Below, piece by piece: positions 1 through 64,000 of a stretch of DNA of 64,000 nt. The notes under the pieces are model-generated. The model saw nothing but the letters and a program-made list of their open reading frames with translations, was not told the origin of the DNA and ran no database searches. The translations under genes and the position numbers were made by a program. This stretch comes from Sphingomonas ginsenosidivorax (GTDB lineage Bacteria; Pseudomonadota; Alphaproteobacteria; Sphingomonadales; Sphingomonadaceae), in contig NZ_VOQR01000001.1 of assembly GCF_007995065.1 (NCBI RefSeq), positions 2,049,001-2,113,000 of the forward strand. Reading direction: 5' to 3'. Position 1 is the first letter of the stretch, and each line of letters opens with the position of its first letter.

Positions 1-2
1 TG

Positions 3-734
3 TCGTCCGACAGCTGGGACGCGCAGGCGATGGCGCTCGCCGAGGCCGGCTTCCGCGCGATCGCCTATGACCGCCGCGGCTTCGGCCGGTCGGGCCAGCC
101 CTGGACCGGCTATGACTACGACACCCTTACCGACGATCTCGCCGACGTCATTGAAGCCACCGGCGCGACGCAGGACGTCACGCTCGTCGGCTTCTCGATG
201 GGCGGCGGCGAAGTCGCGCGCTACATGAGCCGCCATGACGGCAAGGGCGTCATCGCCGCCGGTCTGATCGCCTCGGTCGTCCCCTACATGCTGCAGACCG
301 ACGACAACCCCGACGGCGTGCCCGAGGCGCAGCTGCAGAGCATCGGCGACGGCATCAAGGAAGACCGCCCCGCCTTCTTCCGCACCTTCCTGCAGCAGTT
401 CCTCGGCGTCGGGTTCATCACCTCGCCGGTCAGCGACGAAGTCGTCGACTGGGCCTGGCGTCTCGCAATGCAGGCCGGTCTCAAGCCGACGCTCGCTTGT
501 GCCGAATCCTTCGGCCACACCGACTTCCGCGCCGACCTCGCCGCGTTCCGCGTCCCCACGCTGATCGTCCACGGCACAAGCGACAAGACCGTGCCCATCG
601 ACGCCACCGGCCGCGCCGCGGCGAAGGGCATCGCCGGCTCGCAGCTCGTCGAATATGATGGTGCACCCCACGGCCTCACCATCACGGAAAGCAACCGTTT
701 CACCAACGACCTGCTGACCTTCCTGGGGCGCTGA
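3..734 (+). CDS. alpha/beta hydrolase, non-haem chloroperoxidase/arylesterase type (5' truncated by window edge)
   Basis: The reading frame is open from the first bases, and the codons before the first ATG at 30 read SSDSWDAQA, the usual lead-in to the MALAEAGFRAIAYDRRGFG segment, so the true start lies left of the window. The catalytic triad is visible: nucleophile elbow GFSMGG (Ser near residue 58 of the ATG-started protein), Asp in HGTSDKTVP and His in DGAPHGL close to the C-terminus. These are cofactor-free serine hydrolases; some members show perhydrolase or bromoperoxidase activity in vitro, but the natural substrate cannot be read from sequence. It ends 17 bp before a palindromic repeat and has no visible operon partner. 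Confidence 0.88.
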   Translation, partial: SSDSWDAQAMALAEAGFRAIAYDRRGFGRSGQPWTGYDYDTLTDDLADVIEATGATQDVTLVGFSMGGGEVARYMSRHDGKGVIAAGLIASVVPYMLQTDDNPDGVPEAQLQSIGDGIKEDRPAFFRTFLQQFLGVGFITSPVSDEVVDWAWRLAMQAGLKPTLACAESFGHTDFRADLAAFRVPTLIVHGTSDKTVPIDATGRAAAKGIAGSQLVEYDGAPHGLTITESNRFTNDLLTFLGR

Positions 735-753
735 CACCGGCCCGCCCCGCGTC

Positions 754-837
754 CGTCATCCCGGGCTCGTCCCGGGATCCAGGGTAACGAGCGACACCGC
801 CTGTAACTCTGGATCCCGGGACAAGCCCGGGATGACG
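754..837. repeat. REP-like palindromic repeat, family A (copy 1)
   Basis: Two inverted arms, cgtcatcccgggctcgtccc near 754 and gggacaagcccgggatgacg ending at 837, flank a short variable centre. Each arm also has internal symmetry (cccggg), so the whole can fold into a large hairpin. The same arms recur at 5310-5393 and, diverged, at 16731-16813, 16851-16938, 33550-33643 and inside cobN at 50062-50143. Confidence 0.85.
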
Positions 838-886
838 AGGGCGGCGCAAGAACCGGAACTTTACGACTTCGGTCCATGAGGGCCGC

Positions 887-1546
887 GTGCCCCTCATTTC
901 TTCAACAATCGGCACCCGCCGCCGGCTACTTCCGTCGCGCCGAGCCTATCGGACCGCGATCGGCACCGCGGTAGCGACCTTCCTGGCATGGATCGTGGTG
1001 ATCAACGCCACCTCGACCATCATCGTGTCGCCGATCAACCCCTGGTTCATCCGTGCAGTAACGACGCTCGGCGGCATGGCAGGACTCAAGATCGGCGTGA
1101 CGATCGGCATGGTGGAGGCCGCCGCCGCCCGCCACCGAGAAAAGGCGCGACCTCGTGCGACCCGCGTCATGTTCGCTGCGCTCGGGTTTTTCTGCGGCGC
1201 CATCGTCGGGAGCACGGTTGCTTACCTGCTTGCCGACGTCGCGCTGTTCTGGAGATCAGACGCGCCCGTCACGGAGGTCGCATTCCCGGTCCGATCCGTC
1301 GGATCGGCAAAGGGTAGTCCCTATCTGTCGATCGGATCCGACGGTGAATCCGACGCCATAGGAATATCGAACCGCGACCACGACGTCCTGGCCGCCGCAG
1401 CCCCGCTTCGCCGGCCGTGGCGCTATTGTGTCTCGCTCCGGCGCCAAGCCAGTTACGAGGCGGTCCGGGTGTGGTTTCCCCCGCGCGCCCGCCGCTCCGG
1501 CCCGCAGACGGTGTTCGCGTGCCCCGCCTATGCGCAGTGGTGGTGA
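887..1546 (+). CDS. hypothetical membrane protein
   Basis: I do not recognise this protein. The first half is credible as a small membrane protein, with hydrophobic stretches at about residues 24-48 (TAIGTAVATFLAWIVVINA), 55-75 and 100-125 (FAALGFFCGAIVGSTVAYLL). The last 90 residues are polar, rich in Arg, Ser and Pro, and have weaker coding character, so the ORF may be a run-on or a decayed gene. A perfect 17-nt palindrome (ccgatccgtcggatcgg, 1291-1307) lies in the second half. The start is uncertain and no clear Shine-Dalgarno sequence was found. Confidence 0.4.
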   Translation: MPLISSTIGTRRRLLPSRRAYRTAIGTAVATFLAWIVVINATSTIIVSPINPWFIRAVTTLGGMAGLKIGVTIGMVEAAAARHREKARPRATRVMFAALGFFCGAIVGSTVAYLLADVALFWRSDAPVTEVAFPVRSVGSAKGSPYLSIGSDGESDAIGISNRDHDVLAAAAPLRRPWRYCVSLRRQASYEAVRVWFPPRARRSGPQTVFACPAYAQWW

Positions 1547-1549
1547 ACC

Positions 1550-1873
1550 CTAATTCCCCAGCGGGACGATCACCTCGTCGGGATGCGCGACGTTCAGTTC
1601 CTTGCGGACCATCTCGTCCACCATGTCCGGGTTCGCGTGGTCTGGGTTCAACAATGCGACCCGGTTCTTGAGCACCTCGCGCCGGTGGTCGAGCACGGCG
1701 TAATGCTTCCCGCGCAACGCGAGCTGCCGCTTGTAGTCGCCGTACGCGAACATCCCGTTCGGCCCGAGCACGGCATACGCGCCGAAGAACGCCATCAGCG
1801 TCAGTCCGACCGCAGGCCACACGGCCTTGCGCATCGTCTTGCGGAATTTCGAACTCTTCGTCGCGCGTGCCAT
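1550..1873 (-). CDS. ftsB: septum formation initiator family protein (FtsB/DivIC-like)
   Basis: A 107-residue bitopic membrane protein. A basic N-terminus (MARATKSSKFRKTMRK) precedes one transmembrane helix (about residues 20-40, VGLTLMAFFGAYAVLGPNG) and a periplasmic coiled-coil-prone segment containing LDHRREVLKNRVALLNPDH, followed by the short ELNVAHPDEVIV tail usual in alphaproteobacterial members. In the FtsQLB complex such a protein helps trigger septal peptidoglycan synthesis. It lies just downstream of eno on the same strand, an arrangement common in Alphaproteobacteria. The ATG at 1873 was chosen because upstream in-frame codons are shadow sequence from the eno end. Confidence 0.8.
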   Translation of the reverse strand: MARATKSSKFRKTMRKAVWPAVGLTLMAFFGAYAVLGPNGMFAYGDYKRQLALRGKHYAVLDHRREVLKNRVALLNPDHANPDMVDEMVRKELNVAHPDEVIVPLGN

Positions 1874-1902
1874 GCCCAGCCCTCGTCTCCGGTCTCTCGG
1901 GA

Positions 1903-3195
<1,293 letters not shown>

Positions 3196-3329
3196 CTACG
3201 ATTTCGACCGTTCAGGCCGTCGGATCGCGCTTTACCGGCTCGGGCGTAATCGGGCAATCGCACCGGCGGAATGGAACGTGTGCGAAGCGACGGGGTTGAG
3301 TCCGCAACGATTTATTGAAAGGGATGGTC

Positions 3330-3878
3330 ATGCCAGACAACGACGTACAGCCCATGGGCGACACCGACGTCTCCGCGAGCAACACGCCATCGCAGGCCGC
3401 GCCGCTGAAGGGCGCGACGACCGATAGCCAAGGCGGCAACGCTACGGGCAGCGCACTTGCCGAAACGACCGGCGACGCCAAGACCGCGTTCAAGGACACG
3501 GTCGGCACTTACGGCACCCAGGCCGCCGACAAGGCCCGCCTGTTCGCCGAGGACGGCAAGGCGAAGGCCGGCGGTGCGCTCGACCAGCTCGCCCAGTTGC
3601 TGAACGACGCCGCGGACCAGGTCGACGACAAGCTCGGCGCGCAATATGGCGGCTATGCCCGCACTGCCGCGACCTCGATCACCGGCTTTTCCGACCAAGT
3701 GAAGGCCAAGGACATCGACGAACTGGTCGACGACGCGCGCGAACTGGTGCGCAAGAGCCCGGGCATCGCGATCGGCGCCGCCGCTGCTGTCGGGTTCGTC
3801 GTCGCGCGACTGATCCAGTCGGGTATCGAGGCAGCGCCCGGCGCGTCGACGGCATCCGATCCGAAGTCGGGAGCCTGA
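3330..3878 (+). CDS. small stress-type protein with C-terminal hydrophobic segment
   Basis: About 182 residues. The N-terminus is Ala/Thr/Asp-rich and probably disordered (MPDNDVQPMGDTDVSAS). A central amphipathic region (YGTQAADKARLFAEDGKAKA onward) is followed by a C-terminal hydrophobic stretch (SPGIAIGAAAAVGFVVARLI) that could anchor it to the inner membrane. It resembles sphingomonad proteins often labelled nutrient-deprivation-induced, but I cannot assign a function. ATG at 3330 was chosen over 3315 and 3324 because GAAAGG lies at proper spacing. It heads a tight run of four small membrane-associated genes (3330-5006), suggesting an envelope-stress operon. Confidence 0.7.
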   Translation: MPDNDVQPMGDTDVSASNTPSQAAPLKGATTDSQGGNATGSALAETTGDAKTAFKDTVGTYGTQAADKARLFAEDGKAKAGGALDQLAQLLNDAADQVDDKLGAQYGGYARTAATSITGFSDQVKAKDIDELVDDARELVRKSPGIAIGAAAAVGFVVARLIQSGIEAAPGASTASDPKSGA

Positions 3879-3882
3879 CCCC

Positions 3883-4227
3883 TTGGCCGATCCCGTGCCG
3901 TTCCTGAGCGAAGACGAGACGCTGCCGGCGATGGTATCGCGGCTCGCCGGCGAGACGCGCGCGCTCGCCGGCGCCGAGATCGCGGTTTACAAGGCGCGGT
4001 TTGGGATCACGCTGGCCGCCTACAAGACCGCGGCGATGTTCTTCGCGGTCGCGGGCGTGCTTGCGCTGGCCGCGTTGATCGCGTTGCTGGTCGGGCTGAT
4101 CATGACACTGACGCCGCTGGTCGGTCCCGGCTTCGCGACATTGATCGTCGTGGGGGTGGTACTCGTCCTGGCGGTCGTCCTCGGCCTCGTCGGCAAGTCG
4201 AAGCTGACACCCGGAGCCCCGTCATGA
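3883..4227 (+). CDS. phage-holin-family (DUF1469-type) small membrane protein
   Basis: 114 residues with a soluble N-terminal third (PAMVSRLAGETRALAGAEIA) and two long hydrophobic helices (about residues 45-75 and 80-107), the layout of the putative Actinobacteriophage holin superfamily III / DUF1469 domain. Such proteins are common housekeeping membrane proteins in proteobacteria and are not evidence of a prophage here. The start appears to be TTG at 3883, five bases after the previous stop; no in-frame ATG occurs before residue 17. The stop overlaps the next start as ATGA. Confidence 0.72.
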   Translation: MADPVPFLSEDETLPAMVSRLAGETRALAGAEIAVYKARFGITLAAYKTAAMFFAVAGVLALAALIALLVGLIMTLTPLVGPGFATLIVVGVVLVLAVVLGLVGKSKLTPGAPS

Positions 4228-4523
4228 CCGAATCGCTCACCCAGGCCGAGATCGAGCGCGACGCCGCGCGCGCGCGTGTCACGCAGACGCTCGGCGAGCT
4301 GCAGGACCGGCTCAACCCCAGGACGCTCGCACGCAACGCCGCACGCGACCTGACCGAGGCGGGCAGCGTTATCGCCGACAAGGGCGCGCACACGCTCAAG
4401 CGCAACCCGGGTGCCGTCGCCGGCGCCACTGCGGTCGCCGGCCTGTTCCTCGCCCGCCACCGCATCGCCGGCCTGTTCCGCCGCAGGTCGCGCGACCAGA
4501 TCGATCCGGACGGCATTCTCTAG
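4224..4523 (+). CDS. DUF3618 domain-containing protein
   Basis: 99 residues beginning MTESLTQAEIERDAARARV, followed by LGELQDRLNPRTLARNAARD, the recognisable DUF3618 pattern (an acidic/basic helix with Q-x-R-L-N-P), and a short hydrophobic stretch NPGAVAGATAVAGLFLARH near the C-terminus. DUF3618 proteins typically follow a holin-family membrane protein, as here, and the ATGA overlap indicates translational coupling. Function is unknown; a membrane-peripheral role in envelope homeostasis is an inference from context only. Confidence 0.8.
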   Translation: MTESLTQAEIERDAARARVTQTLGELQDRLNPRTLARNAARDLTEAGSVIADKGAHTLKRNPGAVAGATAVAGLFLARHRIAGLFRRRSRDQIDPDGIL

Positions 4524-4562
4524 ACCCGCCCCTTCATGCCTGCCGACAAAAAGGACAGCATC

Positions 4563-5006
4563 ATGCCCAACACCACCAACCACGACACCGCCAGCCACGA
4601 CACCGCCAACCGCGTTCGCGACGGCATCGACACGGCACGGGAAACCGTGTCGAACGCCTATCATACCGGCATCGACAAGGCGTCGGACGCCGTCCACGGC
4701 CTCGAATCGAGCCCGGTCGGCATCCTCGTCGGCGGCCTCGCCGTCGGCCTGATCGCCGGCGCGCTGCTGCCGCGGTCGCAGCGTGAGAAGGACCTGCTTG
4801 CCCCGCTCGGCCAGCGCATTGGCGACAGCGCCCGCGCCGCCGTCCAGTCCGCGCGCGAAGCCGGCCAGGGCGAACTCGAAACCCGCGGCCTGACCAAGGA
4901 CGGTGCCCGCGACCAGGTGCGCAACCTCATCGAGGGTGTCGTGCAAGCCGTCTCCACCGCCGGTGCTGCAGCTGCGAAGGGCGCGACGCAAAAGGCCGAT
5001 GTCTAA
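4563..5006 (+). CDS. hypothetical protein with glycine-zipper-like membrane segment
   Basis: About 147 residues. A polar N-terminus (MPNTTNHDTASHDTANRV) and an amphipathic helix (TARETVSNAYHTGIDKASDA) lead to a hydrophobic segment with repeated glycines (SPVGILVGGLAVGLIAGALL), then a basic/amphipathic tail. It shares its helix-plus-glycine-rich-membrane layout with the gene at 3330-3878. ATG 4563 is preferred because AAGGAC lies about eight bases upstream; an in-frame ATG at 4536 is possible. Last member of the 3.3-5.0 kb group. Confidence 0.65.
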   Translation: MPNTTNHDTASHDTANRVRDGIDTARETVSNAYHTGIDKASDAVHGLESSPVGILVGGLAVGLIAGALLPRSQREKDLLAPLGQRIGDSARAAVQSAREAGQGELETRGLTKDGARDQVRNLIEGVVQAVSTAGAAAAKGATQKADV

Positions 5007-5071
5007 GGTTTAATCGGGCCGCCGGACACGCTAGGAGCGCTCGCGACCCCCTCCATCAGGAAAGCACGCGC

Positions 5072-5302
5072 ATGAGCAAGCTCCACCTCGTATTCGGCGG
5101 CCGCGTTGCCGATCCCCGCACGCTCGATTTCAACGATCTCGACGCGATCGAGTTCGTCGGAGTGTTCCCCGACTACCCCACCGCCGAGAAGGCCTGGCGT
5201 GCTGCAGCGCAGCGCACGGTCGACGATGCAGAGATGAAGTTCGTCGTCGTCCACCTGCACCGGCTCATGGAGCCGAGCCTCACGGCACCACCAGCCGCTT
5301 GA
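5072..5302 (+). CDS. DUF4170 domain-containing protein
   Basis: 76 residues, MSKLHLVFGGRVADPRTLDF at the N-terminus and AEMKFVVVHLHRLMEP near the C-terminus, matching the small alphaproteobacterial DUF4170 family, which is nearly one domain long. Members are soluble, single-domain and of unknown function. AGGAAA lies about nine bases upstream of the ATG. It stands alone; a REP-like palindrome follows seven bases after the stop. Confidence 0.8.
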   Translation: MSKLHLVFGGRVADPRTLDFNDLDAIEFVGVFPDYPTAEKAWRAAAQRTVDDAEMKFVVVHLHRLMEPSLTAPPAA

Positions 5303-5309
5303 TACCGAC

Positions 5310-5393
5310 CGTCATCCCGGGCGTGTCCCGGGATCCAGGGTTACGGAGCGCAACGTTTGAAACTCTGGATCCCGGGACAAGCCCGGGATGACG
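5310..5393. repeat. REP-like palindromic repeat, family A (copy 2)
   Basis: Arms cgtcatcccgggcgtgtccc and gggacaagcccgggatgacg around a variable centre, almost identical to the copy at 754-837. It sits between two convergent genes, the usual place for REP elements, and may also act as a bidirectional transcription or mRNA-stability barrier. Confidence 0.85.
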
Positions 5394-5403
5394 AAGGCGG
5401 ACT

Positions 5404-6042
5404 CTACGCCGCCCGATACTTCCACAACAACAGCGGCCGCGCGAGGATCAGTCCCGCGACGAACCCGCCGATATGCGCCCCGATCGCGATCGGCGCGCCA
5501 CTGCCGAACCCGGCGAGACCCGTGAGCAACTGGATCCCGATCCACGCCGCCGCCAGCCACGCGACATGCACCACGCCCGCGGGCACCGGCCCCAGCGCCT
5601 TGGCCTGCCGCTCGCCGTACAGCAGCGCATACGCCCCCACGATGGCGGAGATCGCGCCGCTGGCACCGATCATCGGCGCGACCGAATGCGGTCCGAACGC
5701 CCAGTGGCCCAGTGCCGCGGCATAGGCGCCGACGACATACAGCACAACGACGCCCGCCGACCCGATGGCGCGCTCGACCGCGAGACCGCAGAATGCGAGC
5801 ATCACCATGTTGAAGGCGACGTGCGCCACGCCGCCATGCACGAACGTCGCCGTCAACGGCGTCGCCCACATCGGCACGGCGAAGTTATGCGCGGCCGCGG
5901 CGAATGCGGCATCGACTCGCAACGGGATGAACCCGGCATTCACCGCCCACCAGGGCAGCGAACCGGTCAGGAGGATCAGTCCCGAGACGACCAGCGTCGC
6001 GATCGTCAGGATCGCCGTCGCCCGCGCCTCGAAAAAGCGCAT
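5404..6042 (-). CDS. rhomboid-family intramembrane serine protease
   Basis: 212 residues, six predicted membrane helices. The rhomboid catalytic serine is in IGASGAISAIVGAY (about residue 128) and the catalytic histidine in AIGAHIGGFVAG (about residue 189). The helix-2 motif is present as HGGVAHVAFNMVML, carrying the conserved His and Asn of the oxyanion region. It cleaves transmembrane substrates within the inner membrane; the substrate is not predictable. It starts two bases after the greA stop on the same strand, so it is probably co-transcribed. Confidence 0.9.
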   Translation of the reverse strand: MRFFEARATAILTIATLVVSGLILLTGSLPWWAVNAGFIPLRVDAAFAAAAHNFAVPMWATPLTATFVHGGVAHVAFNMVMLAFCGLAVERAIGSAGVVVLYVVGAYAAALGHWAFGPHSVAPMIGASGAISAIVGAYALLYGERQAKALGPVPAGVVHVAWLAAAWIGIQLLTGLAGFGSGAPIAIGAHIGGFVAGLILARPLLLWKYRAA

Positions 6043-6044
6043 GA

Positions 6045-6521
6045 TCAGATGAATTCGATCTTCGACACGACGTAATAGCGGTCACCCGACGGCACCGTCA
6101 CCTCGACCTCTTCGTCGAGCTTGCGCCCGATCAGCCCGCGACCGAGCGGCGAGTTGTACGAGATTCGGCCCGACTTGGCGTTCGCCTCGGTCTGGCCGAC
6201 GATCTGGTAGGTCACCGGCTTGTCGTTCTCGTCGAGCAACGTCACCGTCGCGCCGAACACGACCTTGTCGCCCGACAGGTCCTTCGGGTCGATGATCTGC
6301 GCGCGCGACAGCTTGTCCTCGATGTCCGAGATCGACGCCTCGACTTGGCCCTGGCGCTCCTTCGCCGCGTGATATTCCGCGTTCTCGCTCAGGTCGCCAT
6401 GCGCGCGCGCTTCCTCGATCGCGTCGACGATCGTCGGACGTTCGGCTTTCAGGCGCTTGAGGTCCGCACTGAGCGTCTCATAGCCTTCCTGCAGCATCGG
6501 CATCTTCTCGACGGTCGCCAT
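6045..6521 (-). CDS. greA: transcription elongation factor GreA
   Basis: 158 residues, the normal GreA length. The N-terminal coiled coil carries [19 protein letters not shown], whose acidic tip inserts into the RNA polymerase secondary channel to stimulate cleavage of backtracked RNA. The C-terminal FKBP-like domain ends [20 protein letters not shown] then [13 protein letters not shown]. The start [14 protein letters not shown] at 6521 fits the family; the frame stays open upstream to 6584. Gene order carA-X-carB-greA-rhomboid on one strand suggests a common transcription unit, with a 74-bp gap between carB and greA. Confidence 0.96.
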
Positions 6522-6595
6522 GTCTTCGTCCCCAAATTCCATATCCCCGCGCGAATCACAGGGATTCGCCCGCACATCTCGCAACTATGTCGGGA

Positions 6596-9928
<3,333 letters not shown>

Positions 9929-9929
9929 T

Positions 9930-10352
9930 TTAATTATAGTCCAACCAGATGGCGACAACGATTGCTATGACGGCAAAAATCGAGGCCGCGATGGTGCCCC
10001 ACTTTGTCCAGTCGAAATGCGATTGCACATCGCCTGGCTGGCGAGAATTGTAGGCCCTGTAGATCATACCATCACCGGGATTGACGGTCGTTGATATGTC
10101 ATGAGTTCGCTCGACTTCCAGAATACCATTACGGCTGATCTTGTAAGTCATAAGGGGGAAACGGCGCGTAGATATGACCCATCCCTTGATTAGAAGGTCC
10201 GCTAAAGCGTTTTCAACGGTTTGAACCGCCACAGGTGGCCTGAAACTAGCGGCGATTGCCTGTGCTGTCATTGGACCGGCCGCCTCATCAAGCTCGTCAT
10301 GAAGACGCAGTAAGACACTGATGTTTCTATCGGTGTCTTGAGCTCCATTCAC
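9930..10352 (-). CDS. unknown tail-anchored, possibly winged-helix protein coupled between carA and carB
   Basis: 140 residues, not recognised. Residues 1-70 look like a small alpha/beta or winged-helix domain ([20 protein letters not shown], then [20 protein letters not shown] and GWVIST), followed by a short polar linker and one C-terminal transmembrane helix (residues 118-137, [20 protein letters not shown]) ending WLDYN, so it is probably tail-anchored with the domain in the cytosol. It starts with GTG overlapping the carA stop as GTGA and stops (TAA) one base before the carB ATG. Base use is visibly less G+C-rich than in carA or carB, suggesting later acquisition. Function unknown. Confidence 0.72.
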
Positions 10353-11614
10353 CGAAGCGATCCCACAAACCGTTCAAACAGATACAAGCTATCCTGCGGC
10401 CCCGGACTTGCCTCGGGATGATACTGCACGCTGAACGCGTTGCGGTCGGTCAGTTCGAGACCCGCATTCGACCCGTCGAACAGCGACACGTGCGTCTCGC
10501 GGACGTTGGCGGGCAGGCTGTCGCGCTCGACCGCGAAGCCGTGGTTCATGCTGGTGATCTCGACCGTGCCGTCGGACAGCCGCTTGACCGGATGGTTGGC
10601 GCCGCGGTGGCCCTGGAACATCTTGGTCGTCGTCGCGCCGACCGCGAGCGCGAGCAGCTGGTGGCCGAGGCAGATGCCGAACAGCGGCTTGCCCGTCTCC
10701 AGCAGCTGGCGGATCACCGGCACGGCGTATTCGCCGGTCGCCGCGGGATCGCCGGGGCCGTTCGACAGGAAGATGCCGTCGGGCTCCAGCGCCATCACCT
10801 GCTCGAACGTCGCGGTCGCGGGCACCACCGATACCTTCGACCCCGCATCAGCAAGGTTGCGGAAGATATTGCGCTTGCTGCCGTAATCGATCGCAACGAC
10901 GTGCGGCTTCTGCTCCCCTCCCGCTTGCGGGAGGGGTTGGGGGAGGGCCTGTCCATCAGCGCCGTCGTTCGGGGACAGGCCCTCCCCTAACCCCTCCCGC
11001 AGGCGGGAGGGGGATTCTCCGTAGCCGAAACCCAGCTTCCAGATCCCGCCGTCCCAACCGTAATGCGTCTCGGTCGACACCGCCTTCGCGAGGTCCATCC
11101 CCTCGAGCCCCGGCCAGCCGCGCGCCATCTCGACCAGCGCGGGGATGTCGAACTGTCCTTCCGCCGAATGCGCGATCACCGCGTTGGGGGCCCCACCCAC
11201 CCGGATCCGCCGCGTCAGCGCGCGCGTATCGACGCCCGACAGGCCGATGCGCGCGTGACGCTTCATCCAGCCGTCGAGGTTCTCGACCGCGCGGAAGTTC
11301 GACGGCGCGGTGACGTCCTCGCGGACGATGATGCCGAGCGCATGGGGATCGTCCGCCTCGATGTCGTCGGGGTTCGCGCCGACATTGCCGATATGCGGGA
11401 AGGTGAAGCAGATCATCTGGCCGGCGAAGGACGGATCGGTCAGCACCTCCTGATAGCCGGTCATCGCGGTGTGGAAGCACACTTCGCCGACCGCGGTGCC
11501 TTCGGCGCCCAACCCGCGGCCCCAGATCACGTCACCACTCGCGAGGACCAGGACGCCGGTGGCGCCCCCCGGCTGCTCGGTGGCGCGCATGGCTATTGGC
11601 TTGGTGTCGGCCAT
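10349..11614 (-). CDS. carA: carbamoyl-phosphate synthase small subunit, with in-frame repeat insertion
   Basis: About 421 residues from ATG 11614; a GTG at 11626 is the alternative. The N-terminal small-chain domain has CFHTAMTGYQEVLTDPSF and GLSGVDTRALTRRIR. The C-terminal class I glutamine amidotransferase has the nucleophile in FGICLGHQLLALA, plus FLSNGPGDPA and VQYHPEASPGP. It supplies ammonia from glutamine to CarB. About 34 extra residues (ESPSRLREGLGEGL to LPQPLPQAGGEQ) lie exactly in the inter-domain linker and are encoded by a repeat pair at 10913-11014. The reading frame is intact, so the enzyme should be functional. Divergent from the yqeY-like gene. Confidence 0.96.
   Translation of the reverse strand: MADTKPIAMRATEQPGGATGVLVLASGDVIWGRGLGAEGTAVGEVCFHTAMTGYQEVLTDPSFAGQMICFTFPHIGNVGANPDDIEADDPHALGIIVREDVTAPSNFRAVENLDGWMKRHARIGLSGVDTRALTRRIRVGGAPNAVIAHSAEGQFDIPALVEMARGWPGLEGMDLAKAVSTETHYGWDGGIWKLGFGYGESPSRLREGLGEGLSPNDGADGQALPQPLPQAGGEQKPHVVAIDYGSKRNIFRNLADAGSKVSVVPATATFEQVMALEPDGIFLSNGPGDPAATGEYAVPVIRQLLETGKPLFGICLGHQLLALAVGATTTKMFQGHRGANHPVKRLSDGTVEITSMNHGFAVERDSLPANVRETHVSLFDGSNAGLELTDRNAFSVQYHPEASPGPQDSLYLFERFVGSLR
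10913..11014. repeat. REP-like repeat family B, inverted pair lying inside carA
   Basis: Two copies of a ctcccctcccgc-tt-gcgggagggg hairpin with tails ttgggggagggc and gccctcccctaa are arranged head-to-head at 10913-10954 and 10972-11014. The pair spans about 102 bp (34 codons) without breaking the carA frame. The same hairpin and tail occur at 12205-12382 and 12731-12770. Confidence 0.9.
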
Positions 11615-11753
11615 GAGGCTGGGCACTCCGAAAACTCGATGATGTCGCTAAGCCGCGTCCGCTAAGCCCCCCGCGCCGGAGCGTCAATCTGTTAAACCCG
11701 GAAGGGTTGCGCTATCCTCCCGCCCAATCCCGAAACCCCTGAAAGACCGACAC

Positions 11754-12206
11754 ATGATTCGCGACGACATCAAGGCTGCCCAGATCACCGCGATGAAGGC
11801 GGGCGACAAGGACACGCGAAACACCGTCAGCCTGATCCAGTCCGCGATCAAGAACCGCGACATCGAGGCACGCACCGGCAAGGCGCCCGAGAGCGACGAC
11901 GCGCTGGTGATCGAGGTGCTGCAGAAGATGGTGAAGCAGCGCCGGGAGTCGATCGACATGTTCACCAAGGGTGGCCGCCAGGAACTGGCCGACGCCGAGA
12001 CCGCCGAGGTCGCGGTCATCGAACGCTTCCTGCCGCAGCAGATGAGCGAGGCGGCGACGTCGGCCGCGATCGAGGCGATCAAGGCGGAGCTGGGGGCTGC
12101 GGGGATGAAGGACATGGGCCGCGTCATGGCGGAACTGAAGGCGCGCCACGCGAGCGAGCTCGACATGAGCAAGGCCAGCGGGCTGGTGAAGGCGGCGTTG
12201 TCTTAA
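11754..12206 (+). CDS. GatB/YqeY domain-containing protein
   Basis: 150 residues, the typical stand-alone YqeY length. Landmarks are MIRDDIKAAQITAMKAGDKD, SLIQSAIKNRDIEARTGK, VLQKMVKQRRESIDMFTKG, IERFLPQQMSEA and the C-terminal MKDMGRVMAELKARHASELD. The domain resembles the tRNA-binding tail of GatB; the free-standing proteins lie near dnaG/rpoD in many bacteria, as here, and may act in tRNA-related quality control, though this is not settled. Divergently transcribed from carA across about 139 bp. Confidence 0.92.
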   Translation: MIRDDIKAAQITAMKAGDKDTRNTVSLIQSAIKNRDIEARTGKAPESDDALVIEVLQKMVKQRRESIDMFTKGGRQELADAETAEVAVIERFLPQQMSEAATSAAIEAIKAELGAAGMKDMGRVMAELKARHASELDMSKASGLVKAALS

Positions 12207-12382
12207 GCGGACAGGCCCTCCCCTAACCCCTCCCGCAAGCGGGAGGGGAAGATGACGACTCCCCTCCCGCAGGCCGGAGGGGAATATGATGGCTCCCCTC
12301 CCGCCTTTAGGAAGGGCATGCTACCATCGTAGGCGGGCGCAACACACTCCCCTCCCGCCTGCGGGAGGGGTTGGGGGAGGGC
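12205..12382. repeat. cluster of family B REP-like repeats
   Basis: At least three, probably four, copies of the cccctcccgcNNgcgggagggg hairpin lie between the yqeY-like stop and the DUF559 start. A forward copy with the tail gccctcccctaa is at about 12213-12250, shortened copies are near 12258-12283 and 12292-12318 (the last degenerate), and an inverted copy with the tail ttgggggagggc is at 12347-12382. The outer two face each other, as in REP pairs. The last tail serves as the Shine-Dalgarno sequence of the next gene. Confidence 0.88.
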
Positions 12383-12772
12383 ATGTCGGACAAAGTCTAT
12401 AACCGCCCCACAGCCCGCTCTCGCGAATTGCGCGCGAACATAACGTTACCCGAGCAGCGCCTATGGGGGTGCCTCAGCGCGCGGAAGGTTGGCGGCGTAC
12501 GGTTCAACCGACAGTTCCCTATCGGGCCGTTCGTCTGCGACTTCGTATCGCGCGGCGCGAAGCTCGTGATCGAGGTGGACGGCGACAGCCACGGCCATAG
12601 CGAACGTGCCGATGCCGCCCGGACGCGCTACATCGAAGATATGGGATACCGCGTGATTCGCTTCTGGAACAACGACGTCATGGAGCGGCTGGAAGGCGTG
12701 GTCGGCGAAATCGAACGGGTGTTGGGGGACAGCCCCTCCCCCAGCCCCTCCCGCGAAGCGGGAGGGGAGTGA
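12383..12772 (+). CDS. DUF559 domain protein, Vsr-like (PD-(D/E)XK-type) endonuclease
   Basis: About 129 residues from ATG 12383, with gggggaggg as ribosome binding site; a TTG at 12371 is less likely. The fold is recognisable from ARSRELRANITLPEQRLWG, VRFNRQFPIGPFVCDFV, LVIEVDGDSHGHSERADAAR and YRVIRFWNNDVMERLEGVV, where the Glu/Asp of the IEVDGDSH segment are the likely metal ligands. DUF559 proteins are relatives of very-short-patch repair nucleases; their cellular role is unclear. The C-terminal tail (GDSPSPSPSREAGGE) and the ribosome binding site are both repeat sequence, so the gene is bounded by family B repeats. The stop is one base before dnaG. Confidence 0.85.
   Translation: MSDKVYNRPTARSRELRANITLPEQRLWGCLSARKVGGVRFNRQFPIGPFVCDFVSRGAKLVIEVDGDSHGHSERADAARTRYIEDMGYRVIRFWNNDVMERLEGVVGEIERVLGDSPSPSPSREAGGE
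12731..12770. repeat. family B REP-like repeat forming the end of the DUF559 gene
   Basis: The sequence agcccctcccgcgaagcggg and its continuation aggggag repeat the family B hairpin. It encodes the last 13 or so residues of the DUF559 protein and runs up to its stop at 12772. Confidence 0.82.
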
Positions 12773-14635
12773 ATGAGTCTCACGCCGCAATTCCTCGACG
12801 AACTCCGCGCGCGCACCTCGCTGACGTCGCTGATCGCGAAGACCGTCAAGCTCACCAAGGCCGGTCGCGAGTCCAAGGGGTGCTGCCCGTTCCACAACGA
12901 GAAGACGCCGTCCTTCTACGTCAACGACGACAAGGGCTTCTACCATTGCTTCGGCTGCTCGGCGCACGGCGACGCGATCCGCTGGATGACCGACCAGCGC
13001 GGCCTGCCTTTCATCGATGCGGTCAAGGAACTCGCCGCCGCCGCCGGGCTCGACATGCCCGAGCAGGACCGCGCCTCGACCGAACGCGCCGAGCGCGCCA
13101 AGGGCCTGCACGAGGTCATGGCCGACGCCGCGAGCTGGTTCACCGAACAGCTCCACGGCCTGCCGGGCGCCGAGGCGCGCGCGCTGCTCGACAAGCGCGG
13201 CATCACCGCCGACACCGCGCGCGCGTTCGGCATGGGGTTCGCGCCCGACAGTCGCGGCAAGCTCAAGGCCGCGCTGAAGGAGTATGGCGACCCAATACTC
13301 GTCGAGACGGGCATGCTGATCAGCGTCGAGGGCAAGGACCCGTACGACCGCTTCCGCGGCCGGCTGATGATCCCGATCCGCGACCCCCGCGGCCGCACGA
13401 TCGCGTTCGGCGGCCGCGTGCTCGACGGTGGCGAGCCCAAATACCTGAACTCGCCCGACACCCCGCTCTTCGACAAGGGCCGCACGCTCTACAATCTCGA
13501 CCGCGCCGCCCCCGCTGCGCGGAAAAGCGGCCGCGTGCTGGTGGTCGAGGGCTATATGGACGTCATCGCGCTCGCGCAGGCCGGGTTCGGCGAGGCAGTC
13601 GCACCGCTCGGCACCGCGCTCACCGAAGCGCAGCTCGAACGCCTGTGGCGGATGGTCGACGTCCCGATCCTCTGCTTCGACGGTGACGGCGCCGGGCAGA
13701 AGGCCGCGCTCCGCGCCGCGCACCGCGCGTTGCCGATGCTCGCGCCGGGCCGTAGCCTGTCGTTCGTAACGCTGCCGCAAGGCCAGGACCCCGACGATCT
13801 GGTCCGCACGCAGGGCCCGCAGGCGTTCGAGGCGCTTCTCAAAACCCCCGAACCGCTCGTAGACCGCCTCTGGGCCTCCGAACTCGCCGCCGAGGCACTC
13901 GACACCCCCGAACAGCGCGCCGGGCTCAAGCGCCGCCTGTTCGAACTCGCCGACGGCATCGCCGACGCCTCGGTGAAGCAGGAATACCAGTCCGACTTCA
14001 AGAACCGCTTCTTCGAGCATTTCAAACCCGTCCGCGCGCCCTTCGTCCCGCGCGGCGAGCGCCCCAAGGGCGGCTGGAAGCCCGCCGCTTTGCCCGTCAC
14101 CGAGGACGCAAAAGCTTTTCGCGCCACCGGGATCGACCGCGTGCTGGCGAAAGCCGTGCTCGCCGGCTTGATCCGCCACCCGGTCGAGATCGCGCGGCAC
14201 ATGGAGGTGCTGGGGCCGCTGCAACTCATCGACGGCGCGCTAGGGCGGCTGTTCGAAGCCGTGGTCGATCTCGCGCTCGAAGATCAAAAGCTTGATAGCG
14301 GGCGTCTTCTCACCATATTGGCGAGGTCCGGTTTCAATTCAGTCGCGAGTGACCTGTTGAGAGCCGATACGATGCCCTATTCGTTCACGCAGACCACGGC
14401 CGATCCGGTTCGCGTCCGCGCCGACCTCGACGAAGCGATCGCCATCATGGTGGCGCGCCCCGAGGTCGATGCGGCGCTCAAACAGGCGACCGTCGCGATG
14501 CAGACGCACTTCACCGAAAGCGCGTTCGAACGGCAAGTGGCACTGGTGAGAGAAAAACAGGCGTTGGAAGTCCGACTTGCAAATCTCGTACAGTCGAACG
14601 AAGACGCCCGAGCGTTGGGTACCGAGGGCGATTGA
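12773..14635 (+). CDS. dnaG: DNA primase
   Basis: 620 residues. The N-terminal CHC2 zinc-binding domain is clear ([20 protein letters not shown] then [16 protein letters not shown]), followed by the TOPRIM catalytic core ([31 protein letters not shown]) with the metal-binding Glu and DxD, and a C-terminal DnaB-interaction region (about residues 440-620). It synthesises RNA primers at the replication fork. ATG 12773 directly abuts the DUF559 stop. The last codons overlap the rpoD start as TGATG, so dnaG and rpoD are coupled, the core of the classical macromolecular synthesis operon. Confidence 0.97.
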
Positions 14636-16668
14636 TGGCTAAGTCGAACATGGCGGAACCCGCCGAAACTGTTGAAACCGGCGATGCGCCGCTGATCGAC
14701 ATGAACGATGCGTCGATCAAGAAGGTGATCGCCCGCGCGAAGAAGCGCGGCTACATCACCTATGATCAGCTCAACGAAGCCTTGCCGCAGGGCGAGATGT
14801 CCTCCGACCAGATCGAGGACATGAGCGCCGCTTTGTCCGAAATGGGCATCAACATCGTCGACAACGAGGAAGCGGGCGAGGACGGCGAGGCCGAGCCCGC
14901 CAAGGAAGACGACGACGAGCCGGAGGCCGCCGACGCGGAAGCCGACACAGGGCCTGCGATCGAGAAGAAGAAGGAGACTGTCGATCGTACCGACGATCCG
15001 GTCCGCATGTACCTGCGCGAGATGGGCGCGGTCGAGCTGCTCAGCCGCGAGGGCGAGATCGCGATCGCCAAGCGCATCGAGGCGGGTCGCGACACGATGA
15101 TCCTCGGCCTGTGCGAATCGCCGATCACCTTCAACGCCATCATCGACTGGTCGACCGCGCTCAACGAGGGCACGATGCAACTGCGCGAGATCATGGATCT
15201 CGACGCAATGCTGTCGAAGGACCCGTCACCTGAGAACCTCGCCGAGGGCGAGGAAGAAGGCGACGGCGAGATCTCCGAGAAGAACGCCGGCCCCTCGTTC
15301 AAGGAAGAGGCCGAGCCCGAAGAGGCGTCCGCCGACGAAGAGGACGAGGATGGCGGCGAGCGCCGCGCGCCGCGCCCCTCCGACGACGAGGAGGAGGACA
15401 ACACCCTCAGCCTCGCGCAGATGGAAGAGCAGCTCAAGCCGATCGCGCTCGAGCGCTTCGCCAGCATCACCGCGCTCTACAAGAAGTTCAGCAAGCTGCA
15501 GCAGGCGCGTGTCGACGCGATGGGCGCCGGCGGCGAATTTCCCGCGGCGGAGGAACGCAAGTACCAGAAGCTGCGCGAGGAACTCACGGCGGAAGTCGAG
15601 AGCGTCCAGTTCCACAACGCCAAGATCGAATATCTGGTCGATCAGCTCTATGCCTATAACCGGCGCCTGACCGCGCTGGGCGGCCAAATGCTGCGTCTCG
15701 CCGAGCGCCACAAGGTGCCGCGCAAGGACTTCCTCGACCGCTATATCGGCCACGAGATCGACGAGAACTGGATCGCGTCGCTCGGCAAGCTCGACAAGAA
15801 ATGGACCGCGTTCGTCACCAACGAGGGCGAGGCCGTCGAGCGCATCCGCGCCGAGATCGCCGACATCGCGCAGCAGACCGGCATGGCGCTCACCGAGTTC
15901 CGCCGCATCGTCAACATGGTCCAGAAGGGCGAGCGCGAGGCGCGCATCGCCAAGAAGGAAATGGTCGAGGCGAACCTGCGTCTCGTGATCTCGATCGCGA
16001 AGAAATACACCAACCGCGGGCTGCAGTTCCTGGATCTCATCCAGGAGGGCAATATCGGCCTGATGAAGGCGGTCGATAAGTTCGAATACCGCCGCGGCTA
16101 CAAGTTCAGCACCTATGCGACCTGGTGGATCCGCCAGGCGATCACGCGCTCGATCGCCGACCAGGCGCGGACCATCCGTATCCCGGTCCACATGATCGAG
16201 ACGATCAACAAGCTGGTCCGCACCAGCCGCCAGTTCCTCCACGAGCAGGGCCGCGAGCCCACGCCCGAGGAGATGGCGGAACGCTTGAGCATGCCGCTCG
16301 AGAAGGTCCGGAAGGTGATGAAGATCGCCAAGGAGCCGATCTCCCTCGAAACGCCGATCGGTGACGAGGAGGATTCGCATCTCGGCGACTTCATCGAGGA
16401 CAAGAACGCGATCATCCCGGTGGATGCCGCGATCCAGGCGAACCTCAAGGAAACCGTGACGCGGGTTCTCGCGAGCCTCACGCCGCGCGAGGAGCGCGTG
16501 CTGCGCATGCGCTTCGGGATTGGGATGAACACCGATCACACGCTGGAGGAGGTCGGCCAGCAATTCTCGGTGACGCGCGAACGCATCCGCCAGATCGAGG
16601 CGAAGGCGCTCCGGAAGCTCAAGCATCCGAGCCGCTCGCGCAAAATGCGCAGTTTCCTCGACCAGTAA
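14635..16668 (+). CDS. rpoD: RNA polymerase primary sigma factor (sigma-70)
   Basis: 677 residues with all sigma regions: 1.1 ([20 protein letters not shown]), 1.2 ([20 protein letters not shown]), a long acidic non-conserved region (about 190-260, many EE/DE runs), 2.1-2.4 ([40 protein letters not shown]), 3 ([20 protein letters not shown]) and 4.2 ([20 protein letters not shown]). It directs housekeeping promoter recognition. ATG 14635 shares one base with the dnaG stop; TTG 14632 is also in frame. A strong terminator follows. Confidence 0.98.
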
Positions 16669-16671
16669 GCC

Positions 16672-16703
16672 AAACGGCCGCGGATCACTCCGCGGCCGTT
16701 TTT
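16672..16703 (+). terminator. rho-independent terminator after rpoD
   Basis: A perfect 13-bp inverted repeat (aaacggccgcgga, loop tcac, tccgcggccgttt) runs straight into a T run four bases after the rpoD stop. It is one of the clearest intrinsic terminators in the window and marks the end of the dnaG-rpoD unit. Confidence 0.92.
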
Positions 16704-16730
16704 GCATCCCTGGCCGTCACTCCCCCCTTC

Positions 16731-16813
16731 CGTCATCCTGACGAACGTTAGGATCCAGAGCCCCAAACGATATCGCCCGAAACCCTGGATCCCGGGTCAA
16801 GCCCGGGATGACG
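16731..16813. repeat. REP-like palindromic repeat, family A (copy 3, asymmetric)
   Basis: The left arm cgtcatcctgacgaacgtta has diverged, while the right arm gggtcaagcccgggatgacg is the standard form. Together with the next copy and the terminator it fills most of the 338-bp gene-free stretch 16669-17006, in which I see no other feature. Confidence 0.75.
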
Positions 16814-16850
16814 GGGGCGGCGAATGGCACCACCTGGCCCCATCACCCCC

Positions 16851-16938
16851 CGTCATGCTGAACTCGTTTCAGCATCCACCCGTCCACAAGCGTCAGCACC
16901 TGAGGCGAGATGGACCCTGAAACGAGTTCAGGGTGACG
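16851..16938. repeat. REP-like palindromic repeat, family A variant (copy 4)
   Basis: Arms cgtcatgctgaactcgtttc and gaaacgagttcagggtgacg flank a variable centre. This is the ctgaactcgtttcag sub-type, the same sub-type as the copy inside cobN. Confidence 0.82.
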
Positions 16939-17006
16939 GTGGATTAAGCGCGAGCGCCCGGGCCCGCCTCACCCGTCAGAAAGCCGGATCAACGCCCGCG
17001 AACCCG

Positions 17007-17438
17007 TCACGCATACAGGTCCACCACCTCAGCCCCCGCCCCCACCGCGCGCAGCAACAACGTCCGGTGGCAATGGCACGGGTCCCGCTCGTAACACAGC
17101 AGCGCACTCGGCATCTCCGCCGCCAGCCCCAGCATGATCGCCGCCTGTCCTTGCGCCTCGGGCAGCTCAAGCTGCTCGTCATACACCGCGGTCAGCGTCG
17201 CCACGTCGCCCTTCTTCGCCGCATTGCGCCCGCGCTTGGGGGTCCCCAGCGCCTTCAGATGCACATAGCCGATCCCCGCCTCGCCCAGCGACGCCGCCAG
17301 CGACGTCTTCGAGAACCCCGGCCGCCGCGACAGCGGCAGCGCACGCACGTCGATCACCCGCTTCACCCCCGCCCGCGTCAGCGCCGCGAGGAAGTCGGTC
17401 ATCGTCGTGGCTTCATAGCCGATCGTATAAATCTTCAT
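17007..17438 (-). CDS. DUF488 domain-containing protein
   Basis: 143 residues from ATG 17438 ([20 protein letters not shown]). The DUF488 pattern is plain: [20 protein letters not shown] in the middle and [20 protein letters not shown] near the end, the latter a Cys/His-rich motif that may bind metal or be redox-active. The family is widespread, soluble and uncharacterised. Divergent from trmFO. Confidence 0.88.
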
Positions 17439-17496
17439 GCCCGCGAAGTGGGATTGCACCGCTGACAGGACAAGCGCGCACGCCTATCTGGGGCGC

Positions 17497-18861
17497 ATGA
17501 CCCACGACATCCACATCATCGGCGGCGGGCTCGCCGGATCCGAAGCCGCCTGGCAGCTGGCCGAGGCCGGCGTCAAAGTCCGCCTCTCCGAAATGCGCGG
17601 CTCGGGCGAAGGCACCGCGGCGCACCAGACCGACGGCCTCGCCGAACTCGTCTGCTCGAACAGTTTTCGCTCCGACGACGCCGAGAGCAACGCGGTCGGG
17701 CTGCTCCACCAGGAGATGCGGACGCTCGGCTCGCTGATCATGCGCCAGGCCGATCTCCACCGCGTCCCCGCAGGCTCCGCACTCGCGGTCGACCGCGACA
17801 ATTTCTCGGCGAGCGTGACGCAGGCGATCGCCGACCACCCCAACATCACGCTGGTCCGCGAACGCGTCGATGCGCTGCCCGACGGCCCCGCGATCATCGC
17901 CACCGGCCCCCTCACCGCGCCCGCGCTTGCCGAGGGTATCGGCGCGGCGACCGGCAAGGAGGCGCTCGCCTTCTTCGATGCGCTCGCGCCGATCGTCCAC
18001 CGCGACTCGATCGACATGGACATCGCCTGGTTCGCCAGCCGCTGGGACAAGGGCGAGACCAAGGACTACATCAACTGCCCGATGACGAAGGACGAGTATC
18101 TCGCCTTCCACACCGGGCTGGTCGAGGGCGAGAAGACCCCGTTCAAGGACTGGGAGAAGGACACGCCCTATTTCGACGGCTGTATGCCGATCGAGGTGAT
18201 GGCCGAACGCGGGCTCGACACGTTGCGCTTCGGGCCGATGAAGCCCGTCGGCCTCGACGACCCCAAGACCGGTCGCTGGCCGCATGCCGTCGTCCAGCTC
18301 CGCCAGGACAACGCGCAAGGGTCGCTGTGGAACATCGTCGGCTTCCAGACCAAGCTGAAGCACGCCGAACAGGTCCGCCTGTTCCGCACCATCCCCGGGC
18401 TGCAGAACGCCGAGTTCGCGCGGCTGGGCGGTCTTCACCGCAACACCTTCATCCGCTCGCCCGACCTGCTCGACGAGACGCTGCGGCTGAAGTCGCGCCC
18501 GAACATCCGCTTCGCCGGCCAGATCACCGGCTGCGAGGGGTATATCGAAAGCGCCTCGATCGGCCTGATGGCGGGCAAGTTCGCCGCCGCCGAGCTGAAG
18601 GGCGAGACGCTCGCCCCGCTCCCCTACGCGACTGCTTTGGGCGCGCTGCTCGCCCACATAACGGGCGCGGCGGAGTCCGAGACCTACCAGCCGATGAACG
18701 TCAATTTCGGCCTGTTCCCGCCGATCCCCGGCCGGACCAAGAAGACCGACCGCAAGCGGATGTACACCGACCGCGGCCGCACGGCGCTCGCCGAATGGCT
18801 CAACTCTCCTCGGGCGCCTGAGCCGGCGGACACTTCGCCCGAACCTGCGGCTTTCGCGTAA
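17497..18861 (+). CDS. trmFO: methylenetetrahydrofolate-tRNA-(uracil-5-)-methyltransferase
   Basis: 454 residues. The FAD-binding Rossmann motif opens the protein ([20 protein letters not shown]), followed by [20 protein letters not shown], the family signature [20 protein letters not shown], and [19 protein letters not shown] and [20 protein letters not shown]. It methylates U54 of tRNA using folate as carbon donor and FADH2. ATG 17497 gives the family N-terminus; upstream in-frame codons are shadow. The last 62 bp overlap the convergent EF-hand gene. Confidence 0.96.
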
Positions 18862-19264
18862 CCGCGGTCGTCGCGAATTCGGCCGGCGTCATCGCGCCGG
18901 TCGAGTCCGTGTCGGCACCCGCGAACTTGGTGGTCGCCTTCACCGCCCATTCGTCGAACGACAGCTGCCCGTCCTGGTCGACGTCGAGCTTCGCATAGGC
19001 CTTCCGCCGCGCCGCGAGATATTCCTCGCGCGTCACCTTGCCGTCGCGATCCTTGTCAAAGCGATCGAACCGCTTCTGCTCGCGCGATCGCTCGGTCGCC
19101 TCGGGCGCCATGGCGGGTAGCGGATCGGCCGACGCGGCGGCGCCCCGCAGCGCCTTCGGCTGGGGCAGCAGCACCGCGTCGGGCCTCGCGCTGCTCCCCG
19201 CGAGCAACCACCCCGCTGCGACAATTGCCAACGTCGCCGTGCCGCCCGCCAGATACCGCCACAT
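18800..19264 (-). CDS. EF-hand domain protein, exported
   Basis: About 154 residues from ATG 19264 ([20 protein letters not shown]). The hydrophobic N-terminus is a signal sequence or anchor, followed by a Pro/Ala linker and three EF-hand-like Ca2+ loops: [24 protein letters not shown] and [12 protein letters not shown]. The third is less acidic and may not bind. Likely a periplasmic calcium-binding protein; partners unknown. Its 3' end runs 62 bp into trmFO on the other strand. Confidence 0.8.
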
Positions 19265-19312
19265 GACCGATCCCCCGCTATGTCGGCAGGCTATCACCGC
19301 ACCAGCCGGCGA

Positions 19313-19984
19313 CTAGCGCCCCGTCAGCCGATGGATCAGGATCCGGCCAATCCTTTTGGGGCTTGCTGTCGCCCCGCCCCGCAGGTCGGCGCGTGCCAGC
19401 AGCGCCAGCGCACCCAGCGCGCGCAGCCGGCGTGGCCACGCCCCGACCAGCGCCGCGTCGAGCCGCGCGAGCGCCTGCTGCCGGATCGCATCGGCCAGCA
19501 CCGGGTCGCTGATCCGCTGCGCAAGGTCGGCCAGCGCCCACCCCTGCCCCGCCCGGCCGATCCGGGGATCATCCGCGCCGCACATCGTCGCCATCGCCGC
19601 GAACAGCCCCCCGCCGCGCTTGGCCGCGAACAGGTCGACCGCCGCCTTGTCGAGCTCGGGCTCCAGCAGGACCTCCCATCCGTCGATCATCCCCGCCAGC
19701 GCCGCACCGCGCACGCCCGGCACGACCGCCGCCGCCAAGCCCTGCAGGACCGGCTCAGCCGGCGGCGGCGCGCCGTCGAGCAGGGTCAGCGCCTCATGCC
19801 ACCACGTCAGCCGCATCTGCCCGACGATCGGCTCGCGCGTGGTGCGCAGGATCGCGCCGAGCGTATCGTCGAGCGCGAGCAGCGCCGCCACCGCTTCGCG
19901 TGCCGCGGCAGGCGCATAACCGATAGCCAGCGCGCGCTGCGCGCCGCGCGCATCGGCCGGAAAGGGAGCATCGCTATTAACCAT
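19313..19984 (-). CDS. squalene/phytoene synthase-like protein
   Basis: 223 residues, similar to the squalene/phytoene synthase fold but shorter than true phytoene synthase (about 300 or more). Visible features are LALDDTLGAILRTTREPIVG, RLTWWHEALTLLDG and LAQRISDPVLADAIRQQALA. The first aspartate-rich motif is weak (DDTLG instead of a full DxxxD) and the second is not obvious, so catalysis is doubtful. Proteins of this kind are related to NDUFAF6, a complex I assembly factor; that is an alternative to a carotenoid role. No crt genes lie nearby. Confidence 0.6.
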   Translation of the reverse strand: MVNSDAPFPADARGAQRALAIGYAPAAAREAVAALLALDDTLGAILRTTREPIVGQMRLTWWHEALTLLDGAPPPAEPVLQGLAAAVVPGVRGAALAGMIDGWEVLLEPELDKAAVDLFAAKRGGGLFAAMATMCGADDPRIGRAGQGWALADLAQRISDPVLADAIRQQALARLDAALVGAWPRRLRALGALALLARADLRGGATASPKRIGRILIHRLTGR

Positions 19985-20046
19985 GTTACTTCAACGGACC
20001 TTATCGCGCCGTGGAGCATGCCGCTCCGCATATGGCGGGATCGGGC

Positions 20047-21984
20047 ATGATACGGGTTTGCGATAACACTCAAGCGTCTTCTCTCATGAGACGGCTGGTG
20101 CGCAGTCAGAGCGGTAACACGCTGGCGATGATGGCTGCGTTTTTGATCCCGCTCACCGCCCTGGTGGGGTCGGCGGTCGATACCGGTCGGCTGTATCTCG
20201 TCAAGGTCCGACTGCAGCAGGCCTGCGATGCCGGCGCCCTGGCCGGCCGCAAGTTCATGGTCGATAACGACGTGGCGACGCTCGACTCCAATGCGGTCAG
20301 CCAGGCCAAGATCTTCTTCGCGCAGAACTTCCCGAGCGGCGTCGTCGGCACCGAACCCTATTCCGCGACGACCAACCCCTATCCCTTCGTTCCCGTGAAG
20401 ACCGCCGACAAGCAGGTCGCGGCAACGGCATCCGCCGTCGTGCCGATGACGATCATGAGCATGTTCGGCAACGGGTCGAGGACGCTCACCGTGACGTGCG
20501 AGGCGCGCTACGATATCGCCGATACCGACATCGTGTTCGTGCTCGACACGACAGGCTCGATGGCCTGCAAGCCGGAACGCGGCGAGACCGATTGCGGTAA
20601 CTACACGAACGGCCGAAGCTATACCTATACGCGTCCCGCCTCGCCGGGCGCGGTACCGGGTTATGCCGGAACCACAGGCTATGCCGTCTCCGAGGAAACC
20701 GCAGGCGGCGCGAACGTGTCGCGGATCCAGGCGGTCCGCACCGCGGTCGTCAACTTCTTCAACACGGTCGAGGCCAACGTCGATACCGCGACCCATGTGC
20801 GGTACGGCTTCGTGACCTACAGTTCGATGGTGAACGCCGGCAAGGCGATCATGGACGTATCGCCGAGCTACATGATCGGCGGATCGGGCAGCGCGAACTG
20901 GACGTATCAGTCGCGGTCTCTGATCGGTGACTACGCCGTCTCGGTCGGCGGCTGGACCGACATCTCCAGGACCAGATCGGAATGCGACGCGCTGACGAGC
21001 ACGCGTTCGTTGCCGTCCGGTCGATACGACGGCAACAACCGGGCCACCATCACCGACTATCGCTGGAACAACGCGGTCAACCCCAGCAGGTGTCAGCAAC
21101 GCGTGACCAACGTGGGGCCGCAGTGGCGGTATCAGCCGGTGTCCTATGACGTCAGCGGCTACGTGTCGGGCGCGAGCGTCACCGATCCGAGCCAGGTCGA
21201 TGGCGCCATGACCCGGTGGTGGGGATGTATCGAGGAACGCGCGACCACGGCCGGCGCCAGCAGCTTCGACACCAACTCGCTGCCGCCCGATCTCGATCCG
21301 AGCCTGATCCCGTACAACGCCGATACGCGCTGGCGTCCCTACTGGCCCGATGTCGAGTATGATCGCCCGGATCCCGCCGTCTACTCGGTGACGAATGGCG
21401 ACTCCGACGGCACCCCGAACTACGTAAACCCCAATCGGATGACGCTCGGCAAGAACAGCTGCGCGAAACCGATACAGCGATTGAAGGTAATGACAGCGTC
21501 GGACGTCAGTGCCTATGTCAACGCCGGCGATTTCAAGCCGCTGGGCGGCACCTACCACGATGTCGGAATGATCTGGGGCGTACGGCTGCTGTCCCCGTCG
21601 GGAATCTTTGGCGGAGATACGGGCGCCTGGCCGGGACGTCCGGCACCTACCCGCGTGATCGTGTTCCTGACCGATGGCGAGATGTCGCCGTCCGTCGACG
21701 CCTATGGCTTCTACGGCGTCGAACAGATGGACAAGCGCGTCACGGGTGGCGATTTGGCGAACCGCGAGACCTATCACAACGCGCGCTTCCTGGCCGAATG
21801 TACCAAGGCGAAATCGCTGGGAATGCAGGTCTGGACGATCGCGATCGCGCCTGCGGCGAACGATCAGCTGACAAGCTGTGCCAGCAGTTCGTCGCAAGCG
21901 CTGTTCACCACGTCCGGCACCGAACTCAACAGCCAGTTCCAGCGGATTGCCCAGCAGGTCGCCCTGTTGCGGGTGTCGAAGTGA
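20047..21984 (+). CDS. TadG-like pilus/surface protein with von Willebrand factor A domain
   Basis: About 645 residues. A Tad-type N-terminus (RSQSGNTLAMMAAFLIPLTA) with a conserved Gly before a hydrophobic helix is followed by DTGRLYLVKVRLQQACDAGA. A VWA domain begins DTDIVFVLDTTGSMACK, with the MIDAS DxTGS motif. The middle (about 190-480) is a long serine/tyrosine-rich extracellular-type region, and RVIVFLTDGEMSPSVDAYG completes the VWA fold. It probably sits in the membrane with most of the protein outside the cytoplasm. Start uncertain (20011, 20047 or 20086). The last four bases overlap the next gene (GTGA). Confidence 0.82.
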   Translation: MIRVCDNTQASSLMRRLVRSQSGNTLAMMAAFLIPLTALVGSAVDTGRLYLVKVRLQQACDAGALAGRKFMVDNDVATLDSNAVSQAKIFFAQNFPSGVVGTEPYSATTNPYPFVPVKTADKQVAATASAVVPMTIMSMFGNGSRTLTVTCEARYDIADTDIVFVLDTTGSMACKPERGETDCGNYTNGRSYTYTRPASPGAVPGYAGTTGYAVSEETAGGANVSRIQAVRTAVVNFFNTVEANVDTATHVRYGFVTYSSMVNAGKAIMDVSPSYMIGGSGSANWTYQSRSLIGDYAVSVGGWTDISRTRSECDALTSTRSLPSGRYDGNNRATITDYRWNNAVNPSRCQQRVTNVGPQWRYQPVSYDVSGYVSGASVTDPSQVDGAMTRWWGCIEERATTAGASSFDTNSLPPDLDPSLIPYNADTRWRPYWPDVEYDRPDPAVYSVTNGDSDGTPNYVNPNRMTLGKNSCAKPIQRLKVMTASDVSAYVNAGDFKPLGGTYHDVGMIWGVRLLSPSGIFGGDTGAWPGRPAPTRVIVFLTDGEMSPSVDAYGFYGVEQMDKRVTGGDLANRETYHNARFLAECTKAKSLGMQVWTIAIAPAANDQLTSCASSSSQALFTTSGTELNSQFQRIAQQVALLRVSK

Positions 21985-22616
21985 CATCGCGGGTCCGCGC
22001 GGTGCCTGCGCTCCTGAGCGACGTCCGCGGGACGACGATCCTGGAGTTCGCGATCATCGCGCCCGTCATGTGCATGATGATGATGGGCCTGAGCGACCTC
22101 GCGTACCAAGTGTACGCCCGCGAGATCCTGTCCGGATCGATCCAGAAGGCGGCACGCGACGCTGCCATCCAGGGCGGAGCGCAGCAGACGGCGCAGATCG
22201 ATGCCCGGGTCGCGACCACGATGAGCGACATCATGACCACGCCGACCGCGTCCTGCGCTGCGACCCCGGCGGCCGGCACCTACTGCGCAACGCGCGCAAG
22301 CTATGCGATGTTCGCATCCGCCGGCCCGGAACCGTTCAACGACGACAACGGCAACAACCAGCGCGACGCGACCGAATGCTATCAGGACATGAACAACAAC
22401 GGCAGCTGGGATGCTGTGGCCGGTACCGGCACCAGCGGCCAGGGCGGGGCCAGCGACGTGACGCTGTACACGATCACCGTCACGTACGCGCGACTGTTCC
22501 CGATGACCGGACTCCTCGGGTGGAGTTCCAATGCGACGATCAGCGCGCAAACGCTGCTGAAGAACCAGCCCTACGCGTCTCGAACAGAACCGGCGGTCAC
22601 CACGCGATGCACATGA
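21981..22616 (+). CDS. TadE-like pseudopilin-type protein
   Basis: 211 residues from GTG 21981, overlapping the preceding stop. LSDVRGTTILEFAIIAPVMC is the TadE/TadF-type processing region (Gly, then the hydrophobic helix starting TxxEF), followed by QVYAREILSGSIQKAARDAA. The rest is an exported Asn/Asp/Thr-rich domain, including FNDDNGNNQRDATECYQDMN. Second of three coupled Tad-like genes; no TadA ATPase, TadB/C or CpaC is in the window, so the secretion machinery would be encoded elsewhere. Confidence 0.78.
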   Translation: MTSRVRAVPALLSDVRGTTILEFAIIAPVMCMMMMGLSDLAYQVYAREILSGSIQKAARDAAIQGGAQQTAQIDARVATTMSDIMTTPTASCAATPAAGTYCATRASYAMFASAGPEPFNDDNGNNQRDATECYQDMNNNGSWDAVAGTGTSGQGGASDVTLYTITVTYARLFPMTGLLGWSSNATISAQTLLKNQPYASRTEPAVTTRCT

Positions 22617-23320
22617 GCCGTCTTTCGATCCTCACGCGGCTGCGCGGCGACCGCAGCGGGCTCGCCTTGCTCGAATTCGCGCTCAGCGCGCCGATCGTGC
22701 TCACGCTCGGCCTCTGCGGAATCGAAGTCGGCAACGAAGCGCTCGTCCACATGAAGCTCAGCCAGATCGCGCTGAACCTCGCCGACAACGCCTCGCGCGT
22801 CGGCTCGCTCAGCTCGACGAACATCGAGACGATGCGGGAAGGCGACATCAACGACGTGTTGCAGGCAGCACGGCTGCAGGGCGCCGCGATCAACCTCACG
22901 ACCAACGGCCGCGTGATCGTCTCCAGCCTGGAGAACGTCAGGCAAAGCTACGACACGGCGGCGGTCCAGCGCATTCACTGGCAACGCTGCATCGGGAAGA
23001 AGAGCGGGACGGGCTATGAGTCGAGCTACGGGACGACGCGTTCAACCGACGGAACGAGTGACAACGTCGCCGATGCCGGCACGCTGACTACCAGTGGTAT
23101 GGGCGACGCGGGCGCGCAGGTAAGCGCCCCGGTCGCCTCCGGCCTCATGTTCGTCGAGATCAACTATCTGTACCAGCCACTGGTCATGAACTGGGTGATC
23201 TCACCCATCCGCATGCACTATACCGCGTCGCTGATCGTCCGGAACAACCGGGACTTCAAGCAGATCTACAACCCGCTGAACTCAGCGACCAGATCCACCT
23301 GCAACCTCTACAAGGTATAG
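22613..23320 (+). CDS. TadE-like pseudopilin-type protein
   Basis: 235 residues. LRGDRSGLALLEFALSAPIV is the Tad-type N-terminus (Gly then a hydrophobic helix with Glu), followed by MKLSQIALNLADNASRVGSL, a segment typical of TadE/TadF C-terminal regions. ATG 22613 overlaps the previous stop as ATGA; ATG 22607 is also in frame. Last gene of the cluster, ended by a strong hairpin shared with pdhB. Confidence 0.78.
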   Translation: MSRLSILTRLRGDRSGLALLEFALSAPIVLTLGLCGIEVGNEALVHMKLSQIALNLADNASRVGSLSSTNIETMREGDINDVLQAARLQGAAINLTTNGRVIVSSLENVRQSYDTAAVQRIHWQRCIGKKSGTGYESSYGTTRSTDGTSDNVADAGTLTTSGMGDAGAQVSAPVASGLMFVEINYLYQPLVMNWVISPIRMHYTASLIVRNNRDFKQIYNPLNSATRSTCNLYKV

Positions 23321-23346
23321 CAGGCCGCGGTCCCCCGCGGCCTGCT
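23319..23346. terminator. bidirectional hairpin between the Tad-like cluster and pdhB
   Basis: Perfect 12-bp stem agcaggccgcgg / ccgcggcctgct with a tccc loop, lying between convergent genes. There is no long T run, so it could be an attenuator-like or two-way terminator. Confidence 0.7.
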
Positions 23347-23353
23347 GAAACCC

Positions 23354-24784
23354 TTACCCCTTGTACGTCACCTTCTTCACGGCCTTCACGACCTTCGCCA
23401 CGTCGACCAGCGCGAGCTTCTCGAGGTTCGCCGCATACGGCAACGGCACGTCCTCGTTGGCGACGCGCAGCACCGGTGCGTCGAGGTCGTCGAAGCCGTG
23501 CTCCATCACCACCGAAACGATCTCCGACGCGATCGAGCAGGTCGCCCAGCCCTCTTCGACGACGACCATGCGGTTGGTCTTCTTGAGGCTTTTCAGCACC
23601 GTCTCGGTGTCGAGCGGACGCAGCGTGCGCAGGTCGATGACCTCCGCCTCGATGCCGTCCTTCGCCAGCTGCTCGGCGGCTTCGAGGCTGATGCCGACGC
23701 CGATCGAATAGCTGACCAGCGTGACGTCCTTGCCCTCGCGCATGATCCGCGCCTTGCCGATCGGCAGGACATGGTCGTCGAGCTTGGGCACGTCGAAGCT
23801 GCGGCCGTACATCAGCTCGTTCTCGAGGAACACGACCGGATCCTCGGTGCGGATCGCCGCCTTGAGCAGGCCCTTCGCATCGGCCGCGTCATACGGCGCG
23901 ATCACGATCAGGCCGGGGACGCTGGCGTACCACGGCGCATAGTTCTGCGAATGCTGCGCACCGACGCGGCTCGCCGCACCGTTGGGGCCGCGGAACACCA
24001 TCGGGCAGCGCATCTGGCCGCCCGACATGTAGTTGGTCTTGGCGGCCGAGTTGATGATGTGATCGATCGCCTGCATCGCGAAGTTGAACGTCATGAACTC
24101 GACGATCGGACGCAGCCCGCCCATCGCCGCGCCCGTACCGATACCGGCAAAGCCATATTCGGTGATCGGCGTGTCGATGACGCGCTTGTCGCCGAACTCC
24201 TCGAGCAGCCCTTGCGTGACCTTGTACGCGCCCTGGTACTGCGCGACTTCCTCGCCCATCACGAAGACGCGCGGATCGGCGCGCATTTCTTCCGCCATCG
24301 CGTCGCGCAGCGCCTCGCGGACGGTCGTCTTGACCATCTCGGTGCCCTCGGGGATCGCGGGATCGGTCTTGCCGGTCTTCTCGGCGGAGGCGACGAGCTG
24401 CTGCGTGCCGCTCTCGGCCTTGGCGGGCGACGCGCCCTCGGGCACCGGCGGCGCGTTGCCGTCGCTCGGGGTTTCCTTGGGCGCGGCGTTGGCGGCCTCG
24501 CCCGCGACGGCGTCCTTCGGCTTGGCGTCGCTCGCGCTCTCGCCGTCCTCGAGGATCGTCGCGATGACGGTGCCGACCTTCACGTTGTCGGTACCCTCGG
24601 CAACCGCGATCGAGCCGATCGTGCCCTCGTCGATCGCCTCGAACTCCATCGTCGCCTTGTCGGTCTCGATCTCGGCGAGGATGTCGCCCGACTTGACGCT
24701 GTCGCCTTCCTTGACGAGCCACTTGGCGAGCGTGCCCTCTTCCATCGTCGGGGAGAGCGCGGGCATCTTGATCTCGATCGCCAT
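23354..24784 (-). CDS. pdhB: pyruvate dehydrogenase E1 component subunit beta, with N-terminal lipoyl domain
   Basis: 476 residues. Residues 1-80 form a biotinyl/lipoyl domain ([20 protein letters not shown]; lipoyl-lysine in [13 protein letters not shown]), then a long Ala/Pro/Glu linker, then the E1-beta core ([58 protein letters not shown]). The extra lipoyl domain on E1-beta is a known alphaproteobacterial form. The ATG shares a base with the pdhA stop (TGATG). It acts with PdhA to decarboxylate pyruvate in the pyruvate dehydrogenase complex; the E2 and E3 genes are not in the window. Confidence 0.97.
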
Positions 24785-25845
24785 CAGTACTTCTCCACCA
24801 GGACGTCGGTATAGAGTTCGGACGGATCCGGCTCGGGCGTCTGTTCGGCGAAATCGGCGGCTTCGTTCACGGTCTTCCTGATCTCTTGCTCGATGGTTTT
24901 CAGGTCCGCCTCGGACACGCCCTGCGCGTCGAGCAGCTTCTTGACGTGGTCGATCGGGTCGGACTTGTCGCGCACCGCCTGGACCTCGTCACGGCTGCGA
25001 TACTTGGCGGGGTCGGACATCGAATGGCCGCGATAGCGATAGGTCTTCATCTCGAGGATGATCGGACCCTTGCCCGCGCGGACCCAGGCGAGCGCCTCCT
25101 CGGCGGCACCGCGGCACGCCAGCACGTCCATGCCGTCGACCTGGATGCCGGGAATGCGGAACGATTCGCCGCGGCGGAACAGCTGGTCCTCCGACGACGA
25201 GCGGTTGACGCTGGTGCCCATCGCATAGCCGTTGTTCTCGATCACGTAGATGATCGGCAGCTTCCAAAGCTCGGCCATGTTGAAGCTCTCGTACACCTGG
25301 CCCTGGTTCGCGGCGCCGTCGCCGAAATAGGCCATGGCGACGCCGCCATCCTCGTTATACTTGTGCGCGAAGGCGAGACCGGTGCCGAGCGACACCTGCG
25401 CGCCGACGATGCCGTGGCCGCCGTAGAACTTCTTCTCGGTCGAGAACATGTGCATCGAGCCGCCCTTGCCGCGGCTGATGCCTTCGCCGCGCCCGGTCAG
25501 CTCGGCCATGATCACCTTGGGGTCGATCCCGTAGGCGAGCATGTGGCCGTGATCGCGGTAGCCCGTGATCACCGAGTCCTTCTCGCCGTCGAGCCCCGAC
25601 TGCAGCCCGACCGCGACCGCTTCCTGGCCGATGTAGAGGTGGCAGAAACCGCCGATCAGCCCGAGCCCGTAGAGCTGGCCCGCCTTTTCCTCGAACCGGC
25701 GGATCAGCAGCATCTGCTTGTAGAAGTCGAGCAGCTCTTCCTTGGTCGCTTCGTACGGCGTCGGTTCCGCGGGACGTTCGCGGTTGGAGATCGGGGGCTC
25801 GGCGATTGCGCGAACCTGCTGGGCAGCGGGGGGGGCTTTGGCCAC
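24784..25845 (-). CDS. pdhA: pyruvate dehydrogenase E1 component subunit alpha
   Basis: About 353 residues from GTG 25845 ([10 protein letters not shown]), with GAGG upstream. Thiamine diphosphate-binding motif: [20 protein letters not shown], with [37 protein letters not shown] and the active-site segment [20 protein letters not shown] are present. It pairs with PdhB, immediately downstream with a one-base overlap. The more distant upstream codons in frame lie in the intergenic region. Confidence 0.96.
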
Positions 25846-26045
25846 GATGTGGGAAACCTCGTTTTCCGTAGGGGAGTTGCAGCGCCTATAGGCGCGGTCG
25901 GACCCGAACATCAATTCCCGTTGCCGCAATGATGCCGGACCGACGGCCTACCCCCGCACGATTTCGTTCGGGATAGCCCTGTCTTACCCGTATCAAGCAC
26001 ATCCCGGTTGCCCTGCGCTCCCTCGGCCGCCTAAAGCCGCCGGCG
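25846..26045. other. 200-bp gene-free stretch between divergent pdhA and MFS genes
   Basis: It should hold both promoters, but I could not mark boxes with confidence. I see no riboswitch, repeat or tRNA. Confidence 0.5.
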
Positions 26046-27326
26046 ATGGACACCCCGCCGCATCCGTTCCGGATCGCCAACTTCCGCGCCTATTGGGCGG
26101 CCCGCCTGATGATGACGCTGGCGCAGAACGGCATGATCATCGTGATCGGCTGGCAGACCTATACCATCGCGCGGACGACCATGACGCCCAGCGCCGCCGC
26201 CGCGCAGCTCGGGTTGATCGGCCTGCTCCAGTTCATCCCCCTGTTCGTGACGACGCCGATCACCGGCTGGGTCGCCGACCGGTTCGACCGTCGCTGGATC
26301 GCGCGAATCACCGTATCGCTGCAGATCGCGTGCGCGCTGACGCTGGCGCTGGTCACCTACGAGGGCAGCATGACGCTGCCGGTGCTGTTCGGCGTCGCGG
26401 TCGCGCTGGGGCTCGGCCGGGCATTCTCGGGCCCCGCCTTCGGTGCGCTCGCGCCCAATCTCGTGCCGCGCGAAGTCCTTCCGACCGCGATCGCGCTCAG
26501 CTCGATCTCGTGGCAGGCCGGTGCCATCGCCGGCCCCGCGATCGGCGGCTATGCCTATGCGATCGCCCCTTACGCCGCCTATGCGCTGGCGACGGCGTTG
26601 TTCGGGCTGGCCCTGGTCTGCCTGTTGCTCATCGGCCCCGTCCCGCGCAGCGTCCCCGTCGGCAAGGCGCACCCGCTGCGCCAGATCGCCGATGGCCTGA
26701 CCTATGTCTTCCAGAACAAGCTGGTGCTGGGCGCGATCACGCTCGACCTGTTCGCGGTGTTCCTCGCGGGCACCAGCGCGCTGCTGCCGATCTACGCGCA
26801 CGACATCCTCAAGGTCGGGCCTCGCGGCCTCAGCGAGCTCGCCGCCGCCCCTGCGGTCGGCGCGGCGGTGATCGCGGTGATCTTCTCGATCCGCCCGCTG
26901 AAGCACAATGTCGGTCCGCGCATGCTGATATCGGTGCTGATTTACGGCGCGGCCACGATCGCGTTCGGGTTGTCGACCTCGATGCCGCTCAGCCTTGTCG
27001 CGTTGACGGTCGCGGGTGCGGCCGACATGTTCTCGGTCTATATCCGCTCGTCGCTGATCCAGCTCTACACCCCCGACGACAAGCGCGGCCGCGTCGGCGC
27101 GGTGTCGCAGCTGACGATATCGGCGTCGAACGAGCTGGGCGAAGCCGAATCCGGCTTCCTCGCCGCAGGCCTCGGGCCGGTCGGCGCGGTGCTGGTCGGC
27201 GGGGGCGGCGCGATCGTCGTGACCTTGTTATGGACGTGGCTGTTCCCCAGTATCCGCAATGCGCGGACCTTCGATCCGCCCACGACGTTAATCGACCCCG
27301 TCAATAAACCGGAGACCGTGTCATGA
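26046..27326 (+). CDS. MFS transporter, MFS_3/enterobactin-exporter-like type
   Basis: 426 residues, about 12 membrane helices. N-terminal [20 protein letters not shown] and the inter-helix loop [15 protein letters not shown] (the D-R-x-x-R-R motif of this group) are typical; [20 protein letters not shown] and [20 protein letters not shown] mark the middle and C-terminal half. Substrate unknown. Its stop overlaps cysK as ATGA, so the two are coupled; a link to sulfur or cysteine metabolites is possible but unproven. Confidence 0.88.
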
Positions 27327-28243
27327 AGGCCAATTCGATCCTGGAGACGATCGGCAATACGCCGCATGTCCGGTTGAACCGCCTGTTCCCCGATTCCGAG
27401 GTCTGGGTGAAATCAGAACGCTCGAACCCCGGCGGCTCGATCAAGGACCGTATTGCGGTCGCGATGATCGAGGCGGCGGAGAAGGACGGCCGCCTCCAGC
27501 CCGGCGGCACGATCATCGAGCCGACCAGCGGCAACACCGGCGTCGGCCTGGCGATGGTTGCCGCGGTCAAGGGCTACAAGCTGATCCTCGTCATGCCCGA
27601 GAGCATGAGCGTGGAGCGCCGCCGCCTGATGCTCGCTTATGGTGCGAGCTTCGACCTGACCCCGCGCGAGAAGGGCATGAAGGGCGCGATCGAGCGCGCG
27701 CTGGAACTCGTCGAACAGACCCCCGGCGCGTGGATGCCGCAGCAGTTCGAGAACGGCGCGAACATCGACGTCCATGTCCGCACCACCGCGCAGGAGATCC
27801 TCGCCGACTTCGCCGACGCACCGATCGACGTGCTGATCACCGGCGTCGGCACCGGCGGCCACATCACCGGCGTCGCCGAGACGCTGAAGAAGGTCTGGCC
27901 GAACCTCAAGGTCTTCGCGGTCGAACCCGCCGCCTCGCCGGTTATCGCCGGCGGCCAGCCGGGGCCGCACCCGATCCAGGGCATCGGCGCGGGCTTCATC
28001 CCGGGCAACCTCCACACCCAGTGCCTCGACGGCGTGATCGAGGTCGACGCCGCGGTCGCCAAGGACATGGCGCGCCGCTCGGCGACCGAGGAAGGCATGC
28101 TGGTCGGCATCAGCTCAGGCGCGACGCTCGCCGCGATTCTGCAGAAGCTGCCCGACCTGCCCGACGACGTCCGTGTGCTGGGCTTTAACTACGACACCGG
28201 CGAGCGCTATCTGTCGGTTCCGGACTTCCTGCCCGAACAGTGA
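27323..28243 (+). CDS. cysK: cysteine synthase A
   Basis: 306 residues of a fold-type II PLP enzyme. PLP-lysine 41 lies in [15 protein letters not shown], the substrate-binding TSGNTG is in [18 protein letters not shown], and the PLP-phosphate glycine loop is [15 protein letters not shown]. It makes cysteine from O-acetylserine and sulfide in the cytosol. Translationally coupled to the MFS gene upstream, and overlapped at its stop by the cell wall hydrolase. Confidence 0.95.
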
Positions 28244-29541
28244 CAGACTCCCTATCGGCGCGCGGGATGACGATCCTGCGCGCAGGCCTGGCCGGCATCG
28301 CAGCACTCGCGATTGCCGGCCCGCTTCTCGTCATCGCCAATCCCCCCAGCATCGCGCCGCCGCCAAAGGTGGTGGTGCCGCGCGCGCGCGTCGTGCCGAA
28401 AGCCGAGCTGCCGCCGGTCGAACCCGTGCGCTTCGTCGCGCTGGCCCCGCAGGACGCCCGTGCGTTCAACGCGACCGTGCCGTTCTCGACCGATCCCAAT
28501 CCCGCCGCGCGGCCTTTCACCTTTGCCGGCGCGCCCGACGACCTCGCTCGCGCGACCGACTGCCTCGCGGCGGCCGTCCTGTACGAGGCCGGCGACGACG
28601 CGGTCGGCGAACAGGCGGTCGCGCAGGTCGTCCTCAACCGGCTGCGCCACCCCGCCTTCCCCAAGACGGTGTGCGGCGTCGTGTTCGAAGGCTCCGACCG
28701 CACCACCGGCTGCCAGTTCACCTTCGCCTGCGACGGCGCGCTGGTCCGCCGGCCCTCCGAACCCGGCTGGAAGCGCGCGCGCGAGATCGCAACGGCGGCG
28801 CTGGCCGGATCGGTCTACAAGCCGGTCGGCTACGCGACGCATTACCATACCGACTGGGTCGTGCCCTATTGGCAGTCGAGCCTCGACAAGGTCGCGGCGG
28901 TCCACACGCACCTGTTCTTCCGCTGGACGGGATGGTGGGGCACGCCTGCCGCGTTCAATCGCCATGTGCTGAGCGGCGAGCCCGCGATCGCCAAGCTCGC
29001 CGGGCTGTCCGACGCGCACGGCATGGGCACCGCGCTCGCCGTCAGCGCGGACGGCGAAGCGATGATCGCCGGGCTCACGCTCAACGCCCGCGGCCTCGCA
29101 CCGCTGCCGTCGGACCCGAACAGCTTCCTGACCTCGCTCGATCCGCGGCAGGCCGACGGGTTTGCCGCGCTGGCGCTGAGGGCGTGCGGCGACCGTCCGC
29201 GTTGCAAGGTCATGGGCTGGACCGATCCCGGCGACATGGGCTTCCGCCTCCCGCTCACCGACGAGCAGATCGCCGCGCTCTCGTTCAGCTATCTGCGCGA
29301 CCGCGCCGCCGGCTATGAGCGAACGCTGTGGAACTGCACCGAGTTCAAGCCCGTCGCCGGGCGCCAGTGCATGAAGCGACAGCTGATGCGCGCGACCGCC
29401 GCGCAACCGTTGCCGCCGTCGCTGCCGGACGCGGACGAGGCCCCCGCCCCGCCCGTCGCCGAGCTCGAAGGGGTCCGGCGCAAACCGCCCCAGGCCACGC
29501 CCGGCGCAGCGCCCGCAGCGGCAGTTTCGACCGGCAGCTAG
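28240..29541 (+). CDS. SleB-type cell wall hydrolase (Hydrolase_2 domain), exported
   Basis: 433 residues. An N-terminal hydrophobic segment ([20 protein letters not shown]) exports or anchors it. The Hydrolase_2 domain lies at about residues 105-230: [59 protein letters not shown] and [14 protein letters not shown], where Glu in YEAGDD is the expected catalytic residue. The C-terminal third is variable and Pro/Ala-rich. The start may be GTG 28240 (overlapping the cysK stop) or ATG 28267. Confidence 0.85.
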
Positions 29542-29704
29542 GCCCCGCAAAAAACCTTCTCGCACACCCGCCAGTCCCTGTATCGAATTGGCGGTTCGCG
29601 CGTTACACTCCCGACCATCCAGCCGTTCTCCCTCCGGGAGGCGGCGATCGGCATGCAGGCAACGCGAATACGCGCGCCAGCGCCAGCACATGAGGACGAT
29701 AGAT

Positions 29705-30349
29705 ATGCAAACTCCGGGCGACACGGCGATTTCCAGGCGCGGCATCTTGGCGGGCGGTGCCGTAACCGCCGCGCTGACCACCGTGCCGTTCGCGGAGGCC
29801 GAGGCACAAGGCACCCCGCGCGCCGAGGACAAGCCGGTGACGATGAAGGTCTCGCTGAAGATCAACGGCACGAACCGCACGCTCGACGTCGACACGCGCA
29901 CGACCCTGCTCGACGCGCTGCGCGAGAACCTGCACCTGACCGGCACCAAGAAGGGCTGCGACCACGGCCAGTGCGGCGCCTGCACCGTGATGGTCGACGG
30001 CAAGCGGATCAATTCCTGCCTCAGCCTCGCGGTGATGCACGAAGGCGATGCGGTCACGACGATCGAGGGCCTCGGCACACCGGAGAAGCTGCATCCGATG
30101 CAGGCGGCGTTCGTCAAGCATGACGGCTATCAGTGCGGCTATTGCACGCCGGGCCAGATCTGCTCGGCGGTCGCGGTGCTTGCCGAGATCAAGGCCGGTG
30201 TCCCCAGCCATGCGAGCGCGAGCCTGACCGGTGGGTTCGAGGCGAGCAACGCCGAGATGCGCGAGCGGATGAGCGGCAACATCTGCCGCTGCGGCGCCTA
30301 TTCCAACATTCTCGAAGCGATGGCGGACGTCGCGGGAGCCAAGGCATGA
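29705..30349 (+). CDS. paoA: periplasmic aldehyde/isoquinoline-type oxidoreductase, [2Fe-2S] subunit (PaoA-like)
   Basis: 214 residues. A Tat signal ([20 protein letters not shown]) precedes two [2Fe-2S] domains: the plant-ferredoxin-type cluster Cys85, Cys90, Cys93 and Cys105 ([19 protein letters not shown]), and the helical cluster in [20 protein letters not shown] and [10 protein letters not shown]. Start ATG 29705 with GAGGA upstream; ATG 29690 is the alternative. First of three coupled genes for a molybdenum hydroxylase of the xanthine-oxidase family, paralleling E. coli paoABC. Confidence 0.93.
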
Positions 30350-31308
30350 AGCCCTTTACCTACGAGCGCGCCAAGACCCCGGCGGATGCCGCCAAGGCCG
30401 TGGCCGCGCGACCGAACGCGAAGTTCATCGCGGGCGGCACCAACCTTCTCGACCTGATGAAGCTGGAGATCGAGGCCCCGGCGCATCTGGTCGACGTCCA
30501 GGACCTGAAGCTCGACCGCATCGAGCCCACCCAGGACGGCGGCCTGCGCGTCGGCGCGTTCGTGACGAACACGACGCTCGCGGCCGACGAGCGCGTCCGC
30601 CGCGATTACGGCGTGCTCAGCCGCGCGATCGTCGCGGGTGCCAGCGGCCAGCTGCGCAACAAGGCGACGACCGCAGGCAACCTGCTGCAGCGTACGCGCT
30701 GCCCTTATTTCTACGACACCAACCAGGCGTGCAACAAGCGCAAGCCCGGGTCGGGCTGTGCCGCGATCGGTGGCTATAGCCGCCAGCTCGGCATCGTCGG
30801 GACCAGCGATGCCTGCATCGCCACCTATCCCGGCGACATGGCCGTCGCGATGCGCGTGCTCGACGCGAGCGTCGAGACGATCGATCCGCGTGGCCAGACC
30901 CGCACGATCCCGGTCGCCGACTTCCACCGTCTCTGGGGCAACACCCCGCATATCGAGACCGCGCTGGCGCCGGGCGAGCTGATCACCGCGGTCACGCTGC
31001 CCAAGCCGATCGGTGGCACGCACATCTACCACAAGGTCCGCGACCGCGCGTCCTATGCCTATGCGCTCGTCTCGGTCGCGGCCGTGATCCAGCGTGACGG
31101 CAGCGGTCGCGTCGCGGTCGGCGGCATCGCGCCCAAGCCTTGGCGCATGGCGGCGGCGGAAGCGCAGCTGCCGCGCGGCGCCAAGGCGGTCAGCGCGACG
31201 CTGCTCGCCGGTGCCAAGCCCACGAATGACAACGCCTTCAAGCTCCCGCTGGTCGAGCGCACGCTCGCCGCGGTGATGGCCGAAGCGCAGACGGTAAAGG
31301 GGGCCTGA
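30346..31308 (+). CDS. paoB: molybdenum hydroxylase FAD subunit (PaoB-like)
   Basis: 320 residues. FAD-binding N-terminal region [20 protein letters not shown], then [20 protein letters not shown] followed by an extra Cys-rich stretch ([20 protein letters not shown] and [17 protein letters not shown]), the [4Fe-4S]-binding insertion of PaoB-type subunits. It passes electrons from the iron-sulfur chain to the acceptor. Start overlaps the paoA stop as ATGA. Confidence 0.93.
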
Positions 31309-31312
31309 TCCC

Positions 31313-33520
31313 ATGAAGTTCGACACACCCGCGACGACCAACCCGATCGACCAGCTGAAGGTCGTCGGCAAACCGCACGATCGCATCGACGGCAAGTACA
31401 AGACCACCGGTACCGCGGACTATGCCTATGAGCATCACGAAGCCGTGCCCAACCAAGCCTATGGCTATGTCGTCGGGTCGGCGATCGCCTCGGGTCGCAT
31501 CTCGCGTATCGACCTGAGCGCCGCCAAGGCAGCACCGGGCGTGCTGACGATCGTCACCGCGGACAATGCCGGCACGCTGACCAAGGGTGATTTCAACACC
31601 GCCAAACTGCTGGGTGGTCCCGAGATCCAGCATTACCACCAGGCGGTCGCCCTCGTCGTCGCAGAGACGTTCGAACAGGCGCGGGCCGCGGCCTCGCTGG
31701 TCCGTATCGACTATGCGCGCGGCAAGGGTCGTTTCGACCTCGCCACCGAGCTCAAGACCGCCCCGCTCAAGGCCGATGGCAAGGACAAGCCGCCGGTCGA
31801 CCGCGTCGGCGACTTCGAGGGCGCATTCGCCAAGGCGGCGGTGACGATCGACCAGCGGTACACCACGCCCGATCACAGTCACGCGATGATGGAGCCGCAC
31901 GCCACGATGGCGGCGTGGGACGGCGACAAGGTTACCTTATGGACGTCGAACCAGATGATCGCCTGGGGCAAGGGCGACGTCGCCAAGACGCTCGGCATCC
32001 CCAAGGAGAATGTCCGCCTGATCGCGCCCTATATCGGCGGTGGTTTCGGCGGGAAGCTGTTCGTCCGCGCCGACGCGATCCTCGCGGCGCTCGGTGCGAA
32101 GGCGGCAGGCCGTCCGGTCAAGGTCGCGCTGACCCGGCCGATGATGTTCAACAACACCACCCACCGTCCCGCGACGATGCAGCGCATCCGGATCGGTGCC
32201 GACAAGTCGGGCAAGATCACCGCGATCGCGCACGAGAGCGGCTCGGGCGATCTGCCCGGCGGCGGTCCCGAGACCGCAGTGTCGCAGACCCGGCTGATGT
32301 ACGCGGGTGCCAATCGCCTGACGTCGATGCGCCTCGCGGTACTCGACCTGCCCGAGGGCAATGCGATGCGCGCGCCCGGCGAGGCACCGGGCCTGATGGC
32401 GCTCGAGATCGCGATGGACGAGATGGCCGAGAAGCTGAACATGGACCCGGTCCAGTTCCGCATCGTCAACGACACGCAGGTCGATCCCGAAAAGCCCGAG
32501 CGACGCTATTCGCACCGCCAGTTCGTCCAGTGCCTCGAACAGGGGGCAGCGAAGTTCGGCTGGGACAAGCGCACGGCGAAGCCCGCGCAGGTCCGCGACG
32601 GCCGCTGGCTGGTCGGCGTCGGCATGGCGGCGGGGTTCCGCAACAACATGCTGATGAAGTCGGCCGCTCGCGTCGGCATCGACAAGAAGGGCATGGTCAC
32701 CGTCGCCACCGACATGACCGACATCGGCACTGGCACCTACACGATCATCGCGCAGACTGCCGCGGAGACGATGGGCGTCGACATGGACAAGGTCATCGTC
32801 CTGCTCGGCGATTCGAGCTTCCCGGCGTCGGCCGGCTCGGGCGGCCAGTGGGGCGCGAACAACTCGACCGCGGGCGTCTATGCCGCGTGCATGAAGCTGC
32901 GTGAGGCGATCGCGCTGAAGGCGGGGTTCAACTCGGCCGACGTGCAGTTCGCCGATGGCAAGGTCCGCTCGGGCAACCGGTCGATCTCGCTCGCCGAAGC
33001 CGCGGGTGACGCCGGTCTCTCGGCCGAGGACGCGATCGAATATGGCGACCTCGACAAGAAGTTCCAGCAGTCGACCTTTGCCGGGCACTTCGTCGAGGTC
33101 GGCGTGGATGCCTATACCGGCGTGGTCCGCATCCGCCGGATGCTCGCGGTCTGCGCCGCGGGTCGTATCCTCAACCCGAAATCAGCGCGCAGCCAGGTGA
33201 TCGGCGCGATGACCATGGGTGCAGGCGCGGCGCTGATGGAGGAACTCGCGGTCGACAAGCGGTTCGGCTTCTTCGTCAACCACGACCTCGCCGGCTACGA
33301 AGTGCCGGTCCACGCGGACATTCCGCACCAGGAGGTCGTGTTCCTCGACGAGGTCGACGAATATTCCTCGCCCATGAAGGCCAAGGGCGTCGGCGAACTG
33401 GGCCTGTGCGGCGTCGGCGCGGCGATCGCCAACGCGATCTACAACGCCACCGGCGTCCGCGTCCGCGACTATCCGATCACGCTCGACAAGCATTTGGCCA
33501 AGCTGCCCGCAGTCGCGTGA
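31313..33520 (+). CDS. paoC: molybdenum hydroxylase molybdopterin-binding subunit (PaoC-like)
   Basis: 735 residues. Cofactor segments include APYIGGGFGGKLFVRADAIL, GNAMRAPGEAPGLMALEIAM and GSGGQWGANNSTAGVYAACM; the catalytic glutamate is in KAKGVGELGLCGVGAAIANA. Three codons after paoB. The trimer would oxidise aldehydes in the periplasm using a molybdopterin cytosine dinucleotide cofactor. No XdhC/PaoD-type chaperone gene is seen next to it. Confidence 0.94.
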   Translation: MKFDTPATTNPIDQLKVVGKPHDRIDGKYKTTGTADYAYEHHEAVPNQAYGYVVGSAIASGRISRIDLSAAKAAPGVLTIVTADNAGTLTKGDFNTAKLLGGPEIQHYHQAVALVVAETFEQARAAASLVRIDYARGKGRFDLATELKTAPLKADGKDKPPVDRVGDFEGAFAKAAVTIDQRYTTPDHSHAMMEPHATMAAWDGDKVTLWTSNQMIAWGKGDVAKTLGIPKENVRLIAPYIGGGFGGKLFVRADAILAALGAKAAGRPVKVALTRPMMFNNTTHRPATMQRIRIGADKSGKITAIAHESGSGDLPGGGPETAVSQTRLMYAGANRLTSMRLAVLDLPEGNAMRAPGEAPGLMALEIAMDEMAEKLNMDPVQFRIVNDTQVDPEKPERRYSHRQFVQCLEQGAAKFGWDKRTAKPAQVRDGRWLVGVGMAAGFRNNMLMKSAARVGIDKKGMVTVATDMTDIGTGTYTIIAQTAAETMGVDMDKVIVLLGDSSFPASAGSGGQWGANNSTAGVYAACMKLREAIALKAGFNSADVQFADGKVRSGNRSISLAEAAGDAGLSAEDAIEYGDLDKKFQQSTFAGHFVEVGVDAYTGVVRIRRMLAVCAAGRILNPKSARSQVIGAMTMGAGAALMEELAVDKRFGFFVNHDLAGYEVPVHADIPHQEVVFLDEVDEYSSPMKAKGVGELGLCGVGAAIANAIYNATGVRVRDYPITLDKHLAKLPAVA

Positions 33521-33549
33521 TCGCGACTGGCTGAGGGTCGCCTACCCTC

Positions 33550-33643
33550 CGTCATGCCGGACTTGGTCCGGCATCCATCGTGCCGCATACTCGAACGTTC
33601 GGGAATTGCGGTGCCATGGACCCCGGACCAAGTCCGGGGTGAC
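33550..33643. repeat. REP-like palindromic repeat, family A variant (copy 5)
   Basis: Arms cgtcatgccggacttggtcc and ggaccaagtccggggtgacg around a variable centre, the acttggtcc sub-type. It lies between convergent paoC and the queuosine-precursor transporter gene. Confidence 0.8.
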
Positions 33644-33682
33644 GGAACGTGCGGGTCGATAGGCACTCCTAATCGACGATAT

Positions 33683-34444
33683 TCAAACCCGCGTCCTGAA
33701 CGGCGAAAAGTCCGTATCGCGGTCGAAGATTTCGACTCCTTCGCGCGCCTTGAGCCACCCAACCGCCACATAGGTTACCGGCGTCAGCAGCACCTCCCAC
33801 CCGACCTTCAGCGCCCATTGCGTGAACAGCACCGTCACCACCAGCGACGGCGTCCACCCTTCGGCACCCCAGAAGGCGAGCGGATAGAAGATCAGGCTGT
33901 CGACCCCCTCGCCCAGCACGGTCGACCCGATCGTCCGCGACCAGAGATGCTTGCCCGCGGTCCACACTTTCATCCGCGCGAGCACGTACGAATTGACGAA
34001 CTCGCCCGCCCAGAACGCGCAGACGCTCGCCGCCACGATCCGCGGCACCTGCCCGAAGATCGTCTCGTAGGCCGCCTGGTTGGTCCAGGTCGGCGCAGGC
34101 GGCAGCGCGACGACGATCCATGCCATGAACGCCATGAACACCACCGCCGCGAACCCCGCCCAGATCACGCGCCGCGCGCGGGCATAGCCGTAGACCTCGG
34201 TCAGCACGTCGCCGATCACGTAGCTGACCGGAAAGAACAGGATCCCCGCGCCGAACGGCCAGTCGCCGATCAGCGGCAGGTCGACCGTCGCGACCTTGCC
34301 CGCGCCGATCACGTTCGACAGCAGCAGGATCGTGACGAACGCCGCCATCACGAAGTCGTAATAGCGAAAGCGTTCGCCGGGCATCGCGGCCGGTACCGCG
34401 CGCGCCTTTGCATCCGTCGCCAGCAGCGTGTGATCGTCGTTCAT
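33683..34444 (-). CDS. queuosine precursor transporter (YhhQ/VUT family)
   Basis: 253 residues from ATG 34444 (MNDDHTLLATDAKARAV), about six membrane helices. Diagnostic segments are SNVIGAGKVATVDLPLIGDW, FFPVSYVIGDVLTEVYGYAR, IWAGFAAVVFMAFMAWIVVA, VASVCAFWAGEFVNSYVLAR (approximate) and the C-terminal LTPVTYVAVGWLKAREGVEI. The VUT family imports preQ0/preQ1 for queuosine tRNA modification. No neighbouring que genes here. Confidence 0.9.
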   Translation of the reverse strand: MNDDHTLLATDAKARAVPAAMPGERFRYYDFVMAAFVTILLLSNVIGAGKVATVDLPLIGDWPFGAGILFFPVSYVIGDVLTEVYGYARARRVIWAGFAAVVFMAFMAWIVVALPPAPTWTNQAAYETIFGQVPRIVAASVCAFWAGEFVNSYVLARMKVWTAGKHLWSRTIGSTVLGEGVDSLIFYPLAFWGAEGWTPSLVVTVLFTQWALKVGWEVLLTPVTYVAVGWLKAREGVEIFDRDTDFSPFRTRV

Positions 34445-34503
34445 GCGCGCGGTTATGATCACGGTTCCAAGGCTGCGCAATCCGCGCTAATCGGTCCCGG
34501 TGC

Positions 34504-34580
34504 GCGCCCGTAGCTCAGATGGATAGAGCAAGGAGCTTCTACCTCCTCGGTCGGGGGTTCGACTCCCTCCGGGCGCGCCA
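34504..34580 (+). tRNA. tRNA-Arg (anticodon UCU)
   Basis: 77 nt, cloverleaf complete: acceptor gcgcccg/cgggcgc with CCA encoded, D arm gctc...gagc, anticodon arm aggag-cttctac-ctcct giving TCT, T arm ggggg-ttcgact-ccctc. Decodes AGA. Preceded by 59 bp after the divergent transporter gene and followed by about 168 bp before the receptor gene. Confidence 0.96.
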
Positions 34581-34748
34581 ATCCCCCCGCGCGCGTTCCT
34601 GGCGCCGCTGCCACGGCCGATGACGTCGGCGCTTCGCCTGGCGGCGCAACTCTGGCGCCCCCCCTCCCGACTGCGACGCTGCCCCGTTGCCCAACCACGC
34701 AAACGCCTCTATGCGACAAGATATCATCACAAATCTGGGGGATGTTCG

Positions 34749-36866
34749 TTGCTGAGTTGGTCGTTGCGCCGGAGAATCAGACTATCGTTCGGCCCGGTGC
34801 CGGCCCGCCTCACGGGCGCCATCGGCGCTTTCGGCCTGATGGCGGGCAGCCCGGCCGGCGCGCAGGAGGCTAGCGAGCCCGCGGAGCGTGACGACATCGT
34901 CGTGCTCGGCACGCGCACCTCGCGCGACGCGACGCTGTCCTCCGACCGCGCGACCGAGTTGATGTCGCAGTCGAGCCGTTCGCTCGAACAGGACATCCTG
35001 CGCGCAGCGGGAACGTACCGGCTCAGCGATGCGCTCGAACTGGTCAGCGGCAGTAGCCAGCAGAACAACCGCGGCGGGTTCGCCGACAATTTCGCGATCC
35101 GCGGCTTCCTCAGCACCGCCGATGGCGGCGGAGAATATTACACCGACGGCTTCATCGCCAACCGCGGCAGCGCGCCTGCACGCGACCCCGCCACGATCGA
35201 GCGCATCGAGATCCTCAAGGGACCCGCGGGGGCGGTGTTCGGCGACATCGATCCGGCCGGCCGCGTCAACATGGTCAGCAAGACTCCGCGCTTCGCACCG
35301 CACGCCACCGCGTCGCTGCAATATGGCTCGTTCGACACCCGGCGTATCGAACTCGATGCGACGGGTCCGCTGACCGACACGCTCGCCGCCCGGATCGTGG
35401 TCGCGACCGAGGACAGCGACGGCTATCGCGACTTCGTGACGCTCAAGCGGCGCGTGGTCTCGCCCTCGCTGACCTTCCGCCCGTCCGATGCGGTGCAGCT
35501 GACCTATCTGGCGCAGCATATCGCCTATGACGCACCGTTCGATCGCGGCGTGGCGGCGATCGGCGGCGATCCGCTCGCACTGCCCGCGTCCCGTTTCCTC
35601 GGCGAGCCGGCGAACGGGGCGACGCGCGCCCGGGACACCCGGCACCAGCTGACCGGCGAGGCGAAGCTCTGGGGCTCGTGGTCGCTCGTCGGCGGCGTCG
35701 CCTATCGCACCGGATCGCTGCGCGGCTTCTCGGCGGATCAGTCGCGCCTCGTCGACCGCCAGACGCTGTGGCGGCAGCGCCGCGAACGCGGCTATGAGGT
35801 CGAGGACCTGTCGGCGCGGCTGGAACTGCGCGGCGAGATCGATGCGCTGGGCACGCATCGCCCGAGCATCGGCATCAAGGGCTATACGCTCGACTATCTC
35901 GAACTGCTCAACCGCCGGAACCCGACCGCGGCCAACCCCTATGCCACCAATCCGCTGAACCCCGTCTATGGCTCGACCCAGCCCCTGCCGCTGCTCGCCA
36001 ACATCGACCAGCGGGAAACGCGGCGCGTACTGTCCCTGTATGCGCAGGATTCCTTGGCAGTGACCGATCGGCTCGACCTGGTCGGCGGCGTACGGTTCGA
36101 TACCTATCGCCAGCAACTCGAGCGCAATCTCGTCGGCGCGACCACGGTTTCCAAGCGGAATCCCGTCAATTTCCGGCTGGGCGGGCGCTATGCGGTGACA
36201 GACGCGATCGCGGTCCACGCCAATTGGGGCGAATCCTTCCAGCTCAATTCGGGCAGCGGCGCCGGCGGCGTCGCCTTCGCGCCCGAACAGGGCCACGGGT
36301 TCGAACTCGGCGCGGCCGGACGCTGGCATGGCCTCGACATCGGCGTCACCTGGTTCGACATCCGCAAGCGCAACGTCCTGACCACCGACCCGACCGACGT
36401 CAATTTCCTCGCGCCGGTCGGGTCGCTGACCAGCCGCGGAATCGAGTTCGATGCGTCGTTGCGCCTCGCCGCGCGGTGGCAGGCGGTCGTGAACTATGCG
36501 TGGACCCGCGCGCGCAACGACGACGCGGCATTCGCGACCCCGCTGGCGCTCAACGTACCCGATCATTCGGGCACGGTCTTCGTCGTGCACAGCGTCGACA
36601 TGGGGACGGGGCAGGACTGGCAGCTGAGCGGCGGCATCGCCTATGTCGGCAAGCGGTCCGGCGCGACCGACGCCAGCGGGCTCATCCTGCCCGACTATGT
36701 GAAGCTCAAGGCCGCGGCCGAGATTCCGCTGTCCGCGACGCTGTCGGTCCGCGCGGAAGCCGACAACCTGCTGAACGCGCGGTACGCGCAGAGCTCCTAC
36801 AACGCGCTCTGGATCTATCCGGGCGCGCCGCGGACGGTGCGGGCCGCGCTGCGGGCGCACTTCTGA
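34749..36866 (+). CDS. TonB-dependent siderophore-type receptor
   Basis: About 705 residues. A probable signal (LSWSLRRRIRLSFGPVPARL through AGSPAGAQ) starts at a TTG with GGGGGA upstream; ATG 34620 is the first in-frame ATG but would add 43 unlikely residues. A plug domain with NFAIRGFLST and the TonB-box-like DIVVLGTRT precedes the barrel, which ends ALWIYPGAPRTVRAALRAHF. The aromatic C-terminal residue is typical of outer membrane proteins. The ligand, likely a ferric siderophore, cannot be read. Its stop overlaps the next gene as TGATG. Confidence 0.85.
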   Translation: MLSWSLRRRIRLSFGPVPARLTGAIGAFGLMAGSPAGAQEASEPAERDDIVVLGTRTSRDATLSSDRATELMSQSSRSLEQDILRAAGTYRLSDALELVSGSSQQNNRGGFADNFAIRGFLSTADGGGEYYTDGFIANRGSAPARDPATIERIEILKGPAGAVFGDIDPAGRVNMVSKTPRFAPHATASLQYGSFDTRRIELDATGPLTDTLAARIVVATEDSDGYRDFVTLKRRVVSPSLTFRPSDAVQLTYLAQHIAYDAPFDRGVAAIGGDPLALPASRFLGEPANGATRARDTRHQLTGEAKLWGSWSLVGGVAYRTGSLRGFSADQSRLVDRQTLWRQRRERGYEVEDLSARLELRGEIDALGTHRPSIGIKGYTLDYLELLNRRNPTAANPYATNPLNPVYGSTQPLPLLANIDQRETRRVLSLYAQDSLAVTDRLDLVGGVRFDTYRQQLERNLVGATTVSKRNPVNFRLGGRYAVTDAIAVHANWGESFQLNSGSGAGGVAFAPEQGHGFELGAAGRWHGLDIGVTWFDIRKRNVLTTDPTDVNFLAPVGSLTSRGIEFDASLRLAARWQAVVNYAWTRARNDDAAFATPLALNVPDHSGTVFVVHSVDMGTGQDWQLSGGIAYVGKRSGATDASGLILPDYVKLKAAAEIPLSATLSVRAEADNLLNARYAQSSYNALWIYPGAPRTVRAALRAHF

Positions 36867-38020
36867 TGGCGGGCGCCACCACCCCGCACACGCGACTGCA
36901 GAGCATCGACGCGCTGCGTGGGCTGGCGATGGTCCTGATGCTGCTCGACCATCTGCGCGAGACCTGGCTGGTGCTCGTCCCGATGCCCGATCCGGTCGAT
37001 CCGCGCACCGTCCTCCCCGCAATGGCGGTCGCGCGCTTTGTCGCCAGCTTCTGCGCGCCGGTCTTCGTCGCGCTGACCGGGGTCGCGGCCTGTCTCTTCG
37101 GCGTCGGCCACACCCCGCGCGAAACCGCTTCGTTCCTCGTCAGGCGCGGGCTGCTCCTGATGGCGATCGATCTGCTCTATCTGTCGCCGCTCTACTGGGG
37201 CGTGGCGCCGCAGCCGACCTTCTGGCTTCAGGTCATCTGGTGCCTGGGCCTGTGCATGATCCTGCTCGCCGGGGCGATACGGCTGCCGCGGGGGGCGCGG
37301 ATCGCGCTGGGGCTGGTGCTGGTCTGCGGCCACAACCTGCTCGACCCGATACGCTTGCAGCCGGGCGACGCGCTGTTCCCGGCCTGGGCGCTGCTGCACC
37401 AACGCGACGTGATCGCGCTGCCGTTCGGGTTCGTGGCCAAGACGACCTACCCGATCCTGCCCTGGATGGGCGTGATGCTGCTCGGCCATGCGATCGGCCC
37501 GTGGTTCGGACGCGATGTCGACCCCGTGGTGCGCCGCCGCCGGCTGGTCGGCCTGGGTGTCGGGATGATCGCGGCGTTCCTCGTGCTCCGCGCCTTCAAC
37601 CTCTACGGCGACGCGCCCTGGAGCGTCGTCGACGGCAGCGCGTTGCGGACCGTGATCGGCTTCGTGTCGATGACCAAATATCCCCCCTCGCTGCTGTTCC
37701 TGCTGCCGACGCTCGGCGGCGGCGCACTGCTGCTCGCGCTGTTCGAGCGCCGCGGCCAGTCGCGCGCGATACGGGCGCTGGCCGTGTTCGGCGGGGCGCC
37801 GATGTTCTTCTACCTCCTCCACCTCACCGTGCTGCGCCTGCTCTATCACGGCGCGCTCGCCTGGTGGGGGCCGACCCACGGCACGGTCTTCATGGTGGGC
37901 GATTATGGCTGGGTGCTCGCCTGGTACGGCGCATTGATCCTGCCGCTGTACCTGCCGACCGCCTGGTTCTCGCGGTTGAAGCAGCGGCGGCGCGACATCG
38001 CCTGGCTCCGCTTCTTCTGA
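36866..38020 (+). CDS. DUF1624/heparan-alpha-glucosaminide N-acetyltransferase-like membrane protein
   Basis: 384 residues, about ten membrane helices. QSIDALRGLAMVLMLLDHLR is the characteristic N-terminal motif of the acyltransferase-related DUF1624 family, followed by TKYPPSLLFLLPTLGGGALL in the second half. Related proteins transfer acetyl groups across membranes; function here unknown. ATG 36866 shares a base with the receptor stop, which suggests a shared role, perhaps modification of the transported compound. Convergent with the thiamine-type operon. Confidence 0.8.
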   Translation: MAGATTPHTRLQSIDALRGLAMVLMLLDHLRETWLVLVPMPDPVDPRTVLPAMAVARFVASFCAPVFVALTGVAACLFGVGHTPRETASFLVRRGLLLMAIDLLYLSPLYWGVAPQPTFWLQVIWCLGLCMILLAGAIRLPRGARIALGLVLVCGHNLLDPIRLQPGDALFPAWALLHQRDVIALPFGFVAKTTYPILPWMGVMLLGHAIGPWFGRDVDPVVRRRRLVGLGVGMIAAFLVLRAFNLYGDAPWSVVDGSALRTVIGFVSMTKYPPSLLFLLPTLGGGALLLALFERRGQSRAIRALAVFGGAPMFFYLLHLTVLRLLYHGALAWWGPTHGTVFMVGDYGWVLAWYGALILPLYLPTAWFSRLKQRRRDIAWLRFF

Positions 38021-38042
38021 GCGACCGCCGTCGCCCGCCCCG

Positions 38043-38612
38043 TCAGTCGGTCGCGACGGCGGGTCGGCCCTGCCGCCAGTCGCGGTAGCCCATCACCGCG
38101 AGGCCGATCATCACCGCGTAGAGACCCGCGGTCAGCATCAGTCCCTTGACCACGAACATCCCGACATAGGCGACGTCCACCGCGATCCACAGCAGCCAGC
38201 TCTCGCGGTGCCGCCGCGCCGTCCAATATTGCGCGACGAGGCTGAAGCAGCTGAGCGTCGCGTCGATCCATGGCAGCGCCGCGTCGGTATGATGGCTGGT
38301 GAACCACCCCACCGCGCACGCCCCGATCGCGCCGGCCGCGAGCCCCGCCGCCGCCTGCCCTCGCGACAACGGCATCACGACCACCGCACCCGTATCGCGC
38401 CGCCCCCGGCTCCAGACGAACCAGCCATAGAGGATACCGACGCCGAACAGCGCCTGCAGCACCATGTCGGCATAGAGCCGCACGTCGAGGAACAGCGTGA
38501 AATACAGCGCGCACGCGACGAGGTTCAGCGGCCAGCACAGCATGTTGCGCCGCGCCGTCAGCCAGATGGCGAGGAAGCTCACCGCGACCGCGGCGATCTC
38601 GAGCGGCGTCAT
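38043..38612 (-). CDS. PnuC-family transporter, probably thiamine (PnuT-like)
   Basis: 189 residues from ATG 38612, about seven membrane helices. The PnuC family is seen in MTPLEIAAVAVSFLAIWLTA, NMLCWPLNLVACALYFTLF (the W-x-x-x-N substrate-site motif) and LWIAVDVAYVGMFVVKGLML. PnuC carries nicotinamide riboside, while the PnuT subgroup carries thiamine. Its position as third gene of a TPP-riboswitch operon favours thiamine. Its start overlaps the kinase stop as ATGA. Confidence 0.85.
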   Translation of the reverse strand: MTPLEIAAVAVSFLAIWLTARRNMLCWPLNLVACALYFTLFLDVRLYADMVLQALFGVGILYGWFVWSRGRRDTGAVVVMPLSRGQAAAGLAAGAIGACAVGWFTSHHTDAALPWIDATLSCFSLVAQYWTARRHRESWLLWIAVDVAYVGMFVVKGLMLTAGLYAVMIGLAVMGYRDWRQGRPAVATD

Positions 38613-39760
38613 CGGACACGCCCGCGTGCGTCGACGCGCGCGAGGAAGTCGAGTCCCGCCGCCGAACGGAACCAGTCCGCATGGCCGAGCAGATAGCCGT
38701 CCCACGCGAGCGACGCCGCCTCGACGTCCCCCACCACCCCGGCGAAATACGCGATCTCGGACAGCGCGAATTCGACGTGCACGAGCGGCAGCAGCCGGAG
38801 CGCCGCCGCGATATCGGCGTGGCTCTGCGGACGGATCGCCGCATACCCTGCGATCAGCGCGAGCGCTGCGCCGGGATCGCCGATGCCGTCGTCTCGCCCC
38901 TGCCCCAGCTCGAGCCAGGCGAACGCGGTCCGCTCGATCGCGATCGCGAGGTCGTGCGCCGCGCAGGTCCGGTCGGCCAGCCCGAAATCGAACACGGTCT
39001 CGACGCTGCCATCGTCCGCCCAGAGCAGGTTGGACGGATGCCAGTCGTTATGCGTCCACAGCAGCACCTGCCCCGCGATGCCCTGCGCCAGCCCCTCACC
39101 CGCCCCCGCGAACAGCGCCGCCAGCGCGCGCCGCCACGGCCGCCCCGCCAGGAACGCGGCCAGCGCCGGACGCGCCTCGACATAGTCCTCCGCGGCCGCC
39201 ACCGGATCCGCAGCGGACAGGATCCCGAAGCTCGCGACCAGCGGCTGCACGCTGCGCGCCGGCGCGTCGAACCCGCACGACGCCTCATGCAGCCGCGCGA
39301 GCGCCACCCCGGCGGCATGGGCATGGTCGTGAGACTCGAACGCCGTCCATGACGGTCGGTCCCGGTACAGATCGTCCCCCGCTCCCCGGCGATGGAGCTC
39401 GTAGGTCCAGTCCCCCACCGCGACTGCGCTGGCCCCGTCCGCGGTCCGCAGCACCTCGGGCACCGGCGTCCCCGCGGCTGCGAGATGCGCGATGAACGCA
39501 TGTTCCTCCGCCAGCCCCGCGACGCTGCGCACGCGGCGATCATGCCGCTTCAGGATCAGCGCACCGCGCGCCGTATCGATCAGCGTCGCGGCGGAAAACG
39601 GACGCGGCGAATGCCAGCGCAACGCCTCGACCCGCGCCGCCGCCGGAAACCACTGCAGCACCGCCGCAGCCTCGCCATCCGTGATGGCAGGCCAGGTCGG
39701 TGCTTCCAGCGCGATCCCCATGCCGTGCACCCGGTGCGTCGTCTCTCCGGCGTCGGCCAT
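38609..39760 (-). CDS. APH-family phosphotransferase, candidate thiamine kinase
   Basis: 383 residues. Active-site segments of the aminoglycoside-phosphotransferase/choline-kinase fold: VLLWTHNDWHPSNLLWADDG (HND replaces the more common HGD) and VFDFGLADRTCAAHDLAIA (Mg-binding DFG-like). N-terminal ATP-binding lobe ALILKRHDRRVRSVAGLAEE. Between a TPP-regulated TonB receptor and a PnuT-like permease, so the plausible substrate is thiamine, trapping it after import. Substrate not proven by sequence. Confidence 0.8.
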   Translation of the reverse strand: MADAGETTHRVHGMGIALEAPTWPAITDGEAAAVLQWFPAAARVEALRWHSPRPFSAATLIDTARGALILKRHDRRVRSVAGLAEEHAFIAHLAAAGTPVPEVLRTADGASAVAVGDWTYELHRRGAGDDLYRDRPSWTAFESHDHAHAAGVALARLHEASCGFDAPARSVQPLVASFGILSAADPVAAAEDYVEARPALAAFLAGRPWRRALAALFAGAGEGLAQGIAGQVLLWTHNDWHPSNLLWADDGSVETVFDFGLADRTCAAHDLAIAIERTAFAWLELGQGRDDGIGDPGAALALIAGYAAIRPQSHADIAAALRLLPLVHVEFALSEIAYFAGVVGDVEAASLAWDGYLLGHADWFRSAAGLDFLARVDARGRVR

Positions 39761-39762
39761 CG

Positions 39763-42060
39763 TCAGAAGCCGCGGGACACGGTCGCGACGACGGCCGCGC
39801 CACTGCCGATATAATAGGCCGGCGCCGCGCCCGACACGACCGTGCCGCCCCGCCCGACGACGTCACGCGCGTTGGTGGTGACGGCCTGCACGCCTGCGAG
39901 CACGTGCGGATCGGTCACGTTGATCGCGTTGACGCGCAGGTCGGTCCGCTTGCCGTCGAACCAGTCGGCGAGGTGGACGCCGAGCGACACGTCGAGCGTC
40001 GCATAGCCCTTGATGCTCTCGTCGTTCACGAAGGTCGCATATTGGCGACCGACATATTTGCCCGCGATGCTGCCGAACAGGCGGCCGTCGTCATAGGTAC
40101 CGCCACCGCCGATCTGCACCGTCGGGCTCGACACCGCGCGCTTGCCCCGCGTCGGCAGATAGTCCCCGCCCACCGGCAGGTCGTCGTCGATCCGCGCGCG
40201 GAGATATTCGCCCGAGATATAGACGCTGACGCCCTTGGCGGGACGATAGTCGATCTCCGCATCGACGCCGTAGGACGTCTGCCCCCCGGCGTTCAGCGTC
40301 GAATTGACCTGCGCACCCCCGACATCGACGACGGTCGCGAGCTGGCGGTTGCGGAACTTGTAGTGGAAGCCGGTGACGGAGGCCGACAGATTGGGGCCGA
40401 TGTAGCGATAACCCAGTTCCTCCGAGATCGAATATTCGTTCCTCAGCGCGTCAGTCCCGCGCGTCGACACGACGCCGCCATAAGAGCTGTCGTAGAGCGT
40501 GAACTCGTTCGGCGTCCGGAAATTGGTCGTGATGTTGGCGAAGACCTGCTGGCGGTCGTCGATCGCGTACCGGACCGCGGCGCGCGGCAGGGCGACATAG
40601 GAATTCCGGCGGACGCGGTCCTGCGGCCCCGGCAGATAGTTGCGGCCGTTGCGCAGTAGGCTGACGCCCTTGAACCCGATATCCACCGTCAGGCGCGGAT
40701 CGAGCGCGATGCTGTCGGCGAGGAAAACGCTCTTCGTCACCGTGACGGTGCGCTGGTTCTCATAGGCGAGCAGCCGGCCGTCGGCGGTCCGGATCGCCTT
40801 GCTCCGGTATCCCCATCGGTCGGCCGGACGCCCCTCGGCATCGACCGCGGTGTAGGATTGGGCGACGCGGTCCGTGCCGTAATCGAACCACAGCCCCGCG
40901 GTGACCCGGTGGATGCCGGCCTGCAGCGTCAGCTTGCTGACGTTGCCGCTGCGCATCTGGTCGCCCGTGTAATTGCCGAGCACCGTCGCGACGCCGTCGA
41001 CCGCGCCGGGCAGCGCGATCGGTGCCGCGAGCGCCTCGTTGCCGAGGAAATTGCCGGTGGTAGAGAGCTCGGTGCCATAGGGCGAATTGCCATAGCCGAA
41101 CTGGAGATAGGTCGTGCTGTCGAGCGTCAGCCGGTCGTTCAGCCGCAGATGCACCGGCGCCGAGGCGTAGAGGTTGCGGAACGGCGCCCGGTACAGCCGC
41201 CAGTAATTGGTGTTCCCCGCGGTGTAGCGCGCATCGTAGTTGAACCCGCGGCCCCGGGCCTGCCAGTCGGCGAGCGTCGGGCTGGGATAGCTCGCCGAAT
41301 TGGCATCGTTGTACGACAGCGCCAGGCTGGCACGGTTGCCGTCGCCCCATTCGCGCAGCAGCTTGGCATCGACATGCTGGCGCGTGTCGTACCCAGCACC
41401 GCGCCAATTGTCCGCACGGGTGTTCGAATAGGACAGGAACGCCTTGAGCCCGGTGCTGCCGATCGTGCCCGTATCGACCCGGCCGAAGACGCGGCGCAAC
41501 GCATAGGATCCGAGCGACAGGTCGACGAGCGCCTGCCGCGTCGCCTTGGGATCGTCGAGCGTCAGCGACAACAGACCACCCGCCCCGCCGACCGTTGGCG
41601 AGTCGATGTCCACCGACCCTTGCGCAAGCGCGATCTGCCGCACGTTCCCGGGGTCGGCGAACTGCGACGGATAGGCGTAATAATAGCCGATATCGTTCTG
41701 CGGCGCGCCCTCGAGCAGCACGCCGATCTCGTCCTGACCTAGGCCACGCAGCGTCAGGCTCGAACTCGTCGACAGACCGTATGGGTCACTGGAAGCGACG
41801 GTCGCGCCGGGCAGCAGGTTGACGAGCTGGAACGCGTTGAGCGTCGGCGCCTGCTTGACGATGAAATCGGACGAGATCGCGCTCACCGCCTTCGGTTCGG
41901 TCTGGTCGGGCAGCAGTCCTTCGGGATCGCGGTGACCGATCACGCGGATGTCGGTCCGGTCGTCTGCCTGTTGCGCCGATGCGGCGCCCGAAAACGCCAG
42001 GCACGCCGCCAGGGCGCCGCACCCGATAAGAACACCATTCCGCAAGATCACAACCGGCAT
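39763..42060 (-). CDS. TonB-dependent receptor, candidate thiamine receptor
   Basis: 765 residues from ATG 42060 (MPVVILRNGVLIGCGALAAC), with a signal peptide ending near SGAASAQ. Plug domain with NAFQLVNLLPGATVASSDPY and LRGLGQDEIGVLLEGAPQND, then a 22-strand-type barrel ending YYIGSGAAVVATVSRGF. It is the first gene after the TPP riboswitch, which suggests outer membrane uptake of thiamine or a thiamine precursor. Two bases separate it from the kinase gene. Confidence 0.88.
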   Translation of the reverse strand: MPVVILRNGVLIGCGALAACLAFSGAASAQQADDRTDIRVIGHRDPEGLLPDQTEPKAVSAISSDFIVKQAPTLNAFQLVNLLPGATVASSDPYGLSTSSSLTLRGLGQDEIGVLLEGAPQNDIGYYYAYPSQFADPGNVRQIALAQGSVDIDSPTVGGAGGLLSLTLDDPKATRQALVDLSLGSYALRRVFGRVDTGTIGSTGLKAFLSYSNTRADNWRGAGYDTRQHVDAKLLREWGDGNRASLALSYNDANSASYPSPTLADWQARGRGFNYDARYTAGNTNYWRLYRAPFRNLYASAPVHLRLNDRLTLDSTTYLQFGYGNSPYGTELSTTGNFLGNEALAAPIALPGAVDGVATVLGNYTGDQMRSGNVSKLTLQAGIHRVTAGLWFDYGTDRVAQSYTAVDAEGRPADRWGYRSKAIRTADGRLLAYENQRTVTVTKSVFLADSIALDPRLTVDIGFKGVSLLRNGRNYLPGPQDRVRRNSYVALPRAAVRYAIDDRQQVFANITTNFRTPNEFTLYDSSYGGVVSTRGTDALRNEYSISEELGYRYIGPNLSASVTGFHYKFRNRQLATVVDVGGAQVNSTLNAGGQTSYGVDAEIDYRPAKGVSVYISGEYLRARIDDDLPVGGDYLPTRGKRAVSSPTVQIGGGGTYDDGRLFGSIAGKYVGRQYATFVNDESIKGYATLDVSLGVHLADWFDGKRTDLRVNAINVTDPHVLAGVQAVTTNARDVVGRGGTVVSGAAPAYYIGSGAAVVATVSRGF

Positions 42061-42102
42061 CGTCTCGGGTCCACTCCACACGGAGGGACGACGGAGGTGC
42101 CG

Positions 42103-42200
42103 CCAACCCTCCCTACGCCGGTATCACCCGGATCAGGTTCAGCGGGTCGTGGGCTGCTGCCCACCTCTCAGCCGCACGACAGCGGCCCCCCGGGGATGGC
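42103..42200 (-). promoter_or_regulatory. TPP riboswitch (THI element)
   Basis: Read on the minus strand it contains ctgagaggtgggcagcagcc then gacccgctgaacctgatccg and gggtgataccggcgtaggga, the two conserved blocks of the THI element (CUGAGA and CUGAACCUGAUCCGGGU...GCGUAGGGA). It lies about 43 bp upstream of the TonB receptor ATG. TPP binding normally lowers expression, so the operon should be on when thiamine is scarce. Confidence 0.95.
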
Positions 42201-42307
42201 GCCGTCTAGGCGGTTACGGCGCGTAAGCAAACGCTTATCGAATGGCCCCGCGATCGGGTCTGCCCCCCGCCTTACCTCGTCGCCGGTTCGTCGCTAGATA
42301 CGGACGG

Positions 42308-42952
42308 ATGACGACGATCCTCCTCGCGGGCGCGACCGGCATGGTCGGCGCAGCGACGCTCGCGCTGCTGCTCGCGGACGAGCGCGTCGACCATGTGGTG
42401 GCGCCGACGCGGCGGCCGATCCCGCCTCACGCAAAGCTGCGCAACCCGATCATGACCAGCGATGACCTGCAGCCCGACGCGGCGTGGTGGACGGTCGACG
42501 GCGCGATCTCCGCGCTGGGGACGACGCGCGCGAAGGCGGGGTCGGCGGCCGCCTTTCGCGCGATCGACCATGATTACGCGCTCGCGGTCGCGAGGCAGGT
42601 TCGCGCGCGCGGCGCGACCCGCTTCGCGCTGACCTCGTCGATGGGCGCGGATGCCCGGTCCCGCTTCCTCTATCCGCGCACCAAGGGCGAACTCGAACAG
42701 GCGGTCGAACGCCTCGGTTTCCGGTCGCTGACGCTGGTGCGCCCCGGCTTCCTCGGTGGCGACCGCGCCGAGCACCGCCCGCTGGAAAGCGTCCTGGGTT
42801 CGCTGCTGCGGATCGCCGGCCCCGTCCTGCCGCCCGCCGCGCGCATCAGCCCCGCGGCGACGGTTGCCGAACTCTTGGTCGAAGCGGCGTTGAACGGGGC
42901 GCCGGGCTGCCACGTCGTCACGGCCCGGATGATCGCGCTCGCCGCGGGTTGA
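42308..42952 (+). CDS. NAD(P)-binding (SDR/NmrA-like) protein
   Basis: 214 residues from ATG 42308. MTTILLAGATGMVGAATLAL is a Rossmann nucleotide-binding motif (GATGMVG). Mid-protein FALTSSMGADARSRFLYPRT then KGELEQAVERLGFRSLTLVR resemble the YwnB/oxidoreductase-like atypical SDR group. Substrate unknown. Convergent with the metallophosphoesterase gene. Confidence 0.85.
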   Translation: MTTILLAGATGMVGAATLALLLADERVDHVVAPTRRPIPPHAKLRNPIMTSDDLQPDAAWWTVDGAISALGTTRAKAGSAAAFRAIDHDYALAVARQVRARGATRFALTSSMGADARSRFLYPRTKGELEQAVERLGFRSLTLVRPGFLGGDRAEHRPLESVLGSLLRIAGPVLPPAARISPAATVAELLVEAALNGAPGCHVVTARMIALAAG

Positions 42953-42966
42953 TACGACCGGCGCCG

Positions 42967-44091
42967 TCAGCGGGCCGCGTGCAGCGTGATGCGCGTCATT
43001 TCGGATGGCCGTCCCAGGCGAAGCGCGAAACCGGGCCACAGGCCGGTGCCGTTGCTGACATAGAGCGTCATCCCACCCACCGCATACCGCCCCGACACGT
43101 ATCCCGCATTGCCGCGGGCGACGAGCCGGTCCAGCCCGACGATCATGCCGCCATGCGTGTGGCCGGACAGCTGCAGCGCCACCCCCCGCGCGGCCGCACG
43201 ACCCGCCGCGCGGGGCTGGTGATCCATCAGGACGATCGGCACATCCGCCGGCGCGCCCGCCAGCGCCGCCGTCAGGTCCCGCCCGGCCTGTCCGTGCGCC
43301 GGCGCCGAGAGGTCGGTGACACCGGCCAGCACGATCCGCGCGTCACCCCGCGTCAGCAGGACATGGGTGTTGGGCAGCATGCGCATCCCGAGCGCCGCGA
43401 GATGGCGCATCCATGCGGCGTAATCGAAGAAATATTCGTGGTTGCCGGGAATGGCATACACCCCGTCCGGCGCGCGCAGGTCTTGCAGCGGCGCGACATC
43501 CCGGCGGCGCATCGCGACGGAGCCGTCGATGAAGTCGCCCGTGACAACGACCAAGTCGACGTCCGACGCATTGGCGCGATCGACCACCGCCCGCGCCCAG
43601 GGCGCCGGGAACAGCCGGCTGATGTGCAGGTCGGTCAGTTGCAGCAGCCGATAGCCCTCGAACGCCGGCGGCAGTCCCTGGATCTCGACCGCGATGTCCT
43701 TGACCGGTGGCACGCGCATCGCATTGGCGACCCCGATCGCGGAGAGCAGCGCGGCGACGCCTGCGATCGCATAGCGGACGCTGTCGGGCACACCGACAGA
43801 CCCCCGCCGCGCCAGCATCGCCGCGAGCGTGCCCAGATCGACCAGGATCTGCAGCACGAACAGGATGACGATCGCACCGAAGGCCCAGTTGAACGCGATC
43901 ACGATCGCGCGCGGGAATTCGGGGGCGAACACCGAACCCGACGAGAGCCGGCTCCAGAAATGATATTGCGACACCGCGAGCAACAGCAGCGCGATCGCCC
44001 CCTTGCTCCATAGCGGCAACGACAGCGGCCATAGCCAGCGCGCGATCAGGAGCAGGCTCGGCACCGCAAAAACGAGATGGAAGATGATCAT
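42967..44091 (-). CDS. metallophosphoesterase, membrane-anchored
   Basis: 374 residues. Residues 1-140 hold about four hydrophobic helices; the phosphoesterase domain follows: LLQLTDLHISRLFPAPW (D-x-H), VVVTGDFIDGSV (GDxxD), IPGNHEYFFDYAAWM (GNHE) and LSGHTHGGMIV (GHTHGG), all metal ligands. The layout matches YkuE/YaeI-type phosphohydrolases with a catalytic domain outside the cytoplasm. Divergent from the B12-regulated btuB. Confidence 0.92.
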   Translation of the reverse strand: MIIFHLVFAVPSLLLIARWLWPLSLPLWSKGAIALLLLAVSQYHFWSRLSSGSVFAPEFPRAIVIAFNWAFGAIVILFVLQILVDLGTLAAMLARRGSVGVPDSVRYAIAGVAALLSAIGVANAMRVPPVKDIAVEIQGLPPAFEGYRLLQLTDLHISRLFPAPWARAVVDRANASDVDLVVVTGDFIDGSVAMRRRDVAPLQDLRAPDGVYAIPGNHEYFFDYAAWMRHLAALGMRMLPNTHVLLTRGDARIVLAGVTDLSAPAHGQAGRDLTAALAGAPADVPIVLMDHQPRAAGRAAARGVALQLSGHTHGGMIVGLDRLVARGNAGYVSGRYAVGGMTLYVSNGTGLWPGFALRLGRPSEMTRITLHAAR

Positions 44092-44294
44092 TCTCCGTCT
44101 GCCCGGGGATACCGCGGCACGCTCGCGGTCCCCGATCGTGTCGGGCCCCTACCACGCAGCTGATCCCGGCGGATATCCCCGTCGCGATCCCCCTCTTGAA
44201 ATCCGACCCTCTTTAAATCCGATTGGCCGCCGCACCGCTTTGCGCTACGGCCCGGCCTCGGATCGCGGTGAGCCCCGTGGTCCGGATGATTGCG

Positions 44295-44486
44295 CCGGTG
44301 CCTCGAAAGAGGCTTAATTGCGGAATGCGGTGCGGACGGCTTGCCTGTCCAACGCCGCGGCTGTCCCTGCAACTGTAAGCGGATAGCGAGATATGCATGT
44401 TCGACGGTCGCGTCGGACAGCCACTGGGCCCCACGGCCTGGGAAGGCGCGTATCGAGCATCGACCCGCGAGCCAGGAGACCTGCCG
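44295..44486 (+). promoter_or_regulatory. cobalamin riboswitch
   Basis: Conserved pieces in order: cggaatgcggtgcggac, the B12 box gccgcggctgtccctgcaac followed by tgtaagcgg, ccactgggcc, cggcctgggaaggcgc, and agccaggagacctgcc. These are the ordered blocks of the AdoCbl-type riboswitch. It ends about 200 bp before the btuB start, on the same strand. Binding is expected to repress btuB and the downstream genes. Confidence 0.95.
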
Positions 44487-44684
44487 GCGCTGTCGCTCAT
44501 GCTGTGGTCCAGGGGATGGCCAGGGCACGGACATCGTTCCGTTCGAGCGACGAACGTGCGGCAGGGGCCGCAGGCGGGGCGAGACAGTCGGGCGAACGCG
44601 TCCGTTCGACTGGCCGGTCCCCGACGTTCGCGCATGCGAGAACGGCCCCAGTCGCGTCGTCGGACGACGCGGGGGGACTTGTTC

Positions 44685-46622
44685 GTGAAGACTGTTTTGA
44701 CATCGCTGCTGGCGCTTGCCGCCGCTTCTGCCGCCGCCACCCCTGCTTTCGCGCAGAGCGACCCGACCCTGCCGACGCTCGATAGCGAGGGCAACGCGAT
44801 CGTCGTCACCGCGTCGCGCTCGGGCGGCGCGACGCAGGTCCGCGACCTGCCTGCCTCGGTAACGCTGATCGACACCGACGCGCTGCAGCAACGCCAGACG
44901 CGGGTCCTGTCCGACGTGCTGCGCGACGTTCCCGGCGTCGCGGTCAACCGCGCGGGCGCGATCGGCGGCATGACTCAGGTCCGCATCCGCGGCAGCGAGA
45001 GCAACCACGTCCTCGTCCTGATCGACGGCATCGAGGCATCCGACCCGTATAATGGCGAGTTCGACTTCGGCACGCTGATCGCCGACGAAGCCGCCAGGGT
45101 CGAGGTGCTGCGCGGCCAGCAATCCGCGCTCTACGGATCGGACGCGATCGGCGGCGTCATCCAGTACATCACGCTGACCGGCCGCGAGGCGCCGGGCCTT
45201 TCGCTCCGCGCCGAGGGCGGGTCGTTCGGCACCGCGTCGGGCGCCGCGCGCATCGCCGGCGCCAGCGACACGGTCGACTATGCGCTGTCGAGCTCGCTCT
45301 ACCGCACCGACGGCACGCCCACCGCACGCGGCGGCACCCGCGACATCGGCTCGACCAGCATCGGCGCCAGCGCCAAGGCGAGCTGGACCCCCTCGCCCAT
45401 CTTCAAGCTGACCGGTGTCGGCCGCTACAGCTACACCGATGCGCAGACCAACAATTCGGCGCTCGACGGCCCGCTGTTCGGCTACATCGTCGACAGCCCC
45501 GGCGTGCATTTCCGCAACGACGCCTTTTACGGCCTCGCCCGTGCCGAGCTCACGCTCGCCGACGGCCGCTGGACCACCGCGCTGACCGGCCAGTTCGCCG
45601 ACACCACGCGCAAGAGCTACACCGCGGCCGGGCTCGACTTCGGCGACAAGGGACAGCGCTACAAGGGTTCGTTCGAGAGCAGCTACCGGCTCGACACGGG
45701 CAAGCTCGTCAGCCGCATCACCGGCGCGGCCGATTTCGAACGCGAACAGTTCCGCAACACCACGCCGTCCGAGTTCGCCTTCCAGGGCCGCCGCTCGACC
45801 GAGAACTGGGGGTTCGTCGGCCAGTATGAAGGCACGATCGACGCGCTGACCGTGGGCGCATCGCTGCGCCGCGACGACAATAACCGCTTCGCCGACACCA
45901 CCACCTACCGCCTTCAGGCCGGCTACCGCCTGCCCTTCGGCCTGCGCGCACGCGGCGCGTACGGCACGGGCGTCAAGAACCCGGGCTATTTCGAGCTCTT
46001 CGGCTATTCCGACGGCCGCTACATCGGCAACCCGAACCTCAAACCCGAAAAGTCCAAGGGCTGGGAGGCCGGCGTCGACCAGGAGATCGGCACCCGCGCG
46101 ACGATCGGCGCGACCTATTTCGACAGCAAGCTCGAGAACGAGATCTACACCACCTACCCCGCGCCCGACTTCGTCGCGACGCCCGACAATCGCGATACGC
46201 TCTCGCGCCAGCACGGCGTCGAGGTGTTCGCCTCCGCGCGGCCGATCGACCAGCTCCGCTTCGACCTCGCCTATACCTGGCTGCACGCACGCGAGGACGG
46301 CGCGATCGAGGTGCGCCGCCCGAAGCACGTCGCCAGCGTCAACACGACGGTATTCAGCCGGGACAAGCGCTTCTCGACCACGCTGACGGTGCGGTACAAC
46401 GGGCGGCAGGCCGACGTCGCGTACACGGATCCGAGCTACGTCCCGGTCCGCGTGTCGCTGCAGGAATATGTCCTGGTCAACCTCGCCGCCGACTACAAGC
46501 TGACCGATCGCCTGTCGGTGTTCGGCCGGATCGAGAACCTGGCGAACGAGGATTACGAGGAGGTGTTCAGCTTCGCGACGCCGGGGCGCGCCGCCTATGG
46601 CGGGATCCGCGCCAACTTCTGA
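44685..46622 (+). CDS. btuB: TonB-dependent vitamin B12 receptor
   Basis: 645 residues from GTG 44685, with GGGGGGA upstream; signal peptide KTVLTSLLALAAASAAATPA then FAQ. Plug domain: RSGGATQVRDLPASVTLIDT, VRIRGSESNHVLVLIDGIEA, RVEVLRGQQSALYGSDAIGG. The C-terminus is typical (RAAYGGIRANF). Riboswitch control plus cobW, cobN and cobO downstream support uptake of cobalamin or a corrinoid. Confidence 0.94.
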   Translation: MKTVLTSLLALAAASAAATPAFAQSDPTLPTLDSEGNAIVVTASRSGGATQVRDLPASVTLIDTDALQQRQTRVLSDVLRDVPGVAVNRAGAIGGMTQVRIRGSESNHVLVLIDGIEASDPYNGEFDFGTLIADEAARVEVLRGQQSALYGSDAIGGVIQYITLTGREAPGLSLRAEGGSFGTASGAARIAGASDTVDYALSSSLYRTDGTPTARGGTRDIGSTSIGASAKASWTPSPIFKLTGVGRYSYTDAQTNNSALDGPLFGYIVDSPGVHFRNDAFYGLARAELTLADGRWTTALTGQFADTTRKSYTAAGLDFGDKGQRYKGSFESSYRLDTGKLVSRITGAADFEREQFRNTTPSEFAFQGRRSTENWGFVGQYEGTIDALTVGASLRRDDNNRFADTTTYRLQAGYRLPFGLRARGAYGTGVKNPGYFELFGYSDGRYIGNPNLKPEKSKGWEAGVDQEIGTRATIGATYFDSKLENEIYTTYPAPDFVATPDNRDTLSRQHGVEVFASARPIDQLRFDLAYTWLHAREDGAIEVRRPKHVASVNTTVFSRDKRFSTTLTVRYNGRQADVAYTDPSYVPVRVSLQEYVLVNLAADYKLTDRLSVFGRIENLANEDYEEVFSFATPGRAAYGGIRANF

Positions 46623-46654
46623 TCACCGTCCCTCGACAACAAAGGAGAAGGTTC

Positions 46655-47698
46655 GTGAAAATTCCGACCACCGTCGTCACCGGCTTCCTAGGCGCCGGCA
46701 AGACCACGCTGATCCGCCACCTGCTGCAGAACGCCAAGGGCCGCCGGCTCGCGCTGATCGTCAACGAATTCGGTGACGTCGGCGTCGATGGCGAGCTGCT
46801 GAAGGGCTGCAACGACGCCGCCTGCCCCGAGGACGATATCGTCGAGCTCGCAAACGGCTGCATCTGCTGCACCGTCGCCGACGATTTCCTGCCGACGATG
46901 ATGACGCTGCTCGACCGCCCCAACCCGCCCGAGCACATCATCATCGAGACCTCGGGCCTCGCGCTGCCGAAACCGCTGATCAAGGCATTCCAGTGGCCAG
47001 ACATCCGCACGCGCGCGACGATCGACGGCGTCGTCACGCTGATCGACGCCGACGCGGTCGCGGCCGGACGGTTCGCGACCGACGAGGCAGCGCTGGCGGC
47101 GGCGCGCGCGGCGGATCCGTCGCTCGACCATGACAGCCCGCTCGAGGAACTGTTCGACGACCAGCTCGCCTGCGCCGACATCGTCGTGCTCAACAAGGCC
47201 GACCTCGTCAGCCAGGTCGTGCTCGCGCGCGTCGAGCACCAGATCCGCGAACAGATGCGCGAGGGCGTGAAGATCGTCCGCGCGGACCACGGCGCGGTCG
47301 ATGTCGGCGTGCTGCTCGGCATCACCGCGGCGGCGGAGGACGACCTCGACTCGCGCCCCTCGGTCCATGACGGCGAGGCCGAGCACGACCATGACGATTT
47401 CGACAGCTTCGTCGTCGACGGCACCGAGCTCGAGAGCGTCGAGCCGTTGCTGCACGTGCTGTCGCGGCTGATCGAGCGGCACGACATCCTCCGCGTGAAG
47501 GGCATGGTGGCGATCCACGGCAAGCCCGCGCGGATGGTGATCCAGGCGGTCGGCCCGCGCGTGCAGCATTATTTCGACCGCCCGTTCAAGGGTGACGAGC
47601 CGCGGCGGTCGCACCTGGTGGTGATCGGGCAGAAGGGCCTCGACGAGGCCGCGATCTCGGTCGAGCTGCGCGCCGCGCTGGGGGCTGGCATCCGCTGA
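46655..47698 (+). CDS. cobW: CobW-family metallochaperone GTPase
   Basis: 347 residues. Walker A TGFLGAGKTTLIRHLLQ (residues 10-18), the metal-binding GCICC (residues 68-72), the guanine-specificity motif VVLNKADLV, and a His/Asp-rich stretch (EAEHDHDDFDSF) that may bind metal. The family delivers metal (cobalt here by context) to target enzymes such as CobN. GTG 46655 with AAGGAG upstream. The stop overlaps the cobN start (TGATG). Confidence 0.93.
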   Translation: MKIPTTVVTGFLGAGKTTLIRHLLQNAKGRRLALIVNEFGDVGVDGELLKGCNDAACPEDDIVELANGCICCTVADDFLPTMMTLLDRPNPPEHIIIETSGLALPKPLIKAFQWPDIRTRATIDGVVTLIDADAVAAGRFATDEAALAAARAADPSLDHDSPLEELFDDQLACADIVVLNKADLVSQVVLARVEHQIREQMREGVKIVRADHGAVDVGVLLGITAAAEDDLDSRPSVHDGEAEHDHDDFDSFVVDGTELESVEPLLHVLSRLIERHDILRVKGMVAIHGKPARMVIQAVGPRVQHYFDRPFKGDEPRRSHLVVIGQKGLDEAAISVELRAALGAGIR

Positions 47699-50600
47699 TG
47701 CATCTGCTGGCTGCCACCCCGGGCACGGTATCGAACGGCGACGAGGCGATCGACCTCGACCAGTCGCCGGGCGATATCGTGATCCTGACGGTGGCGGACA
47801 GCGACCTCGCCTGTTTCGCGCGCGCGGCCGAGACGATCGGCACCGGCGAGGACGGGCGCCCGAGTGTGCGGCTCGCCAACCTGCTCCAGCTCAAGCACCC
47901 CTATTCGGTCGACCTCTATGTCGAGAAGGTCGTCGCGCACGCGCGCTTCGTCTGCGTCGTGCTGCTCGGCGGCAAGAGCTACTGGCCGTACGGCGTGGAC
48001 GAGATCGCCGCCGTCGCGCGCGCGCGCGGCATCGCCTTCGCCGCCGTCGCCGAGGGACACGAGGTCGACCCCGCGCTCGACGCCGCCTCGACGGTATCGT
48101 CCGACGTCCTCCACCGCCTGCGCGACTATCTCCGCCAGGGCGGCGTCGCCAACGCGACCGGGTTCCTCAAGACCGCCGCGAGGCTGATCGGCCGCGACAT
48201 CGGGCTGCCCGACGATCCCGTGCCGTTGCCCGACGCCGGGCTGTATGTGCGTGGGATCGAGCGGCCGACGCTCGACGATGCCCGCGCGAACTGGGTCGCG
48301 GGACGCCCGGTCGCGCTGCTCGTCTTCTACCGCGCGCTTGTCGCGGCGGGGACGCTCGACGCGGTCGACGCGATGACCGCGGCGTTTCGCGCACGCGGGC
48401 TCAACGTGCTCGCCGCGCATGTCCGCTCGCTGCGCGAACCCTATGCGGTCGACTGGCTCGGCGGCCTCATCGACGCGCAGGGCCCCGACGTGATCGTCAA
48501 CGCGACCGCGTTCGCCGCGACCTCGCCGGGCGACAATCGCGTCCCCGGCGTGCTCGAACGCGCCGACTGCCCGATCCTCCAGGTCGCATTCGCGGGCGTG
48601 GAGGAGGCGAACTGGGCGGGGTCGGCGCGGGGTCTAGGGCCGCGCGACCTGGCGATGAATATCGCACTGCCCGAGGTCGACGGCCGCATCTTCACGCGCG
48701 CGGTCGCGTTCAAGGCCGCCGAGCGGTTCGACGCGTGCACCGAATGCGGCATCGTCGTGCCGCGCGTCGTCGCCGACCGGGTCGACTTCGTTGCCCGGCT
48801 CGCAGCGAACTGGGCGACGCTGCGGCAGACCCCGGTGGCGGAGCGCCGCGTCGGACTGGTGCTCGCCAACTATCCCAATCGCGACGGGCGGATCGGCAAC
48901 GGCGTCGGGCTCGACACGCCGGAGAGCGCCGTCGCGATCCTGACGGCGCTGGGCGAGGCCGGGTATGCCACCGACGGCCCACCCGGTGACGGTGCCACAC
49001 TGATGGACGCGATGCTCGCCGGCCGCACCAACGACCTCGGCTCCGTCGGTCGCGCGCGCGAAACGCTATCGCTCGAAGACTACGCCGAAGCCTTCGCCGC
49101 GCTCCCCGCCGCGGCGCGCGCGGCGATGACCGATCGCTGGGGCGCCCCCGAAGCCGACCCGTTCGTGCAGGATGGCGCGTTCCAGCTCGCGGTCCACCGC
49201 TTCGGCCATGTCGCGGTCGCAGTGCAGCCCGCGCGCGGCTACAATATCGATGCCAAGGCGACCTATCACGACCCCGCGCTGCCGCCGCCGCACGCCTATC
49301 TCGCCTTCCACGTCTGGCTCGACCGCAGCTTCCGCGCGCAGGCGATCGTCCATGTCGGCAAGCACGGCAATCTCGAATGGCTGCCCGGCAAGGCGCTCGC
49401 GCTCTCGGACACGTGCTTCCCCGAGATCTGCGCCGGCCCCGTGCCGCAACTCTACCCCTTCATCGTCAACGACCCCGGCGAAGGCACGCAGGCCAAGCGC
49501 CGCATCGGCGCAGTGATCGTCGACCACCTGACGCCACCGCTGACCCGCGCCGAAAGCTATGGTCCGCTGAAACAGCTCGAGGCGCTGGTCGACGAATATT
49601 ACCTCGCCGCCGGGATGGACCCGCGGCGGATCGACCGCCTGCGCCGCGACATCCTGCAGCTCGCGCAAGGCGCCGGGCTCGACGTCGACGCCGGCATGGT
49701 CGGCGACGGCGACGACGCGCTCGCCGCGCTCGATACCTATCTGTGCGAGCTGAAGGAAATGCAGATCCGCGACGGGCTGCACGTCTTCACCCGCTCGCCC
49801 GAAGGCCGGCTGCGCCGCGACCTGCTCGTCGCGCTCGCCCGCACCCCGCGGGGGTACGACACGCCCGGCCAAGCCTCGCTGCTGCGCGCGATGGCCGACG
49901 ATCTGGAGCTCGCGTTCGATCCGCTCGACTGCGTGATGGGCGACCCTTGGAATGGCGCGCGGCCAACCGTACTGGCGGAGGTGAGCGACGATCCGTGGCG
50001 AACCAAAGGCGACACCGTAGAACGCCTCGACCTGCTGGCAACCGCCCTCGTCTCCCCCCTCCGTCATCCTGAACTCGTTTCAGGATCCACCGAAAGGCTA
50101 GCGCCGGCGGACAGGTGGATCCTGAACCAAGTTCAGGATGACGGGGTTGGAGAACGGACGACCACCGTCCTCGCGAGCATCCGAAACGACCTCGCCCCCC
50201 GCGTCGACGCCTGCGGCCCCGCCGAGAAAGCCGCCCTCCTCGCCGGCCTGAACGGCCGCTTCGTCGCCCCCGGCCCCTCCGGCGCGCCCACCCGCGGCCG
50301 TCCCGAAGTCCTCCCCACCGGCCGCAACTTCTATTCCGTCGACACCCGCGCCGTACCCACAGCCGTCGCCTGGGACCTCGGCCAACGCTCCGCCGCGCTC
50401 CTCGTCGAGGATTATTTCCAGCGCGAGGGGGAATATCCCAAGGCGATGGCGCTCAGCGCCTGGGGCACCGCGAACATGCGCACCGGCGGCGACGACATCG
50501 CGCAGGCGCTCGCGCTGATGGGCGCGCGGCCCCGCTGGGACTGGACCTCGGGCCGCGTGATCGGGTTCGAGGTGATCAGCGTCACCGAACTCGGCCGCCC

Positions 50601-51504
50601 CCGCGTCGACGTGACGCTGCGCATCTCGGGCTTCTTCCGCGACGCCTTCCCCGAACAGATCGACCTGGTCGATTCCGCCGCGCGTGCGGTGCAGGACCGC
50701 GACGAATCCGAAGCGGACAACCCCGCCGCCGCGCGCGTCCGCCGCGAGACCGCCGCGATGATCGACGCCGGCACCGACCCCAAAACCGCCGCGCGCCGCG
50801 CCGGCGCGCGCATCTTCGGCTCGAAGCCCGGCGCGTACGGCGCCGGCCTGCAGGCGATGATCGACGAGAAACTCTGGCACGACCGCGCCGACCTCGCCGA
50901 CGTCTATCTCGAATGGGGCGGCTATGCGTACGGCGCTGGCGTCGAGGGCGACCGCGAACGCGACCTGTTCGCCACCCGCCTGTCGAACGTCGACGCGGTG
51001 GTGCAGAACCAGGACAATCGCGAACACGACCTGCTCGACAGCGACGACTATTACCAGTTCGAGGGCGGCATCGCCGCCGCGGTCGAGCACCTCCGCGGCA
51101 CTGCGCCGGTCTCCTACCACAACGACCATAGCCGCCCCGAACGCCCCGTGATCCGCACGCTCGCCGACGAGATCGGCCGCGTCGTCCGCGCGCGCGTCAC
51201 CAATCCCAAATGGATCGCGGGCGTGATGCGCCACGGCTACAAGGGCGCGTTCGAGATCGCCGCCTCGGTCGACTATCTCTTCGCCTTCGCCGCCACCACC
51301 GACGCGGTGAAGGACCATCATTTCGACGCGGTCTACTCGGCGTTCATCGAGGACGACGCAGTCCGCGACTTCATGGCCGAGGCGAACCCTGCGGCACTGC
51401 GCGAGACTGCGGCACGGCTCGAAGAAGCGCTGGAGCGCGGTCTGTGGAAACCCAAATCGAACAGCGCGGGCGTCGTGCTCGCCGACCTTTCAGGAGCATC
51501 ATGA
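47698..51504 (+). CDS. cobN: cobaltochelatase subunit CobN, with in-frame repeat insertion
   Basis: 1268 residues, full length. CobN/BchH family landmarks: VGLVLANYPNRDGRIGNGVG, IVHVGKHGNLEWLPGKALAL, GPSGAPTRGRPEVLPTGRNF, MALSAWGTANMRTGGDDIAQ, KWIAGVMRHGYKGAFEIAAS. It inserts Co2+ into hydrogenobyrinate a,c-diamide with CobS and CobT, neither of which is in the window. Residues about 789-815 (HPELVSGSTERLAPADRW then ILNQVQDDG) are a repeat-encoded insert in a variable linker. Overlaps cobW and cobO at its ends. Confidence 0.95.
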   Translation: MHLLAATPGTVSNGDEAIDLDQSPGDIVILTVADSDLACFARAAETIGTGEDGRPSVRLANLLQLKHPYSVDLYVEKVVAHARFVCVVLLGGKSYWPYGVDEIAAVARARGIAFAAVAEGHEVDPALDAASTVSSDVLHRLRDYLRQGGVANATGFLKTAARLIGRDIGLPDDPVPLPDAGLYVRGIERPTLDDARANWVAGRPVALLVFYRALVAAGTLDAVDAMTAAFRARGLNVLAAHVRSLREPYAVDWLGGLIDAQGPDVIVNATAFAATSPGDNRVPGVLERADCPILQVAFAGVEEANWAGSARGLGPRDLAMNIALPEVDGRIFTRAVAFKAAERFDACTECGIVVPRVVADRVDFVARLAANWATLRQTPVAERRVGLVLANYPNRDGRIGNGVGLDTPESAVAILTALGEAGYATDGPPGDGATLMDAMLAGRTNDLGSVGRARETLSLEDYAEAFAALPAAARAAMTDRWGAPEADPFVQDGAFQLAVHRFGHVAVAVQPARGYNIDAKATYHDPALPPPHAYLAFHVWLDRSFRAQAIVHVGKHGNLEWLPGKALALSDTCFPEICAGPVPQLYPFIVNDPGEGTQAKRRIGAVIVDHLTPPLTRAESYGPLKQLEALVDEYYLAAGMDPRRIDRLRRDILQLAQGAGLDVDAGMVGDGDDALAALDTYLCELKEMQIRDGLHVFTRSPEGRLRRDLLVALARTPRGYDTPGQASLLRAMADDLELAFDPLDCVMGDPWNGARPTVLAEVSDDPWRTKGDTVERLDLLATALVSPLRHPELVSGSTERLAPADRWILNQVQDDGVGERTTTVLASIRNDLAPRVDACGPAEKAALLAGLNGRFVAPGPSGAPTRGRPEVLPTGRNFYSVDTRAVPTAVAWDLGQRSAALLVEDYFQREGEYPKAMALSAWGTANMRTGGDDIAQALALMGARPRWDWTSGRVIGFEVISVTELGRPRVDVTLRISGFFRDAFPEQIDLVDSAARAVQDRDESEADNPAAARVRRETAAMIDAGTDPKTAARRAGARIFGSKPGAYGAGLQAMIDEKLWHDRADLADVYLEWGGYAYGAGVEGDRERDLFATRLSNVDAVVQNQDNREHDLLDSDDYYQFEGGIAAAVEHLRGTAPVSYHNDHSRPERPVIRTLADEIGRVVRARVTNPKWIAGVMRHGYKGAFEIAASVDYLFAFAATTDAVKDHHFDAVYSAFIEDDAVRDFMAEANPAALRETAARLEEALERGLWKPKSNSAGVVLADLSGAS
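50062..50143. repeat. REP-like palindromic repeat family A, in frame inside cobN (copy 6)
   Basis: Arms cgtcatcctgaactcgtttc and gaaccaagttcaggatgacg, a mixed sub-type. It is translated as HPELVSGS and ILNQVQDDG, the usual peptide signature of this repeat. The cobN frame is maintained across it. Confidence 0.9.
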
Positions 51505-52112
51505 TGGCCGCACGCACCGACGAAGACCACAACGCCAAGATGGCGAAGCTGAAGGTCGCGCACGACCGGATCGTCGAGGGCAAGACGCTCGAAAAGGGCC
51601 TGCTGATCGTCCACACCGGCAAGGGCAAGGGCAAGACCTCCGCCGCGCTCGGCATGGTGGTGCGCGCGATCGGCCACGGCATGCGCGTCGGCGTCGTCCA
51701 GTTCGTCAAGGGCGCGTGGGAGACCGGCGAGAAGCCGGTGTTCGACCGCTTCCCCGAGTTCGTCGAATTCAAGCCGATGGGCGAAGGCTTCACCTGGGAC
51801 ACGCAGGACCGCGCCCGCGACATCGCGGTCGCGCGCGAAGCCTGGGACGAGGTCAAGCGGATGATCGCCGATCCCGCCTACAAGATGGTGCTCGCCGACG
51901 AACTCAACATCGTGCTGCGCTACGACTATCTGCCGCTCGACGAGGTGCTCGAGGTGCTGGCGAACAAGCCCGCCGACAAGCACGTCATCGTCACCGGGCG
52001 CAACGCACCGCAAGGCCTGATCGACATCGCCGACCTCGTCACCGAGATGACGCTGGTGAAGCACCCGTTCCGCGAACAGGGCGTGAAGGCGCAGGCGGGC
52101 ATCGAATATTGA
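51501..52112 (+). CDS. cobO: cob(I)yrinic acid a,c-diamide adenosyltransferase
   Basis: 203 residues. P-loop GLLIVHTGKGKGKTSAALG; RVGVVQFVKGAWETGEKPVF; MVLADELNIVLRYDYLPLDE; HVIVTGRNAPQGLIDIADLV. CobO/BtuR-type transferases attach the 5'-deoxyadenosyl group to corrinoid cobalt, giving adenosylcobalamin. ATG 51501 overlaps the cobN stop; ATG 51504 has better spacing (AGGAG seven bases away) and may be the real start. Confidence 0.95.
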   Translation: MMAARTDEDHNAKMAKLKVAHDRIVEGKTLEKGLLIVHTGKGKGKTSAALGMVVRAIGHGMRVGVVQFVKGAWETGEKPVFDRFPEFVEFKPMGEGFTWDTQDRARDIAVAREAWDEVKRMIADPAYKMVLADELNIVLRYDYLPLDEVLEVLANKPADKHVIVTGRNAPQGLIDIADLVTEMTLVKHPFREQGVKAQAGIEY

Positions 52113-52173
52113 TCGCGCCTGGGTCCGGGGAAGCGGGGTGACGCCTCGAATGGTCGGCGCGTGCGCAGCGGCG

Positions 52174-53019
52174 TTAGCGCGCGCGATCCGCTGCGCGCAC
52201 CTGCGCGGCCAGCATCGCGACCGCCTTCGCAAAGCCCGGCGTCCCGCACACCGTCAGCGACTGCGGGATGTAGAACCGGTGCGACGGCGGCACCGCGGCG
52301 TCGAGGATCGGATGGTGCAGCGCCGCGGTGCCCCGGTCGGCCACCGCGCGCGTGCCGTCTTCCATCACCAGGAAGTCCGGCCGCGCCAGCGCCATTTCCT
52401 CGAGCGACAGTCGCGACAGCGCCGGCCGGCCGAGCTTCCCTGCCAGGTTCACCAGCCCGACGCGCCGCATCATGTCGTCGACCCGCGTCCCCGTACCGGT
52501 CAGGAACCCGTTGCGCTGGTAATAGGCGGCGATCCGTCCGCGCCCCGGCGGCGGCCCGATCCGCGCGAGGTCGCGGTGCATCCCCGCGATCATCGCGCGT
52601 CCGCGCTCGGGATGGCCGACCGCATCCGCGATCGTCGTGATCGACGCCGCGATCCCTTCCACCCCCTCGCCCCTGGGCAGCTCGACCATCCGGACGCCGT
52701 TCGCCTTGAGCGGCGCGAGCACCGCCTTGGTCCGGAACGGCGCGCCGATGACGAGGTCGGGGTGCAGTGCCATCACCTCCTCTGCGGTGCGATGCGTGAA
52801 CGCGAACGCACGCGCCTGCACCGCGACCGCGGACAGTTCGGGGTCGCGCGCCCATTCGGTCAGCGCGGTGATCTGCCCCGGATCCGCCAGCGCCACCAGC
52901 AACTGGTCCGCACACATGTTGAGTGACACGACGCGCTTGGGCGCCGCCGGCGCGACCGGCGGCGGCGCGGCCCCCAGCAACGCAAGGGCGGCAATCGCGA
53001 TGATGGGCAGAGCGCGCAC
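52174..53019 (-). CDS. btuF: periplasmic corrinoid-binding protein (BtuF-like)
   Basis: 281 residues from GTG 53019, with GGAGG seven bases before. Signal peptide RALPIIAIAALALLGAAPPP. The cluster A substrate-binding fold is recognised from RVVSLNMCADQLLVALADPG, LHPDLVIGAPFRTKAVLAPL and ARPDFLVMEDGTRAVADRG. Divergent from btuC across a short promoter region (53020-53106). With BtuCD it would bring corrinoids across the inner membrane. Confidence 0.88.
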   Translation of the reverse strand: MRALPIIAIAALALLGAAPPPVAPAAPKRVVSLNMCADQLLVALADPGQITALTEWARDPELSAVAVQARAFAFTHRTAEEVMALHPDLVIGAPFRTKAVLAPLKANGVRMVELPRGEGVEGIAASITTIADAVGHPERGRAMIAGMHRDLARIGPPPGRGRIAAYYQRNGFLTGTGTRVDDMMRRVGLVNLAGKLGRPALSRLSLEEMALARPDFLVMEDGTRAVADRGTAALHHPILDAAVPPSHRFYIPQSLTVCGTPGFAKAVAMLAAQVRAADRAR

Positions 53020-53106
53020 TAGGTTTCCTCCGACAGGGCGGCTATCGATCGTGCGACACCCGGGACACGCTCGTGACGGGTCTGACCGATCGTGACGAGG
53101 TCCGCC

Positions 53107-54114
53107 GTGCCCAAAGCTGTCCCCGCGCGCAATGCCGCGTGGCTGTTTCCCCTGCTGATCGTCCTTGCGATCCTGGCCGGGTGCGCCTCGCTGCTGTTCG
53201 GCCCCGCCCGGCTGTCCCCGGTCGCGCTGTGGGACGCGATGACCGGACAGGGCGACCCGATGGTCCGCGCGATCCTGTTCCAGCTGCGCGTGCCGCGGGC
53301 GCTGCTCGGGTTGCTGATCGGCGCGATGCTGGGCCTGGGCGGCGCGTCGATGCAGGGGTATCTGCGCAACCCGCTGTCGGACCCGGGCGTGCTCGGCGTG
53401 TCGAGCGCCGCGGCGCTCGGCGCGGTCGTCGCGATCTACTGGCAGCTGGCGACGTCGCATCCGGTCGTGTTGCCGCTGCTCGCGATCGCCGGCGCGCTGG
53501 TGTCGCTGGTGCCGCTGGTCTGGCTGTCGCGCCGCGGCGAGAGCAGCCTCAGCCTCATCCTCGCCGGCATCGCGATCGCGACGCTGGCAGGCGCCGGCAT
53601 CAGCCTCGCGCTCAACCTCGCGCCCAATCCGTTCGCCGCGATGGAGATCACCACCTGGCTCCTCGGCAGCCTCGAGGACCGCGCCTTCGCGGACCTGTGG
53701 ATCGCGCTGCCCTGCGTCGCGATCGGGGCGGGGCTGCTGCTGTGGGATGCGCGCGCGCTCGACGCGCTGTCGCTCGGCGAGGATGCGGCGCGCACGCTCG
53801 GCGTCGATCTGGCGCGCGTCCGCCTGCGGCTGATGCTGGGCATCGCGATCGGCGTCGGCGGCGCGGTCGCGGTCGCGGGCAGCATCGGCTTTATCGGGCT
53901 GATCGTGCCGCACCTCGTCCGCCCGCTGACCGATCGCAGCCCGTCGGCGGTGCTGCTGCCCTCCGCGCTCGCCGGCGCGGTGCTGCTGACCTTCGCCGAT
54001 GTCGGCACCCGGCTGATCCCGACCACCTCGCCGCTGAAACTCGGCGTACTGACCGCGTTCCTCGGCGTCCCCGTCTTCACTCATTACCTGCTCAAGGAGC
54101 GCCGCCTGTGGTGA
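53107..54114 (+). CDS. btuC: corrinoid ABC transporter permease (BtuC-like, FecCD family)
   Basis: 335 residues, about ten membrane helices. FecCD motifs: LRVPRALLGLLIGAMLGLGG, YLRNPLSDPGVLGVSSAAAL, and GSIGFIGLIVPHLVRPLTDR. GTG 53107 has GAGG six bases upstream; an in-frame GTG at 53092 is the alternative. Stop overlaps the btuD start. Confidence 0.92.
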   Translation: MPKAVPARNAAWLFPLLIVLAILAGCASLLFGPARLSPVALWDAMTGQGDPMVRAILFQLRVPRALLGLLIGAMLGLGGASMQGYLRNPLSDPGVLGVSSAAALGAVVAIYWQLATSHPVVLPLLAIAGALVSLVPLVWLSRRGESSLSLILAGIAIATLAGAGISLALNLAPNPFAAMEITTWLLGSLEDRAFADLWIALPCVAIGAGLLLWDARALDALSLGEDAARTLGVDLARVRLRLMLGIAIGVGGAVAVAGSIGFIGLIVPHLVRPLTDRSPSAVLLPSALAGAVLLTFADVGTRLIPTTSPLKLGVLTAFLGVPVFTHYLLKERRLW

Positions 54115-54884
54115 GCATCGCGGCGGAGGGACTGTCGGTAAGCCTGTCCGGCACCCGCGTGATCGACGACCTGTCGGTGTCGCTGGGCAGCGGCGCGCTG
54201 ATCGGCGTCGTCGGTCCCAACGGCGCCGGCAAGTCGACGCTCGCGCGCGCGCTGCTCGGCCTGCTCGTCCCCGATGCGGGGCGCGTGACGATCGACGGCG
54301 ACGACGTCGCGACTCTTCCCAGCGCCACGATCGCCAGGCGCACCGCCTATCTGCCGCAAGCCTATGCGGTGCACTGGCCACTCTCGGTCGAGCGCCTCGT
54401 CGGGCTCGGCCGCCTGCCGCATCTCGGCCCCTTCTCGCGGATCACGCAGGCCGACCAGGCGGCGATCGACGCCGCGATGCACGACACCGGGACCGCGCAT
54501 CTCGCAGACCGTACCGCGACCGAGCTCTCGGGCGGCGAGCGCGCACGCGTCATGCTCGCACGCGCGCTCGCGACCGGCGCGCCCGCACTGATCGCCGACG
54601 AGCCTCTGACCTCGCTCGATCCGGGCCACCAGCTCGAGATCATGGCGCTGCTCAAGGACCGCGCGCGCGCCGGCGCGCTCGTCGTCGTGGTTCTGCACGA
54701 CCTCGGCATCGCCGCGCGGTTCTGCGACCGGCTGCTGCTGATCGATCGCGGCCGGCTGAAGGCCGATGGCCCGCCGCAGTCGGTGCTAACCGACGCGGCG
54801 CTCGCCGAAACCTACGCCATCACCGCATGGCGCGGCGAGGTGAACGGCCAGCCGCTGCTCGTCCCGTTCGACCGGATCGCCTAG
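54108..54884 (+). CDS. btuD: corrinoid ABC transporter ATP-binding protein (BtuD-like)
   Basis: 258 residues. Walker A VGPNGAGKSTLARALL, Q-loop YLPQAYAVHW, signature ELSGGERARVMLARAL, Walker B ALIADEPLTSLD, H-loop VVVVLHDLGI. GTG 54108 with AGGAG eight bases before, overlapping btuC. Substrate inferred from the riboswitch-led B12 context; FecE-type iron ABC transporters share this family. Confidence 0.93.
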   Translation: MVSIAAEGLSVSLSGTRVIDDLSVSLGSGALIGVVGPNGAGKSTLARALLGLLVPDAGRVTIDGDDVATLPSATIARRTAYLPQAYAVHWPLSVERLVGLGRLPHLGPFSRITQADQAAIDAAMHDTGTAHLADRTATELSGGERARVMLARALATGAPALIADEPLTSLDPGHQLEIMALLKDRARAGALVVVVLHDLGIAARFCDRLLLIDRGRLKADGPPQSVLTDAALAETYAITAWRGEVNGQPLLVPFDRIA

Positions 54885-55423
54885 CCCTCCAGCCGCCCGC
54901 CGATCTGCTGCAACCGCCACCCGCGGTGCCGCGACAGGACCACGCTCGACAGCGGCGCGACATTGATCCGCATCACCGGCTCCACCGCGATCCCGATCGT
55001 CACTGCCAGGATCGCGCGGATCACCATCGGATGCGTGACGACGGCTTCGGGGAGTTCGGCATCGGCCAGGCCCCCGATCCAGCCGTCGACGCGCGCGCAG
55101 ACCGCCGCGAAATCCTCCCCCTCGGGCGTCCCCAGCCATGGCCGCGCCAGCCAGTCCGTCAGAGCGTCGGGCGCGTCCGCATGGACGTCGGCGAAACTCC
55201 GCCCCGTCCAGCGACCATGATCGATATCGCGCAACGCCGCGACTACCACGGGTGCGGCACACAGCAACGCAGCGGTGTCTTGCGCGACACGCGCCGGGCT
55301 TACGGCCACCCGGTCGAACCTGCCGAACGGTCGCGCGGCCCCCTCGACCGGCTCGTCCACAGCAGGAAAGCCGCCCGTGCGCATCGATGCCGTCACGCCG
55401 TGACACAGCAGCACGACCTTCAT
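54881..55423 (-). CDS. histidine-phosphatase-family protein (CobC-like), atypical RHG
   Basis: 180 residues. The N-terminal motif is VVLLCHGVTASM, where the family normally has RHG; the catalytic His is kept but Arg becomes Cys. DIDHGRWTGRSFADVHADAP, GTPEGEDFAAVCARVDGW and AVVTHPMVIRAIL (second catalytic His) are intact. CobC-type members act on alpha-ribazole phosphate in the cobalamin lower-ligand route; the substitution makes activity uncertain. Its stop overlaps the btuD stop by four bases (convergent). Confidence 0.8.
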   Translation of the reverse strand: MKVVLLCHGVTASMRTGGFPAVDEPVEGAARPFGRFDRVAVSPARVAQDTAALLCAAPVVVAALRDIDHGRWTGRSFADVHADAPDALTDWLARPWLGTPEGEDFAAVCARVDGWIGGLADAELPEAVVTHPMVIRAILAVTIGIAVEPVMRINVAPLSSVVLSRHRGWRLQQIGGRLEG

Positions 55424-55490
55424 ACCGGCTCCCCTTGTTGCCGCTCGCCCCATGCCATAGGACAGCGTCCGATAACGACGGGGACGAACC

Positions 55491-55709
55491 ATGGCTACGC
55501 AATCGATCCATTCCGCGCCCGGTCGCGTCGCAGCCCCAGCGATCCCGCTCGGCGACATCGTCCCCTGGGCCGTGTTCGGCGGGCTGATCGCGCTGATCCT
55601 GCTGTATTTCGTCAGCACCGAACAGGGCGCCTTCTCGCTGTTCAAGGGCATGTACGTTCACGAATTCGTCCATGACGGGCGCCACCTGCTCGGCTTCCCC
55701 TGCCACTGA
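55491..55709 (+). CDS. cbtB: cobalt transporter subunit CbtB
   Basis: 72 residues, one membrane helix (VFGGLIALILLYFVSTEQGA) and a His-rich end (VHEFVHDGRHLLGFPCH), the known layout of CbtB, the small subunit that pairs with CbtA for cobalt uptake. It is followed after 13 bp by cbtA. No riboswitch was seen directly upstream. Confidence 0.9.
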   Translation: MATQSIHSAPGRVAAPAIPLGDIVPWAVFGGLIALILLYFVSTEQGAFSLFKGMYVHEFVHDGRHLLGFPCH

Positions 55710-55722
55710 TCGCCACCGGTCG

Positions 55723-56445
55723 ATGATCGTCCGCCGACTGTTGATCCTGGGGATGGTCGCCGGGGTCCTCGCCGGCCTGGCCGCCGCGCTGTTCGCTCGC
55801 CTCGCGATCGAGCCGTCGGTCGATCTCGCGATCGCGTTCGAAGCTGCGCGCGACGCGATGCCGGGCATGGTCCATGCCGACGAACCCGAACTCGTCAGCC
55901 GCGCGGTGCAGAAGGGGACCGGCCTGCTCGTCGCGGCGACCTGCTACGGCGCGGCACTCGGCGGCATCTTCGCGCTGGTCTTTGCGGCGCTCCATGCGCG
56001 CGTGCTGCATGGCGGCGCACGGGTTGCCAGTGCCTGGCTGGCGCTGGCCGGGTTCGTGACGATCGCGCTGATCCCGGCGCTCAAATATCCGCCCAACCCG
56101 CCCGCGGTGGGTTTTCACGAGACGATCCAGCTGCGCACCGCGGCGTTCTTCGGCTGCATCGCCGTGTCGCTGGTCCTGGCGGCGGCCGCCGTCCGCCTCG
56201 CGCAGCGCCTCCGCGGTCGCCTCGGATCGTTCGACGCCGGCCTCGCCGCGGTGGTCGCCTATGGCGCCGCGATGACGATCGTTGCCCTCGCACTGCCGAC
56301 GATCGACGAAGTGCCGGCCGACTTCCCGGCCACCCTGTTATGGACCTTCCGGACCGGGGCGCTCGCGACTCAGGCCGTGCTCTGGGCCGTGCTGGCCCTG
56401 GTCTTCGGCCGCGCCGCGGAGCGGTTGCTGCGGGACGCTCGCTAG
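55723..56445 (+). CDS. cbtA: cobalt transporter subunit CbtA
   Basis: 240 residues from ATG 55723 (MIVRRLLILGMVAGVLAGLA), five to six membrane helices; metal ligands are likely in MVHADEP, PALKYPPNPPAVG and VGFHETIQLRTAAFF, as in CbtA proteins. With CbtB it forms a cobalt permease that feeds CobN. The in-frame ATG at 55672 lies inside cbtB and is less likely. Confidence 0.9.
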   Translation: MIVRRLLILGMVAGVLAGLAAALFARLAIEPSVDLAIAFEAARDAMPGMVHADEPELVSRAVQKGTGLLVAATCYGAALGGIFALVFAALHARVLHGGARVASAWLALAGFVTIALIPALKYPPNPPAVGFHETIQLRTAAFFGCIAVSLVLAAAAVRLAQRLRGRLGSFDAGLAAVVAYGAAMTIVALALPTIDEVPADFPATLLWTFRTGALATQAVLWAVLALVFGRAAERLLRDAR

Positions 56446-56570
56446 CCCCTCCCGAGAAAACCTCCGCCAAACAATTGGATGGTTCGCAACGTAAAGATCA
56501 TTGGACAGTTATGTCCCGTGCGTGGCAAACCATGCCGCGGAACGAAGGTTGATCGGAGAGGAGCGACACC

Positions 56571-57116
56571 ATGACATCAGCATCGACGACTCGGTACGGC
56601 CGTATCGCGCTAGGCGTGGCAGCATCGGCGCTGGCGCTTGCCGGCTGTTCGAAGAAGGCGCCCGAGGATACCGCGGCGAGCGAAACGCCTGCAGCGACAC
56701 CTGCTGTCGCCGCGTCCGAAACGGCGGCTACGCCTGCCGCCGCCCCGGCTGCCGCCGCGCCCGCCGCCGACAATGTCGACACGATCAGCGGTGTCAAATT
56801 CGCGTCCTTCACCGGCGATGCCGCCAAGGGCAAGGTCGCATTCATCACCTGCCAGACCTGCCATTCGATCGACGCGGGCGTGAACAAGATCGGTCCGTCG
56901 CTGCACGCCATCGTCGGCCGCGCGGCGGGGTCGATCGCGGGCTTCACCTATTCCACCGCGAACAAGAACAGCGGGATCACCTGGACGCCCGAGAAGCTGT
57001 TCCAGTATCTCGAAAAGCCGCAGCGCGTCGTGCCGGGCACCAAGATGGCGTTCCCGGGCATTCCCGACCCGCAGAAGCGCGCCGACGTGATCGCCTATCT
57101 CAAGGCGAACGGCTGA
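56571..57116 (+). CDS. lipoprotein c-type cytochrome (class I, c2/c552-like)
   Basis: 181 residues. The lipobox LALAGC places Cys26 as the lipidated residue, so it is a membrane-tethered periplasmic protein with a long Ala/Pro/Thr linker (30-68). Heme motif CQTCH at residues 94-98, and the distal Met159 in VVPGTKMAFPGI. GFTYSTANKNSGITWTPEKL is typical of class I mitochondrial-type cytochrome c. It adjoins the bacteriochlorophyll operon and could donate electrons to a photosynthetic reaction centre or to an oxidase; inference. Confidence 0.88.
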   Translation: MTSASTTRYGRIALGVAASALALAGCSKKAPEDTAASETPAATPAVAASETAATPAAAPAAAAPAADNVDTISGVKFASFTGDAAKGKVAFITCQTCHSIDAGVNKIGPSLHAIVGRAAGSIAGFTYSTANKNSGITWTPEKLFQYLEKPQRVVPGTKMAFPGIPDPQKRADVIAYLKANG

Positions 57117-57128
57117 CCCCGATCGGTC

Positions 57129-57154
57129 GACCCGGCGAGGACGATCGCCGGGTC
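57129..57154. terminator. hairpin between cytochrome c and the small membrane gene
   Basis: Perfect 10-bp inverted repeat gacccggcga / tcgccgggtc with a six-base loop between convergent genes, without a T run. Probably a two-way terminator. Confidence 0.6.
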
Positions 57155-57398
57155 ACCACCGAGTCCGCGCCAGATCGGCGAGATGGACCGGAAACGACAG
57201 CAGCAGCGGCACCGCGATCCAGCGCCAGTCGAGCCCGGTCAGCGCCGCGCGCAACGCCAACAGCATCAGCACGCCGGGACCCAGCCGCAGCACGACGTCG
57301 ACGGCGGCTGCGCGCTTTGCAATCAGCCAGATCAGCTCGACGCCGATCACGGCCAGGACGATATCGACCGCGTGACCCGTGGCGAACAGCCAGGTCAA
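57153..57398 (-). CDS. small membrane protein at the end of the bch-tspO operon
   Basis: 81 residues, mostly hydrophobic, with three likely helices (TWLFATGHAVDIVLAVIGVE, LIWLIAK..., and DWRWIAVPLLLSFPVHLADL). TTG 57398 overlaps the tspO stop as TTGA, so it appears coupled to tspO. I do not recognise a family. The tight coupling with photosynthesis genes suggests a related role, but this is not proven. Confidence 0.6.
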   Translation of the reverse strand: MTWLFATGHAVDIVLAVIGVELIWLIAKRAAAVDVVLRLGPGVLMLLALRAALTGLDWRWIAVPLLLSFPVHLADLARTRW

Positions 57399-57874
57399 AA
57401 CGGCGCGTTCAGCTGCACGATCGTCCAGTTCAGATATCCGGCGAACCCGACCCAGAGCAGATAGGGCAGCAGCAACGCCGCCGACACGCGCGAATGCCGA
57501 CCGCCGACCACCATCAACAGCGCGACCGACAGCCACAGCGCGACGACCTCGACGACCGCCCAGTCGGGCCGGTGCAGCCGGAAGAACAGCAGGCTCCACA
57601 GGATGTTGAGGAAGCCGTTGAGTGCGAACAACCCGAGCAGCCATTCTCGCGCGCGCCAGGTCGGCGCCGCCAGCCACCCCGTCACCCCCGCCAACGCGGT
57701 ACATGCATAGATCGCCGTCCACGCAACACCATACGCCACGTCCGGCGGCGCCCAGTCCGGCTTGGCCAGCGCCTGATACCAGGGCCCGGTATCCGTGATC
57801 GTCGCGCCGACCAGCGCGACGATGCCCGCCAGCATCGCGGCGATGACGACCGGGAAGACCCACATCCGGCTCAT
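57395..57874 (-). CDS. tspO: TspO/MBR family tryptophan-rich sensory protein
   Basis: 159 residues, five helices. Family hallmarks: YQALAKPDWAPPDVAYGVAW, TAIYACTALAGVTGWLAAP, and ALNGFLNILWSLLFFRLHRP, with many Trp. In Rhodobacter, TspO lowers photosynthesis gene expression under oxygen by affecting tetrapyrrole export. Here it is translationally coupled to bchP (ATGA overlap). Confidence 0.93.
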   Translation of the reverse strand: MSRMWVFPVVIAAMLAGIVALVGATITDTGPWYQALAKPDWAPPDVAYGVAWTAIYACTALAGVTGWLAAPTWRAREWLLGLFALNGFLNILWSLLFFRLHRPDWAVVEVVALWLSVALLMVVGGRHSRVSAALLLPYLLWVGFAGYLNWTIVQLNAPF

Positions 57875-59052
57875 GTCGCGGTCTGCATCAGGTGGCGCAT
57901 GTCCTTCAGGAAGATGCGGCAATAGGCGAGCGGCCGCGCATAGATCAGCCGCTTGTTCATGTACGCGTGCCAGGTCAGCTGCTGCACGTCGCGGTCCGCG
58001 CACATCGCGACGAACCGCTCGCGGCGCCGGTCGTTGCCGTACCAGAAATACTGCATCATCCCGAGAATCCGGAACACCAGGCCGTGGCTGCGCATGAACG
58101 ACCGCCGCGCCTGGCGCAGCGCCTTCGGATTGCCGCTCGCCAGGAACGCGCCGACCGCCGCCGCGGCATCGCGCCCCGCCACCATCGCATAATAGATCCC
58201 CTCGCCAGAGGCCGGCGCGACGACCCCCGCCGCGTCGCCCGTGACCAGCACGTCGCGGCCATTGTCCCAGCGGCGCAGCGGCCGCAGCGGGATCGGCGCA
58301 CCTTCGCAGCGCAGCGTCTCGCACGCGTCGAGGCCCGTGCGCGCGCGCAGTCGGGCCGTCGCCTCGCGCAACCCGAAGCCCTTGTTGGCACTCCCGACGC
58401 CGACGCTGACCGTGTCCCCATGCGGAAAGATCCAGGCGTAGAAATCGGGCGACAGCGCGGCCTGGTAGAACACGTCGCACCGGCTCCTGTCGAACGCGGC
58501 GCCGGGCGGCGACCGGACGATCTCGTGATAGGCGTAGACGCACGGCACGCGCTCGGCATCCTCCAGCGCATCGCTCGCGACGCGCGATCGCGCGCCATCC
58601 GCGCCGAGGACGCACCGAGCCCGTACGCGCACCTCCGCACCGCCGCGCACCTCGGTATAGCAGACCAGCGCGCCACCATCCGCGTCGCGCACGATGCGAT
58701 CGAACACCCCGGTCCGGCGCTCGGCGCCTGCCAGCATCGCGCGGGCGCGCAACCATTCGTCGAAGCTGGCCCGATCGACCATCCCGACATAGCCCCCCGC
58801 CCCGCTCGGATCGACCGGCATGTCGACTGCACGGTTGGACGGCGCGATCATCCGTGCCGACACCGCGCGCCCGACGATCAGATGATCGGGGATCGCAAAG
58901 TCGCGGATCAGCCGTGGCGGGATCGCGCCGCCGCACGGCTTGATCCGTCCCGCGCGGTCGAGCAGCAGCACCGATCGCCCGGCGCGCGCCAGATCGGTCG
59001 CCGCGGTCGCGCCCGCCGGCCCTCCGCCGACCACGACGCAGTCATAGGTCAT
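57871..59052 (-). CDS. bchP: geranylgeranyl reductase, bacteriochlorophyll synthesis
   Basis: 393 residues. FAD motif CVVVGGGPAGATAATDLARA and KPCGGAIPPRLIRDF, then YHEIVRSPPGAAFDRSRCDV, AWIFPHGDTVSVGVGSANKG, VTGDAAGVVAPASGEGIYYA. It reduces the geranylgeranyl tail of bacteriochlorophyll to phytyl. ATG 59052 overlaps the upstream stop. Confidence 0.95.
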   Translation of the reverse strand: MTYDCVVVGGGPAGATAATDLARAGRSVLLLDRAGRIKPCGGAIPPRLIRDFAIPDHLIVGRAVSARMIAPSNRAVDMPVDPSGAGGYVGMVDRASFDEWLRARAMLAGAERRTGVFDRIVRDADGGALVCYTEVRGGAEVRVRARCVLGADGARSRVASDALEDAERVPCVYAYHEIVRSPPGAAFDRSRCDVFYQAALSPDFYAWIFPHGDTVSVGVGSANKGFGLREATARLRARTGLDACETLRCEGAPIPLRPLRRWDNGRDVLVTGDAAGVVAPASGEGIYYAMVAGRDAAAAVGAFLASGNPKALRQARRSFMRSHGLVFRILGMMQYFWYGNDRRRERFVAMCADRDVQQLTWHAYMNKRLIYARPLAYCRIFLKDMRHLMQTAT

Positions 59053-60380
59053 GTCGCCAGCGTCCGCACCGCCACGCGCGCGTCGCGGCTGCGGCCGGGC
59101 GCGCGGATCGCAAGTGTCGCGGCGACGAGGAACAGCAGCGCCTCTGTCAGGAAGACGATCGCGAACGTGCCGCCCGTCGATCCGGTCCAGGCGCGCCCGA
59201 CATCGACGCCGACCGCGCCGATCAAGCCGCCCAGGCCGAAGGCGATCGCCTGCGCCGCGCCCCACACGCCCATGCGAAGGCCTTCGCGCCCTTCTCCCCC
59301 GCTACCTCCGGCTAGCGCCATCATCGTGCCGATCGCCGACACCGCGAACACGCCATTGGCGAACCCGAGCAACGCGATCGTGCCGGCGAGCGGCCAGCCC
59401 GGCCCGGCGCGCGCGGCGAGCGCGAGCCCGACCAATGCGCAGGCCGATCCGATACACCCTGCCGCAGTCCAGAGCCGGAGCCGCGCCGCCCCCCCTCCGC
59501 CGGACGTGCGCCCGGTGAACGCGCTGCCTCCCACGCCCGCCAGGATCATGCCGCACAGCACGCCGCCATGCTGCACGCCCGACAATTGCGTCGACTGCCC
59601 CGGCGTGAACCCGAACATCAGCCCGGCGAACGGCTCGAGGATCAGGTCCTGCATCGAATAGGCGAGCATCGACAGGAACACGAACGCGGTGAACCGGCGC
59701 GCCTCGGGATCCGCCAGCATCGCGCGCAGCGCCGCGCCGAACGATGTCCCCGGCGCTACGTCCGGCGCGGGCCGTTCCGGCGGCTGCCCTTCGACGCCCC
59801 ACACCGCCAGTGCGGCGAGCAGCACCGCGCCGCCCGCGACGACCCCGGCGACGATCGCCAGGCGCTGCAGCGAGAACGGGTCGATCAACGCCCCCGCGAC
59901 GCCTGCCGTCACCGCGATGCCGGCGACCATCATGATCCAGGTGATCGCCGCCGCCGCGGCGCGCCGTTCGGGCGTGACTCGCGTCGCGAGCAGCGCCAGC
60001 AGCGACGTTCCCGCCGCCCCGACTCCCGCGCCGATCATCGCGAAGGCGAGGATCGCGACCGGCAGTCCGGCGCCCGAGCCGCGCGCGAGCAGCGACACCG
60101 CCGCCACCGCGAGCATCGCGCCGAGCGCCAGCGTCGCCATCCCGACCAGGATCAACGGCGTCCGCCGCCGCCCGCGATCCGACCCATGGCCCCAGGCCGG
60201 TCGCGACAGCTGTACCGCATAATGCCAGGCGACCAGCCCGGCGGGCAGCGCGGCGGGAAGCGCATATTCGACCACCATCACGCGGTTGATGAGCGACGTC
60301 GCGAGCATCACGATCGCCCCGATCGCGCTCTGCACCAGCCCGAGCCGGACGATCCCGCCCCAGCCGAGCCCGCGGCTCAT
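59049..60380 (-). CDS. PucC-family (BCH2) MFS-type transporter
   Basis: 443 residues, about 12 helices. RLGLVQSAIGAIVMLATSLI with NRVMVVEYALPAALPAGLVA and FVFLSMLAYSMQDLILEPFA, GLMFGFTPGQSTQLSG are hallmarks of the PucC/LhaA/BCH2 family, associated with bacteriochlorophyll delivery. Located between bchG and bchP, the usual position of the so-called bacteriochlorophyll synthase 44.5-kDa ORF. ATG 60380 overlaps the bchG stop. Confidence 0.92.
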   Translation of the reverse strand: MSRGLGWGGIVRLGLVQSAIGAIVMLATSLINRVMVVEYALPAALPAGLVAWHYAVQLSRPAWGHGSDRGRRRTPLILVGMATLALGAMLAVAAVSLLARGSGAGLPVAILAFAMIGAGVGAAGTSLLALLATRVTPERRAAAAAITWIMMVAGIAVTAGVAGALIDPFSLQRLAIVAGVVAGGAVLLAALAVWGVEGQPPERPAPDVAPGTSFGAALRAMLADPEARRFTAFVFLSMLAYSMQDLILEPFAGLMFGFTPGQSTQLSGVQHGGVLCGMILAGVGGSAFTGRTSGGGGAARLRLWTAAGCIGSACALVGLALAARAGPGWPLAGTIALLGFANGVFAVSAIGTMMALAGGSGGEGREGLRMGVWGAAQAIAFGLGGLIGAVGVDVGRAWTGSTGGTFAIVFLTEALLFLVAATLAIRAPGRSRDARVAVRTLAT

Positions 60381-61285
60381 AACCCCGCCACCCCGCCGAG
60401 CCCGAACGCCGACGCCAGCATCCCCAACACGTACAAACTCGTCCCCGTCGCGTTGTACCACGGCGTGTTCCCCAGCGGATCACGCAACAGCCTCCGCATC
60501 AACACCACCTGCCCCACCAGCAAAACCGCCACGATTCCGCCGATCAGCCGGTGTCCCCAGGCGAGTTGCAGCGCAATCACCAGCACCTGCGGCACGGCCA
60601 TCACGACGCAGGCGAGTCGCGCCGCGCCGTCGACGCCCAACACCACCGGCAGCGAGCGCAGGCCCATCGCCCGATCGCCGTCCACCGCCTTGAAATCGTT
60701 GAGCGTCATGATCCCGTGCGCGCCGAAACTGTAAAGCGCGAGCACGACCAGGACAGCGCCGCCAGGCCAGGCCCCCATCATCGCTGCGGCGCCGGTGAAC
60801 CAGGTCAGCCCCTCATAGGTCAGCGCCACTACCGCCGGACCCCATACCCCGCTGGCCTTGAACCGGAACGGGGGCGCGCTGTACCCCCAGGCGCAGACCA
60901 GCGCGAGGCAGGTCGCGCCGAACACCAGCGGCCCCATCGCCCGGGCGACGAGCAGCGACAGCAGCGTTCCCGCGATCGCGATCCACAATCCCCACTGCCC
61001 CGCGATGCGGCCCGACGGGATCGGACGCCCGGGTTCGTTGATCGCATCAACGTGCCGGTCGAACCAGTCGTTGACCGCCTGACTCGTCCCGCACACCAGT
61101 GGACCGGTCAGCAACACGCCCGCGACCAGGAACGGCCAGCGCTCTGCGACCGGCACGCCCGACGACACCACCCCGCACATGAACGCCCAGATCGGCGGAA
61201 ACCATGTCACCGGCTTGAGAAGTTCGAGGACGTCGCGCGCTGCCGGAAGCGACGTGGCGATACCGGGGGCGGTCGACCTGTCCAT
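60377..61285 (-). CDS. bchG: bacteriochlorophyll/chlorophyll synthase (prenyltransferase)
   Basis: 302 residues, UbiA-superfamily membrane protein with about eight helices. Prenyl-diphosphate motif NDWFDRHVDAINEPGRPIPS; second motif GIMTLNDFKAVDGDRAMGLR. It esterifies bacteriochlorophyllide with geranylgeranyl diphosphate. First gene of the bchG-PucC-bchP-tspO run, with a PpsR-type site just upstream. Confidence 0.95.
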   Translation of the reverse strand: MDRSTAPGIATSLPAARDVLELLKPVTWFPPIWAFMCGVVSSGVPVAERWPFLVAGVLLTGPLVCGTSQAVNDWFDRHVDAINEPGRPIPSGRIAGQWGLWIAIAGTLLSLLVARAMGPLVFGATCLALVCAWGYSAPPFRFKASGVWGPAVVALTYEGLTWFTGAAAMMGAWPGGAVLVVLALYSFGAHGIMTLNDFKAVDGDRAMGLRSLPVVLGVDGAARLACVVMAVPQVLVIALQLAWGHRLIGGIVAVLLVGQVVLMRRLLRDPLGNTPWYNATGTSLYVLGMLASAFGLGGVAGL

Positions 61286-61315
61286 CGCGCGAGGCTATGT
61301 TATGACAAGCTCAAA

Positions 61316-61333
61316 CGTCAAATTAAATTGACA
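61316..61333 (-). promoter_or_regulatory. PpsR/CrtJ-type operator upstream of bchG
   Basis: Minus-strand tgtcaatttaatttgacg is a near-perfect TGTCA-N8-TGACg palindrome, fitting the TGT-N12-ACA consensus except for the last base. It lies about 31 bp upstream of bchG and below ppsR. Expected to repress bch genes under oxygen. Confidence 0.75.
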
Positions 61334-61364
61334 CTTATCCGTCGCTAAAACGGCAAGTCCGAAG

Positions 61365-62810
61365 TCAGCTGTCGCCGGACACCAGGTTCCCCAGCCCATG
61401 CCGGTGCAGTTTCGAATAAAGGCTCTGCCGACTGACACCGAGCACCTCGGCGGCCGACGCGCGATTGTCGGACGTGTAGGCCAGGGCCGCCTCGATGCAG
61501 AGCCGCTCGATCAAGTCCGTACTCTCGCGCACGATCTCCTTCAGCGACATCCGGCCGACCAGCTCGGTCAGTTGCTCGACCGAGCGCGGCGTATCGTTGG
61601 AAACGATCGGCGGCTGGCGCAGCCGCCGGCCGACATGGCGGATCGTGAAGCCATAGCAGTCGTTGCCCGCCATCGGCGCGACCACTCCCGACACCTCGAT
61701 CTCTGCCTGCGCACCGGCCGTGCCGCGCAGGATCGTCGCGACGTTGCGCACCGCCCCGTGTTCGCGCAGCTGTGCGACGATCAGCTCCAGATCGATACCC
61801 GGACGCCCCAGCCACGAGCCCAGCCGGACACCGATCACACGTTCGATCGACGGCATCTCGGCCAGCTCGATAAAGGCCGCGTTGGCGGTGAGTATCTGCA
61901 ACTCGCGATCGACGAGCACGAACGCATCGGGCATCCGCTCGACCACCTCGCTCAGCGTCGCCTCGTACCGGTTCGTCGGCTCGGTTGACTCCACGAACTC
62001 GATCCGCACGATCAGCAGCGGCTGGCGCGCTTGGCGGAACAGACGCGCGGACAGCCGGGCCTCGGCACGGCGCGCGCCGAGCGGCACCAAGATCGGCGCG
62101 ACATCGTCGGCAGCCTCTGCAGCGCCCAAATGCGCGATCAGGTCGTCGCGGCTGGCAGGGTCGACGATTGTGTTAACGGTGTTGCCAACGAGCGCACCGT
62201 CGGCGGCGTCAAGCAGCGCGTGTGCAGCGGGGTTCGCCTCGCGGATGCGCCGCGTCTCGGCATCGACGATCAGCACCGCATCGGTCGCCGTGTCGAACAA
62301 CAGACGATAGCGGGTCTCGGCCTGGCGCAGCCGGATATAGTCCCGCTCGAGCGACTGCTGCGTCTGCAACAGCCGTTGCTGCATCGCCGCCGCGGCGCGC
62401 AAGTCACGTCCGATCGCGATCAGCCGGTCGTCCTGGCCCAGCGTCATCACGATATACCGGATGGGCACATCGCCGCCGGCCACCGCGTGGTTGATCTGTC
62501 GCCAGCGCGGCGCGGCACCGGTCGTCGCAGCCTCCAGCATCTCGGCGACCTTCGCCCGGCTTTCGACCGTCATCGTATCCGCCCAAGGCCCGCCGACCAT
62601 GTCGGCAAAGCCGTGATGCGCGAGATCGCCATGCGACACTGCGACGTCGAGCACGGTCCCGTCGGCCGACAGGATGAACGCCAAGTCACCGACCGCGGCG
62701 AGCAGGGATGCAGCCGTCCCCGCCGAGAGCACGCCGGGAACGACGTCAGGCTTGGTAAAGGCCGTTACGGCGGACGCCGCTACGGACGACGAGGCGATAA
62801 GCTTGGTCAT
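61365..62810 (-). CDS. ppsR: PpsR/CrtJ transcriptional regulator
   Basis: 481 residues. N-terminal PAS region (VGDLAFILSADGTVLDVAVS), Q-linker helix (QQSLERDYIRLRQAETRYRL), PAS1/PAS2 (DAVLIVDAETRRIREANPAA; AFVLVDRELQILTANAAFIE) and a Fis-type HTH (LCIEAALAYTSDNRASAAEV, SRQSLYSKLHRHGLGNLV). It represses photosynthesis genes. It has only two cysteines, at 385 and 438; Cys438 lies in the HTH. The gene follows aerR with a 30-bp gap. Confidence 0.95.
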   Translation of the reverse strand: MTKLIASSSVAASAVTAFTKPDVVPGVLSAGTAASLLAAVGDLAFILSADGTVLDVAVSHGDLAHHGFADMVGGPWADTMTVESRAKVAEMLEAATTGAAPRWRQINHAVAGGDVPIRYIVMTLGQDDRLIAIGRDLRAAAAMQQRLLQTQQSLERDYIRLRQAETRYRLLFDTATDAVLIVDAETRRIREANPAAHALLDAADGALVGNTVNTIVDPASRDDLIAHLGAAEAADDVAPILVPLGARRAEARLSARLFRQARQPLLIVRIEFVESTEPTNRYEATLSEVVERMPDAFVLVDRELQILTANAAFIELAEMPSIERVIGVRLGSWLGRPGIDLELIVAQLREHGAVRNVATILRGTAGAQAEIEVSGVVAPMAGNDCYGFTIRHVGRRLRQPPIVSNDTPRSVEQLTELVGRMSLKEIVRESTDLIERLCIEAALAYTSDNRASAAEVLGVSRQSLYSKLHRHGLGNLVSGDS

Positions 62811-62840
62811 CGACGAGCGTCACGCTCCCGTAAGCACCGG

Positions 62841-63746
62841 TTAACTACACGCCGCGGCCTCCCGTTCGCGTTGGCGGACGAGTTTTGCGGCGACCTCGAG
62901 CGCCAGTTTCGCATCGCTGGCCGTTCCATCCGCTCCGACTTGTGCGGCTAGGCCCGGGTTCGCGCTGAAAATCCTGCCACCGACCATGATGCAAACCCGC
63001 GAATTCGAAGAAATTTTCCGCAGCGCAGCGATGTTTGAGGCAAGGTCGGCGATATGGCAGTCGCAACTGATCGTCAATCCGATCATGTCGAACCAGCCAT
63101 GCCCGGCACGGTCGAGCAAATCGCTCCTGTGCGCCTCGCAGATCCGATCGGTCGACCAGCCGGCGCGACGGAATACTTCGTCGATCACCACCGTCCCAAA
63201 ACTATGCTGGTCGCCCGGCATCGACGCGAACAGCGCGCGGTAACGATGCTGCGTCCCGACGCGATCCGCCGGCGCGCGGCTGGCGATCTCATGCACCACT
63301 TCCTGCAGGCGCCAGAGCCCCATCGTGACGTCGACGAAGTCGCAGCGGTCGTCTTCCCAATATTCGCCGAGCAACCGCGCAGTCGGGGCGAGCAGGTCGA
63401 CCATCACCGTCTCCACGGTCACGCCGCGGTCGAGGATATCCTCGACATGCGCGAGCAGCGCATCGGCATCAACGCGCATCACCAGCGGTGCCAGCGCCTC
63501 GATATCGGCATCGTCGAACGACCATTCACTGTCGGATACCGCCAGACGCTCGGCGTCGACCGCGTGCGCGGCCATCAGGCGGGGGATGATCTCGCCTTCG
63601 ATCAGCGCCGAGAGTGAGCGCGCATAGTCGCGATCGACATGAATGCGGAAGCTTTCAAGTTCTTCGCGCGCGATTGTTAAGTGATGCTGTCGTATATCGC
63701 CGGTCGTACCACGATCGCCGGTCGCATAGTGGGTCATCGACGGCAT
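62841..63746 (-). CDS. ppaA: AerR/PpaA-type cobalamin-binding antirepressor
   Basis: 301 residues from ATG 63746, with GGGGAG upstream; ATG 63737 is the alternative. Features are the helical AerR N-terminus, the LLGEYWEDDRCDFVDVTMG segment that in AerR/CarH binds adenosylcobalamin, and a cobalamin-domain motif MPGDQHSFGTVVIDEVFRRA with His181 as lower ligand (numbering from 63746). It binds B12 and modulates PpsR in relatives. Transcribed into ppsR. Confidence 0.9.
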   Translation of the reverse strand: MPSMTHYATGDRGTTGDIRQHHLTIAREELESFRIHVDRDYARSLSALIEGEIIPRLMAAHAVDAERLAVSDSEWSFDDADIEALAPLVMRVDADALLAHVEDILDRGVTVETVMVDLLAPTARLLGEYWEDDRCDFVDVTMGLWRLQEVVHEIASRAPADRVGTQHRYRALFASMPGDQHSFGTVVIDEVFRRAGWSTDRICEAHRSDLLDRAGHGWFDMIGLTISCDCHIADLASNIAALRKISSNSRVCIMVGGRIFSANPGLAAQVGADGTASDAKLALEVAAKLVRQREREAAACS

Positions 63747-63881
63747 CACCGGCTCTCCCCAGCCTGGTTGACACGCTAGCTCTACTGGCCGTGCATTCGT
63801 GTCTTGTGCCGACCAGCGACTCGAAACATATCCCGGAAGCGATAACTGTACAACAAATTCGCTACGCCGCACCGCAACACG

Positions 63882-63915
63882 TGTCATATTTTCTGAACGT
63901 CCAATTTATTTGACA
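63882..63915 (+). promoter_or_regulatory. two tandem PpsR/CrtJ-like sites near the right edge
   Basis: tgtcatattttctgaacg (63882-63899) and, on the minus strand, tgtcaaataaattggacg (63898-63915) both give TGT-N12-ACG, near the TGT-N12-ACA consensus and abutting. They lie in the 220-bp divergent region between aerR/ppaA and the plus-strand gene that starts near 63968. Cooperative binding by PpsR is expected of paired sites. Confidence 0.55.
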
Positions 63916-63967
63916 CTTCGTTGGGATTACGCGTACCTTTCGCTCATCAGGCAGGTGGGCATCGGGC

Positions 63968-64000
63968 ATGCGATCGGGCGGATCTTCCCTAACGGAGCAA
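63968..64000 (+). CDS. start of a gene cut by the window edge, possibly bchF
   Basis: An ATG at 63968 opens eleven codons (MRSGGSSLTEQ) before the window ends. In related clusters a bchF-N-B-H-L-M run lies divergently from ppaA/ppsR, so bchF is the expected gene. The visible peptide is too short to confirm this. Confidence 0.3.
   Translation, partial: MRSGGSSLTEQ

What the first reader, a model, noticed from the sequence alone, without database searches (positions are those of the whole stretch)
12205..12772. DUF559 nuclease gene bounded by REP-like repeats that supply its ribosome binding site and C-terminus
Seen: three or four family B hairpins immediately upstream, the last providing gggggaggg seven bases before the ATG, and another forming the last 13 codons and the stop. 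Established: REP elements are commonly mobilised by RAYT (IS200-like) transposases; DUF559 proteins are Vsr-like (PD-(D/E)XK) nucleases with no settled role. Inference: the DUF559 protein may be the RAYT-like partner that nicks or mobilises these repeats, a REP system with a different nuclease.
Basis: partly seen in the sequence, partly recalled or inferred. Interest (0 to 1): 0.72.

Follow-up and report, generated by a model that had tools for sequence, protein, structure and literature searches.

The report
DUF559 nucleases carry their own REPs
Small Vsr-like nuclease genes of bacteria sit, far more often than other genes nearby, inside pairs of inverted hairpin repeats matched to them, which suggests that these nucleases are the missing partners of widespread 'orphan' palindromic repeats, much as RAYT transposases are for classical REPs.

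Summary
In this Sphingomonas-like genome 6 of 7 DUF559 genes lie between inverted hairpin units (the seventh has them downstream only), with five or six hairpin types. In the family, 52 of 63 genes are bounded by inverted repeats against 2 of 810 other ORFs of the same regions; in a wider set 49 of 79 against 5 of 381. Three of these seven exceptions are a GIY-YIG nuclease, a Y1 (RAYT-like) transposase and another DUF559. Hairpin and protein co-vary. The unit, a hairpin plus mirrored purine tail, has BoxC/intrastrand-triplex architecture, an orphan repeat class; E. coli ycjD (DUF559) ends inside a BoxC unit. Dispersed copies are mostly inverted pairs about 80 bp apart (REPINs); the gene fills the spacer of such a pair, and one deleted intermediate exists. 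No Y1 transposase is found here. Stand-alone GIY-YIG nucleases pair likewise with CGTC-REPs, reported to lack a transposase. The association is near certain; that the nuclease mobilises the repeats is inferred, about 0.6. Against: repeats persist without the cognate gene; no movement was shown.

The parts
12383..12772 (+). DUF559 (Vsr-like PD-(D/E)XK) nuclease gene, 129 aa plus stop; start codon directly after the upstream repeat unit, last 14 codons inside the downstream unit
   Evidence: PF04480 E 5.7e-34; AlphaFold model pLDDT 82.6 matches 3hrl, homing endonuclease I-Bth0305I 3r3p and, more weakly, Vsr 1cw0
12347..12382 (+). upstream inward-facing REP/triplex-type unit: pyrimidine arm, loop, purine arm (hairpin 12350-12369) plus mirrored purine tail 12373-12382
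12728..12766 (-). downstream inverted copy of the unit, encoding the protein's C-terminus
12209..12249 (-). outer REP unit after yqeY (98% complementary to the REP at 10914-10954)
   Evidence: I5; hairpin 12228-12247
12261..12282 (.). hairpin with one mismatch
12295..12316 (.). degenerate hairpin (3 mismatches)
10914..11012 (.). family B REPIN (two inverted units, hairpins 76 bp apart) inserted in frame in carA
   Evidence: folds as DNA at -57.1 kcal/mol, z -12; many relatives lack an insert at this point of CarA
11754..12206 (+). yqeY (upstream neighbour)
   Evidence: PF09424
12773..14635 (+). dnaG (downstream neighbour)
   Evidence: PF08275 and PF01807

Best explanation
The locus is a REP-nuclease cassette: a DUF559 (Vsr-like) nuclease gene occupying the spacer of a REPIN, i.e. 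between two inverted, inward-facing copies of a repeat unit. Each unit is a GC-rich hairpin followed by a purine tail that mirrors the hairpin's purine arm, the architecture of BoxC / intrastrand-triplex motifs. Shown: the pairing of gene and inverted units is general in the family and extends to other Proteobacteria; hairpin type diverges with the protein; the same units occur dispersed, mostly as inverted pairs about 80 bp apart; one cassette type exists as two diverged copies in this genome, and an internally deleted form of it exists. Inferred: the nuclease recognises its own unit when it folds in single-stranded or supercoiled DNA and cuts at or beside it, and host repair or replication then copies the unit or pair into new places; REPINs are non-autonomous derivatives acted on in trans, while the gene is kept at a few stable sites, as RAYTs are. 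The fold is that of a metal-dependent hydrolytic nuclease, not of a tyrosine transposase, so strand joining would have to come from the host.
For: Inverted-repeat score >=16 in 52 of 63 DUF559 genes against 2 of 810 ORFs of the same 60 regions; 49 of 79 against 5 of 381 in 80 loci chosen by protein alone, one too short. Perfect stems >=9 within 150 bp on both sides: 36 of 63 against 5 of 802. Inward orientation: four-G-run strand on the coding strand upstream 33 of 63 and on the template strand downstream 38 of 63, on the opposite strands 3 and 4 of 63; controls 15, 12, 9 and 18 of 802. Mirrored tail: mirror fits better in 41 flanks, direct copy in 5, 52 ties or symmetric; second set 35, 7 and 65. 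Co-variation of protein and hairpin: rho 0.356 over 1102 pairs without homologous neighbours, p 0.002 with 499 permutations; within genomes r 0.278, p 0.031, 57 pairs. Cassette duplicated in this genome, 85% over 530 bp, ending 22-24 bp outside the hairpin units; the same hairpin type at spacings 449, 446, 255 and 98 bp, the 255-bp pair keeping both ends of the cassette without most of the middle. yqeY|dnaG: 11 of 26 readable junctions hold DUF559, each with at least two family-B-type hairpins; 15 lack it, two of them with only a 4-bp gap. No Y1 transposase match in this genome, matches in 3 of 41 genomes of the genus. E. coli: matching places median 16 in 37 chromosomes with ycjD, 11 in 22 without.
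Against: No movement was observed and there is no biochemistry. 8 of 27 genus genomes without DUF559 at the site keep 15-67 family B copies, and none of the 37 other DUF559 genes fetched from ten such genomes carries that hairpin. No strand-transfer chemistry is known (recalled) for this fold. Many cassettes sit at the same orthologous sites in different genera (74 of 1176 pairs have homologous neighbours), so they look vertically kept rather than mobile, and the genes counted are not independent. 11 of 63 and 30 of 79 genes fall under the threshold; by eye about 20 of the 30 have a hairpin on at least one side. Windows for DUF559 start at the domain ends and for controls 20 nt inside the ORF ends, so the geometry is close but not identical. 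The E. coli contrast is confounded with lineage: in three ycjD-less strains looked at, other genes stand beside sapF where ycjD and fabI are in the ycjD strains. The genus contrast is not corrected for phylogeny either.
Confidence: 0.6

Rival explanations
1. Host-serving structure nuclease. DUF559 has been domesticated as a Vsr-like repair enzyme that trims or repairs hairpins, triplexes or mismatches formed at these repeats; the flanking units are its targets and perhaps its autoregulatory element, and the repeats spread by another route.
For: Fold related to Vsr (E 0.012). A Caulobacter protein with a DUF559 domain, VsrA, causes an SOS response in cells lacking a cytosine methyltransferase and is proposed as a mismatch-repair endonuclease (PMC12907096, passages read). 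Genes often stay at conserved sites. Units abut the start (median 6 nt to the nearest possible ATG/GTG) and often hold the stop codon (31 of 52).
Against: Does not explain why the gene lies inside a REPIN with hairpin types that follow the protein, nor the duplicated and internally deleted cassettes.
Confidence: 0.2
2. Homing by gene conversion. The nuclease cuts unit-free or cognate alleles, and repair from the cassette copies it, as a free-standing homing endonuclease would; REPINs are by-products of such repair.
For: After the Neisseria endonuclease-like protein 3hrl, the best fold match is the homing endonuclease I-Bth0305I (by sequence E 0.0078). Presence and absence at the same site yqeY|dnaG in one genus.
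Against: REPINs lie at many sites of this genome with variable spacers, which homing to one site does not give.
Confidence: 0.12
3. Passenger or neighbourhood effect: repeats accumulate in intergenic space beside any short, patchily distributed gene, and DUF559 has no role in them.
For: Repeats persist in genomes without the cognate gene. Y1-free controls were ORFs in general, not a matched set of short accessory genes.
Against: Other ORFs in the same loci are almost never bounded this way (2 of 810, 5 of 381), and three of the seven exceptions are a GIY-YIG nuclease, a Y1 transposase and another DUF559. Type specificity and co-variation are not expected.
Confidence: 0.05

Closest known systems
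REP / REPIN - RAYT (TnpA-REP) systems, 'REPtrons'
   Same: Short hairpin repeats, many in inverted pairs, dispersed in tens of copies or more; a small DNA-cutting protein whose gene is bounded by repeat copies and often vertically kept; protein and repeat type matched; repeats more numerous where the gene is present (PMC8049555, PMC8266576, PMC3733652: passages read).
   Different: Unrelated protein (Vsr-like PD-(D/E)XK fold, no Y1 domain); a hairpin with a mirrored purine tail instead of a GTAG-tagged hairpin; cutting of the cognate repeat is shown for RAYTs (PMC8266576, passages) but untested here.
BoxC / PIT / TM-ECO intrastrand triplex repeats
   Same: Pyrimidine arm, loop, purine arm, purine third strand; occur also as inverted pairs; E. 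coli ycjD (DUF559) ends inside one and has a second about 170 bp downstream.
   Different: Described without an assigned function and without association with mobile elements (PMC4666352, sections 16 and 18 read); 'nuclease', 'ycjD', 'DUF559' and 'vsr' do not occur in its main text. The window's unit does not fit the exact TM-ECO pattern.
CGTC-tagged REPs
   Same: Hairpin repeats of alphaproteobacteria, also in this window and genome.
   Different: A separate repeat class. Reported to lack a dedicated transposase (PMC3733652, first part and passages read; no 'GIY-YIG' or 'DUF559' in its main text); here they flank many stand-alone GIY-YIG nuclease genes.
Vsr and I-Bth0305I-type nucleases
   Same: Fold of DUF559.
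   Different: Vsr acts in mismatch repair and I-Bth0305I is an intron homing enzyme (PDB titles, and recall); neither is known to me to be flanked by dispersed hairpins (recalled, not searched).

Membership tests
RAYT / REPtron | Y1 (HUH) tyrosine transposase, PF01797 | tested here: not met
   The protein is PF04480, fold PD-(D/E)XK type; no PF01797 match in the genome
RAYT / REPtron | gene bounded by inverted copies of dispersed hairpin repeats that also occur as inverted pairs | tested here: met
   bounding; 83 copies; 26 of the 28 short gaps among the 67 listed are 69-90 bp; 16 pairs read
RAYT / REPtron | GTAG tag beside the hairpin | tested here: not met
   by reading: no GTAG in the window units; of 16 REPINs read, L401 alone has GTAG in its linker
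RAYT / REPtron | protein binds and cuts its cognate REP | not testable with these tools
   needs purified protein
DUF559 (PF04480) | profile match over the curated cut-off, conserved residues | tested here: met
   116.7 bits, cut-off 20.6; invariant columns of alignment A2 present
Intrastrand purine-motif triplex repeat | third purine strand that mirrors the purine arm | tested here: met
   mirror better in 41, direct better in 5, 52 ties or symmetric; window units printed there
Intrastrand purine-motif triplex repeat | physical triplex formation | not testable with these tools
   reported for the E. coli motif in PMC4666352 (abstract, section heading), not for this unit
TM-ECO (BoxC) exact pattern | CCCTCNCCCN3-6GGGNGAGGGN3GGGNGAGGG | tested here: not met
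   by reading: window unit has CCCCTCCCGC arms; same architecture, other sequence

The most novel reading that the evidence does not exclude
REP systems are a general way of life for small stand-alone nucleases of unrelated folds. Besides RAYTs, DUF559 nucleases own the BoxC/intrastrand-triplex repeats, and stand-alone GIY-YIG nucleases own the CGTC-REPs; each nuclease clade recognises the folded form of its own repeat and spreads it, with the nuclease gene as the autonomous REPIN. Both orphan repeat classes would thereby get their missing enzyme.
Probability: 0.5. Interest if true: 0.92.

Novelty: new variant of a known kind. Interest (0 to 1): 0.85.

Why it matters
BoxC/triplex repeats have been known since the 1990s without an assigned function (PMC4666352), and CGTC-REPs were stated in 2013 to lack a dedicated transposase (PMC3733652). 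A matched nuclease for each makes the question of how these repeats arise directly testable, including in laboratory E. coli K-12 with ycjD. It would also suggest a role for DUF559, a nuclease family of unknown function found here in 53 of 59 genomes of the family and 98 of 249 of the phylum, and it would show that REP systems arose more than once from unrelated enzymes. Practically, such genes could be annotated as REP-associated.

Tried and rejected
Considered and dropped: RAYT as mobiliser of the repeats (no Y1 match in the genome; 3 of 41 in the genus). Anti-phage defence role: no PADLOC match for two DUF559 domains and one GIY-YIG domain, which does not exclude it. Hairpins as mere terminators: does not explain the unit before the start, its inward orientation or the types that follow the protein. 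G-quadruplex as the main structure: the purine strand often has four G-runs, but the mirrored tail fits the triplex description better; not decided. A clean E. coli empty site was sought and not found: three strains without ycjD have other genes beside sapF. GIY-YIG beyond the genus: 7 of 26 phylum-wide loci score >=16, so the pairing is lineage-restricted. Not tested: weaker DUF559 matches. Of those listed, 63 were examined: all of at least 98.7 bits (61) plus two weaker ones lying in the same regions; the longer, lower-scoring type (about 185-230 aa frames, E about 1e-15) was left out. The genus matches were read only in part.

Full report
What is there. The DUF559 gene (12383-12772) lies between yqeY and dnaG, with four hairpins of the CCCTCCCGC..GCGGGAGGG type before it (two perfect, one with a mismatch, one degenerate) and one forming its C-terminus. 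The genome holds 83 exact hairpins and none of the pattern read backwards. Of the 67 listed there, successive copies give 28 gaps under 150 bp, 26 of them 69-90 bp: pairs, i.e. REPINs. One pair sits in frame in carA (10914-11012) and folds into one long hairpin, -57.1 kcal/mol, z -12. The repeat at the gene's start matches one carA REP at 95% over 41 nt. Sixteen pairs of this genome read in full have the form hairpin - tail - about 25 variable bases - inverted tail - hairpin; the DUF559 gene occupies the place of the variable bases.

Is it more than chance. This genome has 7 DUF559 matches. Six have inverted units on both sides and one (L006) only downstream, of five or six types; L003 and L007 share one. 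I took 60 regions of up to 20 kb around 63 genes: the 61 matches with at least 98.7 bits plus two weaker ones in the same regions. I scored the best local match between 250 bp upstream and the reverse complement of 250 bp downstream. Score >=16: 52 of 63 genes against 2 of 810 ORFs of at least 90 aa in the same regions; >=20: 43 against 1. In 80 loci found by protein similarity alone, 49 of 79 against 5 of 381, one locus too short; these are mainly alpha-, beta- and gammaproteobacteria, and a MAG labelled Nitrospinota is among the positives. MAGs labelled Eisenbacteria and Dehalococcoidia show hairpins but score 12 and 13. The seven control exceptions are informative: L068 (about 6331-6658) is a GIY-YIG protein, L306 (5003-5555) a Y1 transposase (24.0 bits, just over the cut-off of 23), L321 (1792-2167) another DUF559; the others look by eye like citrate synthase, a dihydropyrimidinase-like gene, a short ORF beside DUF559 and an antisense ORF.

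What the unit is. The purine-rich strand of the unit faces the gene on both sides (33 and 38 of 63; opposite strands 3 and 4 of 63). The tail after the hairpin mirrors the purine arm rather than copying it (41 against 5, 52 ties or symmetric; second set 35 against 7, 65 ties or symmetric). A mirrored, antiparallel purine third strand is what the purine-motif intrastrand triplex calls for. The motif has the architecture of BoxC / PIT / TM-ECO repeats, 3610 copies in 262 proteobacterial genomes by PMC4666352 (abstract, outline, sections 16 and 18 and passages read), for which no function or mobile-element link was found; 'nuclease', 'ycjD', 'DUF559' and 'vsr' do not occur in its main text. E. 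coli ycjD is annotated as DUF559, and in the two records read its stop codon lies in such a unit, with a second one about 170 bp on. Sixty rows were taken evenly down the ranking of 5375 records matching ycjD plus its two BoxC units; one, a plasmid-sized record, was dropped. Matching places per chromosome are median 16 (10-24) in 37 with ycjD, the ycjD place included, and 11 (1-16) in 22 without, p 1.6e-7. ycjD matches in 3365 of 5426 genomes. This is confounded with lineage.

Specificity. Protein identity and hairpin similarity correlate (rho 0.389 over 1176 pairs of 49 genes with score >=18; 0.356 over the 1102 pairs whose neighbours are not homologous; p 0.002 with 499 permutations) and also within genomes (r 0.278, p 0.031, 57 pairs in 13 genomes). 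Family B hairpins go with the genes at yqeY|dnaG: each of 11 such genes in the genus has at least two in the gap, and three more have exact matches on both sides (one) or on one side (two). None of 37 other DUF559 genes in ten genomes carrying 4-67 family B copies has it within 260 bp; five further listed matches of these genomes were not fetched.

Presence and absence. Of 30 dnaG loci of the genus (of 41 genomes searched), 26 show the yqeY|dnaG junction: 11 with the cassette, 15 without, of which two have a 4-bp gap and three a single hairpin remnant (L131, L141; L146 by eye). Family B copies are median 32 (2-83, the cassette's own included) in 14 genomes with the gene at this site and 0 (0-67) in 27 without, p 3.6e-4. 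Eight of the 27 keep 15-67 copies; in one (G340) the contig begins near dnaG, and in two (G326, G315) yqeY is not found upstream, so their state is uncertain. A second cassette type exists twice in this genome (L003, L007; 85% over 530 bp, ending 22-24 bp outside the hairpin units; the L007 copy has two stops). Its hairpin type occurs ten times: at spacings 449, 446, 255 and 98 bp, plus two singles. The 255-bp pair keeps both ends of the cassette and lacks most of the middle. This reads as a series from autonomous element to REPIN.

The enzyme. AlphaFold gives pLDDT 82.6. The best solved folds are 3hrl (endonuclease-like, Neisseria), the homing endonuclease I-Bth0305I, and further down Vsr, E 0.012. 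The invariant residues E24, D53, E64, D66 and H70 are in the window's protein, so it looks like an active nuclease. A Caulobacter protein with a DUF559 domain, VsrA, triggers an SOS response when a cytosine methylase is missing (PMC12907096, passages), which fits nuclease activity in the cell; whether it belongs to the same clade was not tested.

A second pair. Next to dnaG, G331 has, instead of DUF559, a GIY-YIG gene between inverted CCGTTCG repeats; G302 and G307 have a GIY-YIG match directly before dnaG by coordinates. GIY-YIG genes of the genus score >=16 in 21 of 30 best-hit loci and in 17 of 18 stand-alone ones fetched afterwards, one of which (L254 = L226) was already in the 30; so 37 of 47 in all. 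In this genome it is 7 of 7. A CGTC-type tag stands on both sides in 13 of the 18, against 37 of 2400 random placements. Two UvrC genes score 10 and 8. Phylum-wide it is 7 of 26, two of 28 new loci being too short. [quoted passage not shown]

How it most likely works. Shown: the architecture, its generality, its specificity and its derivatives. Inferred: cutting of the folded cognate unit by the nuclease, with copying by host repair or replication, REPINs being served in trans. I give this 0.6. The repeats that persist without the gene, the stable orthologous sites and the lack of known joining chemistry are the main points against.

Known or not. In the held library I found no paper that ties DUF559 or GIY-YIG to REPs, judging by the listings (titles and abstract starts) and by the passages read in five papers. 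Most subscription papers and all preprints are missing from it.

Noticed in passing
window 750-844, 5306-5400, 16726-16942, 33545-33646, 50057-50144: CGTC-tagged REPs, mostly as inverted pairs (CGTCATCCCGGG.. and CCGTCATCCTGAACTCGTTTCAGGATCCACC types); in this genus such repeats flank many stand-alone GIY-YIG nuclease genes.
   Followed up: yes
L223 (G331); G302 and G307 by coordinates: The site before dnaG holds a GIY-YIG gene (in G331 with CCGTTCG-type inverted repeats) in place of the DUF559 cassette.
   Followed up: partly
window 10914-11012 and CarA of L141, L175, L170, L071, L075, L146: One linker of CarA carries in-frame, REP-like inserts of different kinds in different relatives and none in many others: an in-frame insertion hot spot.
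   Followed up: partly
L080:9819-10574: Two DUF559 domains in one reading frame with a hairpin repeat in the linker; the second domain seems to have lost conserved residues.
   Followed up: no
L083 and L089, DUF559 flanks: A repeat unit is itself split by another palindrome inserted in its hairpin.
   Followed up: no
L396-L411 (family B REPINs of this genome): Two tail subtypes, GGGGAGGGCCTGTCC and GGGGGTGGGCTCGCGC; the second may belong to another, unseen or lost, DUF559 gene.
   Followed up: no
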